NCBI RefSeq assembly: GCF_029027405.1
Contig: NZ_CP093396.1
Span: forward strand, 124,001 to 188,000
Origin: Sulfurimonas sp.
Lineage (GTDB): Bacteria; Campylobacterota; Campylobacteria; Campylobacterales; Sulfurimonadaceae
DNA: 64,000 bases
Reading direction: 5' to 3'
Positions 1 to 64,000 of this stretch are shown in pieces; positions within the stretch are counted from its first letter, which is position 1; the number at the start of each line of letters is the position of its first letter. The notes beneath the pieces were generated by a model. That model made no database searches and was not told the DNA's origin. It saw nothing but the letters and a program-made list of their open reading frames with translations. A program made the position numbers and the translations under genes.

Positions 1-394
1 AGTAAAGTCCTTTAGCTCCGACTTCCTCAGAAGCTCTTAAAACGAGCTTAAAACAATGCTTTAAGAGTTTAGAACCATAACCTCTGTTCGCATATTTTTT
101 ATCTACTCCAAGCATTATTATCCTAAAAACAGGTACCGAACTTGGTGAAGATTTTAGAGGTATCTCAAAAGTAGATTTTTGAATGCTAAAAGTTGTTATT
201 GTATAAAAACCGATAAATCTTTCTTGGTTATTTAAATCAAGTAAAATATAAGCAGCTGAATAGTCATTTTCAACTTGTTTTTTCATAGATTTTTTTACAA
301 ATCTATTTATGAGATCGTGGTTACAATCAAATTGTTTCAACCCATTGTAGGTTTTAGCAAAATCAAATCTTTCGATTATTACATTATCGCTCAT
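1..394 (-). CDS. GNAT-family acetyltransferase toxin (TacT/AtaT-like), 3' end cut by the window
   Basis: Reading leftward from an ATG at 394 gives an uninterrupted frame to the window edge, about 131 residues. It contains the acetyl-CoA binding motif of GNAT enzymes (VDKKYANRGYGSKLL, the R-x-x-G-x-G loop) near residues 100-114. The start overlaps the 3' end of the DUF1778 gene by 11 bases, the usual antitoxin-then-toxin order. TacT/AtaT toxins acetylate the amino group of charged tRNAs and so stop translation. The family call rests on motif and neighbour. The C-terminal part, with the usual catalytic tyrosine, is not visible. Confidence 0.82.
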   Translation of the reverse strand, partial: MSDNVIIERFDFAKTYNGLKQFDCNHDLINRFVKKSMKKQVENDYSAAYILLDLNNQERFIGFYTITTFSIQKSTFEIPLKSSPSSVPVFRIIMLGVDKKYANRGYGSKLLKHCFKLVLRASEEVGAKGLY

Positions 395-677
395 TTAAAT
401 CATCTAGCTTCATTAAGTTATTCAACTCTCTAGTAGCTTTTGGAGGATGATTAATTATGTTCATAAATTTTTTATACCCATTATTGTTTAACGATAGTGA
501 TTCAGATTGTTGTATAACTTCTCTTGCTTTTTGAGTAGCAGCTGAGATGATAAAAGCTGATAAGTCCATTCCTTCTAGCGTTGAAGCTACCTTTAGCATC
601 TCTTTTAACCCAGAGTTTATTTTAGTGTCAAAACGAGAATCCTTGCTAAATCCAATATCTATGTGTGCTGTTTGCAT
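384..677 (-). CDS. DUF1778 antitoxin (TacA/AtaR-like)
   Basis: A 97-residue protein whose N-terminal half (DSRFDTKINSGLKEMLKVAS through FIISAATQKAREVI) has the ribbon-helix-helix pattern of DUF1778 antitoxins. The C-terminal tail (NNNGYKKFMNIINHPPKATREL) matches the toxin-wrapping segment of the family, including the F-x-x-x-x-x-x-P-P-K-A-x-x-x-L signature. It precedes and overlaps the GNAT toxin gene, so the two are translationally coupled. DUF1778 proteins neutralise the acetyltransferase and repress their own promoter; repeats suited to this lie just upstream (689-709). Confidence 0.85.
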   Translation of the reverse strand: MQTAHIDIGFSKDSRFDTKINSGLKEMLKVASTLEGMDLSAFIISAATQKAREVIQQSESLSLNNNGYKKFMNIINHPPKATRELNNLMKLDDLNER

Positions 678-688
678 AATCTATCCTT

Positions 689-712
689 TACGGTTATTGT
701 ACGGTTATTATA
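689..712 (-). promoter_or_regulatory. Toxin-antitoxin promoter with direct-repeat operator
   Basis: On the minus strand a TATAAT -10 (712-707) lies about 30 bases before the antitoxin ATG. Two copies of the ten-base repeat AATAACCGTA (709-700 and 698-689) overlap and follow it, spaced 11 bases apart, one helical turn. This fits an autoregulatory site for a ribbon-helix-helix antitoxin. Binding is inferred. Confidence 0.6.
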
Positions 713-719
713 TCATATT

Positions 720-3032
720 TTACGCTATTCTTTGTTTATATAGATGCTGTTGAAATTCTATAAATAATGAGCTTATATTTGCAACATCTCCTAAAATAGC
801 TTTTGCATCTTCTAGTGATTGGTATTTACTTTCTAGTAAAATGGGAAGTTTATCTTGTGAAAGTTCTTCTACACCACTTTGGATATACTTTGATAAAACA
901 AATTCTATAAATTCAGCTTGTTCTTTATTAAGAAGAGCAAATATACTTTTTTTAGCTTCATTTACTCTGTCTTGTCTTGAAATCGGTTTTATATCACTAT
1001 CAAACACATACTTTAAGACATCAAAAATATCACTGTTATGGGCATCTATGAGCTTTTTAAGAGTGTTTAACTCATCTGCTCCGAAACCTGCTTCATTTAG
1101 TTTTTCTAAAAGTACTTTTCTAGTTAATGGCTTACTCCAAATAGTTCTTAGTTCTTCTTCATTTTTAAAAAACTTTGGTAACTCTCCAAAAAGATTTTGC
1201 AAAAATTCTTCACTAGAGATTGGCTTTCCATCAGCACCCCAAAAAGAGGTAGAGAGCATATGCTGTATCTCTCTCTCTTTTCCATCGCTTAGTTTTACTT
1301 TGATTTTTTTAGGTTTTGGATTTGGCTCTTTTGGCTCACTTGGAGTTTTTGGCTCATTTGGCGAAGTGATTGGCTCTGGTTCTAAAGGTTCTCCATCCCA
1401 CTCTGGGTCTGAGAACCTTTGATACGCATCTACAAAATCATAAATCGTAAAAAACTCTTTTCCATCAAACAGCCTAGTTCCACGACCAATTATCTGTTTA
1501 AACTCTATGATTTGTTTTACTGGACGCATAAGAACAATATTACGAATGTTTCTAGCATCTACACCTGTAGAGAGTTTTTGAGATGTTGTTAATATGGTAG
1601 GAATTAGTTTTTCATTATCTTGAAACTCTCGTAAAAATTGTTCGCCTATTTCGCCATCATTGGCAGTAACTCGGACACAATATGATGCATCTGTACTTGT
1701 TTTTTTATATTGGTTTACTAAGTCACGGACAGCGGCTGCGTGTTCTTGAGTGGCACAAAAGATGATAGTTTTGTCATTTTCATTTGCCGCGTCCATAAAG
1801 ATTTTAACTCTTTTTTCTTCTCTTTGTTTTATCTCTATAATCTTGTTGAAATCTTCCTCTTTGTAAAGTTTCCCTTCTTCTATTTCACCTTCTATAATAT
1901 TATCATCATTGGTATATAAGTAATCATCAAGAGTTGTTTTGATTCGTTTTACTTTAAAAGGTGTTAAAAAACCATCATTTATGCCATCTTTTAAAGAGTA
2001 GATATATACAGGTTTACCAAAGTAATCATAAGTATCTACATTATCTTTGCGTTTTGGAGTTGCTGTAAGTCCTAGTTGAACAGCAGGAGAAAAATACTCT
2101 AAGATGCTACGCCAATTTCCTTCATCATTTGCTCCACCTCTATGACACTCATCGATGATAATAAAATCAAAATAGTCTTTTGGATATTGCCCAAAATAAG
2201 GCTCATTTTTATCGCCACTCATAAACGACTGAAAGATAGTAAAAAAGATACTTCCATTTGTTGGGATTTTGCCACTCTTTTTTATCTCTTTAGGTTTGAT
2301 GCGAACCATCGCATCTTCACTAAATGCTGAAAAAGAGTTAAAGGCTTGGTCTGCTAGTATATTTCTGTCTGCTAAAAAAAGTATGCGTGGTCGTCTTTGA
2401 GCATCTCTTTTTAGGTTCCACCTTGTGTGAAAAAGTTTCCATGCTATTTGAAAGGCTATGGCTGTTTTACCTGTTCCTGTTGCAAGTGTTAAAAGTATGC
2501 GGTTTTTGTTTTGAGCGATTGCTTCAAGAGCATTTTTAACTGCTATTTCTTGGTAGTATCTAGGTTGCCATGTTCCACTTTTGTTCTCAAAAGGGATAGA
2601 TGCGAATTTTTCTCTCCAAAGGTTTTGGTCTGAGTAAGTCTTCTCCCAAAGTTCATCAGGTGTTAAGTAACTTGAAACTAAACTCTCTTTGCCAGTTTTC
2701 ATGCAGATGCTATAAATCTCTTTACCATTTGTGGAGTAAGTAGTTTCAAGTGAAAGTTTTTGTGCGTAAAGTTTTGCTTGAGCAACACCCTCGCCAACTT
2801 CTAACTCACTTGCTTTTGCTTCAACAACAGCAAGTTTAACACCCTTGTAAACTAAAATATAATCAGCTATAAGTGCCTTAGTTCTACCGCCACCCACTTG
2901 GATGCGACCATCAGTTATGCGACAAACATTCTCTTCACGAAAAATCTTAGAATCTTGTACAACTCCCCAACCACATTCACGAAGTTTAGGGTCTATAAGT
3001 TCAGCTCTTGTTTGGGCTTCATTCATCATCAT
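720..3032 (-). CDS. hsdR: Type I restriction enzyme R subunit
   Basis: The 770-residue motor and nuclease subunit of a type I restriction-modification complex. A PD-(D/E)xK-type nuclease core is visible at D57 and E71-A-K73. SF2 helicase motifs follow: Walker A ATGTGKT at 184-190, DECH at 294-297, TATP at 323-326, and an I-G-R-G-T-R motif VI near residue 528. A Pro/Glu/Lys-rich linker around 555-585 separates the motor from the C-terminal domain that contacts the methylase. It is the last gene of the operon and overlaps the upstream bro gene by 14 bases. It is shorter than EcoKI-type HsdR proteins (about 1000 or more residues) but has all core motifs and no frameshift. Confidence 0.93.
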   Translation of the reverse strand: MMMNEAQTRAELIDPKLRECGWGVVQDSKIFREENVCRITDGRIQVGGGRTKALIADYILVYKGVKLAVVEAKASELEVGEGVAQAKLYAQKLSLETTYSTNGKEIYSICMKTGKESLVSSYLTPDELWEKTYSDQNLWREKFASIPFENKSGTWQPRYYQEIAVKNALEAIAQNKNRILLTLATGTGKTAIAFQIAWKLFHTRWNLKRDAQRRPRILFLADRNILADQAFNSFSAFSEDAMVRIKPKEIKKSGKIPTNGSIFFTIFQSFMSGDKNEPYFGQYPKDYFDFIIIDECHRGGANDEGNWRSILEYFSPAVQLGLTATPKRKDNVDTYDYFGKPVYIYSLKDGINDGFLTPFKVKRIKTTLDDYLYTNDDNIIEGEIEEGKLYKEEDFNKIIEIKQREEKRVKIFMDAANENDKTIIFCATQEHAAAVRDLVNQYKKTSTDASYCVRVTANDGEIGEQFLREFQDNEKLIPTILTTSQKLSTGVDARNIRNIVLMRPVKQIIEFKQIIGRGTRLFDGKEFFTIYDFVDAYQRFSDPEWDGEPLEPEPITSPNEPKTPSEPKEPNPKPKKIKVKLSDGKEREIQHMLSTSFWGADGKPISSEEFLQNLFGELPKFFKNEEELRTIWSKPLTRKVLLEKLNEAGFGADELNTLKKLIDAHNSDIFDVLKYVFDSDIKPISRQDRVNEAKKSIFALLNKEQAEFIEFVLSKYIQSGVEELSQDKLPILLESKYQSLEDAKAILGDVANISSLFIEFQQHLYKQRIA

Positions 3033-3867
3033 TGCCTATTTCAAAAAGATTTGTTTTTGGTAGATAGTTCTTTTTTGTACTAACAGATCTGCCTAACTCT
3101 TTTTCAGTTTGAGTTCTTGCATTTCCAGCGACTGCTCCACCACGAGAGGCTACTTTTTTACTTTTTTCTAAAGTATCTGGTTTTTCCTCTTTGGAAATTT
3201 CAGTAGTTACTCTTTCGCCTAACATAGAAAATATAAGTTCTAAATCATCCATATGGTCACGAAGATTTGCATTTGATTTTTCAGGTAAATTTTTATGAGT
3301 TTTGTATTCACTTGGAGTCATGCCAAAAGTGGCTTTAGAGATTTCAGCTGTTAAAATCGCAAAATCTTTATGCTCTTTTATGCCTCTTTCTTTCCACTCA
3401 TCTGTAAGATTTTGATGAATAGCAATTCCACGAAGTCGTTTGTCTATCCAGTCTTTTGGATAACCTTTTTGTTCATAAAGAGTTTTCATACGCTCTTGTG
3501 CTAGTTCAGGGTTTTCTATCTCTTGGATGCGTTCATGTCCAACTTGTGCTAACCACTGCTTAAAAGGTTCAGCTTTTGGTGATGGAATGGACTGGATAAT
3601 TCTTAGAATACTTTGTGTGTTTGCACAGTCAGTTGTTCTCATTTTTCCATCAGGAGCTTTCAATTTCAACTGTAGACAAACTGTCGACAGTTGAAATTCA
3701 TCTTCAGAATTGACACGAATTTTCATTTTATACCAATAATCACGAGGATTAGAACTATTTGTTAATACTTGGCAAATATCAATGACTGAATAATACCACT
3801 CATCATCTTCCCAAACTCTTCTAATCTCTTTACTTTGAAATATTACTAATTTGTCGTTTTTATTCAT
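3019..3867 (-). CDS. Bro-N domain protein B, embedded in the type I R-M operon
   Basis: A 282-residue protein of the BRO/phage-antirepressor-like family. The N-terminal Bro-N domain (about residues 10-105) has the W-x-x-x-D-I-C-Q-V-L and LRIIQSIPSPKAEPFKQWLA signatures. The middle region carries a conserved E-N-P-E-L-A-x-x-R-M block and an L-T-D-E-W-K-x-R-G block. It ends in a basic, Gly/Ala-rich tail. It is clearly paralogous to the 277-residue protein at 5077-5910. It overlaps hsdS by 4 bases and hsdR by 14, so it is translated with the R-M subunits. Bro-N domains bind DNA; their job in R-M operons is not settled, and control of restriction or a role in the complex are possibilities. Confidence 0.85.
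   Translation of the reverse strand: MNKNDKLVIFQSKEIRRVWEDDEWYYSVIDICQVLTNSSNPRDYWYKMKIRVNSEDEFQLSTVCLQLKLKAPDGKMRTTDCANTQSILRIIQSIPSPKAEPFKQWLAQVGHERIQEIENPELAQERMKTLYEQKGYPKDWIDKRLRGIAIHQNLTDEWKERGIKEHKDFAILTAEISKATFGMTPSEYKTHKNLPEKSNANLRDHMDDLELIFSMLGERVTTEISKEEKPDTLEKSKKVASRGGAVAGNARTQTEKELGRSVSTKKNYLPKTNLFEIGNDDE
3662..3698. repeat. 12-base inverted repeat inside bro gene B
   Basis: AATTTCAACTGT (3662-3673) and its exact reverse complement (3687-3698) are separated by 13 bases within the coding sequence. The position matches a palindrome in the paralogous gene at 5718-5734. Confidence 0.7.
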
Positions 3868-5087
3868 GTTAGTTCTCCATTAAAGGCTTTTTGCAAGATG
3901 GATTTTTTTAGTTCTTCTAGGTCTCCCAGTTTTTGGGTGTAGATGGATTCTAGTTTTTTTGTTTGTTTTTGAGTGGATTCAATTTTCTTAATAATTCTTA
4001 ATTGTTTATCTATTGTTGGAAGGTTGTAAATTTTAAATGCTCTAATGTCTTTCATATTTATATGCTCAACAGTTGCACCTTTAGAGTGAGAAAGAAGTTT
4101 TTTTTGTACATCTTTAGAAAGAATCAAAAAAGCTAAATATTTAGAAATAAACTTCTCTTTCTTTGGTCTAATTAAAACTGTTCTTTGCCCTAAACATACT
4201 TTTATATTTTTTGGAATAACAGCAATGTTACCAGCAGGTGCTTCTCTAGCTAATATTAAATCATCTGCTTGTGGCATTGCTCGTCTTGTCCATTCCTTGT
4301 ATGTTTCTTCAGATACTTTATTGACTTTATTTAAAAGTAAAATTCCTTGCCCTATATTTGGAGTTCTTATTGATGGATAACCAGTTTCTTGAATTGGTGC
4401 TGTTTTGTGCTCACAATCTACAATTAAATCACAAATACTATCTAATGTTTCACTGTTAGAGCCACCATTATTATTTTTAAAAATACCTTGCAAATAAGAT
4501 TCAAAAAGCTCTTTTGCATTTTGTAAGTTTAACTCTGCATTTGCTTTTGCCTTAGCTATCGCCAAAAAAGCCTCATCTAAAATAGTTACTATTTTTTCTT
4601 GTTCTTGGAGTGGAGGAATTGATATTGGAAATTTTCTTACTGTTCCTACATTTAAGTTTCCAACACCTGAACCACTTATACTGTCTTTAGCCAATTTTTT
4701 TATATAACTAGAGTTTAAATAATATCTTAAAAAATAATTATTCAATATATTTGTATCAATCTTTATTAAGGTTAAACTTACAAAAATACTAAATTCTATA
4801 TTATCTTCAATTACTGCTGCTTCACCAAAACTACCGACTCTAGTATAAAGAATATCCCCAATTAAAGGTTTATTTTTCTTTGTTAATTCATTGTGAAAAT
4901 CTTCTGAAATATATTGATGCTTTTGCCAAATTACTTTTGCATTCTTAACATTTCTTGCAGAAAGAAAAGGAATACCATTGTCTATATAATTAGGTTTTTT
5001 GGCTACTCCACAAGTAATTAAAGTACATACATCTTTAAGCCTCCGAATTTCCCACCCCTCTCTCAAGACATTACCCTTAGTTATCAT
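3864..5087 (-). CDS. hsdS: Type I restriction enzyme specificity (S) subunit
   Basis: A 407-residue protein with the usual HsdS layout. Target recognition domain 1 (about residues 10-160) is followed by a conserved helical spacer starting at the P-P-L-Q-E-Q-E-K-I motif (about 158-205). Target recognition domain 2 (about 212-360) precedes a second conserved helix ending KKSILQKAFNGELT. The two recognition domains read the two halves of a bipartite DNA site and guide both HsdM and HsdR. The gene overlaps the upstream bro gene by 11 bases and the downstream bro gene by 4. The recognition sequence cannot be read from the protein by eye. Confidence 0.93.
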   Translation of the reverse strand: MITKGNVLREGWEIRRLKDVCTLITCGVAKKPNYIDNGIPFLSARNVKNAKVIWQKHQYISEDFHNELTKKNKPLIGDILYTRVGSFGEAAVIEDNIEFSIFVSLTLIKIDTNILNNYFLRYYLNSSYIKKLAKDSISGSGVGNLNVGTVRKFPISIPPLQEQEKIVTILDEAFLAIAKAKANAELNLQNAKELFESYLQGIFKNNNGGSNSETLDSICDLIVDCEHKTAPIQETGYPSIRTPNIGQGILLLNKVNKVSEETYKEWTRRAMPQADDLILAREAPAGNIAVIPKNIKVCLGQRTVLIRPKKEKFISKYLAFLILSKDVQKKLLSHSKGATVEHINMKDIRAFKIYNLPTIDKQLRIIKKIESTQKQTKKLESIYTQKLGDLEELKKSILQKAFNGELT

Positions 5088-5910
5088 TTTTAGTTTCTTT
5101 TTTACTTAAAAGTTTTTTAGAATTACTAGCATTTACAATAGCCTCGCCTGTTTCTTTTTCTATCTCTAGTCTTGCTGATTTGGCAGCATTGCCACCTTTT
5201 TTTGCTACTTCTTTGTTTTGTTTTAGACCTTGTGGTTTTTGTACTTTTGAAATCTCTGTTGTTGAAGCTTCTGCTAACATATTTAAAATTAACTCTAAGT
5301 TAGACATGTTGTCTCTTAGGTTCTCTTTTTTTAAACCTTTAAAAGCCTTGTATTCTTTAACGCTTTTTCCAGTCCAAGCACGAGTAAGCTCATTTGTTAG
5401 TATGCCAAACTCTAAACCCTCCTTTACCCCTCTTTGTTCCCACTCATCAGTTAGCTCTTTTCTAACTTCTATACTCTTTAGTCTTTGGTTTACCCACTCT
5501 TTTGAGTAGCCTTTATCTAAGTAGCTTCTCATTGCTCTATCAAAAGCTAACTCAGGGTCTTCTATCTCATCTATTCTCTCGCTTCCAACTTTGGCTAACC
5601 ACATCTTAAATGGTTCAGCTTTTTTAGATGGAATAGATTGAATTATTCTGAGTATACCCTCCATATCTGATGCTTGAATTTTACGATTTTTCCCATCATT
5701 TGCTTGCATAGTAACTAGGGTACATATTGTACCCCAGTTGGAATTTAACTCAGGATTTCGTGTTTTCATTTTTTTTATGTATTGTTTAACATCGGTACTC
5801 TCTGATAAAATTTGAACTATATCTTGTACTGAAAAAAACCATTTTTCTTGACTCTCATCCCAATGGCTTCTAACATTTTTTGTTTCAAATATTTGGACTT
5901 TATTTTTCAC
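5077..5910 (-). CDS. Bro-N domain protein A, embedded in the type I R-M operon
   Basis: A 277-residue Bro-N family protein paralogous to the one at 3019-3867. Shared blocks include GILRIIQSIPSKKAEPFKMW, ERI-x-EIE-x-PELA, LTDEW-x-x-RG, NLRD-x-M-x-x-LELI and a lysine-rich AKKGGNAAKSAR tail. It overlaps hsdM by 4 bases (ATGA-type coupling) and hsdS by 11. The two copies have diverged clearly, especially at the N-terminus, so the duplication is not recent. Function is unknown; DNA binding is the family expectation. Confidence 0.85.
   Translation of the reverse strand: MKNKVQIFETKNVRSHWDESQEKWFFSVQDIVQILSESTDVKQYIKKMKTRNPELNSNWGTICTLVTMQANDGKNRKIQASDMEGILRIIQSIPSKKAEPFKMWLAKVGSERIDEIEDPELAFDRAMRSYLDKGYSKEWVNQRLKSIEVRKELTDEWEQRGVKEGLEFGILTNELTRAWTGKSVKEYKAFKGLKKENLRDNMSNLELILNMLAEASTTEISKVQKPQGLKQNKEVAKKGGNAAKSARLEIEKETGEAIVNASNSKKLLSKKETKNDN
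5718..5734. repeat. Palindrome inside bro gene A
   Basis: GGGTACA, three bases, TGTACCC: a perfect 7+7 inverted repeat inside the coding sequence. It falls in the segment just before the conserved D-G-K block, where the paralogous gene also has an inverted repeat. Confidence 0.65.
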
Positions 5911-7358
5911 ACTAAGCCTTTAATAGTTTTAAGAATATTTTCACTCTCTTTATCTAACTCCGCCATAGCTTTTAAAATCTCTTTTGGTTTTCTTAGAGGT
6001 GCTTCTTCTGGAGTATTTGGATTTTTAGCACTCAAATCATAAGTAGTTTTATCTATATCTTTTAGTTTTAAAGTCCAAGAGTTTTCACTATCAGCTTTCG
6101 TTTTTTGTAACTCTACAAACTCTGCTAAATCTTTTGCATTTAGAGGGTTTGTTTTTCCTAGGTTTCTATCAAGGTTAAGTGAGTAAAACCAAACTTTTTT
6201 TGTGCTAAGACCTTTATCAAAAAAGAGAACGACCGTTTTAACACCTGCACCTGTAAAAGTACCTGCGGGTAAGTCTAAAACTGTATGCAAATTACAAGAT
6301 GTTAAAAGCTCTTTTCTTAAGGCTATAGATGCATTGTCTGTGTTACTTAAAAAAGTATTTTTTATAACTACACCTGCCTTGCCTCCCGCTCGAAGTATTT
6401 TGATGAAATGCTGTAAAAATAGAGATGCAGTTTCTCCCGTTTTTATGGGAAAGTTTTGCTGAACTTCTGCTCTTTCTTTTCCGCCAAAAGGTGGATTTGC
6501 TAAAACAACATCATAACGGTCTTTTTCTTGTATGTCTGATAAATTTTCGGCCAAAGTATTTGTATGTATGATGTTTGGAGCTTCAACACCATGGAGTATC
6601 ATATTCATGATGCCGATAATATAGGCTAGTGACTTTTTTTCTTTTCCATAAAAAGTGTTTTTTTGCAAAGTTGTAATGTCTGAAGTAGATAGTTTTTTAC
6701 TTTCACTTAGGTATGCAAAAGCCTCAACCAAAAAACCTGCTGAACCTACCGCTCCGTCATAGATAGTATTTCCTATCTTAGGATGTACAACTTTTATGAT
6801 GGTTTTTATGAGAGGTCGTGGAGTGTAATATTCTCCTCCATTTCGCCCTGCATTTCCCATGTTTTTGATTTTACCTTCATAAAGATGGCTCATCTCATGC
6901 TTTTGTATATGTGTTTGAAAACGAAGTTCGTCAATGTGGTTTAGAACTTCACGCAAATTATAACCACTTTGGATTCTGTTTTTTAACTCACTAAATATCT
7001 CACCGATTTTGTACTCAATAGTATTGGCACTTGTAGCATTTGCTTTAAACTTTTTAAAGTAAGGAAATAGCTCATTATTTATAAAGTCAGATAAATCATC
7101 ACCAGTTAAAGCATCATGGTCGATTTTTCCATTTGATAGTTTTGGAGCAGCCCAAGTTTTCCATTGAAACTCAGATTTTATAATATTTGTGTAAGTTGTT
7201 CCCATAAGTTCACAAGCTGTTAGTTTGTCTTTTTCTAAATCATCAAGGTACTTTAAAAATAAGACCCAAGAGGTTTGTTCTACATAATCAAGCTCACTTC
7301 CACACCCTGCATCTTTGTGGAGAATATCGTCTATATTTTTAAAAGTTTGTTCAAACAT
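5907..7358 (-). CDS. hsdM: Type I restriction enzyme methylase (M) subunit
   Basis: A 483-residue N6-adenine methyltransferase of a type I R-M system. An N-terminal helical domain (HsdM_N, about 1-145) is followed by the family marker GEYYTPRP at 175-182. The S-adenosylmethionine motif is DGAVGSAGFL at 201-210, and the catalytic NPPF is at 288-291. It is the first R-M gene; its ATG lies only 3 bases after the cobC-like stop codon, so the R-M genes may be read from the cobalamin operon promoter. All catalytic motifs are intact. Confidence 0.95.
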   Translation of the reverse strand: MFEQTFKNIDDILHKDAGCGSELDYVEQTSWVLFLKYLDDLEKDKLTACELMGTTYTNIIKSEFQWKTWAAPKLSNGKIDHDALTGDDLSDFINNELFPYFKKFKANATSANTIEYKIGEIFSELKNRIQSGYNLREVLNHIDELRFQTHIQKHEMSHLYEGKIKNMGNAGRNGGEYYTPRPLIKTIIKVVHPKIGNTIYDGAVGSAGFLVEAFAYLSESKKLSTSDITTLQKNTFYGKEKKSLAYIIGIMNMILHGVEAPNIIHTNTLAENLSDIQEKDRYDVVLANPPFGGKERAEVQQNFPIKTGETASLFLQHFIKILRAGGKAGVVIKNTFLSNTDNASIALRKELLTSCNLHTVLDLPAGTFTGAGVKTVVLFFDKGLSTKKVWFYSLNLDRNLGKTNPLNAKDLAEFVELQKTKADSENSWTLKLKDIDKTTYDLSAKNPNTPEEAPLRKPKEILKAMAELDKESENILKTIKGLV

Positions 7359-7361
7359 ATT

Positions 7362-7928
7362 TTATTTCTTCTTCATAGTTAGTTTATTAGTTTCACTATT
7401 ATACACTACAAAAGAAGCGTAAGGAATAGAGTAAGAAAAAGCTTCCTCAAGGTTAATGTTTTTTACAATAGAGATAAATGTTTTTATAACACCGCTGTGA
7501 GTCATAACTAAAATATTTTTGCTTTGCATAGATGCTAGGGTAGTGAAAAAAAACTTCTCTACCCTTGTTTTAAAATCTTCTATACTCTCTCCATCTAAAG
7601 CTTTTATCCATTGTTCAAAATTTTCATATTTTAGTGAGTCTTTTGTGCAAATCTCATCAAAACTAAGTCCTTCATGTTTTCCCCATGATTTCTCTCTTAA
7701 CTCTTTTGTGTAGGTTATGGCATCTGTACCTATAAATGCTTTTAGTGTTTCTTTTGCACGAAGAAGGTCAGAACAATAGATGTCATCAAAGTTTGAGGCT
7801 TTAAAATGTTTGCCTAAGTCTTTGGCATCTGCGTAACCTTTAGTAGATAGTCCAATGTCTAGATGCCCGTTATAACATCCAATGTATTTTTCTTCTACCT
7901 CTGCGTGACGAACAATAGTTAAAGTCAT
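7362..7928 (-). CDS. cobC: Histidine phosphatase, probable alpha-ribazole phosphatase
   Basis: A 188-residue phosphoglycerate-mutase-fold phosphatase. The phospho-histidine motif is at the N-terminus (TIVRHAE, where the usual RHG is RHA). The second histidine is in MTHSGVIKTF near residue 145. Within a cobalamin operon the expected substrate is alpha-ribazole 5'-phosphate or adenosylcobalamin 5'-phosphate, the last steps of nucleotide loop assembly. It overlaps cobS by 4 bases. The general family is certain; the substrate is inferred from the neighbours. Confidence 0.85.
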   Translation of the reverse strand: MTLTIVRHAEVEEKYIGCYNGHLDIGLSTKGYADAKDLGKHFKASNFDDIYCSDLLRAKETLKAFIGTDAITYTKELREKSWGKHEGLSFDEICTKDSLKYENFEQWIKALDGESIEDFKTRVEKFFFTTLASMQSKNILVMTHSGVIKTFISIVKNINLEEAFSYSIPYASFVVYNSETNKLTMKKK

Positions 7929-8647
7929 AGTCCAACACCAAGTAAGATAGCATTTAGTAAGATGAGTTCTGTAACTTCAATACTAAAACCATAAATATCT
8001 CCACTAAAACCACCATATCTTTTTACAAAAAATGTTTTTATAACAAACAAAACTAAAATACTTAAAATAAAAAGCCAAAAATTAAATAGACTTAAAACCA
8101 TGATATAGATAAAAGCTATGAGAACATGAGAACTATTTAGCTCTTCTTTTGCTAAGGTACCCATGCCATTTTTAGAAATATATGGAAATAAGTAAATAGC
8201 TAAAACAGCATTGAAACGAGAGAACATAAGCACTACAGGTAAAAGATAGTAGGCTTCAAAAATAACAAAGGTAGATGCTTTTAATATCAAAAAAGTTACT
8301 GTAAAAATCATACCCATTCCACCAGTATGAGGGTCCTTCATGACTTCAAGTGCTTTTTGTTTATGTACAAAAAGTCCATCTATGGTGTCACTTAAACCAT
8401 CTAGATGCAAGGCTCCTGTTAAGATAACTAAAAGTGTGAAGATGATTATGCCTAGGTGTGAGGCTTCAAAGGAGTTAAAAAGTAAAGAGTGTATTAACCA
8501 TAAAATAGAGCCAAGCAAAAAACCAACTAGTGGATAAAACATAACACTATAACTGTTGATTCCCTTGTAAAAATCATGAACTTTAAAAAAAGGTAAGCTA
8601 GTTAGCATACTAACAGATAGAGCAAAACCTTTTAAAATTTTATTCAT
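7925..8647 (-). CDS. cobS: Adenosylcobinamide-GDP ribazoletransferase (cobalamin synthase)
   Basis: A 240-residue polytopic membrane protein. The CobS signature GALHLDGLSDTIDGLF is near residues 77-92, and a second acidic motif (HTGGMGMIF) follows at about 106. These residues bind Mg2+ and the substrates. The enzyme joins adenosylcobinamide-GDP to alpha-ribazole in the inner membrane. It overlaps cobC and cobU by 4 bases each, marking one operon. Length is normal for the family. Confidence 0.95.
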   Translation of the reverse strand: MNKILKGFALSVSMLTSLPFFKVHDFYKGINSYSVMFYPLVGFLLGSILWLIHSLLFNSFEASHLGIIIFTLLVILTGALHLDGLSDTIDGLFVHKQKALEVMKDPHTGGMGMIFTVTFLILKASTFVIFEAYYLLPVVLMFSRFNAVLAIYLFPYISKNGMGTLAKEELNSSHVLIAFIYIMVLSLFNFWLFILSILVLFVIKTFFVKRYGGFSGDIYGFSIEVTELILLNAILLGVGL

Positions 8648-9138
8648 TTTATTCTCGTAGAAATTCCAGCGATGGTATGATAAACCTCATCGCAATTTTG
8701 AGCTATTAGCTGAGAAAGTATCCCGCTGGCATCTACAAAATCTCTAGCTAATTTATTATCAGCAATGATTCCAGAGCCAACATCATTTAATACAAAAACT
8801 ATTGTTTTATCTAAGCCCAAAACTCTAAAGAGTTCTTTTTTCATATCTTCAATGTCAAAACCATGATGAAACATATTGTTTATCCACATACTAACACACT
8901 CAACTAACACAGAAGTTTTGTTAGCTTTTATGGTTTCGTATATTTTAAGACTTTCTTCAATAGTATTAAACTTATCGCGTCTGTTTTTTTTATGCTCTTT
9001 TATCCTCTCTTTCATACCCGCATCTATAAACTCTGTTGTCGCTAGATAGCATGGTTTAGAACTTGAGAGTTTTAAAATATAGTTTTGAGCATTTATGCTT
9101 TTACCACTTTTAATCCCACCTATAAAAAGAGCTTTCAT
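8644..9138 (-). CDS. cobU: Adenosylcobinamide kinase / guanylyltransferase
   Basis: A 164-residue bifunctional CobU/CobP enzyme that phosphorylates adenosylcobinamide and then transfers GMP to it. The P-loop is at the very N-terminus (MKALFIGGIKSGKS). VLNDVGSGI near residue 120 and an FVDASGILSQ-type block complete the signature. A longer frame extends to 9225, but that part runs through the end of cobT; the ATG at 9138, directly before the P-loop, fits the family. It starts 5 bases after cobT. Confidence 0.92.
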   Translation of the reverse strand: MKALFIGGIKSGKSINAQNYILKLSSSKPCYLATTEFIDAGMKERIKEHKKNRRDKFNTIEESLKIYETIKANKTSVLVECVSMWINNMFHHGFDIEDMKKELFRVLGLDKTIVFVLNDVGSGIIADNKLARDFVDASGILSQLIAQNCDEVYHTIAGISTRIK

Positions 9139-9143
9139 CTTTT

Positions 9144-10199
9144 TTACATTCCGTATATTAAAAGCTCTATAGCCTCTAATAGTTTTTTGTTTGTAACACC
9201 ATTTGCATTTGCATATCCTAGGCATGCTCCTGCTCCTACACCTTCTTTTGCCTCGCCTTCATCGTATTTTTTTAAAATTGGAATCTCTGTTGTGGCAAAT
9301 GAAAAAGAGGTAAAAATAGCATGTGGAGTGTAGCTTAGTTTTGAGAGTATATTTTTAATATCAGAGTGCTTATCATTAGTTACCCACGAAGTAGTAGCTA
9401 GAGTTATATTGTCACTTTTTACTCTTATAAAAGTGTCTTCTTTTAGTTTGTCTGCCACTAAAAGACAGGCTGCCATTTGTGTTCCACCAGCTAAAACTAT
9501 ATGAAACCTTCTCGAAGCTTCTATAATAAAACCAGCACAAAAGATAAGCATATTATCACTAACAAGTGATAGCTTTTCAAAGTTACTCATGTCATCACTT
9601 AAAAGTGCCATGGCTTTGTCTATAGTTTGATTTTTTATATTTTTTGGTACATTTAAAAAACTTGATGAAAAATCATCTCTTAAATCATAACCCAAGGCTA
9701 AAGCAGTAGTCGCCGCTGTTGTAGTACCGCTTGGTGTACTTTCTCCAAGTATAAGATAATTTCCTTTTAGTTCATAGTTCTTTCCAGCAAGCATACCTTT
9801 TTTGAAAATCTCTTTAGCATCAATGTTGGCTCCAGTAGAAATAGACTCAGATGCACAGATGCCAAAGTTTAAAAGGTTTGTATTTTGAGGTAAAGCTTCT
9901 AGACCAAGGTTTAAAACTTCAATCTTTGAAAAAGGAACTAAATTATGCACAGCTCTTGTTATGAGGGCAGGGGTGGGAACACCCGTTGGAGTTTCGGCTA
10001 ACTCTCCCATAGAGAAAACTTTTTCATTTGTTATAAACTCAGCATCTAGAGTAGGAGTAAGTGAAATTTTCCCAGGAATACCAGCTTGAGTTATGCCCGC
10101 AATTTCGCAAGTTTTTGTAACAGCTGCTGCTAATAAAAAATCAGCCTTTCCTTTAGGGAATGAGTCTGTCTTATTGGTAAAAATGTTTAAAGTTTGCAA
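9144..10199 (-). CDS. cobT: Nicotinate-nucleotide:dimethylbenzimidazole phosphoribosyltransferase family protein
   Basis: A 351-residue CobT-type protein of the branch found in cyanobacteria, archaea and Campylobacterota. It shows the glycine-rich LGESTPSGTTTAATTALALG segment (near 152-171) and AGGTQMAACLL (near 240). The enzyme makes alpha-ribazole phosphate, the lower ligand precursor of B12. It lies between the BtuF-like gene (no gap) and cobU (5 bases). The enzyme branch is recognised from motifs; base specificity cannot be judged. Confidence 0.88.
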   Translation of the reverse strand: MQTLNIFTNKTDSFPKGKADFLLAAAVTKTCEIAGITQAGIPGKISLTPTLDAEFITNEKVFSMGELAETPTGVPTPALITRAVHNLVPFSKIEVLNLGLEALPQNTNLLNFGICASESISTGANIDAKEIFKKGMLAGKNYELKGNYLILGESTPSGTTTAATTALALGYDLRDDFSSSFLNVPKNIKNQTIDKAMALLSDDMSNFEKLSLVSDNMLIFCAGFIIEASRRFHIVLAGGTQMAACLLVADKLKEDTFIRVKSDNITLATTSWVTNDKHSDIKNILSKLSYTPHAIFTSFSFATTEIPILKKYDEGEAKEGVGAGACLGYANANGVTNKKLLEAIELLIYGM

Positions 10200-11051
10200 T
10201 TAGTTCCTTTTTTTGTAATTGTGATTCATCTCAAAGAAAAGTCTTTTTATTGTTAGGGCTACTCGATGCGAAGGTATATGTAAATAATCTTCATCTACTA
10301 TGGAAATATTTTTATTTCTTGAAGCATTGGTGGGGATATAATACCAAGCTTTAAGAGCTTTTTTCATATTTACATTTGGTTCCGTCGCATGTGAATGCAA
10401 AATAATAATTTGGTCTGGATTTAGAGCTATTATATTTTCATAGTTTAAAACTGGTTGAGAAGTGGAGTTTGAGCTATAAGCATTTTTGTTTCCACTTAGT
10501 TTTATGATATCTTCAAAAAATATGTTATGTCCTGCTATGTAAGTTGATGAGCGTAAGTCTTCTCTTAAACCATAAACTATCATAACGCTATGTGGAGCTA
10601 TATTTTTAGGAACATCTTTTATTTGGGTGTCTATACTTTTGATAAGCTCTTTTGCTTTGTTTGAATTTATTATGGATGCAAGATTAGTTATAGATTGTTT
10701 AATGTTTTTAATATTATCTAGGTTTAGCATTAATGTTTTAATTTTATACTTCAAGGGCAGGTTTAAATATTTTAACTTTTCTAAAGTGCTTTGGTTAAAT
10801 GTTTGACCAATAACTAAGGTAGGTTCAAGTGCTAAAATTCTTTCAATATTTGGACTCTGATAACTTCCAACAATAGGAAGCTTTTGTGCTTGTTTAGGGT
10901 AAAGCGAAAAAGAAGAAGTACCCACTAGAGAGTCACCTTTTTCAAGTGCGTAGATAATCTCAGTTATTGAAGGGCTAAGAGAGATGATTCTCTCATTAGC
11001 ATTTAAAGTGATTGACAAAAATAAGATAATAAAAATAATTTTTATACTCAT
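10200..11051 (-). CDS. BtuF-like periplasmic substrate-binding protein
   Basis: A 283-residue protein with an N-terminal signal peptide (hydrophobic residues 3-16, cleavage probably after LNANE-type A) and the helical-backbone binding protein fold of BtuF/FhuD. RIISLSPSITEIIYALEKGD, PNIERILALEPTLVIGQ and NPDQIIIL are typical. Its place between a TonB receptor and cobT suggests cobalamin or cobinamide capture in the periplasm. No btuC/btuD permease genes lie in this window. A siderophore role is the main alternative. Confidence 0.85.
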   Translation of the reverse strand: MSIKIIFIILFLSITLNANERIISLSPSITEIIYALEKGDSLVGTSSFSLYPKQAQKLPIVGSYQSPNIERILALEPTLVIGQTFNQSTLEKLKYLNLPLKYKIKTLMLNLDNIKNIKQSITNLASIINSNKAKELIKSIDTQIKDVPKNIAPHSVMIVYGLREDLRSSTYIAGHNIFFEDIIKLSGNKNAYSSNSTSQPVLNYENIIALNPDQIIILHSHATEPNVNMKKALKAWYYIPTNASRNKNISIVDEDYLHIPSHRVALTIKRLFFEMNHNYKKRN

Positions 11052-11062
11052 ATCTTAAACCT

Positions 11063-12976
11063 TTAGTATTTTAATTTAAAACCAACTAAAGCAGTTGTTG
11101 CAAAGTTTACAGGGTAGATGCTGTCATTTCTAATCCACATACCGTTTGACTTGTTAAAAATATTATTTATTTTAGCAAAAACTTCCCAAGATTTTTTAGC
11201 ATAAGTTGCAGAGATATCTGTACTCATATAAGCATCTTGTTTTTGAGAGAAGTTATTGTTGAAATCATTTGCAGCATAAGTCTCTGAACGGTAGATTTGA
11301 GTTAGTGCGATAGTGCTAAAATCATCTGGCATAAACCCAATAGTTATTTTTGCATTGTGATCTGAGACACCAGGAAGATGCTTGCCAGCATAATCAAATC
11401 CACCCTCTTTTTCTTCATCTATAATGGCTTGAATATAGTTATAGTTAAGTGCTAGACTCCATTTGCTAGATATAAGCCACATATCATATAAATCAAGACC
11501 ATATTTATGTGACTTGTCTATATTTGTATTTTTATTTGTTGAAGATAAAAGTGGTTGATAGTAGATTTCATTTTGTAAGTCAATGTAATAAGCTGTTACT
11601 TTAAGCTTATTCGTCTTTGTAATATAGTTAAACCCAAGATTAAAATTATTTGCTTGAGATGGATTTACATAACCTAAAAATGCTCCTGTGTTCCATTTAA
11701 AAAGTCTGTCTAAATCAGCTGACTGATAAGAGTGAGCATAGTTTACAAAGATAGATTTTTGTTTATCAAAAGTGTAGTTATATCCAAGTTCTACGCCATG
11801 AAGCGTATCATATTGATTATCTCCTGTTTTACTCTCAAATGAAACTTTTTCATATCTATAACCAGCTTTAATAGAAGAGTTGTTTAAAGCAAAGCTACTC
11901 ATAATATATCCAGCATTATTTTTTTTTGTTAGGTCATTATTTGGATTTTTTCTATTGTAGTTATAATCATCATATCCAGCAGATATATTTAAAGAGTCAT
12001 CTTCATAATCAACTTTAATTTTTACAGTATCATATAGATAATGTGCTGGATTATTTGTGCCGTATTGAGATTTTTTGTTTTCTCTTGAACCATCAATATT
12101 TACAACAAGTTTATCACTTATGTCATAAACAATTCCAGCACTTAAAGCATCCGTATCATAAAACTGTTGTGTAAAAGCAGACCAAGCATTACTCATTTGC
12201 GAAGGGTTTTTATCATACTCCGCTTGAGTTAAGCTTCCAGCGTAGATAACATTTGTTCTAGCACTAGAGATTCCAGCTCTTAACTCTAAATTCTCAATAG
12301 GTCTATATGATAGGTTAAAAGTTGCTGTTGAGAGTTGGTTTTTATCTTTATTGCCATTTGTATCAATATCTCTAATCCCATTGTTCTTTTGTGCTTCACC
12401 ACTTGCTGAGATTGCAAGTTTATTGTCTTTATGACCAATATAAAATGAACCAGATACGGCTCCATAAGTTCCAAGATAAAAAGAAACTTCTTTATCATTG
12501 GTTTGTTTTGTAATTATGTTGATAACACCAGCATTAGCTCCATCTCCTCCAATGACAATACCACTAGATTTAATAATCTCTATACGACTAATTGATGTTG
12601 GTGAAATCGATGATAGTAACTGAGGCACTCCATCTACATTGTTTAATTTTCTACCATTAACCATGATAACTATATTTTGATAGCCATCTCCACCGTATCC
12701 ACGCATATCAAGTTTTTGAGAAAAAGGATTTCCATAGCTAGGCGTTGATGTAACAGAAGTTTGTTGGTTTAAAAATTCATATACATTTCTTACATTGGCT
12801 TTTTGGATATCTTTTTGTGTATAAACTTCTACTGCATCTGTAGATTTTAACTCATCTGTTTTTATGGCAGTTGAGGTAATGCTAAGTGGATTTAAGATTA
12901 TTTTTTGTGTGTCCTGTGCGTTAAGTTGGCTTAAAAAAGCTACTAATATTAGAGATAGTTTTATTTTATTTTGCAT
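11063..12976 (-). CDS. TonB-dependent outer membrane receptor, BtuB-like
   Basis: A 637-residue TonB-dependent receptor: signal peptide (MQNKIKLSLILVAFLSQLNA), plug domain from about 45 to 160 (VYTQKDIQKANVRNVYEFLN, then IVIMVNGRKLNNVDG), then a beta-barrel ending in an aromatic/basic C-terminus (FKLKY). The frame extends 26 codons further to 13054, but the ATG at 12976 directly precedes the signal peptide. It is the first gene of the cobalamin operon, so B12 or corrinoid uptake is likely. Confidence 0.88.
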   Translation of the reverse strand: MQNKIKLSLILVAFLSQLNAQDTQKIILNPLSITSTAIKTDELKSTDAVEVYTQKDIQKANVRNVYEFLNQQTSVTSTPSYGNPFSQKLDMRGYGGDGYQNIVIMVNGRKLNNVDGVPQLLSSISPTSISRIEIIKSSGIVIGGDGANAGVINIITKQTNDKEVSFYLGTYGAVSGSFYIGHKDNKLAISASGEAQKNNGIRDIDTNGNKDKNQLSTATFNLSYRPIENLELRAGISSARTNVIYAGSLTQAEYDKNPSQMSNAWSAFTQQFYDTDALSAGIVYDISDKLVVNIDGSRENKKSQYGTNNPAHYLYDTVKIKVDYEDDSLNISAGYDDYNYNRKNPNNDLTKKNNAGYIMSSFALNNSSIKAGYRYEKVSFESKTGDNQYDTLHGVELGYNYTFDKQKSIFVNYAHSYQSADLDRLFKWNTGAFLGYVNPSQANNFNLGFNYITKTNKLKVTAYYIDLQNEIYYQPLLSSTNKNTNIDKSHKYGLDLYDMWLISSKWSLALNYNYIQAIIDEEKEGGFDYAGKHLPGVSDHNAKITIGFMPDDFSTIALTQIYRSETYAANDFNNNFSQKQDAYMSTDISATYAKKSWEVFAKINNIFNKSNGMWIRNDSIYPVNFATTALVGFKLKY

Positions 12977-13022
12977 TATTGAAATTCCTATATACTGATT
13001 AAGTATGTGAGTCAATGATTTA

Positions 13023-13041
13023 TTTTGCTCTTTGAGCAAAA
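13023..13041. other. Hairpin in the leader of the TonB receptor gene
   Basis: TTTTGCTC and GAGCAAAA flank a 3-base loop, 47 bases before the receptor ATG. It could be a terminator-like or attenuating stem. I could not find the conserved parts of a cobalamin riboswitch around it. Confidence 0.4.
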
Positions 13042-13085
13042 CTTTAGTGACCACAGCGGTTTAAGCGAAGTGTTCCTTTTACGGA

Positions 13086-13238
13086 CTAATCAATAGGTGG
13101 AGAAGTGATTTTTATAGTTAGTGGTTTTCCACTAAGAGTGGCAGTTGATGAGTACATAGCCACGATTTTTTGTTGTGAAACATGGGCTTGTATTGCTGCT
13201 AAGGAGAAGTAACTTTTACCAAAACCTTTAGGGCTCAT
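13086..13238 (-). CDS. Possible 50-residue small protein upstream of the TonB receptor
   Basis: An ATG-to-TAG frame of 50 codons (MSPKGFGKSYFSLAAI at its start, ITSPPID at its end) fills the space between the TonB receptor and rqcH. It runs in the direction of the cobalamin operon. The ribosome binding site is weak (AGAG) and I do not recognise the sequence. It may be a leader peptide, a remnant or chance. Confidence 0.3.
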   Translation of the reverse strand: MSPKGFGKSYFSLAAIQAHVSQQKIVAMYSSTATLSGKPLTIKITSPPID

Positions 13239-13296
13239 TTCTGTGTCTCTTTGATTTTTTTTGCAAGTATATCAAAAAATCTGATAAAATACTTTT

Positions 13297-14625
13297 ATGA
13301 AATTATCCCATTTAAAACAAATTAAAAACTATCTACTTAAATTTAAAAAGATTTCTGCTATCTATCGGGTAAGCGATACCATCATAAAAATAGCTTTTGA
13401 TAAAGATGACGAGCTTTACTTTGAGATGCAACGCTCAAACTCTAAAATGTTTAGATGCTCCTCTTATGCTCGTTCAAAAGTATATAATGCGCCTTTTGAT
13501 GTTATCTTGGCAAAACGATTTAACAGAGCAAACATCTTAGGTGTGGAGCTTTTAAATGATGATAAAATCTTAAGATTTACTACCTCCATAGCATCTGCAT
13601 ATAAAGAAGAAACTACACTTTTACAGTTTGAGTTTACTGGCAAATACACGAATGTAATCATCTTAGATGAAAATGAGGTTGTTCTTGAAGCCTTGCGTCA
13701 TGTTGATTTGTTTTCTTCATTTCGTGAGATTAGAGTTGGACAAAAACTTTTAAATGTTTTACCAGCTCCTTTTGTGGCAAAAGAGTATCCACTTGAAAAT
13801 GTAGAAATATTTTTATATGATGAGTATGAAAAGGAAGTAAAAAATAGACTAGACTCGCTTAAAAAACAAAAGATTCTTTTTTTAAATAAAAAGCTTAAAA
13901 AACTACAAAAACTTTATGATTTGCTTGATGATGAAACAAAACTAAAAAATGAAGTGCAAAAGTGTCAGCACCATGGGAATATAGTTTTAGCAAACATTCA
14001 CAATATTAAATCTTATCAAAAAACTTTGAACTTAAATGATTATGATGGAACACCTTTGGTAATAGAACTGCATAAAGAGCTTTGGACACCTGCTTTAATG
14101 GCATCTTCGCTTTTCTCAAGAAGTAAAAAAGCGAAACAAAAAGTCAAGCATCTACATATTGAAAAAGAATCTTTAAGTTCTAAAATTGAGCATATAAAAC
14201 TTTTTATACATACAGTTCAAGAGGCAAAAGATGTATCAAAAATACAACTACTTTTTCCTTCTAAAATTCAAGCGAAAAAAATAAAAACAAATGATAGTGT
14301 TGAGGTTTTTTGGATAGAAGGCTATAAAGTTCAACTTGGTAAAAATGAAAAAGGTAATATAGAAGTTTTGAAAAATGCAAGAGCAAGAGATATTTGGGTT
14401 CACATGAAAGACAGACCATCTGCTCATGTCATCATCACAACCGACAAGCAAAACATCCCAATTAGCATCATAAATGGGGCAGGAAGGTTATGTGTAGATT
14501 TTACAACTATTCAAAAAGATAAGTTTTTGGTCGATTATACTCCTAGACGAGAAGTTACTATACAAAGTGGTGCAAATGTACTTTACAACAAGTACAAAAC
14601 CATAGAGGTAGATACTCGAAAATAA
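13297..14625 (+). CDS. rqcH: NFACT-family ribosome quality control protein (RqcH-like)
   Basis: A 442-residue NFACT protein: an NFACT-N domain (about 1-165), a coiled-coil middle (about 180-320, rich in Lys/Leu/Glu) and an NFACT-R (DUF814) domain near 355-435 with the hallmark R-D-I-W-V-H-M. In bacteria RqcH binds obstructed 50S subunits with peptidyl-tRNA and recruits tRNA-Ala to add alanine tails. It is shorter than Bacillus RqcH (about 570 residues), as is usual for Campylobacterota. The adjacent proteins are not known partners. Confidence 0.85.
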   Translation: MKLSHLKQIKNYLLKFKKISAIYRVSDTIIKIAFDKDDELYFEMQRSNSKMFRCSSYARSKVYNAPFDVILAKRFNRANILGVELLNDDKILRFTTSIASAYKEETTLLQFEFTGKYTNVIILDENEVVLEALRHVDLFSSFREIRVGQKLLNVLPAPFVAKEYPLENVEIFLYDEYEKEVKNRLDSLKKQKILFLNKKLKKLQKLYDLLDDETKLKNEVQKCQHHGNIVLANIHNIKSYQKTLNLNDYDGTPLVIELHKELWTPALMASSLFSRSKKAKQKVKHLHIEKESLSSKIEHIKLFIHTVQEAKDVSKIQLLFPSKIQAKKIKTNDSVEVFWIEGYKVQLGKNEKGNIEVLKNARARDIWVHMKDRPSAHVIITTDKQNIPISIINGAGRLCVDFTTIQKDKFLVDYTPRREVTIQSGANVLYNKYKTIEVDTRK

Positions 14626-14640
14626 ATTAAAGGACATATT

Positions 14641-14946
14641 ATGAGCATTGGTGCAATAGGAAGTGCAATTTTTACAAACCAGATGACAGCAAATGTATCT
14701 TCTGTTCAAAATGCTCATAATAGTCGTGTTGACTTTCAAAACATGGTCGCTCAAGCTGCTGTAAATGAAAAAGATGAGAAAGTTTTAAAAGTTCGTCCTG
14801 CTGAAGAAAATCATGAAGTTGACCCAGATAGAGAACATGAAAAAAATGAAGCTGATCAAGAAACAGCAAGGGCAGACCATGATGAGAGTGAAGATGAAGA
14901 AAAAGAAGAAGAGTTTCCAGTTTATAAACTAGATATTAAAGTGTGA
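14641..14946 (+). CDS. Hypothetical acidic protein
   Basis: A 101-residue protein 15 bases after rqcH, with ribosome binding site AAAGGA ahead of the ATG. Residues 1-40 are neutral and rich in Ser/Ala/Asn (MSIGAIGSAIFTNQ). Residues 55-92 are highly charged with runs of Glu and Asp (SEDEEKEEEF) and likely disordered. It has no signal peptide or membrane segment. I do not recognise it beyond a general resemblance to short conserved Campylobacterota proteins. Confidence 0.7.
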   Translation: MSIGAIGSAIFTNQMTANVSSVQNAHNSRVDFQNMVAQAAVNEKDEKVLKVRPAEENHEVDPDREHEKNEADQETARADHDESEDEEKEEEFPVYKLDIKV

Positions 14947-14992
14947 TTTGGTATAATCCATAAATTACAAATCATTATATTTAGGAAAGTTC

Positions 14993-15757
14993 ATGAAGTT
15001 TTTAGAATCTATAAATGTTAGTAAAGAGAGAGTCGTCACAGGTTTTTCCCTCATTGGTTTGGTTTTACTTATAGGCTTTATAGATAGCTTTTTTATGATG
15101 TGGGCATTTCTTGGACTTATTTATCTTTTAGCTTTTAAAGAGGCTCAAAAACTTTTTGAAATAAAAAATGACTCTCTTCTCATTATAGCTCTTGGTGTTT
15201 GGCTTATGGCTGGCATCTACCCTTACGGAGATGACCTTTTTGTTTTAGCTTGGGTTGCTTATGCAAGTGCTATTGCTTTTAATAAAAAACTAACTTGGAA
15301 AAACTTTTTTCCTTTTATATATCCAACCGCTGGAATGCTCTTTATCTTTACAATGTATCAAGAATACGGAGTTATTTCTCTTCTTTGGCTATTGATAGTA
15401 GTCGCACTTACTGATGTTGGTGCTTACGCAGTTGGTAAAAGCATCGGGAAAACTCCGTTTTGTGAAACTTCTCCAAACAAAACTATGGAAGGTGTTGTTG
15501 GTGGTATAGTTGTTGCAACTATTGGTGGAATGTTTGTTGGTTTGAGTATAGTAGATTTAAGCGTATCTTTTATCATCTCATTTATGGTTGCAACAAGTTC
15601 TATATTTGGAGATTTGTTTGAGAGTAGTTTAAAAAGAAATGCTGGAGTAAAAGATAGTGGTGATATTCTTCCAGGACACGGTGGTATACTTGATAGAATA
15701 GATGGCTATCTTTTTGGTTCGATAGTTATGTTAGTTTTACTTCGTGGGCTTGTATAG
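14993..15757 (+). CDS. cdsA: Phosphatidate cytidylyltransferase
   Basis: A 254-residue integral membrane enzyme that makes CDP-diacylglycerol from phosphatidic acid and CTP, the branch point of phospholipid synthesis. About six hydrophobic helices are visible. The CDP-diglyceride synthetase signature is at the C-terminus: SIFGDLFESSLKRNAGVKDSGDILPGHGG-type sequence at about 202-231, with its acidic metal-binding residues. Its stop codon abuts the GTG start of dxr without a gap. Confidence 0.95.
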   Translation: MKFLESINVSKERVVTGFSLIGLVLLIGFIDSFFMMWAFLGLIYLLAFKEAQKLFEIKNDSLLIIALGVWLMAGIYPYGDDLFVLAWVAYASAIAFNKKLTWKNFFPFIYPTAGMLFIFTMYQEYGVISLLWLLIVVALTDVGAYAVGKSIGKTPFCETSPNKTMEGVVGGIVVATIGGMFVGLSIVDLSVSFIISFMVATSSIFGDLFESSLKRNAGVKDSGDILPGHGGILDRIDGYLFGSIVMLVLLRGLV

Positions 15758-16825
15758 GTGATACTTTTAGGCTCAACAGGCTCAATAGGTGTAAATACTC
15801 TAAAAGTTGCTAAAAAGTTCAATATAAAAGTTGAAGCTTTGGTTTGTGGAAAAAATATTAAACTTCTCAATGAACAGATTTTAGAGTATCAGCCAAAAGT
15901 TGTTGTAGTTGCAGATGCAAAAGATATAAAAAATGTAAATCATAAAAATGTTTTTTCAGGTCAAGATGCCATTTTAGAAGTTATAAAAGATGCTCAATCA
16001 GAATTAGTCGTTAATGCTCTTGTTGGTTTTTTAGGTCTTCGTCCAACACTTACAGCCATAGATGCAGGTAAAAAAGTTGCACTGGCAAATAAAGAAAGTT
16101 TAGTTGCTTGTGGAGCATTTATAGATGTAAGCAAAATTCAACCCATTGATAGTGAACATTTTGGGCTTTGGTACTTGATGCAAGATAGACCAGTCCAAAA
16201 GATGATTATTACTGCAAGTGGTGGGGCATTTCGTGACTGGGATATTAAGAAACTTCAAAATGCTTCGTTGGCAGATACACAGAAACATCCCAACTGGTCG
16301 ATGGGACAAAAGATAACCATAGATAGCGCAACAATGGTAAATAAAATATTTGAACTACTTGAGGCAAGATGGCTTTTTGGTGAAGGTCAATATGATGCTA
16401 TCATAGAAACAAAATCACTTATTCATGCTCTTATTGATTTTAAAGATGGCTCAACTACGGCTCATTTTGCACATGCAAGTATGCAACTCCCAATAGCGTA
16501 TGCTCTAGATGAGCAGATGGATGAGCAGATTTTAAAACATGTCAATTTGTTAGAAGTTGGAAATCTTGAATTTAGACAAATAGATAAAAATAGATACCCT
16601 ATCTGGGAACTTAAAGAAGAACTTTTAAAAAATCCTATAAAAGGTTTAATAGTTAATGCTGCAAATGAAGTTGCAATAGAAAAATTTATAAATAAAGAAA
16701 TAGGCTTTATGGATATTTCGAAAATGATAATGGATGCATTTGAATCATTTATTCAGATACCTCATAGTGTTGATGATGTCTTTGCTTTAGATAAAGAAGT
16801 AAGAGAGTTTATGAAAGGAAAATAA
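15758..16825 (+). CDS. dxr: 1-deoxy-D-xylulose 5-phosphate reductoisomerase
   Basis: A 355-residue enzyme of the MEP isoprenoid pathway that converts DXP to 2-C-methyl-D-erythritol 4-phosphate using NADPH. The nucleotide motif is at the N-terminus (LLGSTGSIGVNTL). ALANKESLVACG lies near 110, the SEHFGLW metal/substrate segment near 132, and SASGGAFRDW-type sequence (TASGGAFRDW) near 151. The start is GTG, directly after the cdsA stop codon, so translation is probably coupled. The family is usually 380-400 residues; this short form is typical of Campylobacterota. Confidence 0.96.
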   Translation: MILLGSTGSIGVNTLKVAKKFNIKVEALVCGKNIKLLNEQILEYQPKVVVVADAKDIKNVNHKNVFSGQDAILEVIKDAQSELVVNALVGFLGLRPTLTAIDAGKKVALANKESLVACGAFIDVSKIQPIDSEHFGLWYLMQDRPVQKMIITASGGAFRDWDIKKLQNASLADTQKHPNWSMGQKITIDSATMVNKIFELLEARWLFGEGQYDAIIETKSLIHALIDFKDGSTTAHFAHASMQLPIAYALDEQMDEQILKHVNLLEVGNLEFRQIDKNRYPIWELKEELLKNPIKGLIVNAANEVAIEKFINKEIGFMDISKMIMDAFESFIQIPHSVDDVFALDKEVREFMKGK

Positions 16826-16827
16826 AA

Positions 16828-17829
16828 ATGATTAGTAATATGCTAGATAAGCACTTGCATAAGCTTTCTTTATACCGTCCAAAAAGTATAATTATATTTG
16901 GAACAATTTTTGTTGTTCTTAGTTCTATTCCACTTGTTTATATCCTTACAATGCTCTTTGGTGCCCAGTATACGAATATTACATTTATAAAGTCAATAGT
17001 TACTCCATTATTGATGGCTCCTGTAACTATAGGTATAATTATAGAGTTATCGGTACATTTAAAATATTTTAAAGATGAGTTGAATAAAGAAATAGAAAAA
17101 AATAAAAAGAAAGATGCAATACTTTTTGAACAAGCAAGATTTGCTTTAATGGGTGAAATGTTGGCAAATATTTCACATCAATGGAAACAACCTCTTAACA
17201 CGATAAGTCTATCGGTTGCTAATGCTAAGCTATCAAGCGGAAATAATCTAGAAAAAAACTTTGATATTATTGAAAGTAATGTGAATTATTTAGCTTCTAC
17301 GATAGATGATTTCATGTCATTTTTTAATAAAAAAACTTACACGCAAATTCGAGACTTGAAAGATATTTTAAAAGAGGTTAAAAGTATTATTAACATTGAA
17401 ATAATTAAAAATGATATAACATTAGATATAGAAGTCGATTGTGTTAATAACAAGATTGAACTTTCTTCTTCAATCTCCCAAGTTTTATTAAATCTTTTGA
17501 ATAATGCTAAAGATGCTTTTGATAAAGATATGCAGGATAAAAGAATAATTTTAAAATTTACTGTTAAGCAAGAATCATTGGAAATTATTTGTTGTGATAG
17601 TGCTGGGGGAATTAATCCTGAAATAAAAAATAAAATTTTTGACCCATATTTTACAACTAAACATAAATCTCAAGGAACAGGAATAGGTTTGTATATGTCT
17701 AAGCAGATAGTTCAAAAAATCTTTGGAGGTAATATTAATTTTGATTCTGAATCTTCATGTTTTTGTATAAATCTTCCATATTCTAATCAGTGTATGTTGA
17801 AAAAAAGGAATATAATAGATGATTCTTAG
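16828..17829 (+). CDS. Orphan membrane sensor histidine kinase
   Basis: A 333-residue histidine kinase. Two hydrophobic segments (about 21-42 and 53-73) bracket a very short extracytoplasmic loop. A coiled coil (77-100) leads to the phosphoacceptor box [15 protein letters not shown] (H near 115). ATPase motifs follow: N-box [13 protein letters not shown]1 DSAGGI, F/G2 [17 protein letters not shown]. There is no PAS, HAMP or periplasmic sensor domain, so sensing would be in the membrane. No response regulator is adjacent. It overlaps tsaD by 11 bases. Confidence 0.9.
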
Positions 17830-18796
17830 TATAGAAAGTAGCTGTGATGATAGTGCTATCGCTATCACAGATATCAAAACAAAAAAACTTATTTTTCATA
17901 AAAAAATATCTCAGGAGTTAGAACATTCTGTTTATGGCGGTGTTGTCCCTGAACTCGCAGCTAGACTTCACGCTGAAGCTTTACCAAATATTTTGGCAGA
18001 GTGTGAGCCTTACTTCAAAAAATTAAAAGCGGTAGCAGTAACTTCAACTCCAGGCTTGGCCGTTACACTTGTTGAAGGCGTAACAATGGCTAAGGCTATT
18101 GCTGTTGCTCTTGAACTACCTCTAATTGGAGTAAATCATTTAGTTGGTCATATATACTCTTTGTTTATAGATAAACCAACCCAATTTCCGTTAACTGTGC
18201 TTTTAGTTTCAGGTGGACATACTCAAGTGATGCAAGTAAAATCATTAACAGATATAGAGACAGTTGCAAAAAGTATGGACGATAGTTTTGGAGAGAGTTT
18301 TGATAAGGTAGCTAAGATGATGGGGTTGGGCTATCCTGGTGGACCACTTATAGAAAAACTAGCAAAGAATGGAGATAGAAAAAAGTTTAACTTCACTATT
18401 CCTCTTTCACAATCCCCTCTTATAGCTTTTTCATATTCTGGACTTAAAAATGCAGTTAGATTGGCTATTGAAAAAACATCAGAAGAAGATTATAAAGATA
18501 TTGCTGCTTCGTTTGAACATATTGCATCTGCTCATCTCACTCAAAAATTAAAAAAATACTTTAAAACAACCGCGCCAAAAACTTTTGCAATTGTTGGTGG
18601 AGCTAGTGCAAATCTTTATTTGCGTTCTCAGGTAGAAGAACTTTTAAAACCACACAATGCTAAACTTCTTTTAAGTGAGCTAAAATGGTGTTCTGACAAT
18701 GCTGCTATGATTGGAAGAGTCGCAGTTGAGATGTATGAAAAGAATTTGTTTAGTGCCATAGATGAGTTAAGTAGTTCCCCTCGTTCAAAACTATAA
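17819..18796 (+). CDS. tsaD: tRNA N6-adenosine threonylcarbamoyltransferase
   Basis: A 325-residue TsaD (Kae1/YgjD) enzyme that transfers threonylcarbamoyl to A37 of ANN-decoding tRNAs with TsaB/TsaE. The N-terminal ATPase motif is [15 protein letters not shown]. The metal-binding histidines are in NHLVGHIYS (near 106-114). VSGGHTQVM and the C-terminal [15 protein letters not shown] blocks are present. Length and motifs are normal. It overlaps the kinase gene, giving a cdsA-dxr-kinase-tsaD run. Confidence 0.97.
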
Positions 18797-18940
18797 ACTT
18801 AGTTAAAACTTAGTCGTAAAGAGTTCTTTTCTAAATAAGAGTAATTTTATCCGATTTAACATATAATTCCCTTGTTTAATTAACAAATTACTTAATGATA
18901 ATAAAAGTAAAAATAAAACTTAAATACAAGGAACTAAAAT

Positions 18941-19456
18941 ATGGCAACAGTAACATTCAAAAATGACATTGTATGTAATTTAGCAGGAACAGAAGTAAAT
19001 GTAGGTGATATAGCACCAGTGACAACAGTAGTAAACTGTGACCCAATGCTTCAGGATGAGCAAATCGGTGGAAAAGGTAAGGTTCAACTAGTAGTTGCTG
19101 TACCATCTTTAGACACTGGTGTTTGCGATGCTGAAACAAGAAGGTTTAACACTGAAGCAGCCGCTTTAGAAGGTGTTGAAGTTATTACCGTTTCTATGGA
19201 TTTACCTTTTGCATCTGCTAGATGGTGTGGAGCAGCTGGAATCCAAAACTTAAAAGTTTGTTCAGACTTCAGAAACAAAGATTTTGCTAACAACTATGGT
19301 GTTCTTTTAGCTGATGGTCCTTTAGCTGGTATTACTGCAAGAGTTATTTTTGTAATCGGTAAAGATGGGAAAGTAACTTATAAGCAAGTTGTTCCAGAGA
19401 TCACAACTGAGCCTAACTATGAAGAAGCTATTGCTGCTGCAAAAGCTGCACTTTAA
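18941..19456 (+). CDS. tpx: Thiol peroxidase (2-Cys peroxiredoxin, Tpx)
   Basis: A 171-residue Tpx-type peroxiredoxin that reduces H2O2 and organic peroxides with thioredoxin. The peroxidatic cysteine lies in VPSLDTGVCDAETRRFN (C near 62) and the resolving cysteine in SARWCGAAG (near 96). The full-length family pattern is kept. It has its own 144-base upstream region and is followed by a clear terminator, so it is probably a single-gene unit. Confidence 0.96.
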   Translation: MATVTFKNDIVCNLAGTEVNVGDIAPVTTVVNCDPMLQDEQIGGKGKVQLVVAVPSLDTGVCDAETRRFNTEAAALEGVEVITVSMDLPFASARWCGAAGIQNLKVCSDFRNKDFANNYGVLLADGPLAGITARVIFVIGKDGKVTYKQVVPEITTEPNYEEAIAAAKAAL

Positions 19457-19491
19457 TTAACACTCCTGACATAACTAAAGACAATTTTCAT

Positions 19492-19530
19492 AAAAGCTAC
19501 TTTTCTTCCCCCTGAGTAGCTTTTTTTCTT
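19492..19530 (+). terminator. Rho-independent terminator of tpx
   Basis: AAAGCTAC pairs with GTAGCTTT across a C/T-rich loop, followed by a run of seven T. It starts 36 bases after the tpx stop codon. Confidence 0.8.
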
Positions 19531-19609
19531 CCACTTTAGAGCTTTTGCTCTAAAGATTTCTTTTAAAACTCTTTGATATAATAATATAAACAATTCAAAG
19601 GATATTCTA

Positions 19610-20371
19610 ATGAAAAAAATATTGACAACATTAGTATGTGCAGCTTTCTTATCTTCAAGTATAAGCGCAGATATAATAAAAGTTGAATTAGGTGTTGGTG
19701 CTTGGGCGCAGGCTTCAAGTGGAGAACTGAGTTATGCAGATGCTGGCATTAAAGCTACTGATACATCAAAAGAGGATTCTAAAACACAAGCTTACTTGTG
19801 GGTTTTACTGAAACATCCCGTTCCTATTTTACCAAATTTAAGACTAGAGTATGTAAACTTAAATAACAATGGCTTAGCAACAGGTTCATTTAAAAATTTC
19901 ACAGCTCCAACAAACTCTAAAACAACTTTAAGTGTAACAGAGTTTGATATCATTCCTTACTATAATATACTGGATAACACAGCATGGATAACACTAGACG
20001 TAGGATTGGACTTAAAGGTAGCAGATATAAAGTATGAGGCAGATGCTGTTGTTGTAGATGTAGTGACTACAGACTATAGTGATTCAGTAGCAGTAGTTAT
20101 TCCTCTTTTGTATTTAAGAGCAAGAGTTGAGATTCCTAAAACAAATATAGGCTTAGAGAGTGATGTAAAGTATATTTCTTACAGCGGTAACACAATATAT
20201 GATGCTCGTGCTAAAATTGACTATACTTTTGATATAAAGTTGCCTATTAAACCAGCGATAGAGCTTGGTTATAGAGTACAAAAAATCAAACTTGAAGATG
20301 ATAGCGCAGGCAATGCTAAAGTTGATTTAAACTTTGCAGGTGTTTATGCGGGTTTAATGCTTCGTTTCTAA
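19610..20371 (+). CDS. Outer membrane beta-barrel protein (TIGR04219-like)
   Basis: A 253-residue exported protein. A signal peptide of about 20 residues (MKKILTTLVCAAFLSSSISA) is followed by DIIKVELGVGAWAQ and alternating polar/hydrophobic strands. It ends LNFAGVYAGLMLRF, with the C-terminal phenylalanine typical of barrel proteins. The start pattern (G-x-G-x-W) matches the TIGR04219 outer membrane family of Campylobacterota and gamma-proteobacteria, whose function is unknown. It has its own promoter region and SD (AAAGGA). Confidence 0.8.
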   Translation: MKKILTTLVCAAFLSSSISADIIKVELGVGAWAQASSGELSYADAGIKATDTSKEDSKTQAYLWVLLKHPVPILPNLRLEYVNLNNNGLATGSFKNFTAPTNSKTTLSVTEFDIIPYYNILDNTAWITLDVGLDLKVADIKYEADAVVVDVVTTDYSDSVAVVIPLLYLRARVEIPKTNIGLESDVKYISYSGNTIYDARAKIDYTFDIKLPIKPAIELGYRVQKIKLEDDSAGNAKVDLNFAGVYAGLMLRF

Positions 20372-20403
20372 CTTTTTTTATGAGTGCCTCAATTGCAATT
20401 TGA

Positions 20404-21213
20404 TTAGTCGCTTAAAGAGTCACTCATAAAATTTTTATCTAAAATCTTTACTTCACACTTTAACCAAATATTAAATTTTTTATAAACTTTTTTTTGAGCT
20501 TCTTTTATGAGAGAGATAGCATCTTCAAATATTCCATTTCCATGATTGACTAAAAAATTTGCATGTTTTGTACTAAACCCCATATCCCCAATTCTTTTGC
20601 CCTTTAGTCCAACTTCTTCTATAAGTCTTCCTGCATAATCTCCCTTAGGATTTTTAAAACAACTTCCGGCTGATGAGGTACTTGGTTGATTTAAACGCAT
20701 CTTTTTAAACATAGCTATTTTCTCTTCATTAAATCCAAAGTTTAGATGAAAGGATGCTTCTAAAATAGGAGAGTTGATATTAGTATATCTATATCCAAAA
20801 TCTATATCTTTTTTTAGTTTTTTACCATTGCAAGTCTTTATAGAAATAAGTTGATTAAAGATTTCATACTCTTTTAGACCAGCATTCATAAAAACTAAAC
20901 CACCTAATGTCCCTGGCAGATGAGATACAAATTCAAAATTTGTAATATTGTTTTTTTTACAAAAAGAAGCTATCTTACCAGATGGTGTTGCTCCGCCTAT
21001 TTTTAAAATAGCATCTTCTATTTTTATATAATCATATATTTTAGAAAGTTTCATCAGTTTTGGAGGGTTGTTACCAAGTAAAATATTATTGCAAGAGCCT
21101 ATGAGATAATACTCTTTTGTAAAATCATTTACTTCTTCTAAAAGTTTTACATCAAGGCTTTGACCTATTTTTATAGAAGAAAATGTTGAGAAGTTAATTC
21201 TCTTGAAGCTCAT
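20404..21213 (-). CDS. murB: UDP-N-acetylenolpyruvoylglucosamine reductase
   Basis: A 269-residue FAD enzyme of peptidoglycan precursor synthesis that reduces UDP-GlcNAc-enolpyruvate to UDP-MurNAc. The FAD region YYLIGSCNNILLG lies near 36-48 and FVSHLPGTLGGLVFMNAG near 94. The catalytic serine sits in STSSAGSCFKNP near 180, and a conserved GNGIFEDAISLIKEAQ block is near 228. The short form with FxNP is type II MurB. Its ATG shares one base with the fliQ stop codon (TAATG). Confidence 0.96.
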   Translation of the reverse strand: MSFKRINFSTFSSIKIGQSLDVKLLEEVNDFTKEYYLIGSCNNILLGNNPPKLMKLSKIYDYIKIEDAILKIGGATPSGKIASFCKKNNITNFEFVSHLPGTLGGLVFMNAGLKEYEIFNQLISIKTCNGKKLKKDIDFGYRYTNINSPILEASFHLNFGFNEEKIAMFKKMRLNQPSTSSAGSCFKNPKGDYAGRLIEEVGLKGKRIGDMGFSTKHANFLVNHGNGIFEDAISLIKEAQKKVYKKFNIWLKCEVKILDKNFMSDSLSD

Positions 21214-21479
21214 TACTCTATAAACTCAGTCATCATGTTAAATACATTTGTTGAAAAGTCTGTCATTACATTTAGCATCCAAGGCATTGTTAAAATAATC
21301 ACAATAACAACACCAATAATCTTAGGAATAAAAGATAGAGTCATCTCATTTATTTGGGTAGTTGCTTGAAAAATACTTACAGCTAAACCTATAAACATAC
21401 CTGTTAGTAAACCAGGAAGAGCTAAAATAAGGGCTGTTTTAAAAGTTTCAACTCCTAATGCGATTAGTTTTGCTTCCAT
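21213..21479 (-). CDS. fliQ: Flagellar type III export protein FliQ
   Basis: An 88-residue membrane protein with two transmembrane hairpins (about 14-40 and 52-75). The family sequence GLAVSIFQATTQINEMTLSFIP at about 31-52 is conserved. FliQ is part of the FliPQR export gate at the flagellar base. It lies between mqnD (3 bases) and murB (overlap of one base). The organism is therefore probably motile. Confidence 0.96.
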   Translation of the reverse strand: MEAKLIALGVETFKTALILALPGLLTGMFIGLAVSIFQATTQINEMTLSFIPKIIGVVIVIILTMPWMLNVMTDFSTNVFNMMTEFIE

Positions 21480-21482
21480 GAT

Positions 21483-22346
21483 TTATGAGTTCCTAAGTTC
21501 TTTATATTCTGTTGGAATCATAAAATCCTGCACATTAATATGTGCATCGTAAAAGCCATGTTTATGCCCTAGTTCAAAAAGTTTATTTATCGCTTTGTAT
21601 TGAATATCGCTAAGAGTTATAGAATCATCATTTGCATAAAGTTCTAGGTATTTATCTAGTGTTGGAGCATCAATGCGGACTAAATCTCTCTCTATAAGCA
21701 TTTTAGAGAGTCTATCTTTATGTTCTCGTGCTACTTTTACAGCTTTAGTTAAAGTAGCTTCATATTCTATTGCTTTGTTTAACGGAAGTGAACGGCGAAT
21801 TGCCATGCCACCAAGAGGAAGAGGTAAATCATCTCCTGCTAACTCTTGCCAAATATCCCATATTTCTCTCTCCACTTCTAGGGCTTCATCATAAGTTAAG
21901 ATGCTCTCATGTATTAATACACCAGCATTTACAACTCCATCTAAAACTGCTTGTTCTATTTCTAGGAAGTTCATGTATGTTATTCTAGCATCTGGATAAG
22001 CTATACGAAAAAGCATAGCATTTGTAGTGTGTTTTCCACTAAGAGCTACTTTGAAGTTTCTTTTTAGTTTAATGCCTTTTTTCTTGATAAGCTTAGGACC
22101 ATAACCTTCACCAAAACTAACAGCAGTTCTTAGCGGGGCATAGTCTTCTTTTATGTGTGGATAAAGTGCAAAACTAATAGCAACTATGTCATAAGTTCCA
22201 TTTATAGCATCTTCGTTTAAAGTCTGAATATCTTTAGCAACATTATAAAATAAAGTATTTTCCATATCTACCCAACCAAATTTTATGGCATAGTACATAA
22301 AGATATCATCCGCGTCAGGAGAGTGGGCAATTAAAGTTTTTTTCAT
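21483..22346 (-). CDS. mqnD: 1,4-dihydroxy-6-naphthoate synthase (menaquinone, futalosine route)
   Basis: A 287-residue protein of the periplasmic-binding-protein fold. The MqnD start signature AHSPDADDIFMYYAIKFG is at residues 7-24. It also has VSFGEGYGPKLIKKKG near 79 and the VHESILTYDEAL-type segment (LIHESILTYDEA) near 145. MqnD acts late in the futalosine pathway of menaquinone synthesis, which Campylobacterota use in place of the Men route. It is separated from fliQ by 3 bases. Confidence 0.93.
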   Translation of the reverse strand: MKKTLIAHSPDADDIFMYYAIKFGWVDMENTLFYNVAKDIQTLNEDAINGTYDIVAISFALYPHIKEDYAPLRTAVSFGEGYGPKLIKKKGIKLKRNFKVALSGKHTTNAMLFRIAYPDARITYMNFLEIEQAVLDGVVNAGVLIHESILTYDEALEVEREIWDIWQELAGDDLPLPLGGMAIRRSLPLNKAIEYEATLTKAVKVAREHKDRLSKMLIERDLVRIDAPTLDKYLELYANDDSITLSDIQYKAINKLFELGHKHGFYDAHINVQDFMIPTEYKELRNS

Positions 22347-22404
22347 AAAAACATTTTAGCGAAAAATGGATAAACATGCCCTAAAGTATATGCGAGTTCT
22401 TTTT

Positions 22405-23190
22405 TTAAAAGGATGTTTTTTTACCATTTGAATGATAAGATTTAGTTTTTATATAGTTGTTTATATCTTGAATGCGTTCTACTCTTTGAGGGTGCGAGGA
22501 GAATAGTGTTAGACTATTGTTTACATCACTAATATGATGAAAAAAATCAGTAGCTCCATTAGTATGACCGTAGTAGCACTCCATCAAATCAACAGCATAC
22601 AAATCAGCTTCACTTTCCTGATGTTGAGAGAATTGACTTTCACTAAACGAGATAGAACTGCTTAATAGTTCATTAAGATCAGAAATACCAATAAAGCTTG
22701 AGATAAGGATACTTACAAAAGAGCGTCCAATACCTTCAAGATGGTCTCGATTGTTAAAATGTCCTATTTCGTGAGCAATAACAAAAAAGAGTTCATTTTC
22801 TGATTTTGCATTATCTATAATAGCTTGGTTAATTACAATAAATCCAGCAGGCAGAGCAAATGCATTTACTTCTTTTGAACTTGATAAATAGATTTTAAAA
22901 TCATATTGTGAGTTAGTACATTTTTTACTTTTATTTGCTAATAATTGGATAAATATTTCATCTTTTGAGGAGTTATTTGAGTCTAAAATATTAAGATTAA
23001 GATATGAAAAAAGTTTTTGTTCTTGTTTTATAGATATTTTCTGCACACCATATTGAACTAAATAACCAGAACTGAAATAGAGAATGATTATAAAAGAAGA
23101 TATCCCAGTAATCATCCAAATTAAGTCAGATATAACCGAGGTCTTGGTTATATTTACACTATTATCTGGAAGCTTGGTATTAAAGCTCAA
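22405..23190 (-). CDS. M48-family membrane metallopeptidase
   Basis: A 261-residue zinc protease. One transmembrane helix (about 24-48) anchors it, and the catalytic motif HEIGHFNNRDH (HExxH) lies near 139-149. The third zinc ligand is in ESEADLYAVDLM near 193-204. The SHPQRVERI block near 233 is the usual M48B end. It overlaps the YbjQ-like gene by 4 bases. BepA/LoiP-like envelope quality control is a likely role, but the substrate is unknown. Confidence 0.9.
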   Translation of the reverse strand: MSFNTKLPDNSVNITKTSVISDLIWMITGISSFIIILYFSSGYLVQYGVQKISIKQEQKLFSYLNLNILDSNNSSKDEIFIQLLANKSKKCTNSQYDFKIYLSSSKEVNAFALPAGFIVINQAIIDNAKSENELFFVIAHEIGHFNNRDHLEGIGRSFVSILISSFIGISDLNELLSSSISFSESQFSQHQESEADLYAVDLMECYYGHTNGATDFFHHISDVNNSLTLFSSHPQRVERIQDINNYIKTKSYHSNGKKTSF

Positions 23191-23630
23191 TATTTTAGTG
23201 CTGTGCCATATGCAAAAACTTCTACACTCCCGATACTACCTCTTCTAGAATTTTTTGAGATGGAGCTTGTTTCAATTCTAACATTGATAATCTCATTGGC
23301 ATTATTTGAATTTTGTTTCATTCTTAAAATAGCTTCTCTTCGTGCTCTGTCTAATAATGATTCGTACACACTGATATTACCACCAAAAATATTTCTTAGT
23401 CCAGCAATAAATCTCTTAAAGTAATCTATGGAGATAACAACATTACCAGCAACAAGGTAACTATCAGTGATAAGTTTATTTTCTACTAAAGGTTTTTTTA
23501 AAACAATTACAGGAAGATGAGCATACTCTTTTTCACGCTTATTAATAGATGTATAATGTTTCTTTTCAAGGTACGAACCTATAAAATATCCTAATAGTAT
23601 TGGAATTATAATTAATGCTATATCAATCAT
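23187..23630 (-). CDS. Membrane-anchored YbjQ/UPF0145-like domain protein
   Basis: A 147-residue protein with one N-terminal transmembrane helix (about 3-20) and a YbjQ-type domain (about 55-147): GNVVISIDYFKRFIAGLRNIFGGNISVYESLLDRARREAI in outline, then a VEVFAYGTALKY end. YbjQ proteins form pentamers of unknown role. It is coupled to the protease gene downstream (4-base overlap) and to the ybjQ remnant upstream (one-base TAATG overlap). Confidence 0.8.
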   Translation of the reverse strand: MIDIALIIIPILLGYFIGSYLEKKHYTSINKREKEYAHLPVIVLKKPLVENKLITDSYLVAGNVVISIDYFKRFIAGLRNIFGGNISVYESLLDRARREAILRMKQNSNNANEIINVRIETSSISKNSRRGSIGSVEVFAYGTALKY

Positions 23631-23833
23631 TATTTAACACTTACGGCTGTTCCATAAACATAAAGCTCTGCAGCACCTGCAGCTACAGATGATGTAGAAA
23701 ATCGTACATTTACAATAGCATTTGCTCCCAAAGATTTTGCTTGAGATTGCATTCTTTGCATAGCTTCTTCTCTAGATTCACCTAAGAGTTCAGTGTAACC
23801 TTTTAGTTCACCACCAAAATTATTTTTAAAAAA
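23630..23833 (-). pseudogene. Truncated ybjQ-like gene (C-terminal half only)
   Basis: A frame of 67 codons from just after an in-frame TAG at 23836-23834 down to TAA at 23632-23630. It reads FFKNNFGGELKGYTELLGES through AELYVYGTAVSVK, which is the C-terminal two thirds of a soluble YbjQ protein. The N-terminal beta strands are missing and there is no start codon before NFGGE except internal ATGs. The stop overlaps the next gene's ATG, so a two-gene ybjQ operon appears to have lost the front of its first gene. Confidence 0.75.
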
Positions 23834-23966
23834 CTATTGATATAAAATATTTATGTAAAGAAAAGTTCAAGTAAATAAGGATAAAATATGACAAATTGCA
23901 ATACTTTTAAATAAAAATATAAAAATTATATACAATTACTTAAAATTTAAAACAAGTGAGCCACAA

Positions 23967-25004
23967 ATGGACGCAAATAAACAAAAAGCATTAGACTTAG
24001 CAATGAAGCAGATTGATAAAGCATTTGGTAAGGGTGCATTAATGCGCCTTGGTGATAAAGATATTCAGCCAATGCAATCAATAAGTACAGGTTCTATAGG
24101 GCTTGATTTGGCGCTTGGTATTGGTGGAATTCCTCAGGGTCGTGTTGTAGAAATTTATGGACCTGAGAGTTCTGGTAAAACAACTTTGGCACTTCAAATA
24201 ACAGCAGAGTGTCAAAAGGCAGGTGGAGTATGTGCGTTTATAGATGCAGAACACGCTCTTGATGTAGTATATGCTAAAAATCTTGGTGTTGATGTTGAAA
24301 ATCTACTCGTTTCTCAACCTGATTATGGTGAACAAGCTCTTGATATTGTTGAGACTATTGCTAGAAGTGGGGCAATTGACTTAATCGTTATTGATTCAGT
24401 TGCTGCTCTTACTCCTAAAGTTGAGCTAGAGGGAGAGATGAGTGATCAGCAAGTTGGTCTTCAAGCTCGTCTTATGTCAAAGGCACTGCGTAAGTTAACT
24501 TCTGTTCTTAGTAAAATGAATTGTACAGTAATTTTTATAAATCAACTTCGTATGAAAATTGGTATGATGGGATATGGTTCTCCTGAAACTACAACAGGTG
24601 GAAATGCACTTAAGTTTTACGCATCTGTTCGTATAGATGTTAGAAGAATCGCATCATTGAAACAAGGTGAGAGTCAGATTGGTAACCGTGTTAAAGCAAA
24701 AGTTATAAAAAATAAAGTAGCACCACCATTTCGTCAGGCAGAATTTGACATAATGTTTGGAGAAGGCATCTCAAAAGAAGGAGAGCTAGTTGACTATGGT
24801 GTTAAGTTAGATATCGTTGACAAAAGTGGAGCTTGGTTCTCTTATGAGGAGACAAAACTTGGTCAAGGGCGTGAAAATGTCAAGGCTAAGTTTAAAGAAG
24901 ATCCAAAATTAGCAGCTGAAATAGAAGAAAAAATAAAAGTGGCGATGGGCATAAGTAATGTTATGGTTATGGACACAAGTGAGATAAATGACTCAGATGC
25001 TTAA
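23967..25004 (+). CDS. recA: Recombinase RecA
   Basis: A 345-residue RecA. It has the P-loop GPESSGKTT near 67-75, the L1/L2 DNA loops with [29 protein letters not shown]-type sequence near 193-222, and [18 protein letters not shown]. It catalyses strand exchange and triggers LexA-type cleavage. Length and motifs are normal. It heads a recA-eno-ftsB-like-AMIN run that is conserved in Campylobacterota. Confidence 0.98.
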
Positions 25005-25077
25005 GTGGTTTAATAAACTTACTCTTAACTTATTTTAGATAAAATGGCAACAATAAATAAAGCATAAAGGTAGATAG

Positions 25078-26343
25078 ATGTTTATTGATAGCGTTAGTGC
25101 GATTGAAGTAATGGATTCTCGTGGAAACCCAACAGTTAAAGCAACAGTAGAGTTAAGTGATGGAACGATTGAAAGTGCGATAGTTCCTTCTGGAGCAAGT
25201 ACAGGTAAGCGTGAAGCATTAGAACTTCGTGATGGCGGCAATCGCTACATGGGTAAAGGTGTTTTAAAAGCAGTTTCTCATGTTAACAATGAACTCTCAG
25301 ATGCACTTATCGGACAATCTCCTTTTAACCAAGCGATGATAGATGCTCTTATGAAAGAAGTAGATGGCACAGAAAACTATGGAAATTTAGGAGCAAATTC
25401 TGTTCTTGGTGTTTCTATGGCTGTTGCGCGCGCGGCTGCTAAAAGTTTAGGTATGCCACTTTATCGTTATCTCGGTGGTGCAAATGCTATGACTATTCCT
25501 ACTCCAATGTTAAACATCATAAATGGTGGTTCACATGCTGATAACTCTGTTGACTTTCAAGAGTATATGATTGTTCCTGTTGGTTTTACTGATTTTGCAG
25601 AAGGTTTACGCGCATCTGCTGAAGTTTACCACAGTCTAAAAGCTATACTAAAAGCTAACAAACACAATACAGCTTTAGGAGATGAGGGCGGATTTGCTCC
25701 AGATTTATCTTCAAATGAAGAGCCAATTCAAGTTATTTTAGAAGCAATTAAAAAAGCTGGATATAAAGCAGGGGAAGAAATTGCAATTGCTCTTGATGTA
25801 GCGGCATCTGAACTTGTTGTAGATGGTGGATATAGACTTGACTCGGAAAATCGTACAGTAAGTTCTGCTGAGTTAGTAGATTATTATGCTGATTTGTGCG
25901 CTAAATACCCAATAGTTTCTATCGAAGATGGTCTAAGTGAAGATGATTGGGATGGATTTAAGCTAATGACAGAGAAGCTTGGCGATAAAATTCAAATAGT
26001 TGGAGATGATCTTTTTGTTACAAATGTAAATATTTTAAATGAAGGTATCAACAAAGAGATAGCAAATTCAATCCTTATAAAACCAAACCAAATTGGTTCA
26101 GTAAGTGAAACTATGCTAACAGTTCGTTTAGCTCAAAGAAATGGTTATACTTGTGTTATGAGTCATCGTTCTGGTGAGAGTGAAGATGCTTTTATTGCTG
26201 ACTTTGCAGTTGCTCTTAATTGTGGTCAAATTAAAACAGGTTCAACTGCTCGTGGTGAGAGAACTGCTAAATACAACCGTATTTTAGAGATAGAAAATGA
26301 AATTATGTATGGCGAGTATTTAGGGTCAAGAATTTTTAACTAA
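25078..26343 (+). CDS. eno: Enolase
   Basis: A 421-residue glycolytic enolase (2-phosphoglycerate to phosphoenolpyruvate). It begins [20 protein letters not shown]. The active-site segments GDEGGFAPD near 201, the [11 protein letters not shown] metal ligand near 280, the [11 protein letters not shown] loop near 332 and [10 protein letters not shown] near 361 are intact. It follows recA by 73 bases. Confidence 0.98.
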
Positions 26344-26351
26344 GTTTTATT

Positions 26352-26630
26352 ATGCAAAATGAAGAACTTTTTGAAGATATAGATAGTTCTCAAAGTACAA
26401 CTGAAAAGTATTTTGGACTTTCTTTAGCGAAGTTTTTGTTCTTATTTTTAATAGTTATAGCAGTTGGCGTTTATATAGGAATTTTACTTTATGGAACAAA
26501 CTCCTTAGAAGTTTTGTTTGAACTTCAAGATTATGAGAACTATCTTCAAAGTGAAGTTTACAGACTTAAAGATGAAAATGCTGAGCTTCAAAGAGAGTAT
26601 TTTGAACTCAAAGAAATTTCTGCACAATAA
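26352..26630 (+). CDS. Membrane-anchored coiled-coil protein (FtsB/septum-formation-initiator-like)
   Basis: A 92-residue bitopic protein: a charged cytoplasmic N-terminus, one transmembrane helix (about 26-48), then a short extracytoplasmic coiled coil with leucine heptads (residues 53-88, YLQSEVYRLKDENAELQREY). The layout and location just after eno match the Campylobacterota FtsB-like divisome protein; FtsB itself also follows eno in E. coli. FtsB links FtsL and FtsQ at the septum. Homology is short, so the name is kept general. Confidence 0.78.
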   Translation: MQNEELFEDIDSSQSTTEKYFGLSLAKFLFLFLIVIAVGVYIGILLYGTNSLEVLFELQDYENYLQSEVYRLKDENAELQREYFELKEISAQ

Positions 26631-26668
26631 CTTGATATAATAGTTAATAAATAAATTTAGGGGTAGAT

Positions 26669-27304
26669 TTGATTAAATTTTTGTTTGTTTCATCATTGCT
26701 ACTTTTTTCATTAGAAGCTAGAGAAAATCCATTTTTCCCATCAAAGGGAGAAAAGGATATATCATATACTTCAAACAATGTAAAAAAATTTCCCCCTTTA
26801 AAGCGTTCATCTATTACTCTTCCTTCAACAGCGAGAATTATTAAAAAAGTAACAATAGAGTATGAAAATTTAGATGCATCTACTCAATCAAAAAGTATAT
26901 CGTTAGATAATAGTGTTGATTGGCATTTACCTATATTTATATCTCAAAGCTATGAGCAACCGGCTGTAGTAGCATCAAAAAAAATAAAAAATAAAAAAAT
27001 AAAATATAAAAAAATAGCATCTATAAAATATGCGACATTATTTTCATTCAATAAAACTCTAAAAATATTAACGAAAGATAAGGTTATTAGAAATTTTTTA
27101 TTGCCAGTGCCACATAGAATAGTAATAGATTTTAAAAGAGATACAAGTTTGAAAAGTTACTCTAAAGAGAACAAAAAAGGAATTTTTTGTAAGATTAGAG
27201 TTGGTAATCATGAAGGTTACTATAGAGTAGTTATAGAATTAGATGGAAAATATAGGTATAAGATGAGTAAAGTATCGGATGGGTATATTTTTAATTTAAG
27301 GTAG
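26669..27304 (+). CDS. AMIN-domain periplasmic protein
   Basis: A 211-residue exported protein with TTG start and signal peptide (MIKFLFVSSLLLFSLEA). After a Ser/Lys-rich middle (about 95-120, with runs of Lys) comes an AMIN domain (about 125-211): LKILTKDKVIRNFLLPVPHR, IVIDFKRDT, RVVIELDGKYRYKMSKVSDGYIFNL. AMIN domains target proteins to peptidoglycan or septal sites. Its place behind the FtsB-like gene suggests an envelope or division role, which is inferred. Confidence 0.8.
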   Translation: MIKFLFVSSLLLFSLEARENPFFPSKGEKDISYTSNNVKKFPPLKRSSITLPSTARIIKKVTIEYENLDASTQSKSISLDNSVDWHLPIFISQSYEQPAVVASKKIKNKKIKYKKIASIKYATLFSFNKTLKILTKDKVIRNFLLPVPHRIVIDFKRDTSLKSYSKENKKGIFCKIRVGNHEGYYRVVIELDGKYRYKMSKVSDGYIFNLR

Positions 27305-27338
27305 GAAAAAATAACGAAGGCATATATAAATCTAAAGA

Positions 27339-29165
27339 CTAAAAATAGTAAGAAATAAATGCTTGATATGTCTCTTCATCTTTTTTTTTCTTTAGTTGAT
27401 ATCTTTCTTTGTAGTCATATTTAAATTTTAACTGAATATTTTGAGAAAGTCTAAAACTTTGTGTTATTTTTACTAAGTTTTGGGAGTTCCCTGTATCGTA
27501 GAGTCTTTTAGTTAGTTGGATATTTGTACTCATATACTTATATTTATCAAAAACAAACCCAACACTTCCTCCAACAGCCGAAGTAAATTTATCTCCATAG
27601 TAAAAAAGTGGATCAACCATTAAATAAGTATAGGCGAATTTATTTCCCCAGCTATAACCTGCACCTAAAGTAGCAATAAAGTTTGTCTTATCATCAAGAT
27701 AATTTTTATCCCAACCAAACTTCGTTCTCCAAGAAAAATTATGAAAAAACTCGCTTCTTTGAGCAAGAGATACTATTGAAATAAGAGTAGCATTTTCAAC
27801 TTCTATTTTTTTATCATTGTAAGAAAGTAAAATATCAATAAATTCTATTTGTGTGCCTCTTAAAAAGCCGTAATTACTATCTTCTAAGCTATGATAGACT
27901 GGTCTAAGTCCTAAAAAACTAATAGTTTCCTTGTCTCTAAGTCCAACTCCTGCTGTTACTCTTGCTCCTCTGTGACTATTTATAGGGTTAGGCGGAATAT
28001 CAATGGATAGATTTTTCCCTTTTCCAAGAGAGGCTCTTGCTTTAGTTATATTGTGAAATAATTCTAGATATATCTTTTTTTGCATATCATTTTTAGTAAA
28101 AGAGTATTCTAAAAATTCTATAGATGATTCCAAGATGTACATTTTTTGCTGAGTTGATATAGAGTTGTCCTCTAGTATACTTTTAATGCTTATTTCAGAG
28201 CTAACTAATTTTCTTGGTAAGGGTAAGTTTTTGGCTTTGAGAAGAGATTCATATTTTAGCAATATCGTTCTTTTTGAAGCTCTATAATGATCTTCTTTAA
28301 TTAAGTTTTCACTTAAAGCAGCATGTACAGTTTCAAGAGGTATAACATGATATGTGAAATATTTTCTCAAATTTACAGAAGGTCTTGCTATCTCAATAAA
28401 CCATAACATATTGTATGAACAATTTTCTGTAAAGAAGTAATAGTTTGAGTGTGTTCCATTAAGCTCCCAAATGTGTTTAACCATCCTTAGGATTTCTTCT
28501 TCATTTAGGTTTAAATCATACTCCCAGATATCCCTTTGTTCTGTATCTCTATACTCTTTTAGTTTATCGTAATATGGAAGAAGTGAATATCGACCATAGT
28601 AACCACCAAAGAGACCTTTAATAGCAAAAACAACACCGTTCTCGGTATCAGCATTTGCATTTGCAGCATAGTTTATTGCATAAGATAAAAGTTTAGACTT
28701 GTAAGCTGAGTTGATTCGTAAAAAAGTATGTCCAAACATAGAGGCAGGTGAATTAATATGAGCTGATGGAAAGACCAATGTTGCAGATTTTGGATTTAAT
28801 CTTTTTAGAATTTTATCATATTCTTTACATTGAACCTCTGGAAATATTTCTATGTTTAACTGTTTTTTAAGCCATGCTTTTCTAGCGGGAAATCTACAAG
28901 CAGTAGAGTTGTCATCAAATTTTTTTTCATTTAAAAGAGCTTCTAGTGTAGCATCTAACTCATCTTTGGCATTAGTTTTTCCTCTTCTTGATAAAAAAAA
29001 TCTACTATCATCTATTTCACTAATTCCATTATCCATATGAAGTAGTAGATGCCAGTATCTTTGGCTTGAGAGGTTTAAATCATCAGCTTTATTTTTATAG
29101 AACTCAACAGAAGCCTGAGTTAAACTGATAGCAAAAATGAGGATAAAAAGTATTTTTTTAAAAAT
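27339..29165 (-). CDS. Lnb-type DUF4105 periplasmic/outer membrane protein with apparent ATT start
   Basis: A 608-residue protein if begun at the ATT at 29165. The first ATG in frame (29036) would drop a perfect signal peptide (FKKILFILIFAISLTQAS) and 43 residues. The DUF4105 (Lnb N-terminal) domain spans about 160-330 and has ASMFGHTFLRI, the GGYYGRYSLLPYYDKLKEY block and TENCSYNMLW with the catalytic-type cysteine. The C-terminal part from about 390 is a beta-barrel-like domain ending in F. A TAG stop lies 4 codons before the ATT. DUF4105 proteins may cut lipoproteins or peptides; substrate unknown. Confidence 0.82.
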   Translation of the reverse strand: MFKKILFILIFAISLTQASVEFYKNKADDLNLSSQRYWHLLLHMDNGISEIDDSRFFLSRRGKTNAKDELDATLEALLNEKKFDDNSTACRFPARKAWLKKQLNIEIFPEVQCKEYDKILKRLNPKSATLVFPSAHINSPASMFGHTFLRINSAYKSKLLSYAINYAANANADTENGVVFAIKGLFGGYYGRYSLLPYYDKLKEYRDTEQRDIWEYDLNLNEEEILRMVKHIWELNGTHSNYYFFTENCSYNMLWFIEIARPSVNLRKYFTYHVIPLETVHAALSENLIKEDHYRASKRTILLKYESLLKAKNLPLPRKLVSSEISIKSILEDNSISTQQKMYILESSIEFLEYSFTKNDMQKKIYLELFHNITKARASLGKGKNLSIDIPPNPINSHRGARVTAGVGLRDKETISFLGLRPVYHSLEDSNYGFLRGTQIEFIDILLSYNDKKIEVENATLISIVSLAQRSEFFHNFSWRTKFGWDKNYLDDKTNFIATLGAGYSWGNKFAYTYLMVDPLFYYGDKFTSAVGGSVGFVFDKYKYMSTNIQLTKRLYDTGNSQNLVKITQSFRLSQNIQLKFKYDYKERYQLKKKKDEETYQAFISYYF

Positions 29166-29176
29166 AAGATATTCCT
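29163..29176 (-). promoter_or_regulatory. Ribosome binding site and ATT start codon
   Basis: On the minus strand AGGA (29176-29173) is followed by 7 bases and ATT (29165-29163). The next codons give a signal peptide. No ATG, GTG or TTG occurs in this frame between the upstream stop (29177) and the signal peptide. Confidence 0.6.
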
Positions 29177-29200
29177 AGGATGATGAGTGAATGTTTAGTG

Positions 29201-29232
29201 AAAGATTAAACGAAAAAGCTCGTTTAATCTTT
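29201..29232 (-). terminator. Terminator-like hairpin after the DUF3015 gene
   Basis: AAAGATTAAACGA and TCGTTTAATCTTT form a perfect 13-base stem with a 6-base loop, beginning 8 bases beyond the DUF3015 stop codon. The tail is not a long T-run, so efficiency is uncertain. Confidence 0.65.
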
Positions 29233-29240
29233 GGTTATAC

Positions 29241-29687
29241 TTATAAAGAAGTAGTAGAGATATTGTCAAGTACATCAGACATTTCAACACTTTTTGAAGT
29301 GTAGATGCTGTTGTAGTTTGATTGAAGAGAAGCTGAAAATGTAGATGTATCTTCAACTTGTAAAAGCTCAGCTAATGTGTCAATAGATTCACCATGACCA
29401 ACAGCGATTTCTTTTGCAAGAACATCCATATTTGAAGCAACAAATTCTTGTGCTCTTTCATTCATAACGAATTTAGTTTTACTACAACCAGAAGTTCCAG
29501 AAGTAATACCAAAAGTTTGGTTACCAGAAGTACCATTTGTTGTAGCTTGAAGAGCTAACATAATCGCTGAAGAATCATTTTTGATAATCATAGAACCAAG
29601 TCCACAACCAGTTTGAGAGTTAACACCTGCCATTGCTGATGTACTAAGAGCTAAAACAGCTACTACGCTTACTAATATTTTTTTCAT
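29241..29687 (-). CDS. DUF3015 periplasmic protein
   Basis: A 148-residue protein with a clean signal peptide (MKKILVSVVAVLALSTSAMA). The DUF3015 pattern follows: GCGLGSMI near 28-35, a TSGTSGCSKTKFVMNERAQEF block near 62-82, and FVASNMDVLAKEIAVGHGES in the second half. Two cysteines (28 and 68) may form a disulphide. Function is unknown. It has its own promoter region and a strong downstream hairpin. Confidence 0.88.
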   Translation of the reverse strand: MKKILVSVVAVLALSTSAMAGVNSQTGCGLGSMIIKNDSSAIMLALQATTNGTSGNQTFGITSGTSGCSKTKFVMNERAQEFVASNMDVLAKEIAVGHGESIDTLAELLQVEDTSTFSASLQSNYNSIYTSKSVEMSDVLDNISTTSL

Positions 29688-29822
29688 GTAATACCTTTAA
29701 ATTTTAAGATAGAAAGATTCTAAGCAATTTATACTTCAATATAGATTAAAGTATAAATAAATTTAAATTTATATTTTCTAACAGTTTATTCAGTTTTCCA
29801 GTATTGGGTATAATTTCAAACT

Positions 29823-31151
29823 ATGAATAGACTAGAAGAATATTTAAATGCTCATGATTTAAGTGAGATTCATCCATCAGATATTGCCAAAATTTTAAAA
29901 CAGCTAGATGATAGCGAGTTTGCTAATGCTTTAAAACTTGTACCAAAAGACCTTGTGGGTGATGTTGCTCTTAGTCTTCCTGATAGATATTTTGATGATG
30001 TTGTAGAAAATCTTAGTGTTGATGAACTTTCTCACGCAGTAACCGAACTTGAATCAGATGATCAAACTGACTTTATGCAAGAGCTTGAAGAGCTTGATGA
30101 GAGCAAAGCATCTCAGGTCTTTGAAACACTAGATGAAGATGACAAGCAAGAAATAACAAAACTTAAAACTTATAGTGAAGATGAAGCTGGTGCTTATATG
30201 CAGTTTGAGGTTTTTACTGCTTTAAAGAATGAAAAAGTTCAAGATGTTATAAGACGCTTTGCAATTTTAAGAAAGGCAAATGAGCTTGAGAATGTTCAAA
30301 ACCTTTTTATTACAAATGAGGACAATAAATTAAGATTTACCATCGGTTTAGATGAGCTTCTTATTTTTGACTTTTCAAAAACAATTAATGAAAACATTGA
30401 ATTAAGCCAAGAAAATTTTGATCCAAAGACTGCAATTGATACAGATGATATTAAAGATATAGTTCAACATTTTGAGGAGTATGACCTCTCTGTTTTACCC
30501 ATTGTTAATACTTATGGCGTATTGCTTGGTCGTATAACTTCTGATGATATTTATGACATTATCCAAGATGAAGCAACTGAACAAATGTACAATCTTGCTG
30601 GTGTTGATGATGATGCAGAAGATGATGATGGTATTTTTAAAGCAGGTCGAAAACGCGCTACTTGGTTGTCTTTAAATCTTTTAACAGCAATCGCCGCTTC
30701 TTTAGTAATAGCTATGTTTACAGATGCTTTGCAGAGTATGGTTGCTTTAGCAGTTTTAATGCCAATAGTAGCATCTATGGGTGGTAATGCAGGAACTCAA
30801 AGTTTGACTGTTGTTGTTAGACAATTGGCTTTAGGTGAGATTTCTCAAGGTGATGCAAAGAGAATTATTAAAAAAGAAGTATCTATCTCTCTCATAAATG
30901 GTTTTATCTTCGCTATAATTATGGCTATTGTATCTGCGCTTTGGTTTGATATGCCCCTTCTTGGAGTAGTAATTGCCTTAAGTATGGTTATAAACCTTTT
31001 TGTAGCAGGTTTTTTTGGTGCTACAATACCACTTTTTTTAAAGAAAATGGATATTGATCCTGCTATTGGTAGCACTGTTATTTTAACTACCGTAACCGAT
31101 GTAGTAGGTTTTTTTAGCTTTCTTGGTCTGGCTACATATATTTTACTATAA
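29823..31151 (+). CDS. mgtE: Magnesium transporter MgtE
   Basis: A 442-residue Mg2+ channel/transporter: an acidic N-domain (about 1-120, superhelix of short repeats), two CBS domains (about 127-250, with VLPIVNTYGVLLGRITSDDIYDI), a connecting helix, and five transmembrane helices (about 277-442). The pore motif PIVASMGGNAGTQS is near 317. The N-domain and CBS pair close the pore at high Mg2+. It runs into the CNNM-type gene after 14 bases. Confidence 0.95.
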   Translation: MNRLEEYLNAHDLSEIHPSDIAKILKQLDDSEFANALKLVPKDLVGDVALSLPDRYFDDVVENLSVDELSHAVTELESDDQTDFMQELEELDESKASQVFETLDEDDKQEITKLKTYSEDEAGAYMQFEVFTALKNEKVQDVIRRFAILRKANELENVQNLFITNEDNKLRFTIGLDELLIFDFSKTINENIELSQENFDPKTAIDTDDIKDIVQHFEEYDLSVLPIVNTYGVLLGRITSDDIYDIIQDEATEQMYNLAGVDDDAEDDDGIFKAGRKRATWLSLNLLTAIAASLVIAMFTDALQSMVALAVLMPIVASMGGNAGTQSLTVVVRQLALGEISQGDAKRIIKKEVSISLINGFIFAIIMAIVSALWFDMPLLGVVIALSMVINLFVAGFFGATIPLFLKKMDIDPAIGSTVILTTVTDVVGFFSFLGLATYILL

Positions 31152-31165
31152 GGAATTTGTAAAAC

Positions 31166-32206
31166 TTGGATTTATTAATACTATTTTTTGTACTTTCGGT
31201 GAGCGTATCATTTATATGCTCTATTTTAGAGTCAGTACTTTTGTCAGTAAACATGTCGTATATCGCTGTTTTAGAAAAAGAACAACCGACAGTTGGAAAA
31301 CTTCTAAAACTTCATAAAGAAAACATAAACAAATCAATCGCTTCTATTTTAATTTTAAACACTATCGCAAATACTTTAGGCGCAGCAGCAGTTGGTGCTC
31401 AAGCATCTATACTATTTGGAAATGACGCAGTAATTTATGTTTCTATTGTTTTAACTTTTGCGATTTTATTTTTATCAGAAATTATTCCAAAAACTATTGG
31501 AGCGATTTACTGGAAAAAATTAGCACCGATGTCTGCTTACACTATTAGATTTTTTATCTGGATAACTTACCCTATAATTCTTTCAACACTTTTTGTAACA
31601 AACAAAATCTCTAAAGGCAATGATGACGCAAACTCTTTAACAAAAGAAGAACTTTTAGAAAGTATGCTAATCAGCGAAGATGAAGGTGTAATAGATGAAA
31701 AAGAATCAGATGTAATAGAAAATATTTTAAATCTTGCCAATATAAAAGTTGGAGAAATTTTAACACCAAGAAGTGTTGTTTTTGCTCTTAATGAGGCTCT
31801 AACGATTAAAGAGATTGTAGAAACAAAAGAGGATATATTTAAATTTTCTCGTATTCCAGTTTATCGTGAATCCATAGAAGAAGTTGTCGGAATTGTTATG
31901 ACAAAAAGAATTTTTCAACAAGCCTTGCAAGATAACAGTGTTACACTTGGAAGTATAAAAAGAAATATATTTTCCATAAATGAAAATGTACCTGTTTCAA
32001 AGGCACTTGATTTGTTCATTGATAAAAAAGACCACATGTTTTTAATAACTGATAATTATGACCAAACAGAAGGAATTTTAACACTAGAAGATTGTGTTGA
32101 AACTATATTAGGTGTTGAAATTGTAGATGAGAGTGACTCTACTGTTGATATGAGAGAACTTGCAAAAATGAAGATGAAAGCAAAGAGAAAAACGAAAGAA
32201 AAGTAA
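31166..32206 (+). CDS. CNNM/CorC-type transporter (DUF21 and CBS domains)
   Basis: A 346-residue protein with TTG start. DUF21 membrane domain with about four helices (1-150, including NTIANTLGAAAVGAQ and SEIIPKTIGA), followed by a CBS pair (about 190-320, VGEILTPRSVVFAL and ILTLEDCVETILGVEI). It lacks the C-terminal CorC_HlyC domain and ends in a basic tail. Relatives move or sense Mg2+ and other divalent ions, which fits its position directly behind mgtE. Confidence 0.87.
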   Translation: MDLLILFFVLSVSVSFICSILESVLLSVNMSYIAVLEKEQPTVGKLLKLHKENINKSIASILILNTIANTLGAAAVGAQASILFGNDAVIYVSIVLTFAILFLSEIIPKTIGAIYWKKLAPMSAYTIRFFIWITYPIILSTLFVTNKISKGNDDANSLTKEELLESMLISEDEGVIDEKESDVIENILNLANIKVGEILTPRSVVFALNEALTIKEIVETKEDIFKFSRIPVYRESIEEVVGIVMTKRIFQQALQDNSVTLGSIKRNIFSINENVPVSKALDLFIDKKDHMFLITDNYDQTEGILTLEDCVETILGVEIVDESDSTVDMRELAKMKMKAKRKTKEK

Positions 32207-32208
32207 CC

Positions 32209-32240
32209 CTCGTACCAGGAAAGGGGGTAAGTAGTACGAG
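32209..32240. other. Hairpin in the CNNM-SQR intergenic region
   Basis: CTCGTAC and GTACGAG flank an 18-base purine-rich loop, starting 2 bases after the CNNM stop codon. It may help end that transcript or belong to a small RNA. Confidence 0.4.
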
Positions 32241-32343
32241 ATTGCTTTGAATTTTAAGGGTTTGTGACTGAAAGAAATTTATACTTCATTTGGACATTAA
32301 GTCCTATATTTCTCTTTCTTGTGTGTATTATAATGGCATAAAG

Positions 32344-32390
32344 TGTAGAAAAAGTGTGAGGAAAAAGAAATTCCACACACTTTTTCTACA
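32344..32390. terminator. Bidirectional terminator-like hairpin
   Basis: TGTAGAAAAAGTGTG (32344-32358) pairs exactly with its complement at 32376-32390. The A/T-rich arms could end transcription in both directions between two convergent genes. The SQR-like stop codon lies inside the right arm. Confidence 0.65.
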
Positions 32391-33561
32391 TTCCTGGTAT
32401 TCTTGGTATTTTTCCTAATTTAGAATATCTACAATAACTTCCCCACCCTTTTTTAAGCCAGTGACCAATGATTGGAAGAGGAATCATAAAGGATTTCTTT
32501 GCATCTCTGTAAACAAAGGCTGCTCCATCTCCACTATCCATAACACATAGAATGTTTAAGTGTTCTTGGTAGCCTTTAAACTTATTTACTCCCTTATCTC
32601 TTTGCTTGATGTTATGAGCCACATTTTTAGCCATCACCTCTGCAATATGACCTTGTTTCGCTCTCCATTCATCTCCCTCAAGAGCCGTAATATCGCCTAT
32701 GGCATATATATTATCAGCTTCACTGTGAGTAACTTGGCAGTAGTCATCAATGCTTATAAATCCAGCTTCATTTGTTGGAAAGTCAGAGTTTTGAATAACT
32801 TCATGCCCATTTCCAGCAGGGATAAACATAGTAAAATCAGAGTAAAGTTTTGAATCATCTTCAAAAATAATTCCATCTTTTTCAAATGATTTTATTTTTT
32901 TACCAAAATGTTGTTTTATATTTAGTTTAGTAAAAAATTTCTCTAGCATCTCTAAAGATTTAGCGCCCATTCTCTTCCCTGGCTGTGCCATTGGAGCAAA
33001 AAAGGTTAGTTCATAATTATCTCTAATACCTTTTTTCTTTAAAAGATGATGAACATTAAAAAGTAATTCAAAAGCGGGACCACCACGAACAGCTGAATTA
33101 TCTCTTGGATTTCCTCCAAAACCAAAACAAATTTTCCCACTTCCTTTAGTTATTATTTCATCTATTTTAGCTCTAATATCTAAAGAAGTTTCTGGAGCAC
33201 CACAGATAGAAAGAGTATGCTCTAAGCCTTTGTGATGAAGCTTTGAAGAACCCATTGCAAGGACAACGTAGTCAAAACCTTTTAGTTCTTCACCACTTAA
33301 AAAAGTATAATTGTTTGCTTTAGCATCTATGTTTGAGAGTTTATCTATGATGAGTTTAAAACCATGAACATCTTTTAGTTCGTTTAAATCAACGCAAACA
33401 TCTGTAAATTCACTCTCTCTTGTTGGAACCCATATAGAGGTAGGGTAGATATAAAAATAATCTCTATCGCTTACTAAAGTTACATCATAGTTCTCTTTTT
33501 TCAAAAAGATGGCAGCTTCAAGCCCAGCAAAACCACCACCAATGATTAAAATAGTTTTCAT
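32386..33561 (-). CDS. SQR/FCSD-type flavoprotein (sulfide:quinone oxidoreductase-like)
   Basis: A 391-residue FAD protein of the SQR/flavocytochrome c/NDH-2 superfamily. The FAD motif is IIGGGFAGLEAA at 6-17. A second nucleotide motif lies near 97-106, and the C-terminal FAD motif IYAIGDITAL is at 285-294. Cys120 (SICGAPE) and Cys339 (ILCVMDSGDG) sit where SQRs have redox cysteines. The middle SQR cysteine is absent: the C-x-G-P-x-(Y/F)-E position reads RGGPAFE at 159-165. Sulfide oxidation is therefore plausible but not certain. A basic C-terminus may bind the membrane. Confidence 0.75.
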   Translation of the reverse strand: MKTILIIGGGFAGLEAAIFLKKENYDVTLVSDRDYFYIYPTSIWVPTRESEFTDVCVDLNELKDVHGFKLIIDKLSNIDAKANNYTFLSGEELKGFDYVVLAMGSSKLHHKGLEHTLSICGAPETSLDIRAKIDEIITKGSGKICFGFGGNPRDNSAVRGGPAFELLFNVHHLLKKKGIRDNYELTFFAPMAQPGKRMGAKSLEMLEKFFTKLNIKQHFGKKIKSFEKDGIIFEDDSKLYSDFTMFIPAGNGHEVIQNSDFPTNEAGFISIDDYCQVTHSEADNIYAIGDITALEGDEWRAKQGHIAEVMAKNVAHNIKQRDKGVNKFKGYQEHLNILCVMDSGDGAAFVYRDAKKSFMIPLPIIGHWLKKGWGSYCRYSKLGKIPRIPGM

Positions 33562-33616
33562 AATTACACCTTATAAATATAATAAATATTTTACATCAAT
33601 AGATGTTAAAAGCCTA

Positions 33617-34480
33617 TTAATATTTTTTATTTATGAGAATAACAGCAAATAAACTTAATGTTCCACCTAGAATAATGTGCATCTGAATAACTTCATCTAA
33701 AATAAGCCAAGCACTAAAAAGAGAAAAAATAGGCACTAAAAACATAAATGAACTTGTTTTTTGGCTTCCAAGTTTTCCAGATGCTATGAAAAATATAGTG
33801 GTTGCCACGCTTTGTCCAAGAACAGCCAAGTAAATTAAAGAGATCCAAAATCTACTTCCTTGCTCAAATACAACCATCAAATCTACATCTTTTGCGTAAA
33901 TAAATGAAGCAGTAGTCGCAACTAAAGCTATATAAAAACTATAATGGATGGGATGAACATGTTTGTGAGAATGTTGAGCAAGTATAGTAACTCCTGCCCA
34001 AGAGATAGCACAGAGTAAGAAGTAGATGTTAGAACCATTTAAAAAGAGGCTTAGGTCATTTAACTCTAACATTATTACTCCACCAACTAAGCCAAGGAAA
34101 AGTCCGCCGTATTGATATGAAGAGAGTTTTGTTTTAAAAATAAGTGCAACTAAGATAAAAGTCATAACTGGAGCAAGGGTTGTAATGATAACACTTCCTG
34201 CTCCTGCTAGTCCATACTTTACGCCATAAAATGAAAAAACCATAAAAGCAATGTTTAAAACAGAACTAGATGCAACAAACTTAGCTCCAGATACATTAAG
34301 AATAAGCGGTTTTTTTAAAAATAAAAGTATAGGGATAAATGCAAGGCTCATAATAAAAAAACGCCAGAAAACTATAACTTCTATGGATAAGTCGCTAGTG
34401 ATAATTTTTAACGCACTCCAGCCACCACCCCAAAAAAACATTGCTAAGATAAGAAGGTAAGTAAAGTGTATATTTTTCAT
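33617..34480 (-). CDS. EamA/DMT-family transporter
   Basis: A 287-residue membrane protein with ten predicted hydrophobic segments in two EamA repeats (about 5-135 and 150-285). FFWGGGWSALK near 15-25 and VFWRFFIMSLAFIP near 37-50 are typical of the first repeat. Members export amino acids or other metabolites; the substrate cannot be told from sequence. It is divergent from the Cys-rich gene, whose ATG lies 19 bases away. Confidence 0.88.
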   Translation of the reverse strand: MKNIHFTYLLILAMFFWGGGWSALKIITSDLSIEVIVFWRFFIMSLAFIPILLFLKKPLILNVSGAKFVASSSVLNIAFMVFSFYGVKYGLAGAGSVIITTLAPVMTFILVALIFKTKLSSYQYGGLFLGLVGGVIMLELNDLSLFLNGSNIYFLLCAISWAGVTILAQHSHKHVHPIHYSFYIALVATTASFIYAKDVDLMVVFEQGSRFWISLIYLAVLGQSVATTIFFIASGKLGSQKTSSFMFLVPIFSLFSAWLILDEVIQMHIILGGTLSLFAVILINKKY

Positions 34481-34499
34481 AATTTTGATATTATACCAA

Positions 34500-34931
34500 A
34501 TGAGTTACGATAAGTGGTTTAATGCTCACGCACAAAAGCATAAAAAAATAGTAGAAAAATTACAGAAATCAAACTTATCTGATAATGAGATAGTAGAATA
34601 TTTTTATTTTGATAATATGGTTAAAAAAGAAATTGATTTTTGTCCACTTTACAAAGATAATAAAAAGTGCCATGATATTGATGAGCTTAACTGTTATCTA
34701 TGTGCTTGTCCAAATTTTAGATTTAATGATGAGGGAATTAGCGTTTATAATGAGTTTAAAATACTTAGTAAATGTGACATAAATAATGGTGAAAAGTTTA
34801 TGGGCAAAGATGTGATTCATCAAGACTGCTCAACTTGTACAGTACCTCACCACAAAACTTATGCAATTAAAAATTTTTCTCTTGATTGGAAACAAATGAT
34901 GAAAAATGTAAGGGTTAAAAGTAAACTATGA
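34500..34931 (+). CDS. Cysteine-rich small-domain protein (PF04071-like)
   Basis: A 143-residue protein (the frame opens five codons earlier at a non-ATG codon; the ATG at 34500 is preferred). It carries nine cysteines. FCPLYKDNKKC and LNCYLCACPNFRF near 47-74 resemble the N-C-x-F-C-x-C-P-x-Y signature of the cysteine-rich small domain often found near cobalamin genes. A second cluster is DCSTCTVPHH near 113. Metal or Fe-S binding is likely. It overlaps the transporter gene by 4 bases. Confidence 0.7.
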   Translation: MSYDKWFNAHAQKHKKIVEKLQKSNLSDNEIVEYFYFDNMVKKEIDFCPLYKDNKKCHDIDELNCYLCACPNFRFNDEGISVYNEFKILSKCDINNGEKFMGKDVIHQDCSTCTVPHHKTYAIKNFSLDWKQMMKNVRVKSKL

Positions 34932-36151
34932 TACAAAAAATAAAAAAATACTCAACGACAAACACTTTAGTTATTTTAGGAATAATCTTAGGTATTTTAT
35001 TTGGAAGTTTTTTACCAGAACTAGCATTGCAACAACAAGTTATAGGACAAGTTTTTATAAGTTTTTTAAAGATGCTTGTAGTGCCTCTTGTATTTTCTAG
35101 CATCTATGTAGCTATTATGGGTTTGGGGAGTTTAGATGAGCTTAAAACTATAGGTTTAAGGACTATTTCTCTTTATATTTTAACAACTGCTTTAGCTGTT
35201 TTACTTGCTATTGTTGTTATGAATATTTTTCCTATTGGTGTACCTGTATCTGTTGAAGGCTTAGAGTTTGAAAAAGCTTCTCAAATAGCAGAATTTTCAC
35301 TAAAAAGTATGATACTTAGTTTTATTCCTGTAAATATTTTCAACTCCCTTGCAAATGGCTCAATGATGCAAATAATTGTTTTTAGTATTTTGTTTGCCAT
35401 AGCATCTTTGCACCTAAAAGAACACAGACAAGTTTTAATGCTTGACTTTTTTACAGGTGTAACAAATGCTATGCTAACAATGGCAGAATGGATTATTAAG
35501 CTTACTCCTATCGGTGTTTTTTCTCTTATATCTTATGTTATAGCAGACCAAGGGATAGAAGTTATTTTAGGACTTTGGAAGTATATGTTAATGGTAATTG
35601 GTGTTTTACTTATTCACGCAATTTTTACTCTGCCTCTTATTTTAGCGTTCTTTGGACGCACAAATCCTTACAAATATTTAAGTGCTATCCGTGAAGCTCC
35701 AATTATGGCATTTTCTACTGCTTCAAGTGCTGCTACTCTTCCCGTGTCTATGCGTATTGTTGAAGAAGTCGGTGGAGTTGATGAGAAAAATGCTTCTTTT
35801 GTCTTACCTCTTGGTGCAACAGTTTCCATGGATGGAACAGCTGCTTATTTAACCATAGCAGTTCTTTATATATCGCACTTAGCAGGAGTTGATTTAAGTT
35901 TTATGGATCAAATACTTTTGGGTATTACGGTTGTTGCACTTAGTGTTGGAGTGGCGGCACTTCCAAGTGCTTCTTTAGTTATGATGGTTGTGATTTTAAA
36001 TCAAATTGGACTTCCTGTTGAGTATATAGCTATTATTGTAGCAGTTGATAGAATCTTAGATATGGCTAGAACATCTTTAAATGTAACATCTGATTTGGTA
36101 GTTGTAAAGATTATAGACCAAATGCAAAAACGAAATAAATCTACAACTTAA
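34928..36151 (+). CDS. Dicarboxylate/amino acid:cation symporter (DAACS family)
   Basis: A 407-residue secondary transporter related to GltP/GltPh/DctA. Eight helices and two re-entrant hairpins are expected. The signatures AFSTASSAATLPVSM (HP1, near 262-276), LPLGATVSMDGTA (TM7 NMDG-type, here SMDG near 291) and VDRILDMARTSLNVTSDL (TM8, near 378) are present. It takes up C4-dicarboxylates or acidic amino acids with Na+ or H+. The exact substrate is open. Confidence 0.92.
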   Translation: MIQKIKKYSTTNTLVILGIILGILFGSFLPELALQQQVIGQVFISFLKMLVVPLVFSSIYVAIMGLGSLDELKTIGLRTISLYILTTALAVLLAIVVMNIFPIGVPVSVEGLEFEKASQIAEFSLKSMILSFIPVNIFNSLANGSMMQIIVFSILFAIASLHLKEHRQVLMLDFFTGVTNAMLTMAEWIIKLTPIGVFSLISYVIADQGIEVILGLWKYMLMVIGVLLIHAIFTLPLILAFFGRTNPYKYLSAIREAPIMAFSTASSAATLPVSMRIVEEVGGVDEKNASFVLPLGATVSMDGTAAYLTIAVLYISHLAGVDLSFMDQILLGITVVALSVGVAALPSASLVMMVVILNQIGLPVEYIAIIVAVDRILDMARTSLNVTSDLVVVKIIDQMQKRNKSTT

Positions 36152-36161
36152 AAGGAAAAAA

Positions 36162-36863
36162 ATGTTTAAACTTATTATGTCATTATTTATACTCAACATG
36201 ACTCTTTTAGCTGACACTAAACAAGCTCTAGATGCATTTAAAAAACAAGACCATGCTTTAGCTTTTAAGCTATATGAAAAAAGTGCAAAAGCTGATGATT
36301 CTACTGCTCAGAATGCTCTTAGTTATTTGTATTTCAATGGTTATGGGACTAAAAAGAGTGTGAAAAATGGACTTATTTGGTTGAAAAAATCTGCTAATAA
36401 TAAAAATGCAGTTGCTCAATACGATTTGGGAATGATGTATTTAACAGGACATAATACTAAACAAGATTCATTATCAGCATTTAAGTGGTTAGAAAAATCA
36501 TCTAATATGGGAAATCTAAATGCACAGTATAACTTAGCTCTAATGCATTATAGAGGAGATTCCACAGATATAAATGTAACAAAATCTGCTCAACTTTTAG
36601 AAAGTTCTGCTCTTGGCGGGAATGAAGAAGCAAAGAAAAATATTGGTCGTATCTATATGCAACTTTTAAAGTTTGACAAAGCTGCGGAGTGGTTAGAGAA
36701 AAATGCAAAAGATGGAGATGAGGGAGCTTATTATTTTTTAGCAGAAATTTATTGTGAGCAAGATAAGTTTAAAAAAGCAAAAAAATGGGCAAAAAAAGCC
36801 ATTGACTCTGGAAATGCAGATGCTGAGTTATTATGGATGAAATATAATCTAGAAAAATATTAA
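36162..36863 (+). CDS. Sel1-repeat exported protein
   Basis: A 233-residue protein with signal peptide (MFKLIMSLFILNMTLLADT) and about five Sel1-like alpha-helical repeats, for example AQNALSYLYFNGYGTKKSVK, AQYDLGMMYLTGHNT and AQYNLALMHYRGDST. Such repeats act as scaffolds; in Campylobacterota they are common in the periplasm. It follows the symporter by 10 bases, so the two may be co-transcribed. No enzymatic motif is visible. Confidence 0.85.
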   Translation: MFKLIMSLFILNMTLLADTKQALDAFKKQDHALAFKLYEKSAKADDSTAQNALSYLYFNGYGTKKSVKNGLIWLKKSANNKNAVAQYDLGMMYLTGHNTKQDSLSAFKWLEKSSNMGNLNAQYNLALMHYRGDSTDINVTKSAQLLESSALGGNEEAKKNIGRIYMQLLKFDKAAEWLEKNAKDGDEGAYYFLAEIYCEQDKFKKAKKWAKKAIDSGNADAELLWMKYNLEKY

Positions 36864-36915
36864 TTATAAGTAAATTTCGATATAATATTTTAAATTTTGT
36901 ATCGGAGGTCATTTT

Positions 36916-38034
36916 ATGAAATTTATCTTTTCCTTTTTAGTAATTGCTAGTATTGGACTAAATGCTAGCAACTACCCATCTTCAAAGTCCTGTAATGAGT
37001 GTCATGAAAATATATATCGTGAACATGTGTCATCTATGCATCATAAGTCCTCAATCTTTAAAGACGAGGTTCATAAAAAAGTTAAAAATGCTGTAAATCA
37101 AGATAAGTATTCATGTGCAATATGCCATATGCCTGCTACTAAAAACCTTCGAGCTGTAATGAGTGGCAAGGAACAGCCAAACCCTAACAGTTATAGACAA
37201 ACAGATGGAGTATCTTGTTTTTACTGTCATCAAATCAGTAAGATTTATGATTCAAAAGCACATAAAATTAATTTTTCAAACTATAATGGAGAAAAAAAAC
37301 CAACTGTTTTTGGAAACTTAAAAAAACCATATGAAAGTAATGAACATAATTCACAGAGTAATGAGATATATAAAAATTCCCAAGTTTGCATGGGTTGTCA
37401 CTCTCATAAAGAAAATAAACTCGGGTTTGAGGTATGCAACACTAAAAACCAGTATGACAAGACAAGTGACTGTATCGGCTGTCATATGCCATCTACATCA
37501 GGAACAATAGAAAAAGAAGATAAAGGAATGCGAGAAAAGTATGTATCTCATAATTTCTTAGGTATTCATTCTTTAGAAATGGTTAAAAAAGCTGTTAAAT
37601 TAGAGTTGTCTTATGAAGCAGAAGTATTGACACTTATAATTAATAATAAAATGGGGCACTCAATTATTACGCATCCAATGAGATTAAAATTTGTAAAAAC
37701 TGTTATAAAAAGAGATTCAAAAGTTATTTGGAGTAACTTTGAGAAAAATCCAATTGAAGATAAAGAGGCATCATTTATTATAGTTTTTAAAGATGCAAAA
37801 GGAAATATATCCTTGCCAAGTAAAGCAATTGCTTATAAATTAAATAGAAATTTAAAAGCTCAAAGCTCAAAGGTTGTAAATTATAAAGTACCAAAATTAC
37901 AGCGAGGTGATGAAGTGATTAGTACATGGATAAGTTATATAATAAGTCCAAAAATAGCAAAAAAACTTCAAATTACTACCAAAAATATTATTAAACCTTA
38001 TATTGGCGTAAAAGAATCTCTATTTATTTATTGA
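36916..38034 (+). CDS. Periplasmic pentaheme c-type cytochrome
   Basis: A 372-residue exported cytochrome. After the signal peptide (MKFIFSFLVIASIGLNA) there are five CxxCH heme sites in the first 200 residues: CNECH, CAICH, CFYCH, CMGCH and CIGCH. The second half has no hemes and looks like a beta-sandwich domain. The spacing and the GVSC-x-x-CH block match the heme part of the larger cytochrome at 49233-51068. It meets the response regulator gene tail to tail with an 11-base overlap. A role in nitrogen-oxide or general periplasmic electron transfer is inferred from location. Confidence 0.88.
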   Translation: MKFIFSFLVIASIGLNASNYPSSKSCNECHENIYREHVSSMHHKSSIFKDEVHKKVKNAVNQDKYSCAICHMPATKNLRAVMSGKEQPNPNSYRQTDGVSCFYCHQISKIYDSKAHKINFSNYNGEKKPTVFGNLKKPYESNEHNSQSNEIYKNSQVCMGCHSHKENKLGFEVCNTKNQYDKTSDCIGCHMPSTSGTIEKEDKGMREKYVSHNFLGIHSLEMVKKAVKLELSYEAEVLTLIINNKMGHSIITHPMRLKFVKTVIKRDSKVIWSNFEKNPIEDKEASFIIVFKDAKGNISLPSKAIAYKLNRNLKAQSSKVVNYKVPKLQRGDEVISTWISYIISPKIAKKLQITTKNIIKPYIGVKESLFIY

Positions 38035-38722
38035 TGGGGGTGATTTTATAACCGGCACCATATTCATTTTGGATTAAATTTTGTGGTAGTTTAACTCTTA
38101 GGCGTTTTATAAAAGAAGTTATAGAGTATTCTGAAAAGTCTTTATTATTTTGGTCTTTATAGAGGTACTCAAAAATTTCTTTAGCAGTAAATATTTGATT
38201 TGTTTTTGAACAGAGTAGTTGAAAAAGTAGTAATTCTTTTTCTTTTAAATATATTTGCTCATCATTCTGAAATAAAGTTCGGCTTACTTTATCCCAATAT
38301 ACATTACTATTTAGATAAATTCTTTTTTTAGAAATTCTTAGCTTTTGTGTGAGTTCAAATAAAATATCCTTTAAATTTTGTGAGTTTATTGGTTTAATAA
38401 GATATTTTACGAGTCTAAGTTCTACAGCTTTGAGAAGTTTATCTCTATCAGAATGTGCACTCATTATAATGATGTTGGTTTCATTGTCTGATTCTCTGAT
38501 TTGTTGAACCATACTTAGTCCATCTAAGTTAGGCATATTTATGTCGCTTATAATAATATCAGGCTTTTTTTGAAGATAAATTTCATAAGCTTCTTTACCG
38601 CATTTTGCAATAAAAATATTTTTAAAAAAAAGTTCTAGATACTCTTTTAGATACTCTCTTAATTCTGATTCATCTTCAGCAATTAAGATTGAAATATCAT
38701 TAATTATATTGTTAGTCTTCAC
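38024..38722 (-). CDS. OmpR-type response regulator paired with the ODP-kinase
   Basis: A 232-residue two-component regulator. The receiver domain (about 8-125) has the acidic pocket E16/D17, phosphoacceptor D60 (IIISDINMPNLDG), a MSAH switch and the conserved lysine in LIKPIN. A winged-helix DNA-binding domain (about 135-230) ends GAGYKIT. It overlaps the sensor gene by 11 bases, so the two form a pair. It is the last gene of the nirC-nirJ-nirF-SUMT operon, which suggests it controls denitrification genes. Confidence 0.93.
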   Translation of the reverse strand: MKTNNIINDISILIAEDESELREYLKEYLELFFKNIFIAKCGKEAYEIYLQKKPDIIISDINMPNLDGLSMVQQIRESDNETNIIIMSAHSDRDKLLKAVELRLVKYLIKPINSQNLKDILFELTQKLRISKKRIYLNSNVYWDKVSRTLFQNDEQIYLKEKELLLFQLLCSKTNQIFTAKEIFEYLYKDQNNKDFSEYSITSFIKRLRVKLPQNLIQNEYGAGYKITPINK

Positions 38723-40226
38723 ACTTTATCCTTATTGTAAATGTTGCACCATTATTATTATTGTTTGTTGCATCTATTGAGCCATGCATATTATCTTCAA
38801 TAATCATCTTTGCAATATGAAGACCTAAGCCTGTTCCCATTGCTTGGTGCTTTGTTGTAAAGTAAGGATTGAAAATTTTTGAAATAATATCCTCTTGTAT
38901 ACCACCAGCATTATCGCTTATGGCTAAAATAGCATCTGTGTCATCTCTTAGTATTGATATGTCTATTTGTATCCCACAGAGCTCTCTAGAGTTTTTTATA
39001 TCATCAATATTTGTAAGTATAGAGATTATCACTTGTACAAACTCATTCATAAGTCCATAGATGCTTAGTGTTTTATCTCCATTAATATTTATAATTATTT
39101 TTTCATCTTTTTTTGTATAGTTCGTTAGTTCAAGGGCTTTTTCTAGTGCTTCATAAATATAAAAAAAAGACTTGTCTTTATCAGGTTTATAGTAGTTCAT
39201 AAAATCTTCAATAGTATCTGACATATAAATAATTCGTTTTTCCATCTTTTGCAGTTTATCTGAGATTTCATCTTTAGTTAAAGCATCTGAAGAATTTTTT
39301 TCTTTAAGTATTGCTAAGATTGTATTGACAATAGCAAGAGGTTGTCGCCATTGATGAGCAATGTTTCCTATCATCTCACCCATTTCAGCTCTTTTTGCTT
39401 GTTCAAAAATTTTCCTATCTTGTTCTTGTATAGTTTTTTCTTGAATTTTCAGTTCGTTGATAGTGTCTAATAGTTCTAAGTTATATTTTTCTTCAATATA
39501 TAAACCGCAATCAAGATTTTTCATATCTTTTATAAGATTTAAAATGTAAGGTTTTTCTATGATTGAGCCATGTTGAGGGGCAATAAGTTCTATATCTAAG
39601 TTTTGTATTTTATTGAGTGCATAGTTAAAAATATCTTTACTTGGCATATACTCTTCGTGAAATTGTTTAGCTTTTTCAAAGTAGCTCTCATCAGCATAAA
39701 ATTCCCAGCTTTCTTCTATGCCACCAAAAATATCTCCAGAAAAAAGAGTCTTGGTATTTGGCTCATAACTCACAAAAGCACCTGGAGAATGACAGTATGG
39801 AGTAGTTAAAAAGTCTAGTCTATATCCATTTAAAGTTATGAGTTTATTATCATGTTTATCCACTTCATAGTAAGATGAACTTACAAGATAGTGTTTGATT
39901 AAAACAGACATTCTTGAGTGTGTTACGATTTGAAGGTCATCTCTATTTATAAGTTTTTCTATTTCAGGAACTGCCGCTGCTAAATCAGGGTCTTGATGAT
40001 GTAAAACTATATATTTAATTGAACTGATATCTATAATTGTTTTGATTTTTCTAACAGTTTCTTCAAACTCTAACATTGAACCTGGATCAATAAGTATGGA
40101 CTCGTTAGCATTTTTAATTAAGTAAGGATGGCATTGAAAAGGGTCATTTTCAAGATACATACCAATCCAGTAGATATCTTTTGCTATTTCAATAGCATCT
40201 TTAAAGTCTAGATGCTCTTTAGACAT
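38712..40226 (-). CDS. Histidine kinase with N-terminal di-iron ODP/flavodiiron-type metallo-beta-lactamase sensor domain
   Basis: A 504-residue soluble fusion from the ATG at 40226 (a TTG start at 40262 is possible but would overlap SUMT by 44 bases). Residues 1-235 form an ODP-type metallo-beta-lactamase domain with all flavodiiron-style ligands: H77-x-D79-x-D81 (HHQDPD), H146 (YCHSPGAF), D165 (FSGDIFGG) and H219 (APQHG). A coiled coil (about 255-290) leads to the phosphoacceptor box GNIAHQWRQPL and an HATPase domain (DNAGGI, GTGLGLHIA). There are no membrane segments. ODP domains bind O2 at a di-iron site and related proteins bind NO, so it probably senses one of these for the nir/nor genes. 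Confidence 0.9.
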   Translation of the reverse strand: MSKEHLDFKDAIEIAKDIYWIGMYLENDPFQCHPYLIKNANESILIDPGSMLEFEETVRKIKTIIDISSIKYIVLHHQDPDLAAAVPEIEKLINRDDLQIVTHSRMSVLIKHYLVSSSYYEVDKHDNKLITLNGYRLDFLTTPYCHSPGAFVSYEPNTKTLFSGDIFGGIEESWEFYADESYFEKAKQFHEEYMPSKDIFNYALNKIQNLDIELIAPQHGSIIEKPYILNLIKDMKNLDCGLYIEEKYNLELLDTINELKIQEKTIQEQDRKIFEQAKRAEMGEMIGNIAHQWRQPLAIVNTILAILKEKNSSDALTKDEISDKLQKMEKRIIYMSDTIEDFMNYYKPDKDKSFFYIYEALEKALELTNYTKKDEKIIININGDKTLSIYGLMNEFVQVIISILTNIDDIKNSRELCGIQIDISILRDDTDAILAISDNAGGIQEDIISKIFNPYFTTKHQAMGTGLGLHIAKMIIEDNMHGSIDATNNNNNGATFTIRIKCED

Positions 40227-40959
40227 TTCCCTCAAACCATTTAAGTTGTTCTCTAAGCTCAACTACTCGCCCAACAACGATGAGTGCTGGAGTAGGAATA
40301 TCTTTAGCTTTTTGGACAATATTCTCTAATGTTCCAACTACAACGATTTGCTCTTTTGTAGTTCCTTTAGAAATGACGGCAACAGGGAAGTCACTAGACT
40401 TTCCAATTTCTATAAGTTTTTTAGAAATTTTAGGTAGGTTATGTAGCCCCATTAAAAAGATAATAGTATCATCAGTTTTAAATGTTTCCCATGGAATTTG
40501 AGATACTTTTTTATTTGGTGATTCATGTCCTGTAACTACTCTAAAGCTTACGGCAATTCCTCTATGCGTAACAGGAATCCCAGCATAAGCAGGAGCAGAA
40601 ATAGCAGAAGTTATACCTGGAATTATTTCAAACTTTACATCTCTTTGTAAAAGATAAAGTGCTTCTTCCCCTCCACGACCAAATACAAAAGGGTCACCAC
40701 CTTTTAAACGGACAACATTTTTATATTTTAAAGAATTTTGATAAATTACTTCATTTATATCATCTTGTGGAACTATGTGACGACCATCTTCTTTGCCAAC
40801 ATAGACAAACTCACAGCCATTTTTTGCTTCTTCTAAAATGTCAGGATTTGCTAAACGGTCGTATATGATAACATCAGCTTCTTTTATAACCCTAAGTGCT
40901 TTGAGTGTTAGTAGCTCTATATCTCCTGGACCTGCTCCTGTTAAGTAAACTTTACTCAT
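40219..40959 (-). CDS. Uroporphyrinogen-III C-methyltransferase (SUMT)
   Basis: A 246-residue SAM-dependent methylase that makes precorrin-2 from uroporphyrinogen III. The N-terminal motif is VYLTGAGPGDIELLTLKALR (3-22), and the substrate loop VVRLKGGDPFVFGRGGEEAL is near 81-100. GIPVTHRG near 126 and a GTTKEQ-type block near 200 complete the family set. In this operon the precorrin-2 feeds heme d1. Cobalamin and siroheme use are also possible. It overlaps nirF by one base and the kinase gene by 8. Confidence 0.95.
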   Translation of the reverse strand: MSKVYLTGAGPGDIELLTLKALRVIKEADVIIYDRLANPDILEEAKNGCEFVYVGKEDGRHIVPQDDINEVIYQNSLKYKNVVRLKGGDPFVFGRGGEEALYLLQRDVKFEIIPGITSAISAPAYAGIPVTHRGIAVSFRVVTGHESPNKKVSQIPWETFKTDDTIIFLMGLHNLPKISKKLIEIGKSSDFPVAVISKGTTKEQIVVVGTLENIVQKAKDIPTPALIVVGRVVELREQLKWFEGNV

Positions 40960-42089
40960 TAGTCTTTCCCTTCGTATATAAATATACCAGATGGTTTTTT
41001 AATATTGAACATTTCTCTGCTTAATCGCCAACTATTTGTATCTATAACAGCAACTTTATTAGCATCGTTAACTGATACATAAAGATTTGGTCTAACATTT
41101 GACCATCTAACATGTAAAACTTTACCATTAAACTCAAAGCGTTTTATGATTTTTAATGTTGCTGTATCAATGATTTGAATAACAGGAAATTTCTTACCAC
41201 TAAAAGTGACTGCTAGATATTTTTTATCTGGAGAAAGAGCTGTAAAAACTGGTAAACCCTCAGTTGTTATATTTCTTACAAATTTAAAGTCAGGTGTATA
41301 AACTAAAACCTTATTATTTCCAACTGCAGGGATAAATACATATCCAGCGCCAATACTCCAAAAACCAAAATGAGGTACTTTTAAAACAGGTTTTCTATCT
41401 TCAAGAAGGATTTTGATTTTAGAGTATTTCATTGTGTCTAAATTTACAACACCAAAGAATGGACTTTGAAAAAAACCAGTTATAAAGTTATTGTCTTTTA
41501 TCATGGCATCAAAAGGCATAATCCCAACATCTTCAAACTCTTTATGAATAACAAATTTAGGAAGACCTTTGCCAAAGTTTGTATCTCTTAAAACAGTTAT
41601 TTTGTCATTGTCCATTTGCGAAAAAATCAAGTAATCTTTATAAGTTTTAATACCAACATTTTTTGAGCCTGTTTGGAATGATTGTAAAGGATTTAAATCA
41701 CGGTCTAAAATATCTACACTTTTTTTAGCGTAGTTTGCAACAGCAAGAAAATTCTTTGTTATAGTAAAGCCAATAGCACTATCACTAGTCTTTAACTCTT
41801 TTACAATAAGCTCTTTTTCGGGGTCAAATTTTACTACCCAGCCATCTCTACTTATAACATAGCCATCTTTGCCTTCAAACTTTACAACACCATGATTCAT
41901 ATTGTGCATACCAGTCAGATGACCTCTTGCTAAACCTTTTTCTATGATTGCTAAAGATTCACTCTCTCTTTCAACAACAAATATCTTTTCGTTTGTATTT
42001 AGCATAGCTGCTATTGGGTTTAAGCCTTTTGCATCTATACTGATAAAAGCCAAGGCTGTAATTATTGTACTAAATAATATTTTCTTCAT
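40959..42089 (-). CDS. nirF: NirF-like heme d1 biosynthesis protein
   Basis: A 376-residue exported beta-propeller related to the d1 domain of NirS. The signal peptide (MKKILFSTIITALAFISIDA) is followed by repeats such as IEKGLARGHLTGMHNMNH and VKFEGKDGYVISRDGWVVKF. It has no CxxCH, as expected for NirF. NirF acts in the periplasm late in heme d1 synthesis. It lies between nirJ (5-base gap) and SUMT. Confidence 0.9.
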   Translation of the reverse strand: MKKILFSTIITALAFISIDAKGLNPIAAMLNTNEKIFVVERESESLAIIEKGLARGHLTGMHNMNHGVVKFEGKDGYVISRDGWVVKFDPEKELIVKELKTSDSAIGFTITKNFLAVANYAKKSVDILDRDLNPLQSFQTGSKNVGIKTYKDYLIFSQMDNDKITVLRDTNFGKGLPKFVIHKEFEDVGIMPFDAMIKDNNFITGFFQSPFFGVVNLDTMKYSKIKILLEDRKPVLKVPHFGFWSIGAGYVFIPAVGNNKVLVYTPDFKFVRNITTEGLPVFTALSPDKKYLAVTFSGKKFPVIQIIDTATLKIIKRFEFNGKVLHVRWSNVRPNLYVSVNDANKVAVIDTNSWRLSREMFNIKKPSGIFIYEGKD

Positions 42090-42094
42090 TACTG

Positions 42095-43216
42095 TTAATC
42101 CCTCTTTCTTTCTAATTCACTTAAATAACAAGATGGGTCTTCACTCCACAAATCTCCAGTTATTGCGTAAGCTCTTGCTCTTGAGCCACCATTACAAATA
42201 TCTAGTTGTTCACAACTTTGACAAATTCCACTAATCTGTTTTCTAGGGTGTATTCTAAGCTTATCCAACAACTCACCTTTTTGCCAAATATCACCAAAAT
42301 TTTCTTCTATAATATTTCCAACAGTTAGTGGAAAAAATGGGTCAGGTCTTACATCGCCTTCGCTATTTATATTAAGTAGTTTTCTACCAGCAGAATTGCC
42401 ACCCCAAACTACAAGCCTCTTTCTCATAGTTTCTTTTAGCTGGGGGTATCTAGATGCAAATTCATTTAAAAATAAAACAGCATCCATCTCCATATTTCCA
42501 GTAACAATCTCAATGTCTCGACCTGTTTCGTAATACTCAAACGCTTTTTTAAGTATAAACTCAACTGCCTTTCTTCTTTGCTCTTTAGAAAGATCCATTT
42601 TTAAGTTGTCTAATCCTCGCCCCGAATAGACAAGGTGTGAGATATAAATTTTCGGGATATTTTCTTTTTCTGCTAAATCAAAAATATATTCTAGAGAATC
42701 AATAGTGTCTTTTGTCATAGTAAAGCGAATACCTACTTTAGCTCCCGTGGCATTTGCTAACTGAACAGCTTTAAGTGTTTCAACAAATGCACCTTTTAGT
42801 CCACGAAAATAATCATGAGTAGGCTCATCTCCATCGATGCTTATTCCAACATAGTTAAAAGTATCTACTATTCGTTGCACATTTCTTTTTGTAAAGTAAA
42901 GACCATTACTTGAAAGATAAGTGATGATGCCATTTTCTTTGCAGTAGTCAGCTATTTCAAACAAATCTTTTCTCGTTAGTGGCTCTCCACCTGAAAATAT
43001 GATAAACTTAACACCGTTTGCTTTCATTTGTAAAATAGTTTTTTTGATTTGCACTGTTGTAAGAGTGTCAACTTCATCTAAAGTTGATTTTGAGTAACAG
43101 TGAAGACAAGACAAGTTACAGCGGTTAGTAAAGTTCCAAATAGCTATGCTACCATCTAAAACTCTCTCTTTTTTATTTTCAACTACGGAAGATATAAGAT
43201 TTGATAATCTAAACAT
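42095..43216 (-). CDS. nirJ: Radical SAM heme d1 biosynthesis protein NirJ
   Basis: A 373-residue radical SAM enzyme. The [4Fe-4S]/SAM motif is CNLSCLHC (C33, C37, C40), followed by FSGGEPLTR. A C-terminal SPASM-like cysteine region (GICQSCEQLDICNGGSRARA, plus a later DPSC) binds a further cluster. NirJ removes the propionate side chains from didecarboxysiroheme and installs the oxo groups' precursor lactones. Its ATG shares one base with the stop codon of the upstream cytochrome gene. Confidence 0.93.
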   Translation of the reverse strand: MFRLSNLISSVVENKKERVLDGSIAIWNFTNRCNLSCLHCYSKSTLDEVDTLTTVQIKKTILQMKANGVKFIIFSGGEPLTRKDLFEIADYCKENGIITYLSSNGLYFTKRNVQRIVDTFNYVGISIDGDEPTHDYFRGLKGAFVETLKAVQLANATGAKVGIRFTMTKDTIDSLEYIFDLAEKENIPKIYISHLVYSGRGLDNLKMDLSKEQRRKAVEFILKKAFEYYETGRDIEIVTGNMEMDAVLFLNEFASRYPQLKETMRKRLVVWGGNSAGRKLLNINSEGDVRPDPFFPLTVGNIIEENFGDIWQKGELLDKLRIHPRKQISGICQSCEQLDICNGGSRARAYAITGDLWSEDPSCYLSELERKRD

Positions 43217-43521
43217 TATTTACCTTTATATGAGAGGATATAATCACTAATAGCATTTATCTCTTTATCGTTTAATTTGAGCTGTGTCATAACAGTTCTT
43301 TTGTAGCCAAAAGCTTTATACATTGCTTTTGGTTCTATAATGTAAGCTTGAATTTCTTCTTTTGTGCGTTTATTTGCAATTTTGTTAAAAGGAGGGCCAA
43401 AGGCTACTGCAGTTTGGTGATGACAACCCCAGCAGTAAGTTTCAAAGACTTCTTTACCATCTAAATCGTTGGACTGAAGTGAGAAACAGAGTGTTAAAAG
43501 TAATAAGTATATTTTTTTCAT
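43216..43521 (-). CDS. Small monoheme cytochrome c (NirC-like)
   Basis: A 101-residue exported protein: signal peptide (MKKIYLLLLTLCFSLQS), heme site CWGCH near 30-34 and a methionine ligand candidate in TVMTQLKL near 78. It resembles NirC, which passes electrons to NirS or helps its maturation. It is the first gene of the nirJ-nirF-SUMT-kinase-regulator operon; a strong palindrome lies 42 to 67 bases upstream. Confidence 0.85.
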   Translation of the reverse strand: MKKIYLLLLTLCFSLQSNDLDGKEVFETYCWGCHHQTAVAFGPPFNKIANKRTKEEIQAYIIEPKAMYKAFGYKRTVMTQLKLNDKEINAISDYILSYKGK

Positions 43522-43562
43522 TTAGACCTCTATTTTTAATGCATTATTTTAGCAAAAAAAAA

Positions 43563-43588
43563 CTTGTTATAAAGCTTTATAAATCAAG
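43563..43588. promoter_or_regulatory. Palindromic site upstream of the nirC-like operon
   Basis: TTATAAAGCTTTATAA (43567-43582) is a perfect 16-base palindrome, extended by CTTG on the left and CAAG on the right. It is centred 53 bases before the start codon of the first gene and could be an operator, for example of the two-component regulator encoded by the same operon. The regulator is inferred. Confidence 0.45.
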
Positions 43589-43660
43589 AAAAATAAAATT
43601 TAAAATTAATTTAAAATTTGAAGATTTAAGGCAGAGGGTTTAAAGTTGAAAATTATAAAA

Positions 43661-43680
43661 TTTTCCCCAAAAGGGGAAAA
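43661..43680 (-). terminator. Terminator of the nor-nirS operon
   Basis: TTTTCCCC and GGGGAAAA with a four-base loop, then TTTTAT on the minus strand, 14 bases after the nirS stop codon. Confidence 0.85.
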
Positions 43681-43694
43681 TAATTTAGATGCGA

Positions 43695-45335
43695 TTAAGC
43701 ACCTGGAATTGTTTGTCTGTGTTCGATAGAATAAGTAAAAGTAGGAGTTGTTAAACCTTTGATATATTTAACAAATTTACCTGTCTTAGCTTCATATATA
43801 CCGATACGACCAGCATTCCACTCAGAAATCATAGTCCAGTGACCGTGATTAGCTGGTTCAGCGTGTAAAATTCTTGGAATTACAGCTTTACCTTTAGCGT
43901 CTTTAACAGTTGGAACATTCCATTTGTAAAGAACTTTGTGAGTAACAGGGTCTGTAACAGTACCTTTTTTAGTACCAACAGTAATGATTCTATCTAACTC
44001 TAAAGTTTGCTTATTAATTAAGTGAACTTTGTTCCAGTTAGAAGATCCACCAAGAACATTATCAGCCCATAAGAATGGAGTGTGCTCAGAAGTACCGATG
44101 AATAATCCACCACCACCTGTAGGAATTTGACGGATAACATCAAAGTTATCATCCCAGATAGTAACTTGACCAAGATTCATGTTAACAGTAGCACCAAGTT
44201 GTTGTCCTAGACCTTCGTTAAAGAAAGAAGAACCTTGACCTGGATGTGGCTTAGCAGATGGACCAGTATAAATTTTTGTAACTAAAGTTTTAGTTTTAAA
44301 ATCTACAACACCGATAACATCAGAACCTTGAGAAGCGATAAATAAATATCTACCAATCTCTTTACCTTCATTTAAGAAACCATCGTGAAGGATATTACCA
44401 ATGTTTGGAATATCACCAACAATTGGAAAATTTGGCTTAGAGTAATCTATGATATAAACATGACCAGCATCTTTAAGTGCAAATGCAATGTAAGGACCAT
44501 ACGGTGTATCAAAAATACCAGCAACACGAGAAGACTCGATACTACCTTCATTGTTAATAACACTTGAAGTTGGATAAACTTTTAATGGCTCAAGAGTCAT
44601 AGCATCCATAAGAATTGCTCCACCTGGAACATAGTTTCCTGCCATTAGGTATTTACCATCTGGAGAAACTGCAAGACCACGAGAGTCAGAACCAACTTGG
44701 ATTTGAGCAATTTTTTGTTGACCCGGAGTGTTAAGGTCGAACATTGTTACTAGACCTGAACGAGAGATAGAGTAAGCATAACGAGGTTGACGCTTGTTAG
44801 TTACTGTAACATGTACAGCAAAACCAGCAGGGTGCTTAGATAAAATTTTACCAGAAGTACCATCAACAAATGCAACTCTTTCAGCATCTCTTTCTGTTAC
44901 GAAACAGATATCAGTATTTTTCTTAACATCTACAGCATGTGGATATTTTTTGAAAAATGCCATTCTGTCATTTAAAGGTTTCCAGCCTTTTTTAACAGCG
45001 TCCATTGTAAGAACAGCCATTTTTTTACCTTTAAAATGTTGAAGATAATCAACCATTTTATCAGCATCGTCTTTAGTGAATTTTTCTTTGAATTCTGGCA
45101 TTGCAGTGCCAGGAATACCATTTAAAATTGCTTCTGATAGTGTGTAAGCATTTTTCTTAGAAATAACTGCAGGGCGTAAATCAGAACCAACACCACCTTC
45201 GTGATTTGGACCGTGACAACCTTGACACTCTTTCTCAAAAACTTTTTCTACATCCATCTTCGATGTACTAGCAAATAAACCTGAACTAACTACTGCTAAA
45301 GCAGCAACTGACATAACTAATTTGTTTAATCTCAT
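43695..45335 (-). CDS. nirS: Cytochrome cd1 nitrite reductase
   Basis: A 546-residue periplasmic enzyme reducing nitrite to NO. A signal peptide (about 1-22) is followed by a cytochrome c domain with C37-x-x-C40-H41 (CQGCHG) and a methionine ligand region (GTAMPEF). The eight-bladed d1 propeller then runs from about 125 to 546. Propeller markers are AVHVTVTNKRQPRYAY near 174, LFIGTSEHTPFLW and the HAEPANHGHW distal region. It ends the nor-nir operon and is followed by a strong terminator. Length and motifs are normal. Confidence 0.97.
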   Translation of the reverse strand: MRLNKLVMSVAALAVVSSGLFASTSKMDVEKVFEKECQGCHGPNHEGGVGSDLRPAVISKKNAYTLSEAILNGIPGTAMPEFKEKFTKDDADKMVDYLQHFKGKKMAVLTMDAVKKGWKPLNDRMAFFKKYPHAVDVKKNTDICFVTERDAERVAFVDGTSGKILSKHPAGFAVHVTVTNKRQPRYAYSISRSGLVTMFDLNTPGQQKIAQIQVGSDSRGLAVSPDGKYLMAGNYVPGGAILMDAMTLEPLKVYPTSSVINNEGSIESSRVAGIFDTPYGPYIAFALKDAGHVYIIDYSKPNFPIVGDIPNIGNILHDGFLNEGKEIGRYLFIASQGSDVIGVVDFKTKTLVTKIYTGPSAKPHPGQGSSFFNEGLGQQLGATVNMNLGQVTIWDDNFDVIRQIPTGGGGLFIGTSEHTPFLWADNVLGGSSNWNKVHLINKQTLELDRIITVGTKKGTVTDPVTHKVLYKWNVPTVKDAKGKAVIPRILHAEPANHGHWTMISEWNAGRIGIYEAKTGKFVKYIKGLTTPTFTYSIEHRQTIPGA

Positions 45336-45361
45336 TTTATTCTTCCTTTAAATTAAGATAT

Positions 45362-45383
45362 GGCGGCCACAATGTGGCCCGCC
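45362..45383 (-). other. GC-rich hairpin just upstream of nirS
   Basis: GGCGG-CCAC and GTGG-CCCGCC pair around a 3-base loop (one bulged G), 26 bases before the nirS ATG and after the 50-residue gene. It has no T-tail, so a processing or stability element is more likely than a terminator. Confidence 0.55.
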
Positions 45384-45395
45384 GACTAGATGGTT

Positions 45396-45548
45396 TTAAC
45401 TTTCACTCTCTAAACGAGCTTTCTCCTGTTTATAAATCCAAATCATTGGAAGTATAATAACAGTATGAAGAAAGATAGTAAGAGTCAAAGGACCTTGATT
45501 TAACATACCAAAAAAACTTGGTACTACATCTGTAAAAGGTTCAAACAT
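45396..45548 (-). CDS. 50-residue membrane protein between norB and nirS
   Basis: A small gene with an ideal ribosome binding site (AAGGAGATATAA before ATG), 10 bases after norB. It encodes MFEPFTDVVPSFFGMLNQ, then one transmembrane helix (about 20-39, PLTLTIFLHTVIILPMIWIY) and a charged end (KQEKARLESES). It sits inside the nor-nirS operon on the same strand. I do not recognise a family. A small accessory subunit of the NO reductase or nitrite reductase system is possible. Confidence 0.8.
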   Translation of the reverse strand: MFEPFTDVVPSFFGMLNQGPLTLTIFLHTVIILPMIWIYKQEKARLESES

Positions 45549-45558
45549 TTATATCTCC

Positions 45559-46992
45559 TTATTTTGTGTGTATTGGATTTTTGCCAATACTTAAGAAATC
45601 TTTAGCTAAGAATAAGAAACCTGTAAAGGTAACAAGTCCCATAACTAATCTCCAATCCATTGCTTGTGCAAACCACATACCGCTTTGTCCGTCAAAATAA
45701 CCTGCCCATGTAGCACCCATTTGAGCACGAGAAACAAGAACTTGAACATAACCAGCAATAGTAAGTGCAACAGTCATACCCATAACACCACCAACTATTA
45801 AGCTAAGTGCAATAATAGAAGACTTTGTACTTTTCATAACTTTAATACCGTTTGTACCTTGTATAGCAAGATACATCATACCGATAAGAATAGTTGCGTA
45901 AGCACCAAAGAACGCAAGGTGTCCGTGAGCTGATGTAAACTGTGTACCGTGTGTATAAAGGTTTACTTGTGGTAATGTGTGGAAGAATCCCCAAACACCA
46001 GCACCTAAAAAGTTACCAAAAGCATTCATCCAAAACCATACAAAAGCAGGTTGGTTGTTTACTACTGATACATTGCTACCGCTAGCAGCTTGTTTACCTT
46101 GTTGTTTACCCCAGTCATACATAACATGGATGAACATAGCAACAAGTGGTAGAGGCTCTAGCGCACTAAATAATGCTCCAATTTCCCACCAGTACTCAGG
46201 TGTACCAATCCAGAAATAGTGATGTCCAATTCCAAGAATACCTGAACCAAATAGCATTGCTACTTCAATCCATAACCACATTTCAACAACTTTACGGCTA
46301 GCTCCAATCATAGTGATAAGACCATAAGCAGCAATCGCACCAACGAAAACTTCCCAAGTAGCCTCAACCCATAAGTGAATTACCCACCACCACCAGTACT
46401 GATCAACAGAGATATTGTCTGTAAAGAACATACCTGCTAAATATAAACCAGCAAAAGCAATCATGTCTGCCATAAGAACTGTAACGATACCTGAACGGTT
46501 ACCTTTCATTCCTGTTAAGAAAAGATTAGCAACAAATCCAAGAGCAACTACAACTATACCGAAGTCAGCCCAACGAGGAGCTTCAATATACTCACGACCC
46601 TCATGAATAAACCAAATTGACATTTCATCAGCAGGTCCAACCTGAACAAATAGATATACAAGGATAACAACAACGATAGCTGCTACAAATACCCAGTATA
46701 ATAATTTACCAACTTTGATACCGATAGTTTCAATTCCAGTTTCATCAGGTAACAACCAATAAACTGAACCAAACATTGCAAAAACCATCCATACAACTAG
46801 TGCATTGATGTGTAACATTCTAGCAACTGAAAAGTCAAGTAGCTCAAATAAGAAACCTGGCATTACATACTGAATCGCTGCAACTAGACCAAATAATAAT
46901 TGTGCTCCAAAAAGGATAAAAGCAAAGGTAAAGTACCATGTCGCTAATTGCTTAGACTCACTTCCTACACCTGTTAAAAATTTACTTGCCAT
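45559..46992 (-). CDS. norB: Nitric oxide reductase large subunit (cNor)
   Basis: A 477-residue heme-copper-type membrane protein with about 12 helices, carrying heme b and heme b3/FeB. Conserved segments include ARMLHINALVVWMVFAMFG, the catalytic region HLWVEATWEVFVGAIAAYG with its glutamates, the GIGHHYFWIG FeB histidines and TSAHGHLAFFGAYA. The frame opens earlier (47043), but the ATG at 46992 has a strong AAAGGAG site 6 bases ahead. It overlaps norC by 11 bases. It reduces NO to N2O with NorC. Confidence 0.96.
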   Translation of the reverse strand: MASKFLTGVGSESKQLATWYFTFAFILFGAQLLFGLVAAIQYVMPGFLFELLDFSVARMLHINALVVWMVFAMFGSVYWLLPDETGIETIGIKVGKLLYWVFVAAIVVVILVYLFVQVGPADEMSIWFIHEGREYIEAPRWADFGIVVVALGFVANLFLTGMKGNRSGIVTVLMADMIAFAGLYLAGMFFTDNISVDQYWWWWVIHLWVEATWEVFVGAIAAYGLITMIGASRKVVEMWLWIEVAMLFGSGILGIGHHYFWIGTPEYWWEIGALFSALEPLPLVAMFIHVMYDWGKQQGKQAASGSNVSVVNNQPAFVWFWMNAFGNFLGAGVWGFFHTLPQVNLYTHGTQFTSAHGHLAFFGAYATILIGMMYLAIQGTNGIKVMKSTKSSIIALSLIVGGVMGMTVALTIAGYVQVLVSRAQMGATWAGYFDGQSGMWFAQAMDWRLVMGLVTFTGFLFLAKDFLSIGKNPIHTK

Positions 46993-47668
46993 GAACTGCT
47001 CCTTTGATTTTTCCGAAGTTTCTTGGGAAACCATTAGTATCAATTGATGACATATGCTTCAAGAAAGCAACCAAACCTTTAGCCTCTTTCTCTGTAATAC
47101 CAAGATCTGGCATCATACGAGCATGAGTAGGGTAAGTTGATGGATGTTGTAAAAACTCCGCCATTGCTTCTTCTTTAGTATCTTTACCAGTCATTGCCTG
47201 CATTGACCCTTCTGGTCCCCATGCTGGATCTAACCAAGCTTTTGTTAAGTCTGGAGCATAATATGCACCATTTCCAAGAAGTGTATGACAGTTCATACAG
47301 TTTTTAGTTTGAGAACCTAGTTTACCTAAGTGAAGTAAAGCGCCTGCTTCTTCCTCAGACCAGTCATCTCTTCCGAAAAACTTTTCTTTTTCTTGAAATA
47401 AAGACATTCCTTTTCCGTCGTTACCACCAATGATTGGCACTTCGTGCCCACGTGATGTGCTCATTTCGTAAGTGATTTTATAGTTGATAACCGTAGGTCC
47501 TGGAACCCTTTTAGTTACGCCATTTTTTAAATCTTCATCAGTACCCATTGCTATTTGACCCGCTGTGTCAAATGTTAGCCAAATAAGTAATACTGCTGCA
47601 AATCCTGTGATCCATGCTGCTGAACGTTGCCAGAAACGGTTGTCACTCCATACAGATACTTTAGCCAC
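46982..47668 (-). CDS. norC: Nitric oxide reductase cytochrome c subunit
   Basis: A 228-residue membrane-anchored cytochrome c. One N-terminal helix (about 14-32) is followed by the heme site C124-M-N-C127-H128 and a methionine ligand in ARMMPDLGI near 183. The start is GTG, with a perfect AGGAGG site 5 bases ahead. NorC hands electrons to the NorB heme b. It lies directly upstream of, and overlaps, norB. Confidence 0.95.
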   Translation of the reverse strand: MAKVSVWSDNRFWQRSAAWITGFAAVLLIWLTFDTAGQIAMGTDEDLKNGVTKRVPGPTVINYKITYEMSTSRGHEVPIIGGNDGKGMSLFQEKEKFFGRDDWSEEEAGALLHLGKLGSQTKNCMNCHTLLGNGAYYAPDLTKAWLDPAWGPEGSMQAMTGKDTKEEAMAEFLQHPSTYPTHARMMPDLGITEKEAKGLVAFLKHMSSIDTNGFPRNFGKIKGAVHGK

Positions 47669-47690
47669 TGTAACCTCCTAAAATTTTTTG

Positions 47691-47717
47691 TTGATATATA
47701 TATATGCTGTATATCAA
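47691..47717. repeat. Inverted repeat ahead of norC
   Basis: TTGATATA and TATATCAA are separated by 11 bases. The right arm contains the stop codon of the preceding gene, and the left arm lies 23 to 30 bases before the norC GTG. It may act as an RNA stem or as two split FNR-like half-sites. Confidence 0.45.
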
Positions 47718-48040
47718 TGTTCATTTTCTTCGTGAACTTGATGTTGCATATAGTAGACTGCATGAGGAAGAAGAAATAATCCTATCCCTGCAACTACTAA
47801 AGCTTTCGCTGTAAATTCACCTACCATCATTAAACTTCCCATTATATATAAACAATAGGCAGTTAGCATCCAAAATATATATGCAATAGGCATAGTCCAT
47901 TTTTTCAGTAAATTAACTTTTACAGCGGTATATATACCAACATAGAAACCTCCAAATACCATAACAAGTGCAGAAGATACAAAAATAGGTAAAAAGTCAT
48001 CTAAAGGGATATCTTGTCTCATAACAACTTCTTCTATCAT
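47714..48040 (-). CDS. Small membrane protein, first gene of the norCB-nirS operon
   Basis: A 108-residue protein with about three transmembrane helices (about 19-40, 50-70, 78-96), then a His/Glu-rich cytoplasmic tail (YMQHQVHEENEH). The start at 48040 has GGAG 8 bases ahead. A near-perfect FNR/Dnr box is centred 83 bases upstream of the ATG. I do not recognise the family; by location it is probably an accessory protein for NO reductase, in the way NorE/NorF are elsewhere. Confidence 0.8.
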   Translation of the reverse strand: MIEEVVMRQDIPLDDFLPIFVSSALVMVFGGFYVGIYTAVKVNLLKKWTMPIAYIFWMLTAYCLYIMGSLMMVGEFTAKALVVAGIGLFLLPHAVYYMQHQVHEENEH

Positions 48041-48116
48041 TTTGCATCTCCATTTGTAATATAATATAGTTCTTCAGAATCAAATAGTATTTTATTCCTA
48101 TTTGGATTAAAATAAG

Positions 48117-48130
48117 TTGACTTATATCAA
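48117..48130. promoter_or_regulatory. FNR/Dnr-type box of the norCB-nirS operon
   Basis: TTGAC-TTAT-ATCAA, one mismatch from the TTGAT-N4-ATCAA consensus. On the minus strand a TAAAAT -10 (48094-48089) follows at the distance expected for a class II activated promoter, with the box near -41.5. Confidence 0.7.
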
Positions 48131-48199
48131 TTTTTTTGATTAATTTAAAATTTAAGTAAAATTTTATATTTCATGTAACATTATGAAACAATTGAAAGA

Positions 48200-48388
48200 T
48201 TATAGATAAAATAAAAGAGAAGATAATGTAAGTGTAAAAACAATAGTTGTAATGATTATAACTTTTCGTTTTGTACTTTCTTCAATGGCATATTTTTTTT
48301 CGAGAAAGTCGCCTAGTTTAAGACCAGGATAGATACTAAAGAGTAACATAGGAAGAGTCATAACAAGTATAGTTACTAAGTCTTGCAT
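48200..48388 (-). CDS. 62-residue membrane protein
   Basis: A small protein with two transmembrane helices (about 5-25 and 42-61) and a charged loop (EKKYAIEESTKRK) between them. It has an AAGG site ahead of its ATG. It lies between two FNR-type boxes at the edge of the denitrification operon, on the same strand. Function unknown. Confidence 0.7.
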   Translation of the reverse strand: MQDLVTILVMTLPMLLFSIYPGLKLGDFLEKKYAIEESTKRKVIIITTIVFTLTLSSLLFYL

Positions 48389-48422
48389 GTTAGATTACCT
48401 TCTAAATTTATGAGATTTTAAC

Positions 48423-48436
48423 TTGATTCACATCAA
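48423..48436. promoter_or_regulatory. Perfect FNR/Dnr-type box in a divergent intergenic region
   Basis: TTGAT-TCAC-ATCAA. It lies between the 62-residue membrane protein (minus strand) and the lipoprotein gene (plus strand). On the plus strand a TATTAT -10 (48454-48459) follows at class II spacing; on the minus strand the box is about 41 bases before the start codon. Confidence 0.7.
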
Positions 48437-48526
48437 TTCTATTTAAGAATTCTTATTATATCATTGATTTACTAAATTTTTTTGTAAAATTTATATTTTA
48501 TTAAGAAAATAAAAAAAGGAAGTAAA

Positions 48527-48841
48527 ATGAAAAAAATCTTATCTATAACCTTAATATCTGCTTTTGCTCTTTTGTTCTCAACAGGCTGTGGTAAAACTCT
48601 TGATGTAAAAAAGTATAACAGCAAAAAAATAGAACATGCAATTATAAAAGCTGCTGAAACAACAGGTTGGAGAATGACAGAATTTAAAAATAACGAAATT
48701 TTAGCTGAAAAAACTGAAGATGAAAAAACAGTTTCAACATCAATAAAATATTCTAGAGGTAAGATAGCATTTGATGAAAATGTAAATACATCAGACCTTC
48801 AAGATGCTATTGCAGAAGAACTTAACAAAACTTCTCACTAA
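48527..48841 (+). CDS. Small lipoprotein
   Basis: A 104-residue exported lipoprotein: the signal peptide and lipobox end at FSTGC (cysteine near 21). The mature part has one alpha/beta domain with W-R-M-T-E-F-K and a TSIKYSRGKIAFDEN strand, like small outer membrane lipoproteins of unknown role in Campylobacterota. Its promoter region carries the FNR-type box at 48423-48436. It ends 1 base before the convergent thioredoxin-like gene. Confidence 0.78.
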   Translation: MKKILSITLISAFALLFSTGCGKTLDVKKYNSKKIEHAIIKAAETTGWRMTEFKNNEILAEKTEDEKTVSTSIKYSRGKIAFDENVNTSDLQDAIAEELNKTSH

Positions 48842-48842
48842 C

Positions 48843-49232
48843 TCACTTACAGCTTTTCAGATGGATCTTTAGTCTATCTGGAGTTATCCCTCCTCTAATT
48901 GGTTCACAAATAAATAATTCCTTATTGTCTAAAAAAAATAGCGATGGATATGTAAAAGTATAAAGCATCTCAATAGGATAACTTGCTTTTTGATTTTTTG
49001 TAACTATGACAGATATATAATCTTTGTTAATATTTTCTATATAAGTTTGATTTAAAAATGTTGTTTTAAGTGTTTGTTTACATTTTGGACAATCTTTTTT
49101 GATAAGCAATACCATAAGCTTTTTGTTCTGCTTTAAAGCTTCTTGATGTGCTTTATCAAAATCTCCATACCAACTTACATGATTGGCATAGACTGATGAC
49201 AAGAGTAAAAGGAAAAGTATAATAATACGCAT
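48843..49232 (-). CDS. Periplasmic thioredoxin-fold protein
   Basis: A 129-residue exported protein with signal peptide (MRIIILFLLLLSSVYA) and thioredoxin-like fold. A C-P-K-C redox motif is in LIKKDCPKCKQTL near 47-50, and the cis-proline is in FTYPSLFFLD near 95. It begins directly after the pentaheme cytochrome gene (no gap), so it probably helps reduce the heme-binding cysteines of the operon's cytochromes. That role is inferred. Confidence 0.82.
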   Translation of the reverse strand: MRIIILFLLLLSSVYANHVSWYGDFDKAHQEALKQNKKLMVLLIKKDCPKCKQTLKTTFLNQTYIENINKDYISVIVTKNQKASYPIEMLYTFTYPSLFFLDNKELFICEPIRGGITPDRLKIHLKSCK

Positions 49233-51068
49233 CTACTTAGCTTTTACAAACTCTTTTTTTACAGTTTGTAGCGTTATAACAGGTGGATTTGGCAGTTGTG
49301 GATAAGCTCTTTTAACTATATCTGTTGCCCATTGTGGATAGATTCTAAAGTTTAGTTTTGCTTCTACACTAAGAGGATACTTCAAATTCTTATAGTTAGA
49401 AATATCAAAAGATTCTACCCTTCTTTTACCAGCAGGAATTCTTGTATCGCTTATGAGTTTTTTATATCTCCAAAAAAGCAGTCCCACAGGTTTAGAGTTT
49501 TCATCTCCAAAAACCTTCATAAAAGGTCTGGCATCTGTGTCTAAGTTCCCATCGTCTTTTAGTTTTCCGCTACTAAACACAATCTTAGAGTTTTTATCTT
49601 TGATAGTAATATTAAGCCAAAGTTCTCTAAAGTCAGAAACACCTGTTGGTAAGTGATGACCAGCACCAATATTTTTAACACCAACTAAAATTTTTCCTTT
49701 TGTAATTTCAACATCAACTTTTGCAGAAGTACGAAGAAGCTGAATGGTCTGGTCCTCATGTTCTTTACTCTTTAAACCAGATAAGAAATGATTTGCTCCT
49801 GCAAAATAATGAACTTTTATATCATCTTTGATTGTCCCGCCAGTAGTTGAAGTTCCTCTTAGTGGTGAGTGTTTGTTATCTTTTAAGTAGGTCATATGAC
49901 AGTCTATGCATGTTTTATGTTTTGTAGGGTCTTTTGGGTTGTTAAAGGGTGATTTTTCCCATTCTTTAAAGGTTGAAACGATAGGGCGTTTTGAAGATTC
50001 TGGTAAAAACTCATCATGGCAAGATGCACAGTAAGAACTCTTTTTATAAAGCTCTTTTGAGTAACTTTGTTTATGGACTAGAGGATTTGAATTTATAAAT
50101 TTTTCACTTAAAAAGTTAGCTACATCTGAATTGCTATCTTCAAAAACATACTTTTTTCTGTTTGTTAAATCAAGAGAATAAGAGCTATTTCCTTTAGAGT
50201 CAGTTTTTGTTATTCTATGACAAGTCACACAAGAAACACCTTGTTCTAGTCTTGAGTTTCCATGATTTTTCAAATCACTTATCAAATCTTTTGCCCCACT
50301 CTCAAAAAGAAAATTTGGCATATGATTTCCGTTCATATTGTGAGTTGAGCGTTTTTGTTTTGTAGTAACTGCACTTGGGTTATGACAACCCATACACCAC
50401 TGTCTAAACTCATCGCCCATGTCCGCTCCAGCTAAGTTCTCCATAACCATATAGTAAGGGTTTGAACCTGTAAGGTGGCGATGATTTGAGTCTGCCCATT
50501 GGTTGAAAATCTCTGTATGACAAGACTTACATTTTGCGGAATTTGTCCAGTCTTCATTATGATATCTGCTTACCCCATCTTCTAGTTTTATATTTGTTAG
50601 TTTTTGGACATCATCGCTATATGAGAGAGTTGGATAGGAGATGCTAAGAAGTAAAGCGAGAAGAAGTGTCGGGTTCGCATTTGTAGCTATTTTTTTCTTT
50701 GCATGTAAAAATAAAAAGAATAGTAAAATAAATGAGCCATATAGATGAGTATAGTAAGAGTAGATGCCAAAGGCATCTGAGCCTCTATTTCCAACTAAAA
50801 ACAGGTAAAATCCACTAGCTATGATAAAAAATAGCAAAAGACCAAGCAGTACGCCGCTTGTACTTTTTGCTTTTTTAATAATCATATATTCATAAGTATG
50901 AAGATTTACGAAAGGTAAAAGAAGAAAGATAGCTACAAAAGCAGAGCTTAAGATGTGCACGGCTTGAGCCATTCTAAAATATTCCCAACTTAAACCAAAG
51001 ATGCTAAGTTGAAAGATTCCACTTACAAACATTAGTATGATATATATTTTCATATGTATATTTTTCAT
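49233..51068 (-). CDS. Membrane-anchored pentaheme cytochrome c with N-terminal helical (cytochrome b-like) module
   Basis: A 611-residue protein. Residues 1-125 contain four transmembrane helices. Helix 2 has H38 at one end with H57 just past the other, and helix 4 has H108 and H122, a spacing that could hold two b hemes. A fifth hydrophobic stretch (131-146) leads to the periplasmic part. Five CxxCH sites follow: CKSCH (178), CMGCH, CVTCH, CASCH and CIDCH, then a beta-sandwich end. The heme part resembles the cytochrome at 36916-38034. It overlaps the peroxidase gene by 4 bases. It may carry electrons from quinol to the peroxidase. Confidence 0.85.
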   Translation of the reverse strand: MKNIHMKIYIILMFVSGIFQLSIFGLSWEYFRMAQAVHILSSAFVAIFLLLPFVNLHTYEYMIIKKAKSTSGVLLGLLLFFIIASGFYLFLVGNRGSDAFGIYSYYTHLYGSFILLFFLFLHAKKKIATNANPTLLLALLLSISYPTLSYSDDVQKLTNIKLEDGVSRYHNEDWTNSAKCKSCHTEIFNQWADSNHRHLTGSNPYYMVMENLAGADMGDEFRQWCMGCHNPSAVTTKQKRSTHNMNGNHMPNFLFESGAKDLISDLKNHGNSRLEQGVSCVTCHRITKTDSKGNSSYSLDLTNRKKYVFEDSNSDVANFLSEKFINSNPLVHKQSYSKELYKKSSYCASCHDEFLPESSKRPIVSTFKEWEKSPFNNPKDPTKHKTCIDCHMTYLKDNKHSPLRGTSTTGGTIKDDIKVHYFAGANHFLSGLKSKEHEDQTIQLLRTSAKVDVEITKGKILVGVKNIGAGHHLPTGVSDFRELWLNITIKDKNSKIVFSSGKLKDDGNLDTDARPFMKVFGDENSKPVGLLFWRYKKLISDTRIPAGKRRVESFDISNYKNLKYPLSVEAKLNFRIYPQWATDIVKRAYPQLPNPPVITLQTVKKEFVKAK

Positions 51069-52282
51069 GATTTAACCTTATCAACTATTTTATAATCAAC
51101 TATATCGCCCTCAAGAGCTTTTAAAAACTCTACTATCTCATCAATCTGTTTATCTGTCAAGTTCATACCAAGCTGATGTTTCCCCATAAGATAAACTGCT
51201 TCTCTAATTTTTTTAATAGCTCCATTATGAAAGTAAGGTGAAGTTTTTGTAACATTTCTTAGCATCGGAACTCTAAAGAGTCTGTCTCCATCTTTACCCA
51301 TAAAACCACCCTTATTTTCAAAAGGAAAAGGATGATACATTTTTGCATTGAAGTTAAACTGGCTAACTTCTCTAGCTTTTTCATTTTCATTAAAAGAGTT
51401 TGTTACATCAATGATACTATTGTAATCTCTTAGAGGAAATTTTTGTATGCTTTGTCCTCCGACGGTTACTCCTGTATGGCAGCCTTTACAGCCGAAGTTT
51501 AAGAAATTTGCTAAACCTTTTTTGGCTGTTTGACTCATGGCATCGTTGTCCCCATCTAAAAATCTATCATAATCACTTCTAGTAACAAGTGTTTTAAGGT
51601 AAGCACCTATCGCTTTTTGGATATTTTGGAAGTTTATATTTTCATCTTTAAAAGCAAGGGCAAATTTTTTTAGATAAACATCATCTTGAGATAATCTTTT
51701 CTCAGCCTCAGATGCTGATAGGTTCATTTGTTCTTTTGCTTGTATAGATGCTCCAACTTGCTCTTGGACAGTTTTTACACTTCCGTCCCATGTTTGGTAC
51801 TTTGCAAGAGCTGCATTTAGAGTTGTTAAAGTATTTAGATGAAAAGGGTTTTCTCTACCAGCATCTCCTACTGCTACTTCAAATCTATCAACTCCACTTT
51901 GGTCAGAGAGATGACAAATAACACAGTCTGTTTTATCGTTTTCTTTTGAAGTAAGAGCATTTAGGTATATATTTTTGTCTTTTTGATTTTTACTTATAAC
52001 ATGACAAGTTGCACAGCTTATATCTTTACTTTTTGATAATATTTTATCAAAGTACAAATCTTTACCTAGTTCTATTTTAGCTTTAGAGAGGCTATTTTCT
52101 TCTGTGTTAACAAGCTTTAAAAGTTCTTCATAAGTTCTAGGTATACTTGACATATCTCTTGAAAGTGCAGCTTCTCTTAGCTCGTTATCGCTGTATTGAG
52201 GCTTCTCTTTTGTAGGTAATAATATAGATATAACAAAGATACCTATCAATAAAGCAATAAAGACATAAACAAAAAATTTCAT
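51065..52282 (-). CDS. Triheme, membrane-anchored cytochrome c peroxidase
   Basis: A 405-residue CcpA/MauG-family protein. An N-terminal helix (about 3-22) anchors it. Three heme sites occur: CATCH (90-94), CVICH (120-124) and CKGCH (265-269). Classical bacterial peroxidases have only the first and last; the middle heme lies in an insertion between CATCH and the VAVGDAGRENPFHLNTLTTLNAA segment. Conserved GGFMGKDGDRLFRVPMLRNVTKTSPYFHNGA near 340 supports the family. It probably removes H2O2 in the periplasm, with electrons from the pentaheme protein encoded next. Confidence 0.9.
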   Translation of the reverse strand: MKFFVYVFIALLIGIFVISILLPTKEKPQYSDNELREAALSRDMSSIPRTYEELLKLVNTEENSLSKAKIELGKDLYFDKILSKSKDISCATCHVISKNQKDKNIYLNALTSKENDKTDCVICHLSDQSGVDRFEVAVGDAGRENPFHLNTLTTLNAALAKYQTWDGSVKTVQEQVGASIQAKEQMNLSASEAEKRLSQDDVYLKKFALAFKDENINFQNIQKAIGAYLKTLVTRSDYDRFLDGDNDAMSQTAKKGLANFLNFGCKGCHTGVTVGGQSIQKFPLRDYNSIIDVTNSFNENEKAREVSQFNFNAKMYHPFPFENKGGFMGKDGDRLFRVPMLRNVTKTSPYFHNGAIKKIREAVYLMGKHQLGMNLTDKQIDEIVEFLKALEGDIVDYKIVDKVKS

Positions 52283-52327
52283 AAATTTTTCCTAAAATAT
52301 TTTTATATTATACACTAAAGAGATTTT

Positions 52328-53146
52328 TTAGATGTCAAAAGTTTCTTTTACTTTTTCTTCAAACTTTTCATCACTTAACTCTTTTCTAAGAGAAACAACT
52401 GTTGTAGCTTCTATACCAACTGGTACAAAAATTTTAGAATTTTCATTTTCGATAATATTTTTGACAGCATCTGCTATTGGTTGTGGAGAGGAACCTTCGT
52501 TTATAATTGGTACAAAGTGAGATATTAAATCTTTATATGGTGAATCTTCAGAAGTTGTTTGTGCATTTACAAGAAGTCCATTTTTTACAAAGTTTGCACC
52601 AAAAAGCCAAGCTTGAATGGAGTGAACTCTTACATTGCAAGGAAGTGTTTCAAATCTCAAAGAATCAACTATACCCTCTATCACTGCATGTTTTGAAGCG
52701 TTATAATGTGCTAAGAAAGGAAGACCGATTCTTCCTAAGAATGAAGAGATATTGATAATCACACCACTTTTTGCTTCTCTCATTTTTGCTTCTCTCATAT
52801 AAGGAAGAACCGCATGAGTGACTTTTGAAAGACCAAGTACATTTACATCAAACTGGTTAAATATTTCTTCATCAGTTTCATCCTTAGCAGTCGTTAAAAG
52901 ACCGTAACAAGCGTTGTTTACAAGGACATCTATTTTTCCTTCTTTTTTGACAATCGCATCTACTGCTTTAGTGATACTATCTGTTTTTGTTATATCTATA
53001 TAGATGCTCTTAAGTGAAGAATCATCTGGCACAGCATCTATATCTCTTGTTCCAGCATATACAATATATCCATTATCAGCTAAACTTTTAGCTGTAATCT
53101 CACCCATATTTGAAATAACACTTGTTATTAAAACTACTATTGACAT
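52328..53146 (-). CDS. Short-chain dehydrogenase/reductase, copy 2 (altered nucleotide motif)
   Basis: A 272-residue SDR with catalytic S-Y-type triad positions: NNACYGL near 92, INISSFLGRIG near 130 and AHYNASKHAVIEG (Y-x-x-x-K) near 148. The usual TGxxxGxG dinucleotide motif is replaced by TSVISNMG at 8-15, so cofactor binding may be weak or changed. It is paralogous to the SDR at 54182-55000 (same length, shared VYAGTRDI). Substrate unknown. Confidence 0.88.
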   Translation of the reverse strand: MSIVVLITSVISNMGEITAKSLADNGYIVYAGTRDIDAVPDDSSLKSIYIDITKTDSITKAVDAIVKKEGKIDVLVNNACYGLLTTAKDETDEEIFNQFDVNVLGLSKVTHAVLPYMREAKMREAKSGVIINISSFLGRIGLPFLAHYNASKHAVIEGIVDSLRFETLPCNVRVHSIQAWLFGANFVKNGLLVNAQTTSEDSPYKDLISHFVPIINEGSSPQPIADAVKNIIENENSKIFVPVGIEATTVVSLRKELSDEKFEEKVKETFDI

Positions 53147-53250
53147 TTTGAACTCCAGATAAGATTTTATTTATTAGAGTATATATCAATAATAATTTAT
53201 CATCAATAGTTTTTTAGCAGTAGAAGAATTTTATTTTAGCAGAGGAGGGA

Positions 53251-54171
53251 TTATTTTTTTAACAAATCTTTTGGATAAACTCCATAAAATTCATAAAATA
53301 GCTTTGAGAAATGTCCTTGATGTTTGTAACCAACTTCTTTGGCAATCTCACCAATATTTAAAAACTGCTCTTTGAGAAGTATGTTTGCTTTTTCAAGACG
53401 CAGTTTTTGAATATAGCCATAAATGGTGGTTTTATAGACTTTTTTAAATACTTTTTTTAGTTTTGATTCATTTGTCGCACACAAATGAGCCAATATACTT
53501 ATGCTAGGTGGACTTGTAAAACTACGCAGTAAAATAGCTTTAGAAGATCTTGCAATGCAGATTTCATCATTGCTAAGTTCATCATTTTGCATATCTACTA
53601 AAGCAAACCTATGAATCATAAACTCTAAAATATTATGCTCACACTTTATGCTGTTCATATAGTTATCACTCGAACTATTTATGATTTTCTCTATGATGTA
53701 TAAACTTATGGCATCTAATGGTTGAGTATGTATAAGTTCACAAGAAACTTCATCTTGAACTTTGTTGTATAAAAAATTTATGACTTCTTGTGAGTTTGAA
53801 CTTAGATATCTTTTTAGAATAAAATCGGCTATAAAAAGTACAAATATTTTCGTATCATCACCTTCGTTTATACTAAGTTTCAAATCCTGTCTTGAAGAAG
53901 TGAAAATATTTATACTATCTTCTTTTGCCACAAAAGTTTTTTTTGCAATATTATCTCTAATACTAAAGTCGCCTTTTTTACAAACAGTAATGACTACCAT
54001 CCTATCAAGGTTTTTTACTTTAAATTCTTTTTTGGATTTTAAGTCTAGATGCACATCAAAAAAGACTATGCCATTAGATATGTCAACTCGCGAGATATGC
54101 TCTTTTTTATGTTCATATAGTTTAGTTATTTTGTAGTTAGCGTCTGTAATATTAAAAAAGAAACTATCCAT
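53251..54171 (-). CDS. AraC-family transcriptional regulator
   Basis: A 306-residue regulator. The N-terminal 200 residues form a sensor part with strands such as IVFFDVHLDLKSKKEFKVKN and no recognised ligand signature. The C-terminal AraC domain (about 208-305) has two helix-turn-helix units ending IGEIAKEVGYKHQGHFSKLF and YGVYPKDL. It lies 10 bases after one SDR gene and 104 before the other, so it probably controls both. The arrangement resembles SDR loci activated by an electrophile or small aromatic compound, which is inferred. Confidence 0.9.
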   Translation of the reverse strand: MDSFFFNITDANYKITKLYEHKKEHISRVDISNGIVFFDVHLDLKSKKEFKVKNLDRMVVITVCKKGDFSIRDNIAKKTFVAKEDSINIFTSSRQDLKLSINEGDDTKIFVLFIADFILKRYLSSNSQEVINFLYNKVQDEVSCELIHTQPLDAISLYIIEKIINSSSDNYMNSIKCEHNILEFMIHRFALVDMQNDELSNDEICIARSSKAILLRSFTSPPSISILAHLCATNESKLKKVFKKVYKTTIYGYIQKLRLEKANILLKEQFLNIGEIAKEVGYKHQGHFSKLFYEFYGVYPKDLLKK

Positions 54172-54181
54172 TAGATGCTCA

Positions 54182-55000
54182 CTATAAGTTATAGTACTCT
54201 ATAACTCGTCGCTCAAAGTCTTCATCGCTTAATTCTTTTCTCATCGGTATAAATTTTTTTGCCTTATCGCCAACAGTAGCACGAGCTGGAAAGTTGTCAT
54301 TTTGAATTATTTCTAAGATTATATTAGAGATTCCTTGAGGTGAATTTCCATTATTTATTTGTGCAACTATCACAGGTGCGAGGTTTGAAACAAGAGATGC
54401 ATAAGGAGAGTTTTTGTCAAAAGTTTCAAAGTTTGTAACAAGGTTATCTCTTGCAAATTTAGTGTCAAAAAATCCTGGCAAGATAGAATGAACTCTTATA
54501 TTAAAATCTTTCAATTCATAACGAAGAGAGTCTGTAATGCCTTCAACCGCGTATTTACTAGAGTTGTAGAGAGTTAAAAGAGGAAGCCCGATTTTTCCTA
54601 AAAATGAAGAAATATTTATGATGATGCCATTTTTATTTTCTCTCATAATAGGAATGACTGCCTTACACATTCTTAAAACTCCAAATACATTTACATTAAA
54701 TTGAGAAAACATCTCTTCTTCGCTAACATCTTCAACTGTTGAGACTAGCCCGTAACCAGCGTTGTTTATAAGTATATCTATTTTCTTGTGCTTATCATAG
54801 ATGCTTTGAACTGCTTTGTTTACACTAGCCTCATCAGTAATGTCAAGATTTATGGGTATGATATTTTCTTCTTGTAAATCTTGGAGTTTTTTAATATCTC
54901 TTGTTCCTGCATAAACTAAAAAATCTTGTTTTGATAAAAACTCTGTAGCAGCCTTGCCCATGCCTGAACTGGCACCTGTTATTAAAACTATTTTTTTAAT
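54182..55000 (-). CDS. Short-chain dehydrogenase/reductase, copy 1, with apparent ATT start
   Basis: A 272-residue SDR if begun at the ATT at 55000. From there it reads (I)KKIVLITGASSGMGKAA, with a complete TGASSGMG nucleotide motif. The first ATG in frame (54961) would delete half of that motif. GAGG lies 7 bases before the ATT and a TGA stop lies two codons upstream. Starting here gives exactly the length and alignment of the paralog at 52328-53146. INNAGYG, NISSFLGKIG and LYNSSKYAVEG (Y-x-x-x-K) are intact. Substrate unknown. Confidence 0.85.
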   Translation of the reverse strand: MKKIVLITGASSGMGKAATEFLSKQDFLVYAGTRDIKKLQDLQEENIIPINLDITDEASVNKAVQSIYDKHKKIDILINNAGYGLVSTVEDVSEEEMFSQFNVNVFGVLRMCKAVIPIMRENKNGIIINISSFLGKIGLPLLTLYNSSKYAVEGITDSLRYELKDFNIRVHSILPGFFDTKFARDNLVTNFETFDKNSPYASLVSNLAPVIVAQINNGNSPQGISNIILEIIQNDNFPARATVGDKAKKFIPMRKELSDEDFERRVIEYYNL

Positions 55001-55086
55001 GATAATACCTCATTGTAAATTAAGTATATGAGTATATCATACACAATTATAAAATCACTATATATATCAATAACGCAGGACAAAAA

Positions 55087-55980
55087 ATGGACTTTTTTAA
55101 ATATATACACGCAGTAGGAACTGGACCTAAGGGTAACAGAGATTTAAGTTTTGAAGAATCAAAAGATATGATGGATCAGATTTTGAATCAGAGTATTCCA
55201 AGTGAACAAACAGCAGCCTTCCTTTTAGGTTGGAGACTAAAACCAGAGACAATAACGGAGTTTCGTGGAGCGATAGAAGCTTGTGACGCTTACATAAAAA
55301 AAACTACAGTTGCCAACTCTTTAGAGCTTGGTTATCCCTTTGATGGAAAAGCTAAAAACCCTTATATTTTTCCTCTTGTAGCAAAAGTTCTTGAAGAATC
55401 AGGACTTAACCTTGTTGTTATTGGAGATGAGCTTACTCCTGCAAAAGGTGGGATAACTATCAAAGATATCGTTACAAACATAGACCTACACAAAAATGCT
55501 CACTACTTTGACCGTGCAGACTTTTTCCCTAAGATAAGTGACCTTACCGAACTTCGTATGAAACTAGGTCTTCGCAGTGGTTTTAACACTATAGAAAAAC
55601 TTCCTGGTGTTGCAAACAGTGAGTATGCTATCACAGGTGTGTTTCACAAGCCGTATGTAAAAAAATATGTAAAGATATTCTCTGATAGATATAAAAGATT
55701 TGCACTTATCCAAGGAAATGAAGGAACACCTGAGCTATTTAGTAAAGGTCGTTTATGGATTTCAAATGGTGATGAGGTAGAAGAGATAGTAGTTGACCCA
55801 GCAAACTACGGAATTAACTATGCAAAATCATCAGATGCTATAACTTTAGAAGACTCACTAAGTCAGCTAAATAACCCATCTGATGAGTATATGAAACTTG
55901 CAAAACTAAACGCTGCAGTTTATCTTTTTGTAACCCAAAATGCTTCTAGTATTGATGAGGCTTGGGAAAAACTAAACTAA
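55087..55980 (+). CDS. TrpD2/YbiB-like glycosyltransferase family 3 protein
   Basis: A 297-residue protein of the nucleoside phosphorylase/anthranilate phosphoribosyltransferase fold. An N-terminal helical domain has IPSEQTAAFLLGWRLKPET (GT3_N, about 37-55), then a second domain with YAITGVFHKPYVKKYVKIF and RFALIQGNEGTPEL. The catalytic glycine-rich loop of true TrpD (GTGGD) is absent; GYPFDGKAKNPYIFPLVAKV takes that region. That is the pattern of TrpD2/YbiB, a nucleic-acid-binding relative. True anthranilate activity is therefore unlikely. Confidence 0.82.
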   Translation: MDFFKYIHAVGTGPKGNRDLSFEESKDMMDQILNQSIPSEQTAAFLLGWRLKPETITEFRGAIEACDAYIKKTTVANSLELGYPFDGKAKNPYIFPLVAKVLEESGLNLVVIGDELTPAKGGITIKDIVTNIDLHKNAHYFDRADFFPKISDLTELRMKLGLRSGFNTIEKLPGVANSEYAITGVFHKPYVKKYVKIFSDRYKRFALIQGNEGTPELFSKGRLWISNGDEVEEIVVDPANYGINYAKSSDAITLEDSLSQLNNPSDEYMKLAKLNAAVYLFVTQNASSIDEAWEKLN

Positions 55981-56009
55981 TTTTAAGACTGTTAAATAAG
56001 TACAATTTT

Positions 56010-56101
56010 TTTAGGAAATGGGACTTTTAAACTATGCTTTGAAATGGCATAGTTCACATGAGTCCCGCAAAAAAGGCGAGGCTAAAGCCTCACTTCCTAA
56101 A
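56010..56101. other. Structured three-way-junction element (possible small RNA or dispersed repeat)
   Basis: An 8-base closing stem (56010-56017 with 56094-56101) encloses two further hairpins. The first has a 6-base outer stem (GGGACT/AGTCCC) and an 8-base inner stem (AACTATGC/GCATAGTT). The second is GAGGC-TAAA-GCCTC. Nothing encodes a protein here. It follows the TrpD2-like gene by about 30 bases. Confidence 0.6.
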
Positions 56102-56144
56102 TTCAGCTAGGATGTCAGCATTTGTTAGCTTATTTACTTAAGTC

Positions 56145-56441
56145 TTATTTTGATTCAGCAATTTCTTTTACCTTTTTCCAATCCATAATAGATTTTGAAA
56201 AAGGCCACGATTTAGATAATGTTGATATCCATGCAAGGTCTTGAGCAAAACTACCAATTAGTATACCTGATGCAAAGATAAGGTAAGATGCATCAGTTTG
56301 AAAAAAATATATATATAAACATATCAATAAAATTATTGAACGAGCTATGAAAATATTTTTCAAGCTATAAAGATAATCTAAAAATATATTATCAATTTCT
56401 TTTTTTGATAAAGTTAATATTGCTTTTTCTTTGTCAGTCAT
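56145..56441 (-). CDS. Small membrane protein of unknown function
   Basis: A 98-residue protein with a charged N-terminus, two transmembrane helices (about 30-48 and 52-68) and a basic C-terminal end (SIMDWKKVKEIAESK). Its stop codon lies in the gap after the structured element. No family recognised. The following 225 bases (56442-56666) hold no supportable gene. Confidence 0.65.
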   Translation of the reverse strand: MTDKEKAILTLSKKEIDNIFLDYLYSLKNIFIARSIILLICLYIYFFQTDASYLIFASGILIGSFAQDLAWISTLSKSWPFSKSIMDWKKVKEIAESK

Positions 56442-56666
56442 TTTAATTCCTATAGCTAACGGAACGTGAGTTCAGCTCTGTTTTGTTGTGTCTTTATTAA
56501 AATATTGTGATTTTCTAAATTTAAATCTAAAATTTGAAAAAGATTATTCTGCATATTTGGATTTTAACTCTGTAAAAAAGCTATTCATTTCTTTATCATA
56601 TTGCCCTTCTTAACTTTTGTTTATTAGTATTTAGTCTCTTAGAGGTCTGTACTTTAGATATGTCAT

Positions 56667-57035
56667 CTATTTTGACCATATAAACAGTTTTCTTTTTACT
56701 TTAATATTGTTGTCTTCATTTGGGTTAGTTTCTTCGTACACATACAGGGCTATAAATAAAGCAACTGCAAATATATGAGCGACAAGACCAAATAATGCCC
56801 AAAGAATATTCCTTTGATTCATTTTTTTTGCTAAAAAATATAGCCAAATAGCTACAACAATACTGTGGACATGATTTAGTAACAAACTGATAGCAAGTAT
56901 TCCCCAAGTTAGCAAAGGTGTTGCTCCATTGATTTGTTTAACTTGTGCAGTTACAGCGGTTCCTAAAAAATAGGTAATCATTATTGCTGGTATATACCAA
57001 TATATTAATTTTTCAATTTCTTTTCGTAAGTTCAT
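56667..57035 (-). CDS. Small polytopic membrane protein
   Basis: A 122-residue protein from the ATG at 57035, which has a GAGGA site 5 bases ahead; an earlier in-frame ATG cluster up to 57068 would overlap the upstream gene. Three to four hydrophobic helices are visible (about 10-28, 37-60, 68-98), followed by a basic tail. A tandem partner of the 290-residue membrane protein upstream. Function unknown. Confidence 0.65.
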   Translation of the reverse strand: MNLRKEIEKLIYWYIPAIMITYFLGTAVTAQVKQINGATPLLTWGILAISLLLNHVHSIVVAIWLYFLAKKMNQRNILWALFGLVAHIFAVALFIALYVYEETNPNEDNNIKVKRKLFIWSK

Positions 57036-57072
57036 TATGTTCCTCGTTTTTGTTATCATCATCATCATTTAC

Positions 57073-57945
57073 CTAGATGGTATCTTTTTTAATATAAGCA
57101 TAAACTTTTGTGCCTAAATTTATAGAAAAATACGCTATGTAAGCTGTCATGATGACTTTTACTATGAAGAAAGAGCCCATTATCTCTAAAGTATTTCCGG
57201 GAGTAAAAGGCATTGAGGGTAGAATAACGCCCATAGTGATTAAACGCGTCAATATAGAAGGATTGGCTTTTTTCCAATATCCTATAGCCATGCTAAAAGG
57301 TAATAATACAATAAGTGAACTAATAAATAGACTAATAGATAGGTTGGCAATAATAGCTACTATTCGAAATTTTTCATTAGGATAGTTCCCTTGAATAAGT
57401 TCTTTAATATCAATAAACGATATGTCCAGTAGCATTATAACGATGCCAATGACTATGGATAAGATAATTAAAGTTATTTGAAAGTTCCATGAGATTGTAT
57501 GCGATTCTTTTTTAACATTAGAACCTTCCATTGCACAAAACCACTCTTGTGATGACTTCATGAATAGCATCACATAGGAAGTTGCAACAATGATACTAAA
57601 AAGTACTGTTTCAATAATAGTGAAAGTATCAAGCATCGGCTTTTGTAACATAGCCACCGATCCAATAGCAAGAATTAAAAGAGCAGGTATGGAGATAATG
57701 AAAAAGATATTTCGAACAAGAATTTTCCCTTTAAACATACCAAATAATACAGCGCAATAAACCATTATGTTAATTAGAGTTATAAAATCAAAAGTATCTT
57801 TGGTGATTTTAAAAACAAACCCATAAAGAGCTGTCATGAAAAGTATAGAAAGTGCATAGTTTACACTCCATGGTCTTTGAGGAAGTTTGTTTTTAAGAGT
57901 ATCTGTAGAAACAGAAGTATTAGGCTTGGTATTTATTTTATACAA
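57073..57945 (-). CDS. Polytopic membrane protein of unknown function
   Basis: A 290-residue protein with seven or eight hydrophobic segments from about residue 30 onward and no enzymatic motif I recognise. The start is TTG (57945), 8 bases after AAGGA. It is followed after 37 bases by the 122-residue membrane protein, so they probably form a unit, possibly with the 33-residue frame upstream. Confidence 0.7.
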   Translation of the reverse strand: MYKINTKPNTSVSTDTLKNKLPQRPWSVNYALSILFMTALYGFVFKITKDTFDFITLINIMVYCAVLFGMFKGKILVRNIFFIISIPALLILAIGSVAMLQKPMLDTFTIIETVLFSIIVATSYVMLFMKSSQEWFCAMEGSNVKKESHTISWNFQITLIILSIVIGIVIMLLDISFIDIKELIQGNYPNEKFRIVAIIANLSISLFISSLIVLLPFSMAIGYWKKANPSILTRLITMGVILPSMPFTPGNTLEIMGSFFIVKVIMTAYIAYFSINLGTKVYAYIKKDTI

Positions 57946-57956
57946 TATCAGCTTCC

Positions 57957-58058
57957 TTAGTGTCTAACATTTGATTTGTTATATATTTCTGCTGATAAAA
58001 TTCTTTGCCGAATTTTATTAATTATATCTTGATATTGTTCTTGTAGTTCTATCTCCAT
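57957..58058 (-). CDS. Possible 33-residue small protein
   Basis: ATG-to-TAA frame with AGGAG about 11 bases ahead, encoding MEIELQEQYQDIINKIRQRI and a short tail. It is predicted helical and charged. It ends 11 bases before the TTG of the 290-residue membrane protein, so it could be a small gene or a translated leader. Support is limited to the ribosome site and position. Confidence 0.35.
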   Translation of the reverse strand: MEIELQEQYQDIINKIRQRILSAEIYNKSNVRH

Positions 58059-58094
58059 TTAAACTATTTCTCTCCTAGTAATTGTTATACAGTT

Positions 58095-58400
58095 TTATTT
58101 GTACCATTTTATTATCTTATATTTTTTCATATCAAATAATTTTGTTGTTCTCTCATTTACAAGAACTTTTTTACCAATATTGAGTCCTGAAGCTAATTGA
58201 TAGTCTATTTTAATAGTTCTGTTGTTTTCTAACTTGACCATTAAAAAAGAGTGAATGCCTGTATCATCTGTTGTTGCTCCAAAATCAACTACTGTTCCTT
58301 TTATTGTTAACTGAGATTTTGTTGATACTCCAAAATATATTATAAAGGGGATACTAATAATAAACAGGATAATAAAAATTTGTTCAAGTTTAATTTTCAA
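58095..58400 (-). CDS. Membrane-anchored protein with small beta domain
   Basis: A 101-residue protein: an N-terminal transmembrane helix (about 7-25), then a small beta-rich domain (LTIKGTVVDFGATTDDTGIH, FLMVKLENNRTIKIDY) of OB-like pattern. It has no cysteines or catalytic motif. Function unknown. Confidence 0.7.
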   Translation of the reverse strand: MKIKLEQIFIILFIISIPFIIYFGVSTKSQLTIKGTVVDFGATTDDTGIHSFLMVKLENNRTIKIDYQLASGLNIGKKVLVNERTTKLFDMKKYKIIKWYK

Positions 58401-58558
58401 TGCACTTCACCTTTGTATCACTATTTATTCAAAATCATTATATATAGAATAACCTTAAAACAGATAATTAACTATCATGGTTTATGATTGTTAATTATAA
58501 GTATTTAATATATTGGGAATGCATACTTAAGTTAATCCGTTTTAAAATACATTTCCAA

Positions 58559-58594
58559 GCTAGATTGCTTCGTTATGCTTCCTCGCAATGACTG
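58559..58594. repeat. Dispersed palindromic repeat of the ATTGC...GCAAT type
   Basis: AGATTGCTTCGTTATGCTTC then CTCGCAATGA. This motif (reverse: CATTGCGAGG...CGAAGCAATCT) is a widely scattered intergenic element known from many bacteria, including Rickettsia. Only one copy was noticed in this window, in the 287-base gap before the MFS gene. Confidence 0.65.
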
Positions 58595-58687
58595 TCATAC
58601 AAGAGGTGTATCATAAAACTAAACATCTACACACTACTTTAGTAAACTTTCCACTATAATTACAAAAAACATTTTTAAAGGTCTTTG

Positions 58688-59893
58688 ATGGATAAATTTT
58701 CCAACCATATTAGAAACATACTTCATGGATTTTTTCTTACTATTGGTACTACGATAGCTGAGCCTTCTACTATCTTACCTCTTATAGTTAACTACTTTGG
58801 TGGTAGTTCTATTTTGGTTGGTTTTTTTGCGGCTTTACTTCGTGGTGGGGCTATTGTTGTTCAGCTTTTTGCAGCATTTCAGGCACAGAGTTACTCTCTT
58901 ATGTTGCCTTATCTTAGACGGGTTTTTATAGTTAGGTTTTTTGCATGGTTTTTTATCGGTGTGGCAATCATCCTTTTTGGAGAAAATTCTCCGAATTTGA
59001 CGCTTTTTTCCATTGGTATTGGTCTTTTTATATTCTCATTTAGTGCTGGTTTTGGGGCGATTTATTTTAAAGATATCATAGGCAAGATATTTTCTCATAA
59101 GTTTCGTGGAAAGACTATGGCTTATAGACAGTTTTTCAGTGGGGCAGGTGGACTTCTTAGTGGAGCACTAGCTGGTTGGATTATTCATGCTTTTGAAGCA
59201 CCATATAGTTATGGATATCTCTTTATTATTAGCTCATTTATCATGGGTTTTGGCTACCTTTCTTTTGGTACCGTTGATGAACCTGTAAAAGAAAAAGTAA
59301 GCCAACGGGAAGACACTTTTAAAAAGTTTCTACACAACTCTTGGATGACTTTAAAAGGAGACAAAGACTTACAGATACAACTAAAGACTTTTCTTTTGGC
59401 CTATGGCTATCTTTTAGCTCTGCCGTTTATTATCCTAGATGCACAGACAAAAATCTCTCTTGATGGTGTAGCTATCGGTAGTCTTATTACCACTCAAATG
59501 GTAGGGGCTATGCTTAGTAATTTTTTGTGGGGAAGACTTAGTGGCAAAGGTTTAAATAAACTTACAGCAAATATATCTATATCTTTACAAATTATCGCAA
59601 TCTTTATAACATTTAACGCATCTACGCTTTATGAATACATGTTAATCTTTTTTCTTGTTGGAGCAGCATTAGATGGAAATCGCATAGCATCTGGAAACCT
59701 TATCTTAGCTCTTGCTCCTGCAGATAAAAGACCAGTTTATGTTGCTTTACAGATAAATATTATCTCTTTTGGATTGTTTTTTTCACTTATAGGGGGAGTT
59801 ATTCTACACTTCTTTAGTTATACAGTGCTTTATAGCACAGCAAGTGCCATGCTATTTTTGTCTTTATACTTTTCTTTTAAGCTTAAGGATTAA
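58688..59893 (+). CDS. Major facilitator superfamily transporter
   Basis: A 401-residue membrane protein from the ATG at 58688 (a TTG one codon earlier is also possible). Twelve helices in two halves are visible. The loop after helix 2 is short. FRGKTMAYRQFFSGAGGLLSGALAGWI near 138-164 resembles the RhaT/BmrA-type MFS pattern. No substrate can be assigned. It meets the next gene tail to tail with a 4-base overlap. Confidence 0.85.
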   Translation: MDKFSNHIRNILHGFFLTIGTTIAEPSTILPLIVNYFGGSSILVGFFAALLRGGAIVVQLFAAFQAQSYSLMLPYLRRVFIVRFFAWFFIGVAIILFGENSPNLTLFSIGIGLFIFSFSAGFGAIYFKDIIGKIFSHKFRGKTMAYRQFFSGAGGLLSGALAGWIIHAFEAPYSYGYLFIISSFIMGFGYLSFGTVDEPVKEKVSQREDTFKKFLHNSWMTLKGDKDLQIQLKTFLLAYGYLLALPFIILDAQTKISLDGVAIGSLITTQMVGAMLSNFLWGRLSGKGLNKLTANISISLQIIAIFITFNASTLYEYMLIFFLVGAALDGNRIASGNLILALAPADKRPVYVALQINIISFGLFFSLIGGVILHFFSYTVLYSTASAMLFLSLYFSFKLKD

Positions 59894-60288
59894 ATACCAA
59901 AAAAGCTTTTTATGAAAGCTCTCTCTTTTGGTGTTTCTATAAGAATCTTTACAGTCTCATCATCATTAGTTGTAATAACAAGATCATTACCTTCAACACT
60001 TAGATGCTCTTTTGCCCATTCTTTATCAAGCTCATCTAAGCGGTGTAAAACTTCAGCGTTGCTAGGTTTTTCTTTTTCATCTGTTTGTGTGTTTAGAATC
60101 TCTAGTCCACCCATTCTCTTTTCTAGTTTATAAGGACTGTAAACTTTTATGGCTTTATAAATTCTTTCTTCTTTTGGTTCTGGCATTGCTCTTTTCATAG
60201 ACAAAATACCCATAATTAAAAAACCTGATAGCAAAGCAAATACAAAAATCTTTTTTACTAAACTCATTTCACTTTTTTCTTCACTCAT
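59890..60288 (-). CDS. Membrane-anchored hypothetical protein linked to the Met8-like gene
   Basis: A 132-residue protein: one transmembrane helix (about 11-28) and a mostly charged soluble part with EVLHRLDELDKEWAKEHLSV and TPKERAFIKSFFGI at the end. It overlaps the Met8-like gene by 4 bases (ATGA), which suggests a role tied to heme d1 or siroheme synthesis, or simple co-transcription. No family recognised. Confidence 0.68.
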   Translation of the reverse strand: MSEEKSEMSLVKKIFVFALLSGFLIMGILSMKRAMPEPKEERIYKAIKVYSPYKLEKRMGGLEILNTQTDEKEKPSNAEVLHRLDELDKEWAKEHLSVEGNDLVITTNDDETVKILIETPKERAFIKSFFGI

Positions 60289-60854
60289 TTACTACTCCAA
60301 TTTTGTATATATTTTTGTGCTTTTTCATCAAGCATTTTCATTCTTTCTTTACCTTTTGGTAATGTTTTTCTTAAGTTTTTCATCTCTTTTAAAAAGTCGC
60401 CAATAGTATCTGGGATAAGATTTTGCAAATAAATTCTTAGATGCTTTGCCATCGCTGGAGATGCCCCTGATGTTGAAACAGCAATAGTTAAGTCATCTTT
60501 TTTGATATAAGATGGAAAGATAAAGTCACAGTAGTCTACTGAATCAACAGAGTTACATAAACAGTTATACTTTTTAGATTCGGCAAAAATTTTTGCTTGA
60601 AGAGGTATGTCATCAAGAGCAATAATAACAATGCCAAATTCTGAAATATCACCTTCTTTATAAGCTCTTTTCTCATAAGATAGCTTGTTCTTTTCTATAC
60701 ACTTTGACATATCACCTGATAAATCTAGAGAAATTATCGAAATATCTTGTGTAAAGTCTAGTAAATGCTCTAGCTTTTCATAGGCTATATGACCACCACC
60801 AACGATAAGTATTTTTTGATTATCAAGTTTTATAAAAGCAGGAAAGTAAGCCAT
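60285..60854 (-). CDS. Precorrin-2 dehydrogenase / sirohydrochlorin ferrochelatase (Met8/CysG-N-like)
   Basis: A 189-residue NAD-dependent enzyme that oxidises precorrin-2 to sirohydrochlorin and may insert iron. The Rossmann motif is ILIVGGGHIAYEKLEHLL near 17-34 (numbered from the ATG at 60854, which has AGAGA ahead; an ATG at 60881 is possible). The catalytic/aspartate region and the STSGASPAMAKHLR block (near 141-154) are typical. With SUMT at 40219 and the decarboxylase at 60985 it completes the front half of heme d1 synthesis. Confidence 0.92.
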   Translation of the reverse strand: MAYFPAFIKLDNQKILIVGGGHIAYEKLEHLLDFTQDISIISLDLSGDMSKCIEKNKLSYEKRAYKEGDISEFGIVIIALDDIPLQAKIFAESKKYNCLCNSVDSVDYCDFIFPSYIKKDDLTIAVSTSGASPAMAKHLRIYLQNLIPDTIGDFLKEMKNLRKTLPKGKERMKMLDEKAQKYIQNWSSK

Positions 60855-60908
60855 AAATCTCTTTTTATTTTTTAATGACATAATAGCATAATTTGAAAAG
60901 TTCCAAAC

Positions 60909-60922
60909 TTGATAGACATCAA
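60909..60922. promoter_or_regulatory. Perfect FNR/Dnr-type box between the Met8-like and siroheme decarboxylase genes
   Basis: TTGAT-AGAC-ATCAA. A TAAAAT -10 at 60944-60949 puts the box near -40 of a plus-strand promoter for the decarboxylase. It also lies upstream of the divergent Met8-like gene. Confidence 0.72.
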
Positions 60923-60984
60923 CTAAAATTAATTTAAATTAGCTAAAATCCTAAATACTAAAATTAAGCACAAAGACAATTAAT

Positions 60985-61995
60985 ATGAAAGATGAAATAC
61001 TATCAAGAATACAAAAAAAGTTTCCACTTGTTGCAAAACCTTTTGAGGTAATTGCAAATGAACTAGGAATGAGTGAAGATGAAGTTTTATCTATCTTGCA
61101 AGAAGAGAAGCACAATGGAATCATACGCCAAACATCAGCTATCTTTGATACTAAAAGATTAGGTTACAAATCGTCTCTTGTCGCATTTAAAGTTGCCCAA
61201 GATAAAATAGATGATGCAGTAAAAATTATAAATTCTCATCCAGGAATTTCTCACAACTATGAGAGAAACCATGATTTTAACATATGGTTTACACTTGGTG
61301 TTGCTCCTGATTCTACACTAGGACTTGATAAAACTGTTGAGATACTTGCAAAACTAACCCAAGCAGATGATTTCATTATGCTTCCAACTCTAAAACTTTT
61401 TAAAATTAATGTTAAATTAAACACAACTGGCAAAGATGAGAAAAAGGAAAAAGTTAAAAAAGTTGTTCATACTGAGATAGAGATGACACCCCTTCATAAC
61501 GCAATAGTAAGAACGGCACAATATGATATAGAAATGATAAGTGAGCCATTTAAAAAGATTATTGATGATTTGAATATTGATTATGATAAATTTTTCTCTA
61601 TTTTAAAAGAACTTCAAGCTGCTGGGATAATGAGAAGATTTGCGTCTATACTTAATCATAGAAAAGCTGGTTTTAATGCAAATGCAATGGTTGTTTGGGA
61701 TGTTGATGAAGGAGAGAAAGGCGAAGCTATTGGAGAAATAGCGGCAGCCTTTAGTGCTGTTAGTCACTGCTACCTTCGACCAAAGTATCCAAACTGGCAA
61801 TTTAATCTTTTTACTATGGTTCATGGAAAAACAAAAGAAGAAACTAATGGTATAATTGCTGAAATGGCACAAGAAATAGACTCAAAAACTCATATGCCAC
61901 TTTATAGCTCAAGAGAGTTTAAAAAGATACGCATAGAATACTTCACCCCAGCAATTAAAGCTTGGGAAGAACAATATAGCAAACAGGGGAAATAA
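60985..61995 (+). CDS. Siroheme decarboxylase, fused NirD-NirL/AhbA-AhbB type
   Basis: A 336-residue protein made of two Lrp/AsnC-like halves. The first (about 1-150) has KPFEVIANELGMSEDEVLSILQEEKHNGIIRQTSAIFD and NYERNHDFNIWFTLG. The second (about 170-330) has AAGIMRRFASILNHRKAGFNANAMVVWDV and SHCYLRPKYPNWQFNLFTMVHG. This tandem matches the NirDL fusion that decarboxylates siroheme to 12,18-didecarboxysiroheme, the substrate of NirJ. The histidines after the W-N-F motif fit the catalytic sites. Its promoter has an FNR-type box. Confidence 0.92.
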   Translation: MKDEILSRIQKKFPLVAKPFEVIANELGMSEDEVLSILQEEKHNGIIRQTSAIFDTKRLGYKSSLVAFKVAQDKIDDAVKIINSHPGISHNYERNHDFNIWFTLGVAPDSTLGLDKTVEILAKLTQADDFIMLPTLKLFKINVKLNTTGKDEKKEKVKKVVHTEIEMTPLHNAIVRTAQYDIEMISEPFKKIIDDLNIDYDKFFSILKELQAAGIMRRFASILNHRKAGFNANAMVVWDVDEGEKGEAIGEIAAAFSAVSHCYLRPKYPNWQFNLFTMVHGKTKEETNGIIAEMAQEIDSKTHMPLYSSREFKKIRIEYFTPAIKAWEEQYSKQGK

Positions 61996-62379
61996 ATGGA
62001 ACTTTTTTTTGAATTAGAGATAGTATATCTTATCATTGGTGCTTTTATATTAACAATAACAGCAATTGTAACTACTAGAGATTTTATGCCAAAGGTTGCT
62101 TTTAAAAGAGGCATGTTAGGTGTTGGAGGATTTTTAACTTTGATGATTTCTTTTCACTTCTATATGACAACCACAAGAATGGAAGGCGTAAAAGAGATTT
62201 TTAACAACAATGAAACTATCATTTGTGAAAACAAAATGCGTAGAACTATTTCAAGATCAGTTTTACTTTCTAAAGAATTAGGATGGAGGCTTGAAGGCGA
62301 TAAGTTTAAAAATGATGGTTATGAGCGTGATTTTCATACCTCAAGATGTATAGAATTTGATGGAATAGTACCTAAGTAG
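61996..62379 (+). CDS. Membrane protein of unknown function, first of a small operon
   Basis: A 127-residue protein that starts on the base after the siroheme decarboxylase stop. Two transmembrane helices (about 7-26 and 38-57) are followed by a soluble domain with two cysteines (CENKMRR near 77 and SRCIEFD near 118). Co-transcribed with the decarboxylase. No family recognised. Confidence 0.72.
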   Translation: MELFFELEIVYLIIGAFILTITAIVTTRDFMPKVAFKRGMLGVGGFLTLMISFHFYMTTTRMEGVKEIFNNNETIICENKMRRTISRSVLLSKELGWRLEGDKFKNDGYERDFHTSRCIEFDGIVPK

Positions 62380-62541
62380 ATGCTAGCAATTTTAAAACGA
62401 TACTCAATGGCACTTATTTTTCTTTTTGTTGTTGTTGTACTTATGTTAGCAGGAACTTTTGGTGTTATGAGTTTTGCCAACGGCATGGTTAAAGAGATGG
62501 GTATTGAGATGAAACCAAGAGGGGAGGATATGACTAAATGA
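62380..62541 (+). CDS. 53-residue membrane protein
   Basis: A small frame that begins on the base after the previous stop and overlaps the next gene by 4 bases (ATGA). It encodes MLAILKRYSMALIFLFVVVV, one long transmembrane helix (about 9-33), and a charged end (MKPRGEDMTK). The head-to-tail packing with genes on both sides supports translation. The tail and helix resemble small DUF4006-like or cytochrome-assembly helpers, but I cannot name it. Confidence 0.75.
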   Translation: MLAILKRYSMALIFLFVVVVLMLAGTFGVMSFANGMVKEMGIEMKPRGEDMTK

Positions 62542-62831
62542 GTTTAAATATCATACTTGTTATCGCAGTAATTTTAAGTATAGGTTTTCATTTTATAGGT
62601 GTTTACGCAAATGCAAAAAAAACTGTTTGGGTTATGATAGTGTTAATGTGGGCAGGAGCGATAAGTATTGCCACAAATGAAGTAAAGCCAAGTGCTTATA
62701 TAGAAGTTAAAAAAATTCAAGGTCAGTTTGAAGATACAGATAGCCTCATACAAGAAGCTGGTGGAACTATGTCTTTATACGAATTTTTACTAATCAAGAA
62801 AAGCTACATTAAAAATAATCCAAAAAAATGA
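62538..62831 (+). CDS. Small membrane protein of unknown function
   Basis: A 97-residue protein with two transmembrane helices (about 3-24 and 28-45) and a soluble C-terminal segment (AYIEVKKIQGQFEDTDSLIQ). It overlaps the upstream 53-residue gene and the downstream epimerase-like gene by 4 bases each, so four genes are coupled in a row. Function unknown. Confidence 0.75.
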   Translation: MSLNIILVIAVILSIGFHFIGVYANAKKTVWVMIVLMWAGAISIATNEVKPSAYIEVKKIQGQFEDTDSLIQEAGGTMSLYEFLLIKKSYIKNNPKK

Positions 62832-63523
62832 CACACTTTAAAAGCATCTCTATCATTGGCTGTGGTTGGCTTGGAAAACCACTCGCCAAGACTCTTGAAA
62901 AAGAGTTTGATGTTGAATGCTTTAATAGAGAAAAAACTTTAGATAACTCTTTTTTTTGGAAAAATGACACAATAATAATTGCTATGAATACAAAAGACAA
63001 CTATCTAGCTACTTTACAAAAAATTGCAAAATTAAGCGTAGCATCTACAAATATAATCTTACTAAGTTCTATTTCTGTATATAGAGAGTTTAATATTAAT
63101 GTAGATGAAAGCGTAAACATAACAAAAAAAGGTCTTCAAAAAGAAGCAGAAGAACTAATGCAAAAACTAAGAAAAAATATTCTTATTTTGCGACTTGGTG
63201 GTTTAATGGGTGAAGATAGAATCGCTGGAAAGTGGAGCAAAGTATCTGCGTTTAAAGATGGTCCTGTAAATTATATTCATCGTCAAGATGTTATCGGAAT
63301 CATAGAAGAGTTACTTAAAAATAATATAAAAAACGGTATCTTTAATCTTGTTGCGCCAAGTCACCCACTTCGTTCAGAGGTACATAAAAATAATGCTAAA
63401 AAATTTGCTTTTAAACTAGGAACTTTTGAAGATAAAACATTTAAAATAATTAACTCAGAGTTAATAGTAGCAAAACTAAACTACACCTTTTTATATCCAA
63501 ATCCATTAAATTTTTGGGATTAA
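62828..63523 (+). CDS. NAD(P)-binding epimerase/SDR-like protein
   Basis: A 231-residue Rossmann-fold protein. The dinucleotide motif is SIIGCGWLGKPLAKTLEKEF near 8-27. SSISVYREFN near 80 and a GLMGEDRIAGKWSK segment near 138 match the short YeeZ-like branch of the extended SDR family, and NYIHRQDVIGIIEELL near 157 is its C-terminal helix block. Members act on nucleotide sugars or are regulators; the substrate is unknown. Confidence 0.82.
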   Translation: MTHFKSISIIGCGWLGKPLAKTLEKEFDVECFNREKTLDNSFFWKNDTIIIAMNTKDNYLATLQKIAKLSVASTNIILLSSISVYREFNINVDESVNITKKGLQKEAEELMQKLRKNILILRLGGLMGEDRIAGKWSKVSAFKDGPVNYIHRQDVIGIIEELLKNNIKNGIFNLVAPSHPLRSEVHKNNAKKFAFKLGTFEDKTFKIINSELIVAKLNYTFLYPNPLNFWD

Positions 63524-63586
63524 TCAACTATATTATAATAAAATTATATTATAATTATAAATATAAATTATCAAAAGGAAAAATTG

Positions 63587-63841
63587 ATGAAAAATATTTT
63601 TATATTGCTCATAATCCTCAACTCATTTTTATTGGCAGTAGATGCTAAGCAAGAAACTAAAATGGATAAAGAAATTCAAAAACAGATAGAACTAGAAAAA
63701 AAGTATGCAAGAGAGCAAACTTTTTATAAAGGTGAAGACTTTGATTTGAAAAGTTTTGAAATTAACCCTGATTCTATAAAGTCAATACCTGATTCAAATA
63801 TTGACTATTCAGATGGTGATGATGTTTTAGAAATGGACTAA
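63587..63841 (+). CDS. Small exported hypothetical protein
   Basis: An 84-residue protein from the ATG at 63587 (AAGGA 7 bases ahead; a TTG one codon earlier is less likely). The signal peptide is MKNIFILLIILNSFLLAVDA, followed by a Lys/Glu-rich helix (residues 23-43) and an acidic end (DYSDGDDVLEMD). No family recognised. The remaining 159 bases of the window hold no supportable gene. Confidence 0.68.
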   Translation: MKNIFILLIILNSFLLAVDAKQETKMDKEIQKQIELEKKYAREQTFYKGEDFDLKSFEINPDSIKSIPDSNIDYSDGDDVLEMD

Positions 63842-64000
63842 TTTTTGATGCGTGAAAGCTTCTTTTAAAATCTAATTCCCTTTTACGCCCAAATATAAGC
63901 TAATTTATCATAATCCTTCACATCAGTATTTAGCTCTTTGGAGTGGTAACCTAAATTCATACAAAGAATTTAAATAATTCTAAGTTAAAATAAAATAAAT

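Follow-up and report, generated by a model that had tools for sequence, protein, structure and literature searches.

SDR1 coding region and predicted start

The SDR1 gene, located at positions 54182–55000 on the minus strand of the window, is very probably translated from an AUU codon at position 55000 under the direction of a Shine-Dalgarno sequence, and this weak codon, kept in part of the genus, would set a low output of the enzyme. The window is the 64-kb stretch of DNA analysed here, which corresponds to C1:124001-188000 of a complete 2.83-Mb genome. In the proposed mechanism, the GAGGU Shine-Dalgarno would set the AUU codon in the ribosomal P site, where the initiator fMet-tRNA (CAU anticodon) would pair with the first two bases and mispair at the third. 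A normal 272-residue dehydrogenase with Met as its first residue would then be made at a reduced rate, and retention of the weak codon as AUU, AUC, or AUA (collectively AUH) in part of the genus would hold the translation level low. A LapG-like protease and RlmN may use the same weak-start device.

From ATT to stop, SDR1 encodes a 272-aa classical short-chain dehydrogenase (PF00106, E 5.5e-49). The family motifs TGxxxGxG (as TGASSGMG), NNAG, and YxxxK (as YNSSK) are all found, and this set is complete only if reading begins at the ATT (54998–55000, minus strand). SDR1 resembles the PRK06182/PRK06179-type SDR oxidoreductases and KdsR-like proteins (NCBIfam) over its whole length and has the classical SDR motifs in common with them, but it scores under each curated cut-off among the matches listed.

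An in-frame TGA (55010–55012, minus strand) lies four codons 5' of the ATT and closes off any N-terminal extension; the frame runs TGA (55012-55010), GGT, ATT, ATC, and then ATT (55000-54998). The first-pass annotation had stated that no ATG, GTG, or TTG lies between this TGA and the glycine motif, and that the ATT follows GAGG (55011-55008) by 7 nt; inspection of the letters and the frame confirmed both. It had also matched the first residue of SDR1 to that of the downstream paralog SDR2, and the two do coincide, as both proteins have 272 aa and residue 4 pairs with residue 4, where the local alignment itself starts. The ATT start that it proposed is supported by the Shine-Dalgarno spacing, by the lack of a usable canonical alternative, and by AUU, AUC, or AUA at the same codon in orthologs, features by which SDR1 would belong to the AUH-start kind of gene.

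Start codons of SDR1 relatives

Relatives were sampled from 99 genomes, from 135 genomes of the genus, and from 398 of the order (strong matches in 40 and 53, respectively), with 32 further loci from one scan of named genome contigs. After removal of duplicates and weak matches, 109 rows remained, comprising 75 full-length SDR1-type and 34 SDR2-type genes. Rows with identical first 450 bases, matches below 44-47% identity, and matches beginning past residue 8 were left out, and the count of 75 leaves out SDR2 rows and incomplete SDR1 rows.

An isoleucine codon occupies the exact start position in 10 of the 75 distinct full-length SDR1-type genes. ATT is found in our genome and in L070, its nearest relative (87% identity); ATC in L071, L010, L073, L077, L043, and L029, the last from another family; and ATA in L080 and L146. 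From the upstream stop to the AUH codon, eight of the ten contain no ATG, GTG, or TTG. L077 has a GTG at -3, but it overlaps the Shine-Dalgarno (GAGGTG), and L043 has an ATG at -13, but it lies inside the -10 box TGCTATACT. The GTG or TTG codons found 3-5 codons inward in L080, L029, and L043 are too distant from the Shine-Dalgarno. L146 (genome G348), with its ATA within a 585-aa open frame and a poor Shine-Dalgarno, is a doubtful case that was retained in the count of ten and omitted from the SDR1 tree.

In the remaining 65 of the 75 genes, the site itself or its vicinity holds a canonical start; SDR1 function thus does not require the weak codon. According to the first-pass annotation, orthologs with ATG, combined with no protein made here, would speak against the ATT start; some orthologs do carry ATG at the same codon (for example L009 and L014), and others carry AUH. 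An AUH start without an ATG occurs in 0/34 SDR2 rows, L027 having an ATA with an ATG three codons earlier. The recurrence of AUU, AUC, and AUA among SDR1 relatives, together with similar genes in the same genome, points to a weak start signal kept by lineages and not to a sequencing slip.

Homology was also scanned in a pool of fetched loci (555 kb), where 198 of the 512 frames that could be tested were flagged. Among the matches listed, wherever all homologs extend beyond the first canonical start, the frame was either an SDR1 row or, to judge from its letters and place, an antisense shadow of infC or of an SDR gene.

Apparent AUH-started genes elsewhere in the genome

A coding-potential scan was run on 864 kb of the same genome (the window and 40 stretches, 31% of the genome) with 655 confident genes. 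Conducted blind, it disclosed an AUH codon behind a Shine-Dalgarno and before the first canonical start in three genes: SDR1, a LapG-like protease, and RlmN. The rates of such placement behind a Shine-Dalgarno were 3/143 for AUH codons versus 8/946 for other codons; three of the eight non-AUH matches adjoin AUH sites, two are in an AraC gene, one is a GTT site, and two fall in an IS-broken frame. With only 3 of 655 genes so arranged and AUH shared by 10 of 75 orthologs, the AUH start of SDR1 is more than chance.

The LapG-like cysteine protease gene (L169:10201-10848 = C1:2030201-2030848, plus strand) has its ATT start at L169:10228, with AAGGA 7 nt before it and a signal-peptide-like stretch after it. 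The protein scores over the cut-off of PF06035 and under that of NF045674 (E 1e-33). Its relatives in the genus comprise 52 distinct rows from 48 loci, with identical genes, matches below 45% identity, and matches beginning past residue 16 left out. AUH starts occur in 19 of the 52 (14 strict and 5 likely; ATT 9, ATC 7, ATA 3), a canonical start at the codon in 14 and just before it in 13, CTG in 3, and other states in 3; the family shows 11 start-state changes.

RlmN (L230:14090-15271 = C1:2804090-2805271, plus strand) has an ATC start at L230:14144 behind AAAGGA. Read from this codon, it reaches 431.9 bits against TIGR00048 (cut-off 290), with residue 5 aligned to profile position 4. ATC behind AAAGGA is present in 3 of 30 loci (our genome, G161, and G125); in the remaining loci an ATG lies at least two codons further in.

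The IS256-type transposase of L164 and L221 also lacks a canonical start, but we regard it as a frameshift element and not as an AUH case. The frames of this Zn-variant transposase (L221:17894-18835, plus strand; L164:18317-19156, minus strand) contain no canonical start in 170 codons, and in L221 an A7 run follows an ATG of a different frame, which suggests programmed frameshifting or slippage. Directly adjoining the L221 copy is a CBASS-type phospholipase fragment (NF041079; L221:18861-19364, minus strand), apparently broken by the IS.

Possible selection or drift at the start codon

Comparison of SDR1 with its nearest relative gave dN 0.073 and dS 0.836 (dN/dS ~0.09), indicating that the protein is under purifying selection. 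In a protein tree of 73 rows, from which the first eight residues were excluded, the clade of our gene has 26 rows, eight of them with AUH; outside it, AUH occurs in L029. The AUA of L080 and the AUC of L029 are perhaps separate origins.

The AUU start could also be real and yet a lineage accident, tolerated where little enzyme is needed and with nothing regulated; we give this neutral reading slightly less than an even chance. Orthologs differ in start state, the SDR1 tree requiring at least six changes, and the independent pairs do not suffice to establish any association. That the seven rows with the shared promoter type form a single AUH clade is neither rejected nor shown (p-AU 0.23), so an old AUH start drifting between AUU and AUC is possible. 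In this AT-rich composition, finding no G at a few tips would lack significance against neutral third-base drift. Against neutrality, the LapG family has recurrent AUH, CUG, and UUG starts across its 11 changes, and AUH persists in SDR1 across many synonymous changes, both hinting that AUG is not favoured at these sites.

Extending the idea of a retained weak start to the genus is a tentative step that we consider rather unlikely to hold. Here SDR1, the LapG-like biofilm protease, RlmN, and perhaps 5-10 more genes per genome would be kept under selection for AUU, AUC, AUA, or CUG starts, which would act as a translational attenuator whose output rises as initiation fidelity or IF3 activity falls, with infC outside the loop. 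Since SDR1 and LapG form natural sets in which a single codon is variously AUU, AUC, AUA, CUG, or AUG, selection for weak starts in bacteria is directly testable.

Shine-Dalgarno, leader, and promoter

The SDR1 Shine-Dalgarno GAGGT (55007–55011, minus strand) forms a duplex of -7.0 kcal/mol with the 16S rRNA tail. In four genomes of the genus (ours, G161, G102, and G106) this tail is GGATCACCTCCTTTCTAG, and GGATCACCTCCTTTC is also present in the fifth tail read, that of G083, a genome of another family. In nine of the ten AUH rows a Shine-Dalgarno with a match of 5-7 nt lies 5-8 nt upstream, the exception being the doubtful L146. The leader is GAGGTATTATC-ATT in our genome, GAGGTATTAGC-ATT in L070, AGGAGCTTAGC-ATC in L071, AGGAGAAAGC-ATC in L073, AGGAGAAAAT-ATC in L010, and AGGAGTTTCAA-ATC in L043; the letters vary among species, and what stays constant is the AUH codon and its spacing to the Shine-Dalgarno.

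A candidate extended -10 box, TGATATACT (55031–55039, minus strand), which is a consensus match only, lies upstream of SDR1, and a box resembling TGnTATACT/TGnTATGCT is found ~30 nt upstream in seven rows (our genome, L070, L071, L010, L073, L043, and L077). From the -10 consensus, the transcript would start ~24-25 nt before the ATT. With so short a predicted leader (~25 nt), upstream GTG or ATG codons, such as the GTG at 55044-55042 in our genome, should not be transcribed.

Mean Shine-Dalgarno pairing in SDR1 was -7.0 kcal/mol for AUH rows versus -4.6 kcal/mol for ATG rows (10 vs 24 related rows, p 0.001), and AUH rows of LapG also pair more strongly than ATG rows (19 vs 14 related rows, p 0.0009). 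A stronger Shine-Dalgarno would help a weak codon; such compensation is suggestive only, the independent pairs being too few for a claim. Folding of the leaders in 15 rows gave no feature that separates AUH rows. The Sulfurovum-type SDR1 orthologs L050, L053, L055, L056, and L058 look leaderless, with a TATAAT-like box ~7 nt before the ATG.

Other origins of the N-terminus

The next canonical start in the SDR1 frame is an ATG at 54959–54961 (minus strand), and a shortened protein made from this codon, or a decaying gene, seems improbable. No other canonical start lies in the 5' part of the frame, and the mechanical ORF list chose this one, giving SDR1 only as a 259-aa frame from 54961. However, the codon falls within TGASSGMG and, as the first-pass annotation had pointed out, cuts that motif, deleting half of it; the protein would lack its first strand and half the NAD(P)-binding loop. 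No Shine-Dalgarno precedes this codon, several orthologs (L060, L061, L133) do not have ATG there, and the dN/dS of ~0.09 excludes decay. Gene finders limited to ATG, GTG, and TTG truncate such proteins, SDR1 through its cofactor-binding motif, or misplace their starts.

Still less credible is a fusion of the frame of the GTG at 55044 to SDR1, through a frameshift or through slippage of the transcript on the A7 run that follows the ATT. The GTG frame does read to TTA AAA AAA TAG, where a -1 slip enters the SDR1 frame, but the AUH orthologs L010, L070, and L073 have no A7 run, the GTG adjoins the -10 box and has no Shine-Dalgarno, and the fused N-terminus would resemble no ortholog. A sequencing or assembly error hiding a true ATG is the most far-fetched, since the nearest relative has ATT and other genomes have ATC or ATA at this codon, excluding a base error or local slippage.

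IF3 and known AUH starts

The initiator tRNA reads AUU, AUC, and AUA with a third-position mismatch, which is disfavoured by IF3. If SDR1 is translated from its AUU, the protein would be made at low output and IF3 would discriminate against the codon here. In E. coli, infC and pcnB have AUU starts that are Shine-Dalgarno led and of low output, and infC is autoregulated by IF3. SDR1 has the AUU and the Shine-Dalgarno in common with them, although an SDR is without evident link to initiation. The first-pass annotation had remarked that such starts are usually tied to IF3 feedback, which is unsupported for this genus: infC begins with TTG in 37/37 loci, our genome included, a count in which one locus was read visually and one genome enters twice. 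Neither in our genome nor in the genus, then, does infC begin with an IF3-discriminated codon, and infC-type feedback is not indicated.

A study of S. aureus (PMC13009471) describes conserved AUU/AUA starts in cvfC1 (AUU), ccpN (AUA), and infC (AUA), with ~10% of the AUG output, rising to as much as 30% for ccpN when the medium is rich. Conserved AUH starts are a kind already known from print, in ordinary genes of S. aureus (PMC13009471), and the output of SDR1 may be reduced to the same order. ccpN and cvfC1 resemble SDR1 in being ordinary protein genes with a good Shine-Dalgarno and an AUH start conserved in relatives; their starts were shown by ribosome profiling and reporters (PMC13009471), whereas that of SDR1 is predicted from sequence. 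Two further differences are that infC has AUA in S. aureus (PMC13009471) and TTG in this genus, and that the orthologs of SDR1, unlike ccpN and cvfC1, show AUU, AUC, and AUA between them. A literature search, conducted mostly without full texts, found no recurrent AUH start in an SDR or in the LapG-like proteases of the genus.

Neighbouring genes and minor observations

An AraC-family regulator gene (53251–54171, minus strand; PF12833, E 9e-18) lies ~10 bp after SDR1 and points the same way; at 55087, a glycosyltransferase-like gene is divergently oriented. SDR2 (52328–53146, minus strand) has an ordinary ATG start and 272 aa. It is diverging fast in our genome only, with a degenerate glycine motif (TSVISNMG in place of TGASSGMG), a MREAKMREAK duplication, an extra residue after SKHAV, and a branch of 0.3 compared with 0.002 in the nearest relative. 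Elsewhere in the window, a YbjQ-like fragment (23633-23833, minus strand) covers profile positions 39-103 of 103 only, the N-terminal part being absent.

In L072 (genome G134), a near-identical 36-nt stretch precedes the conserved part of both SDR paralogs, giving them similar N-terminal extensions, and resembles a repeat that was inserted or converted. SDR1 and SDR2 are also present as a pair in two Colwellia-type gammaproteobacterial records (L062 and L065, ~62% and 51% identity to SDR1), which suggests that the pair may have been transferred between phyla.
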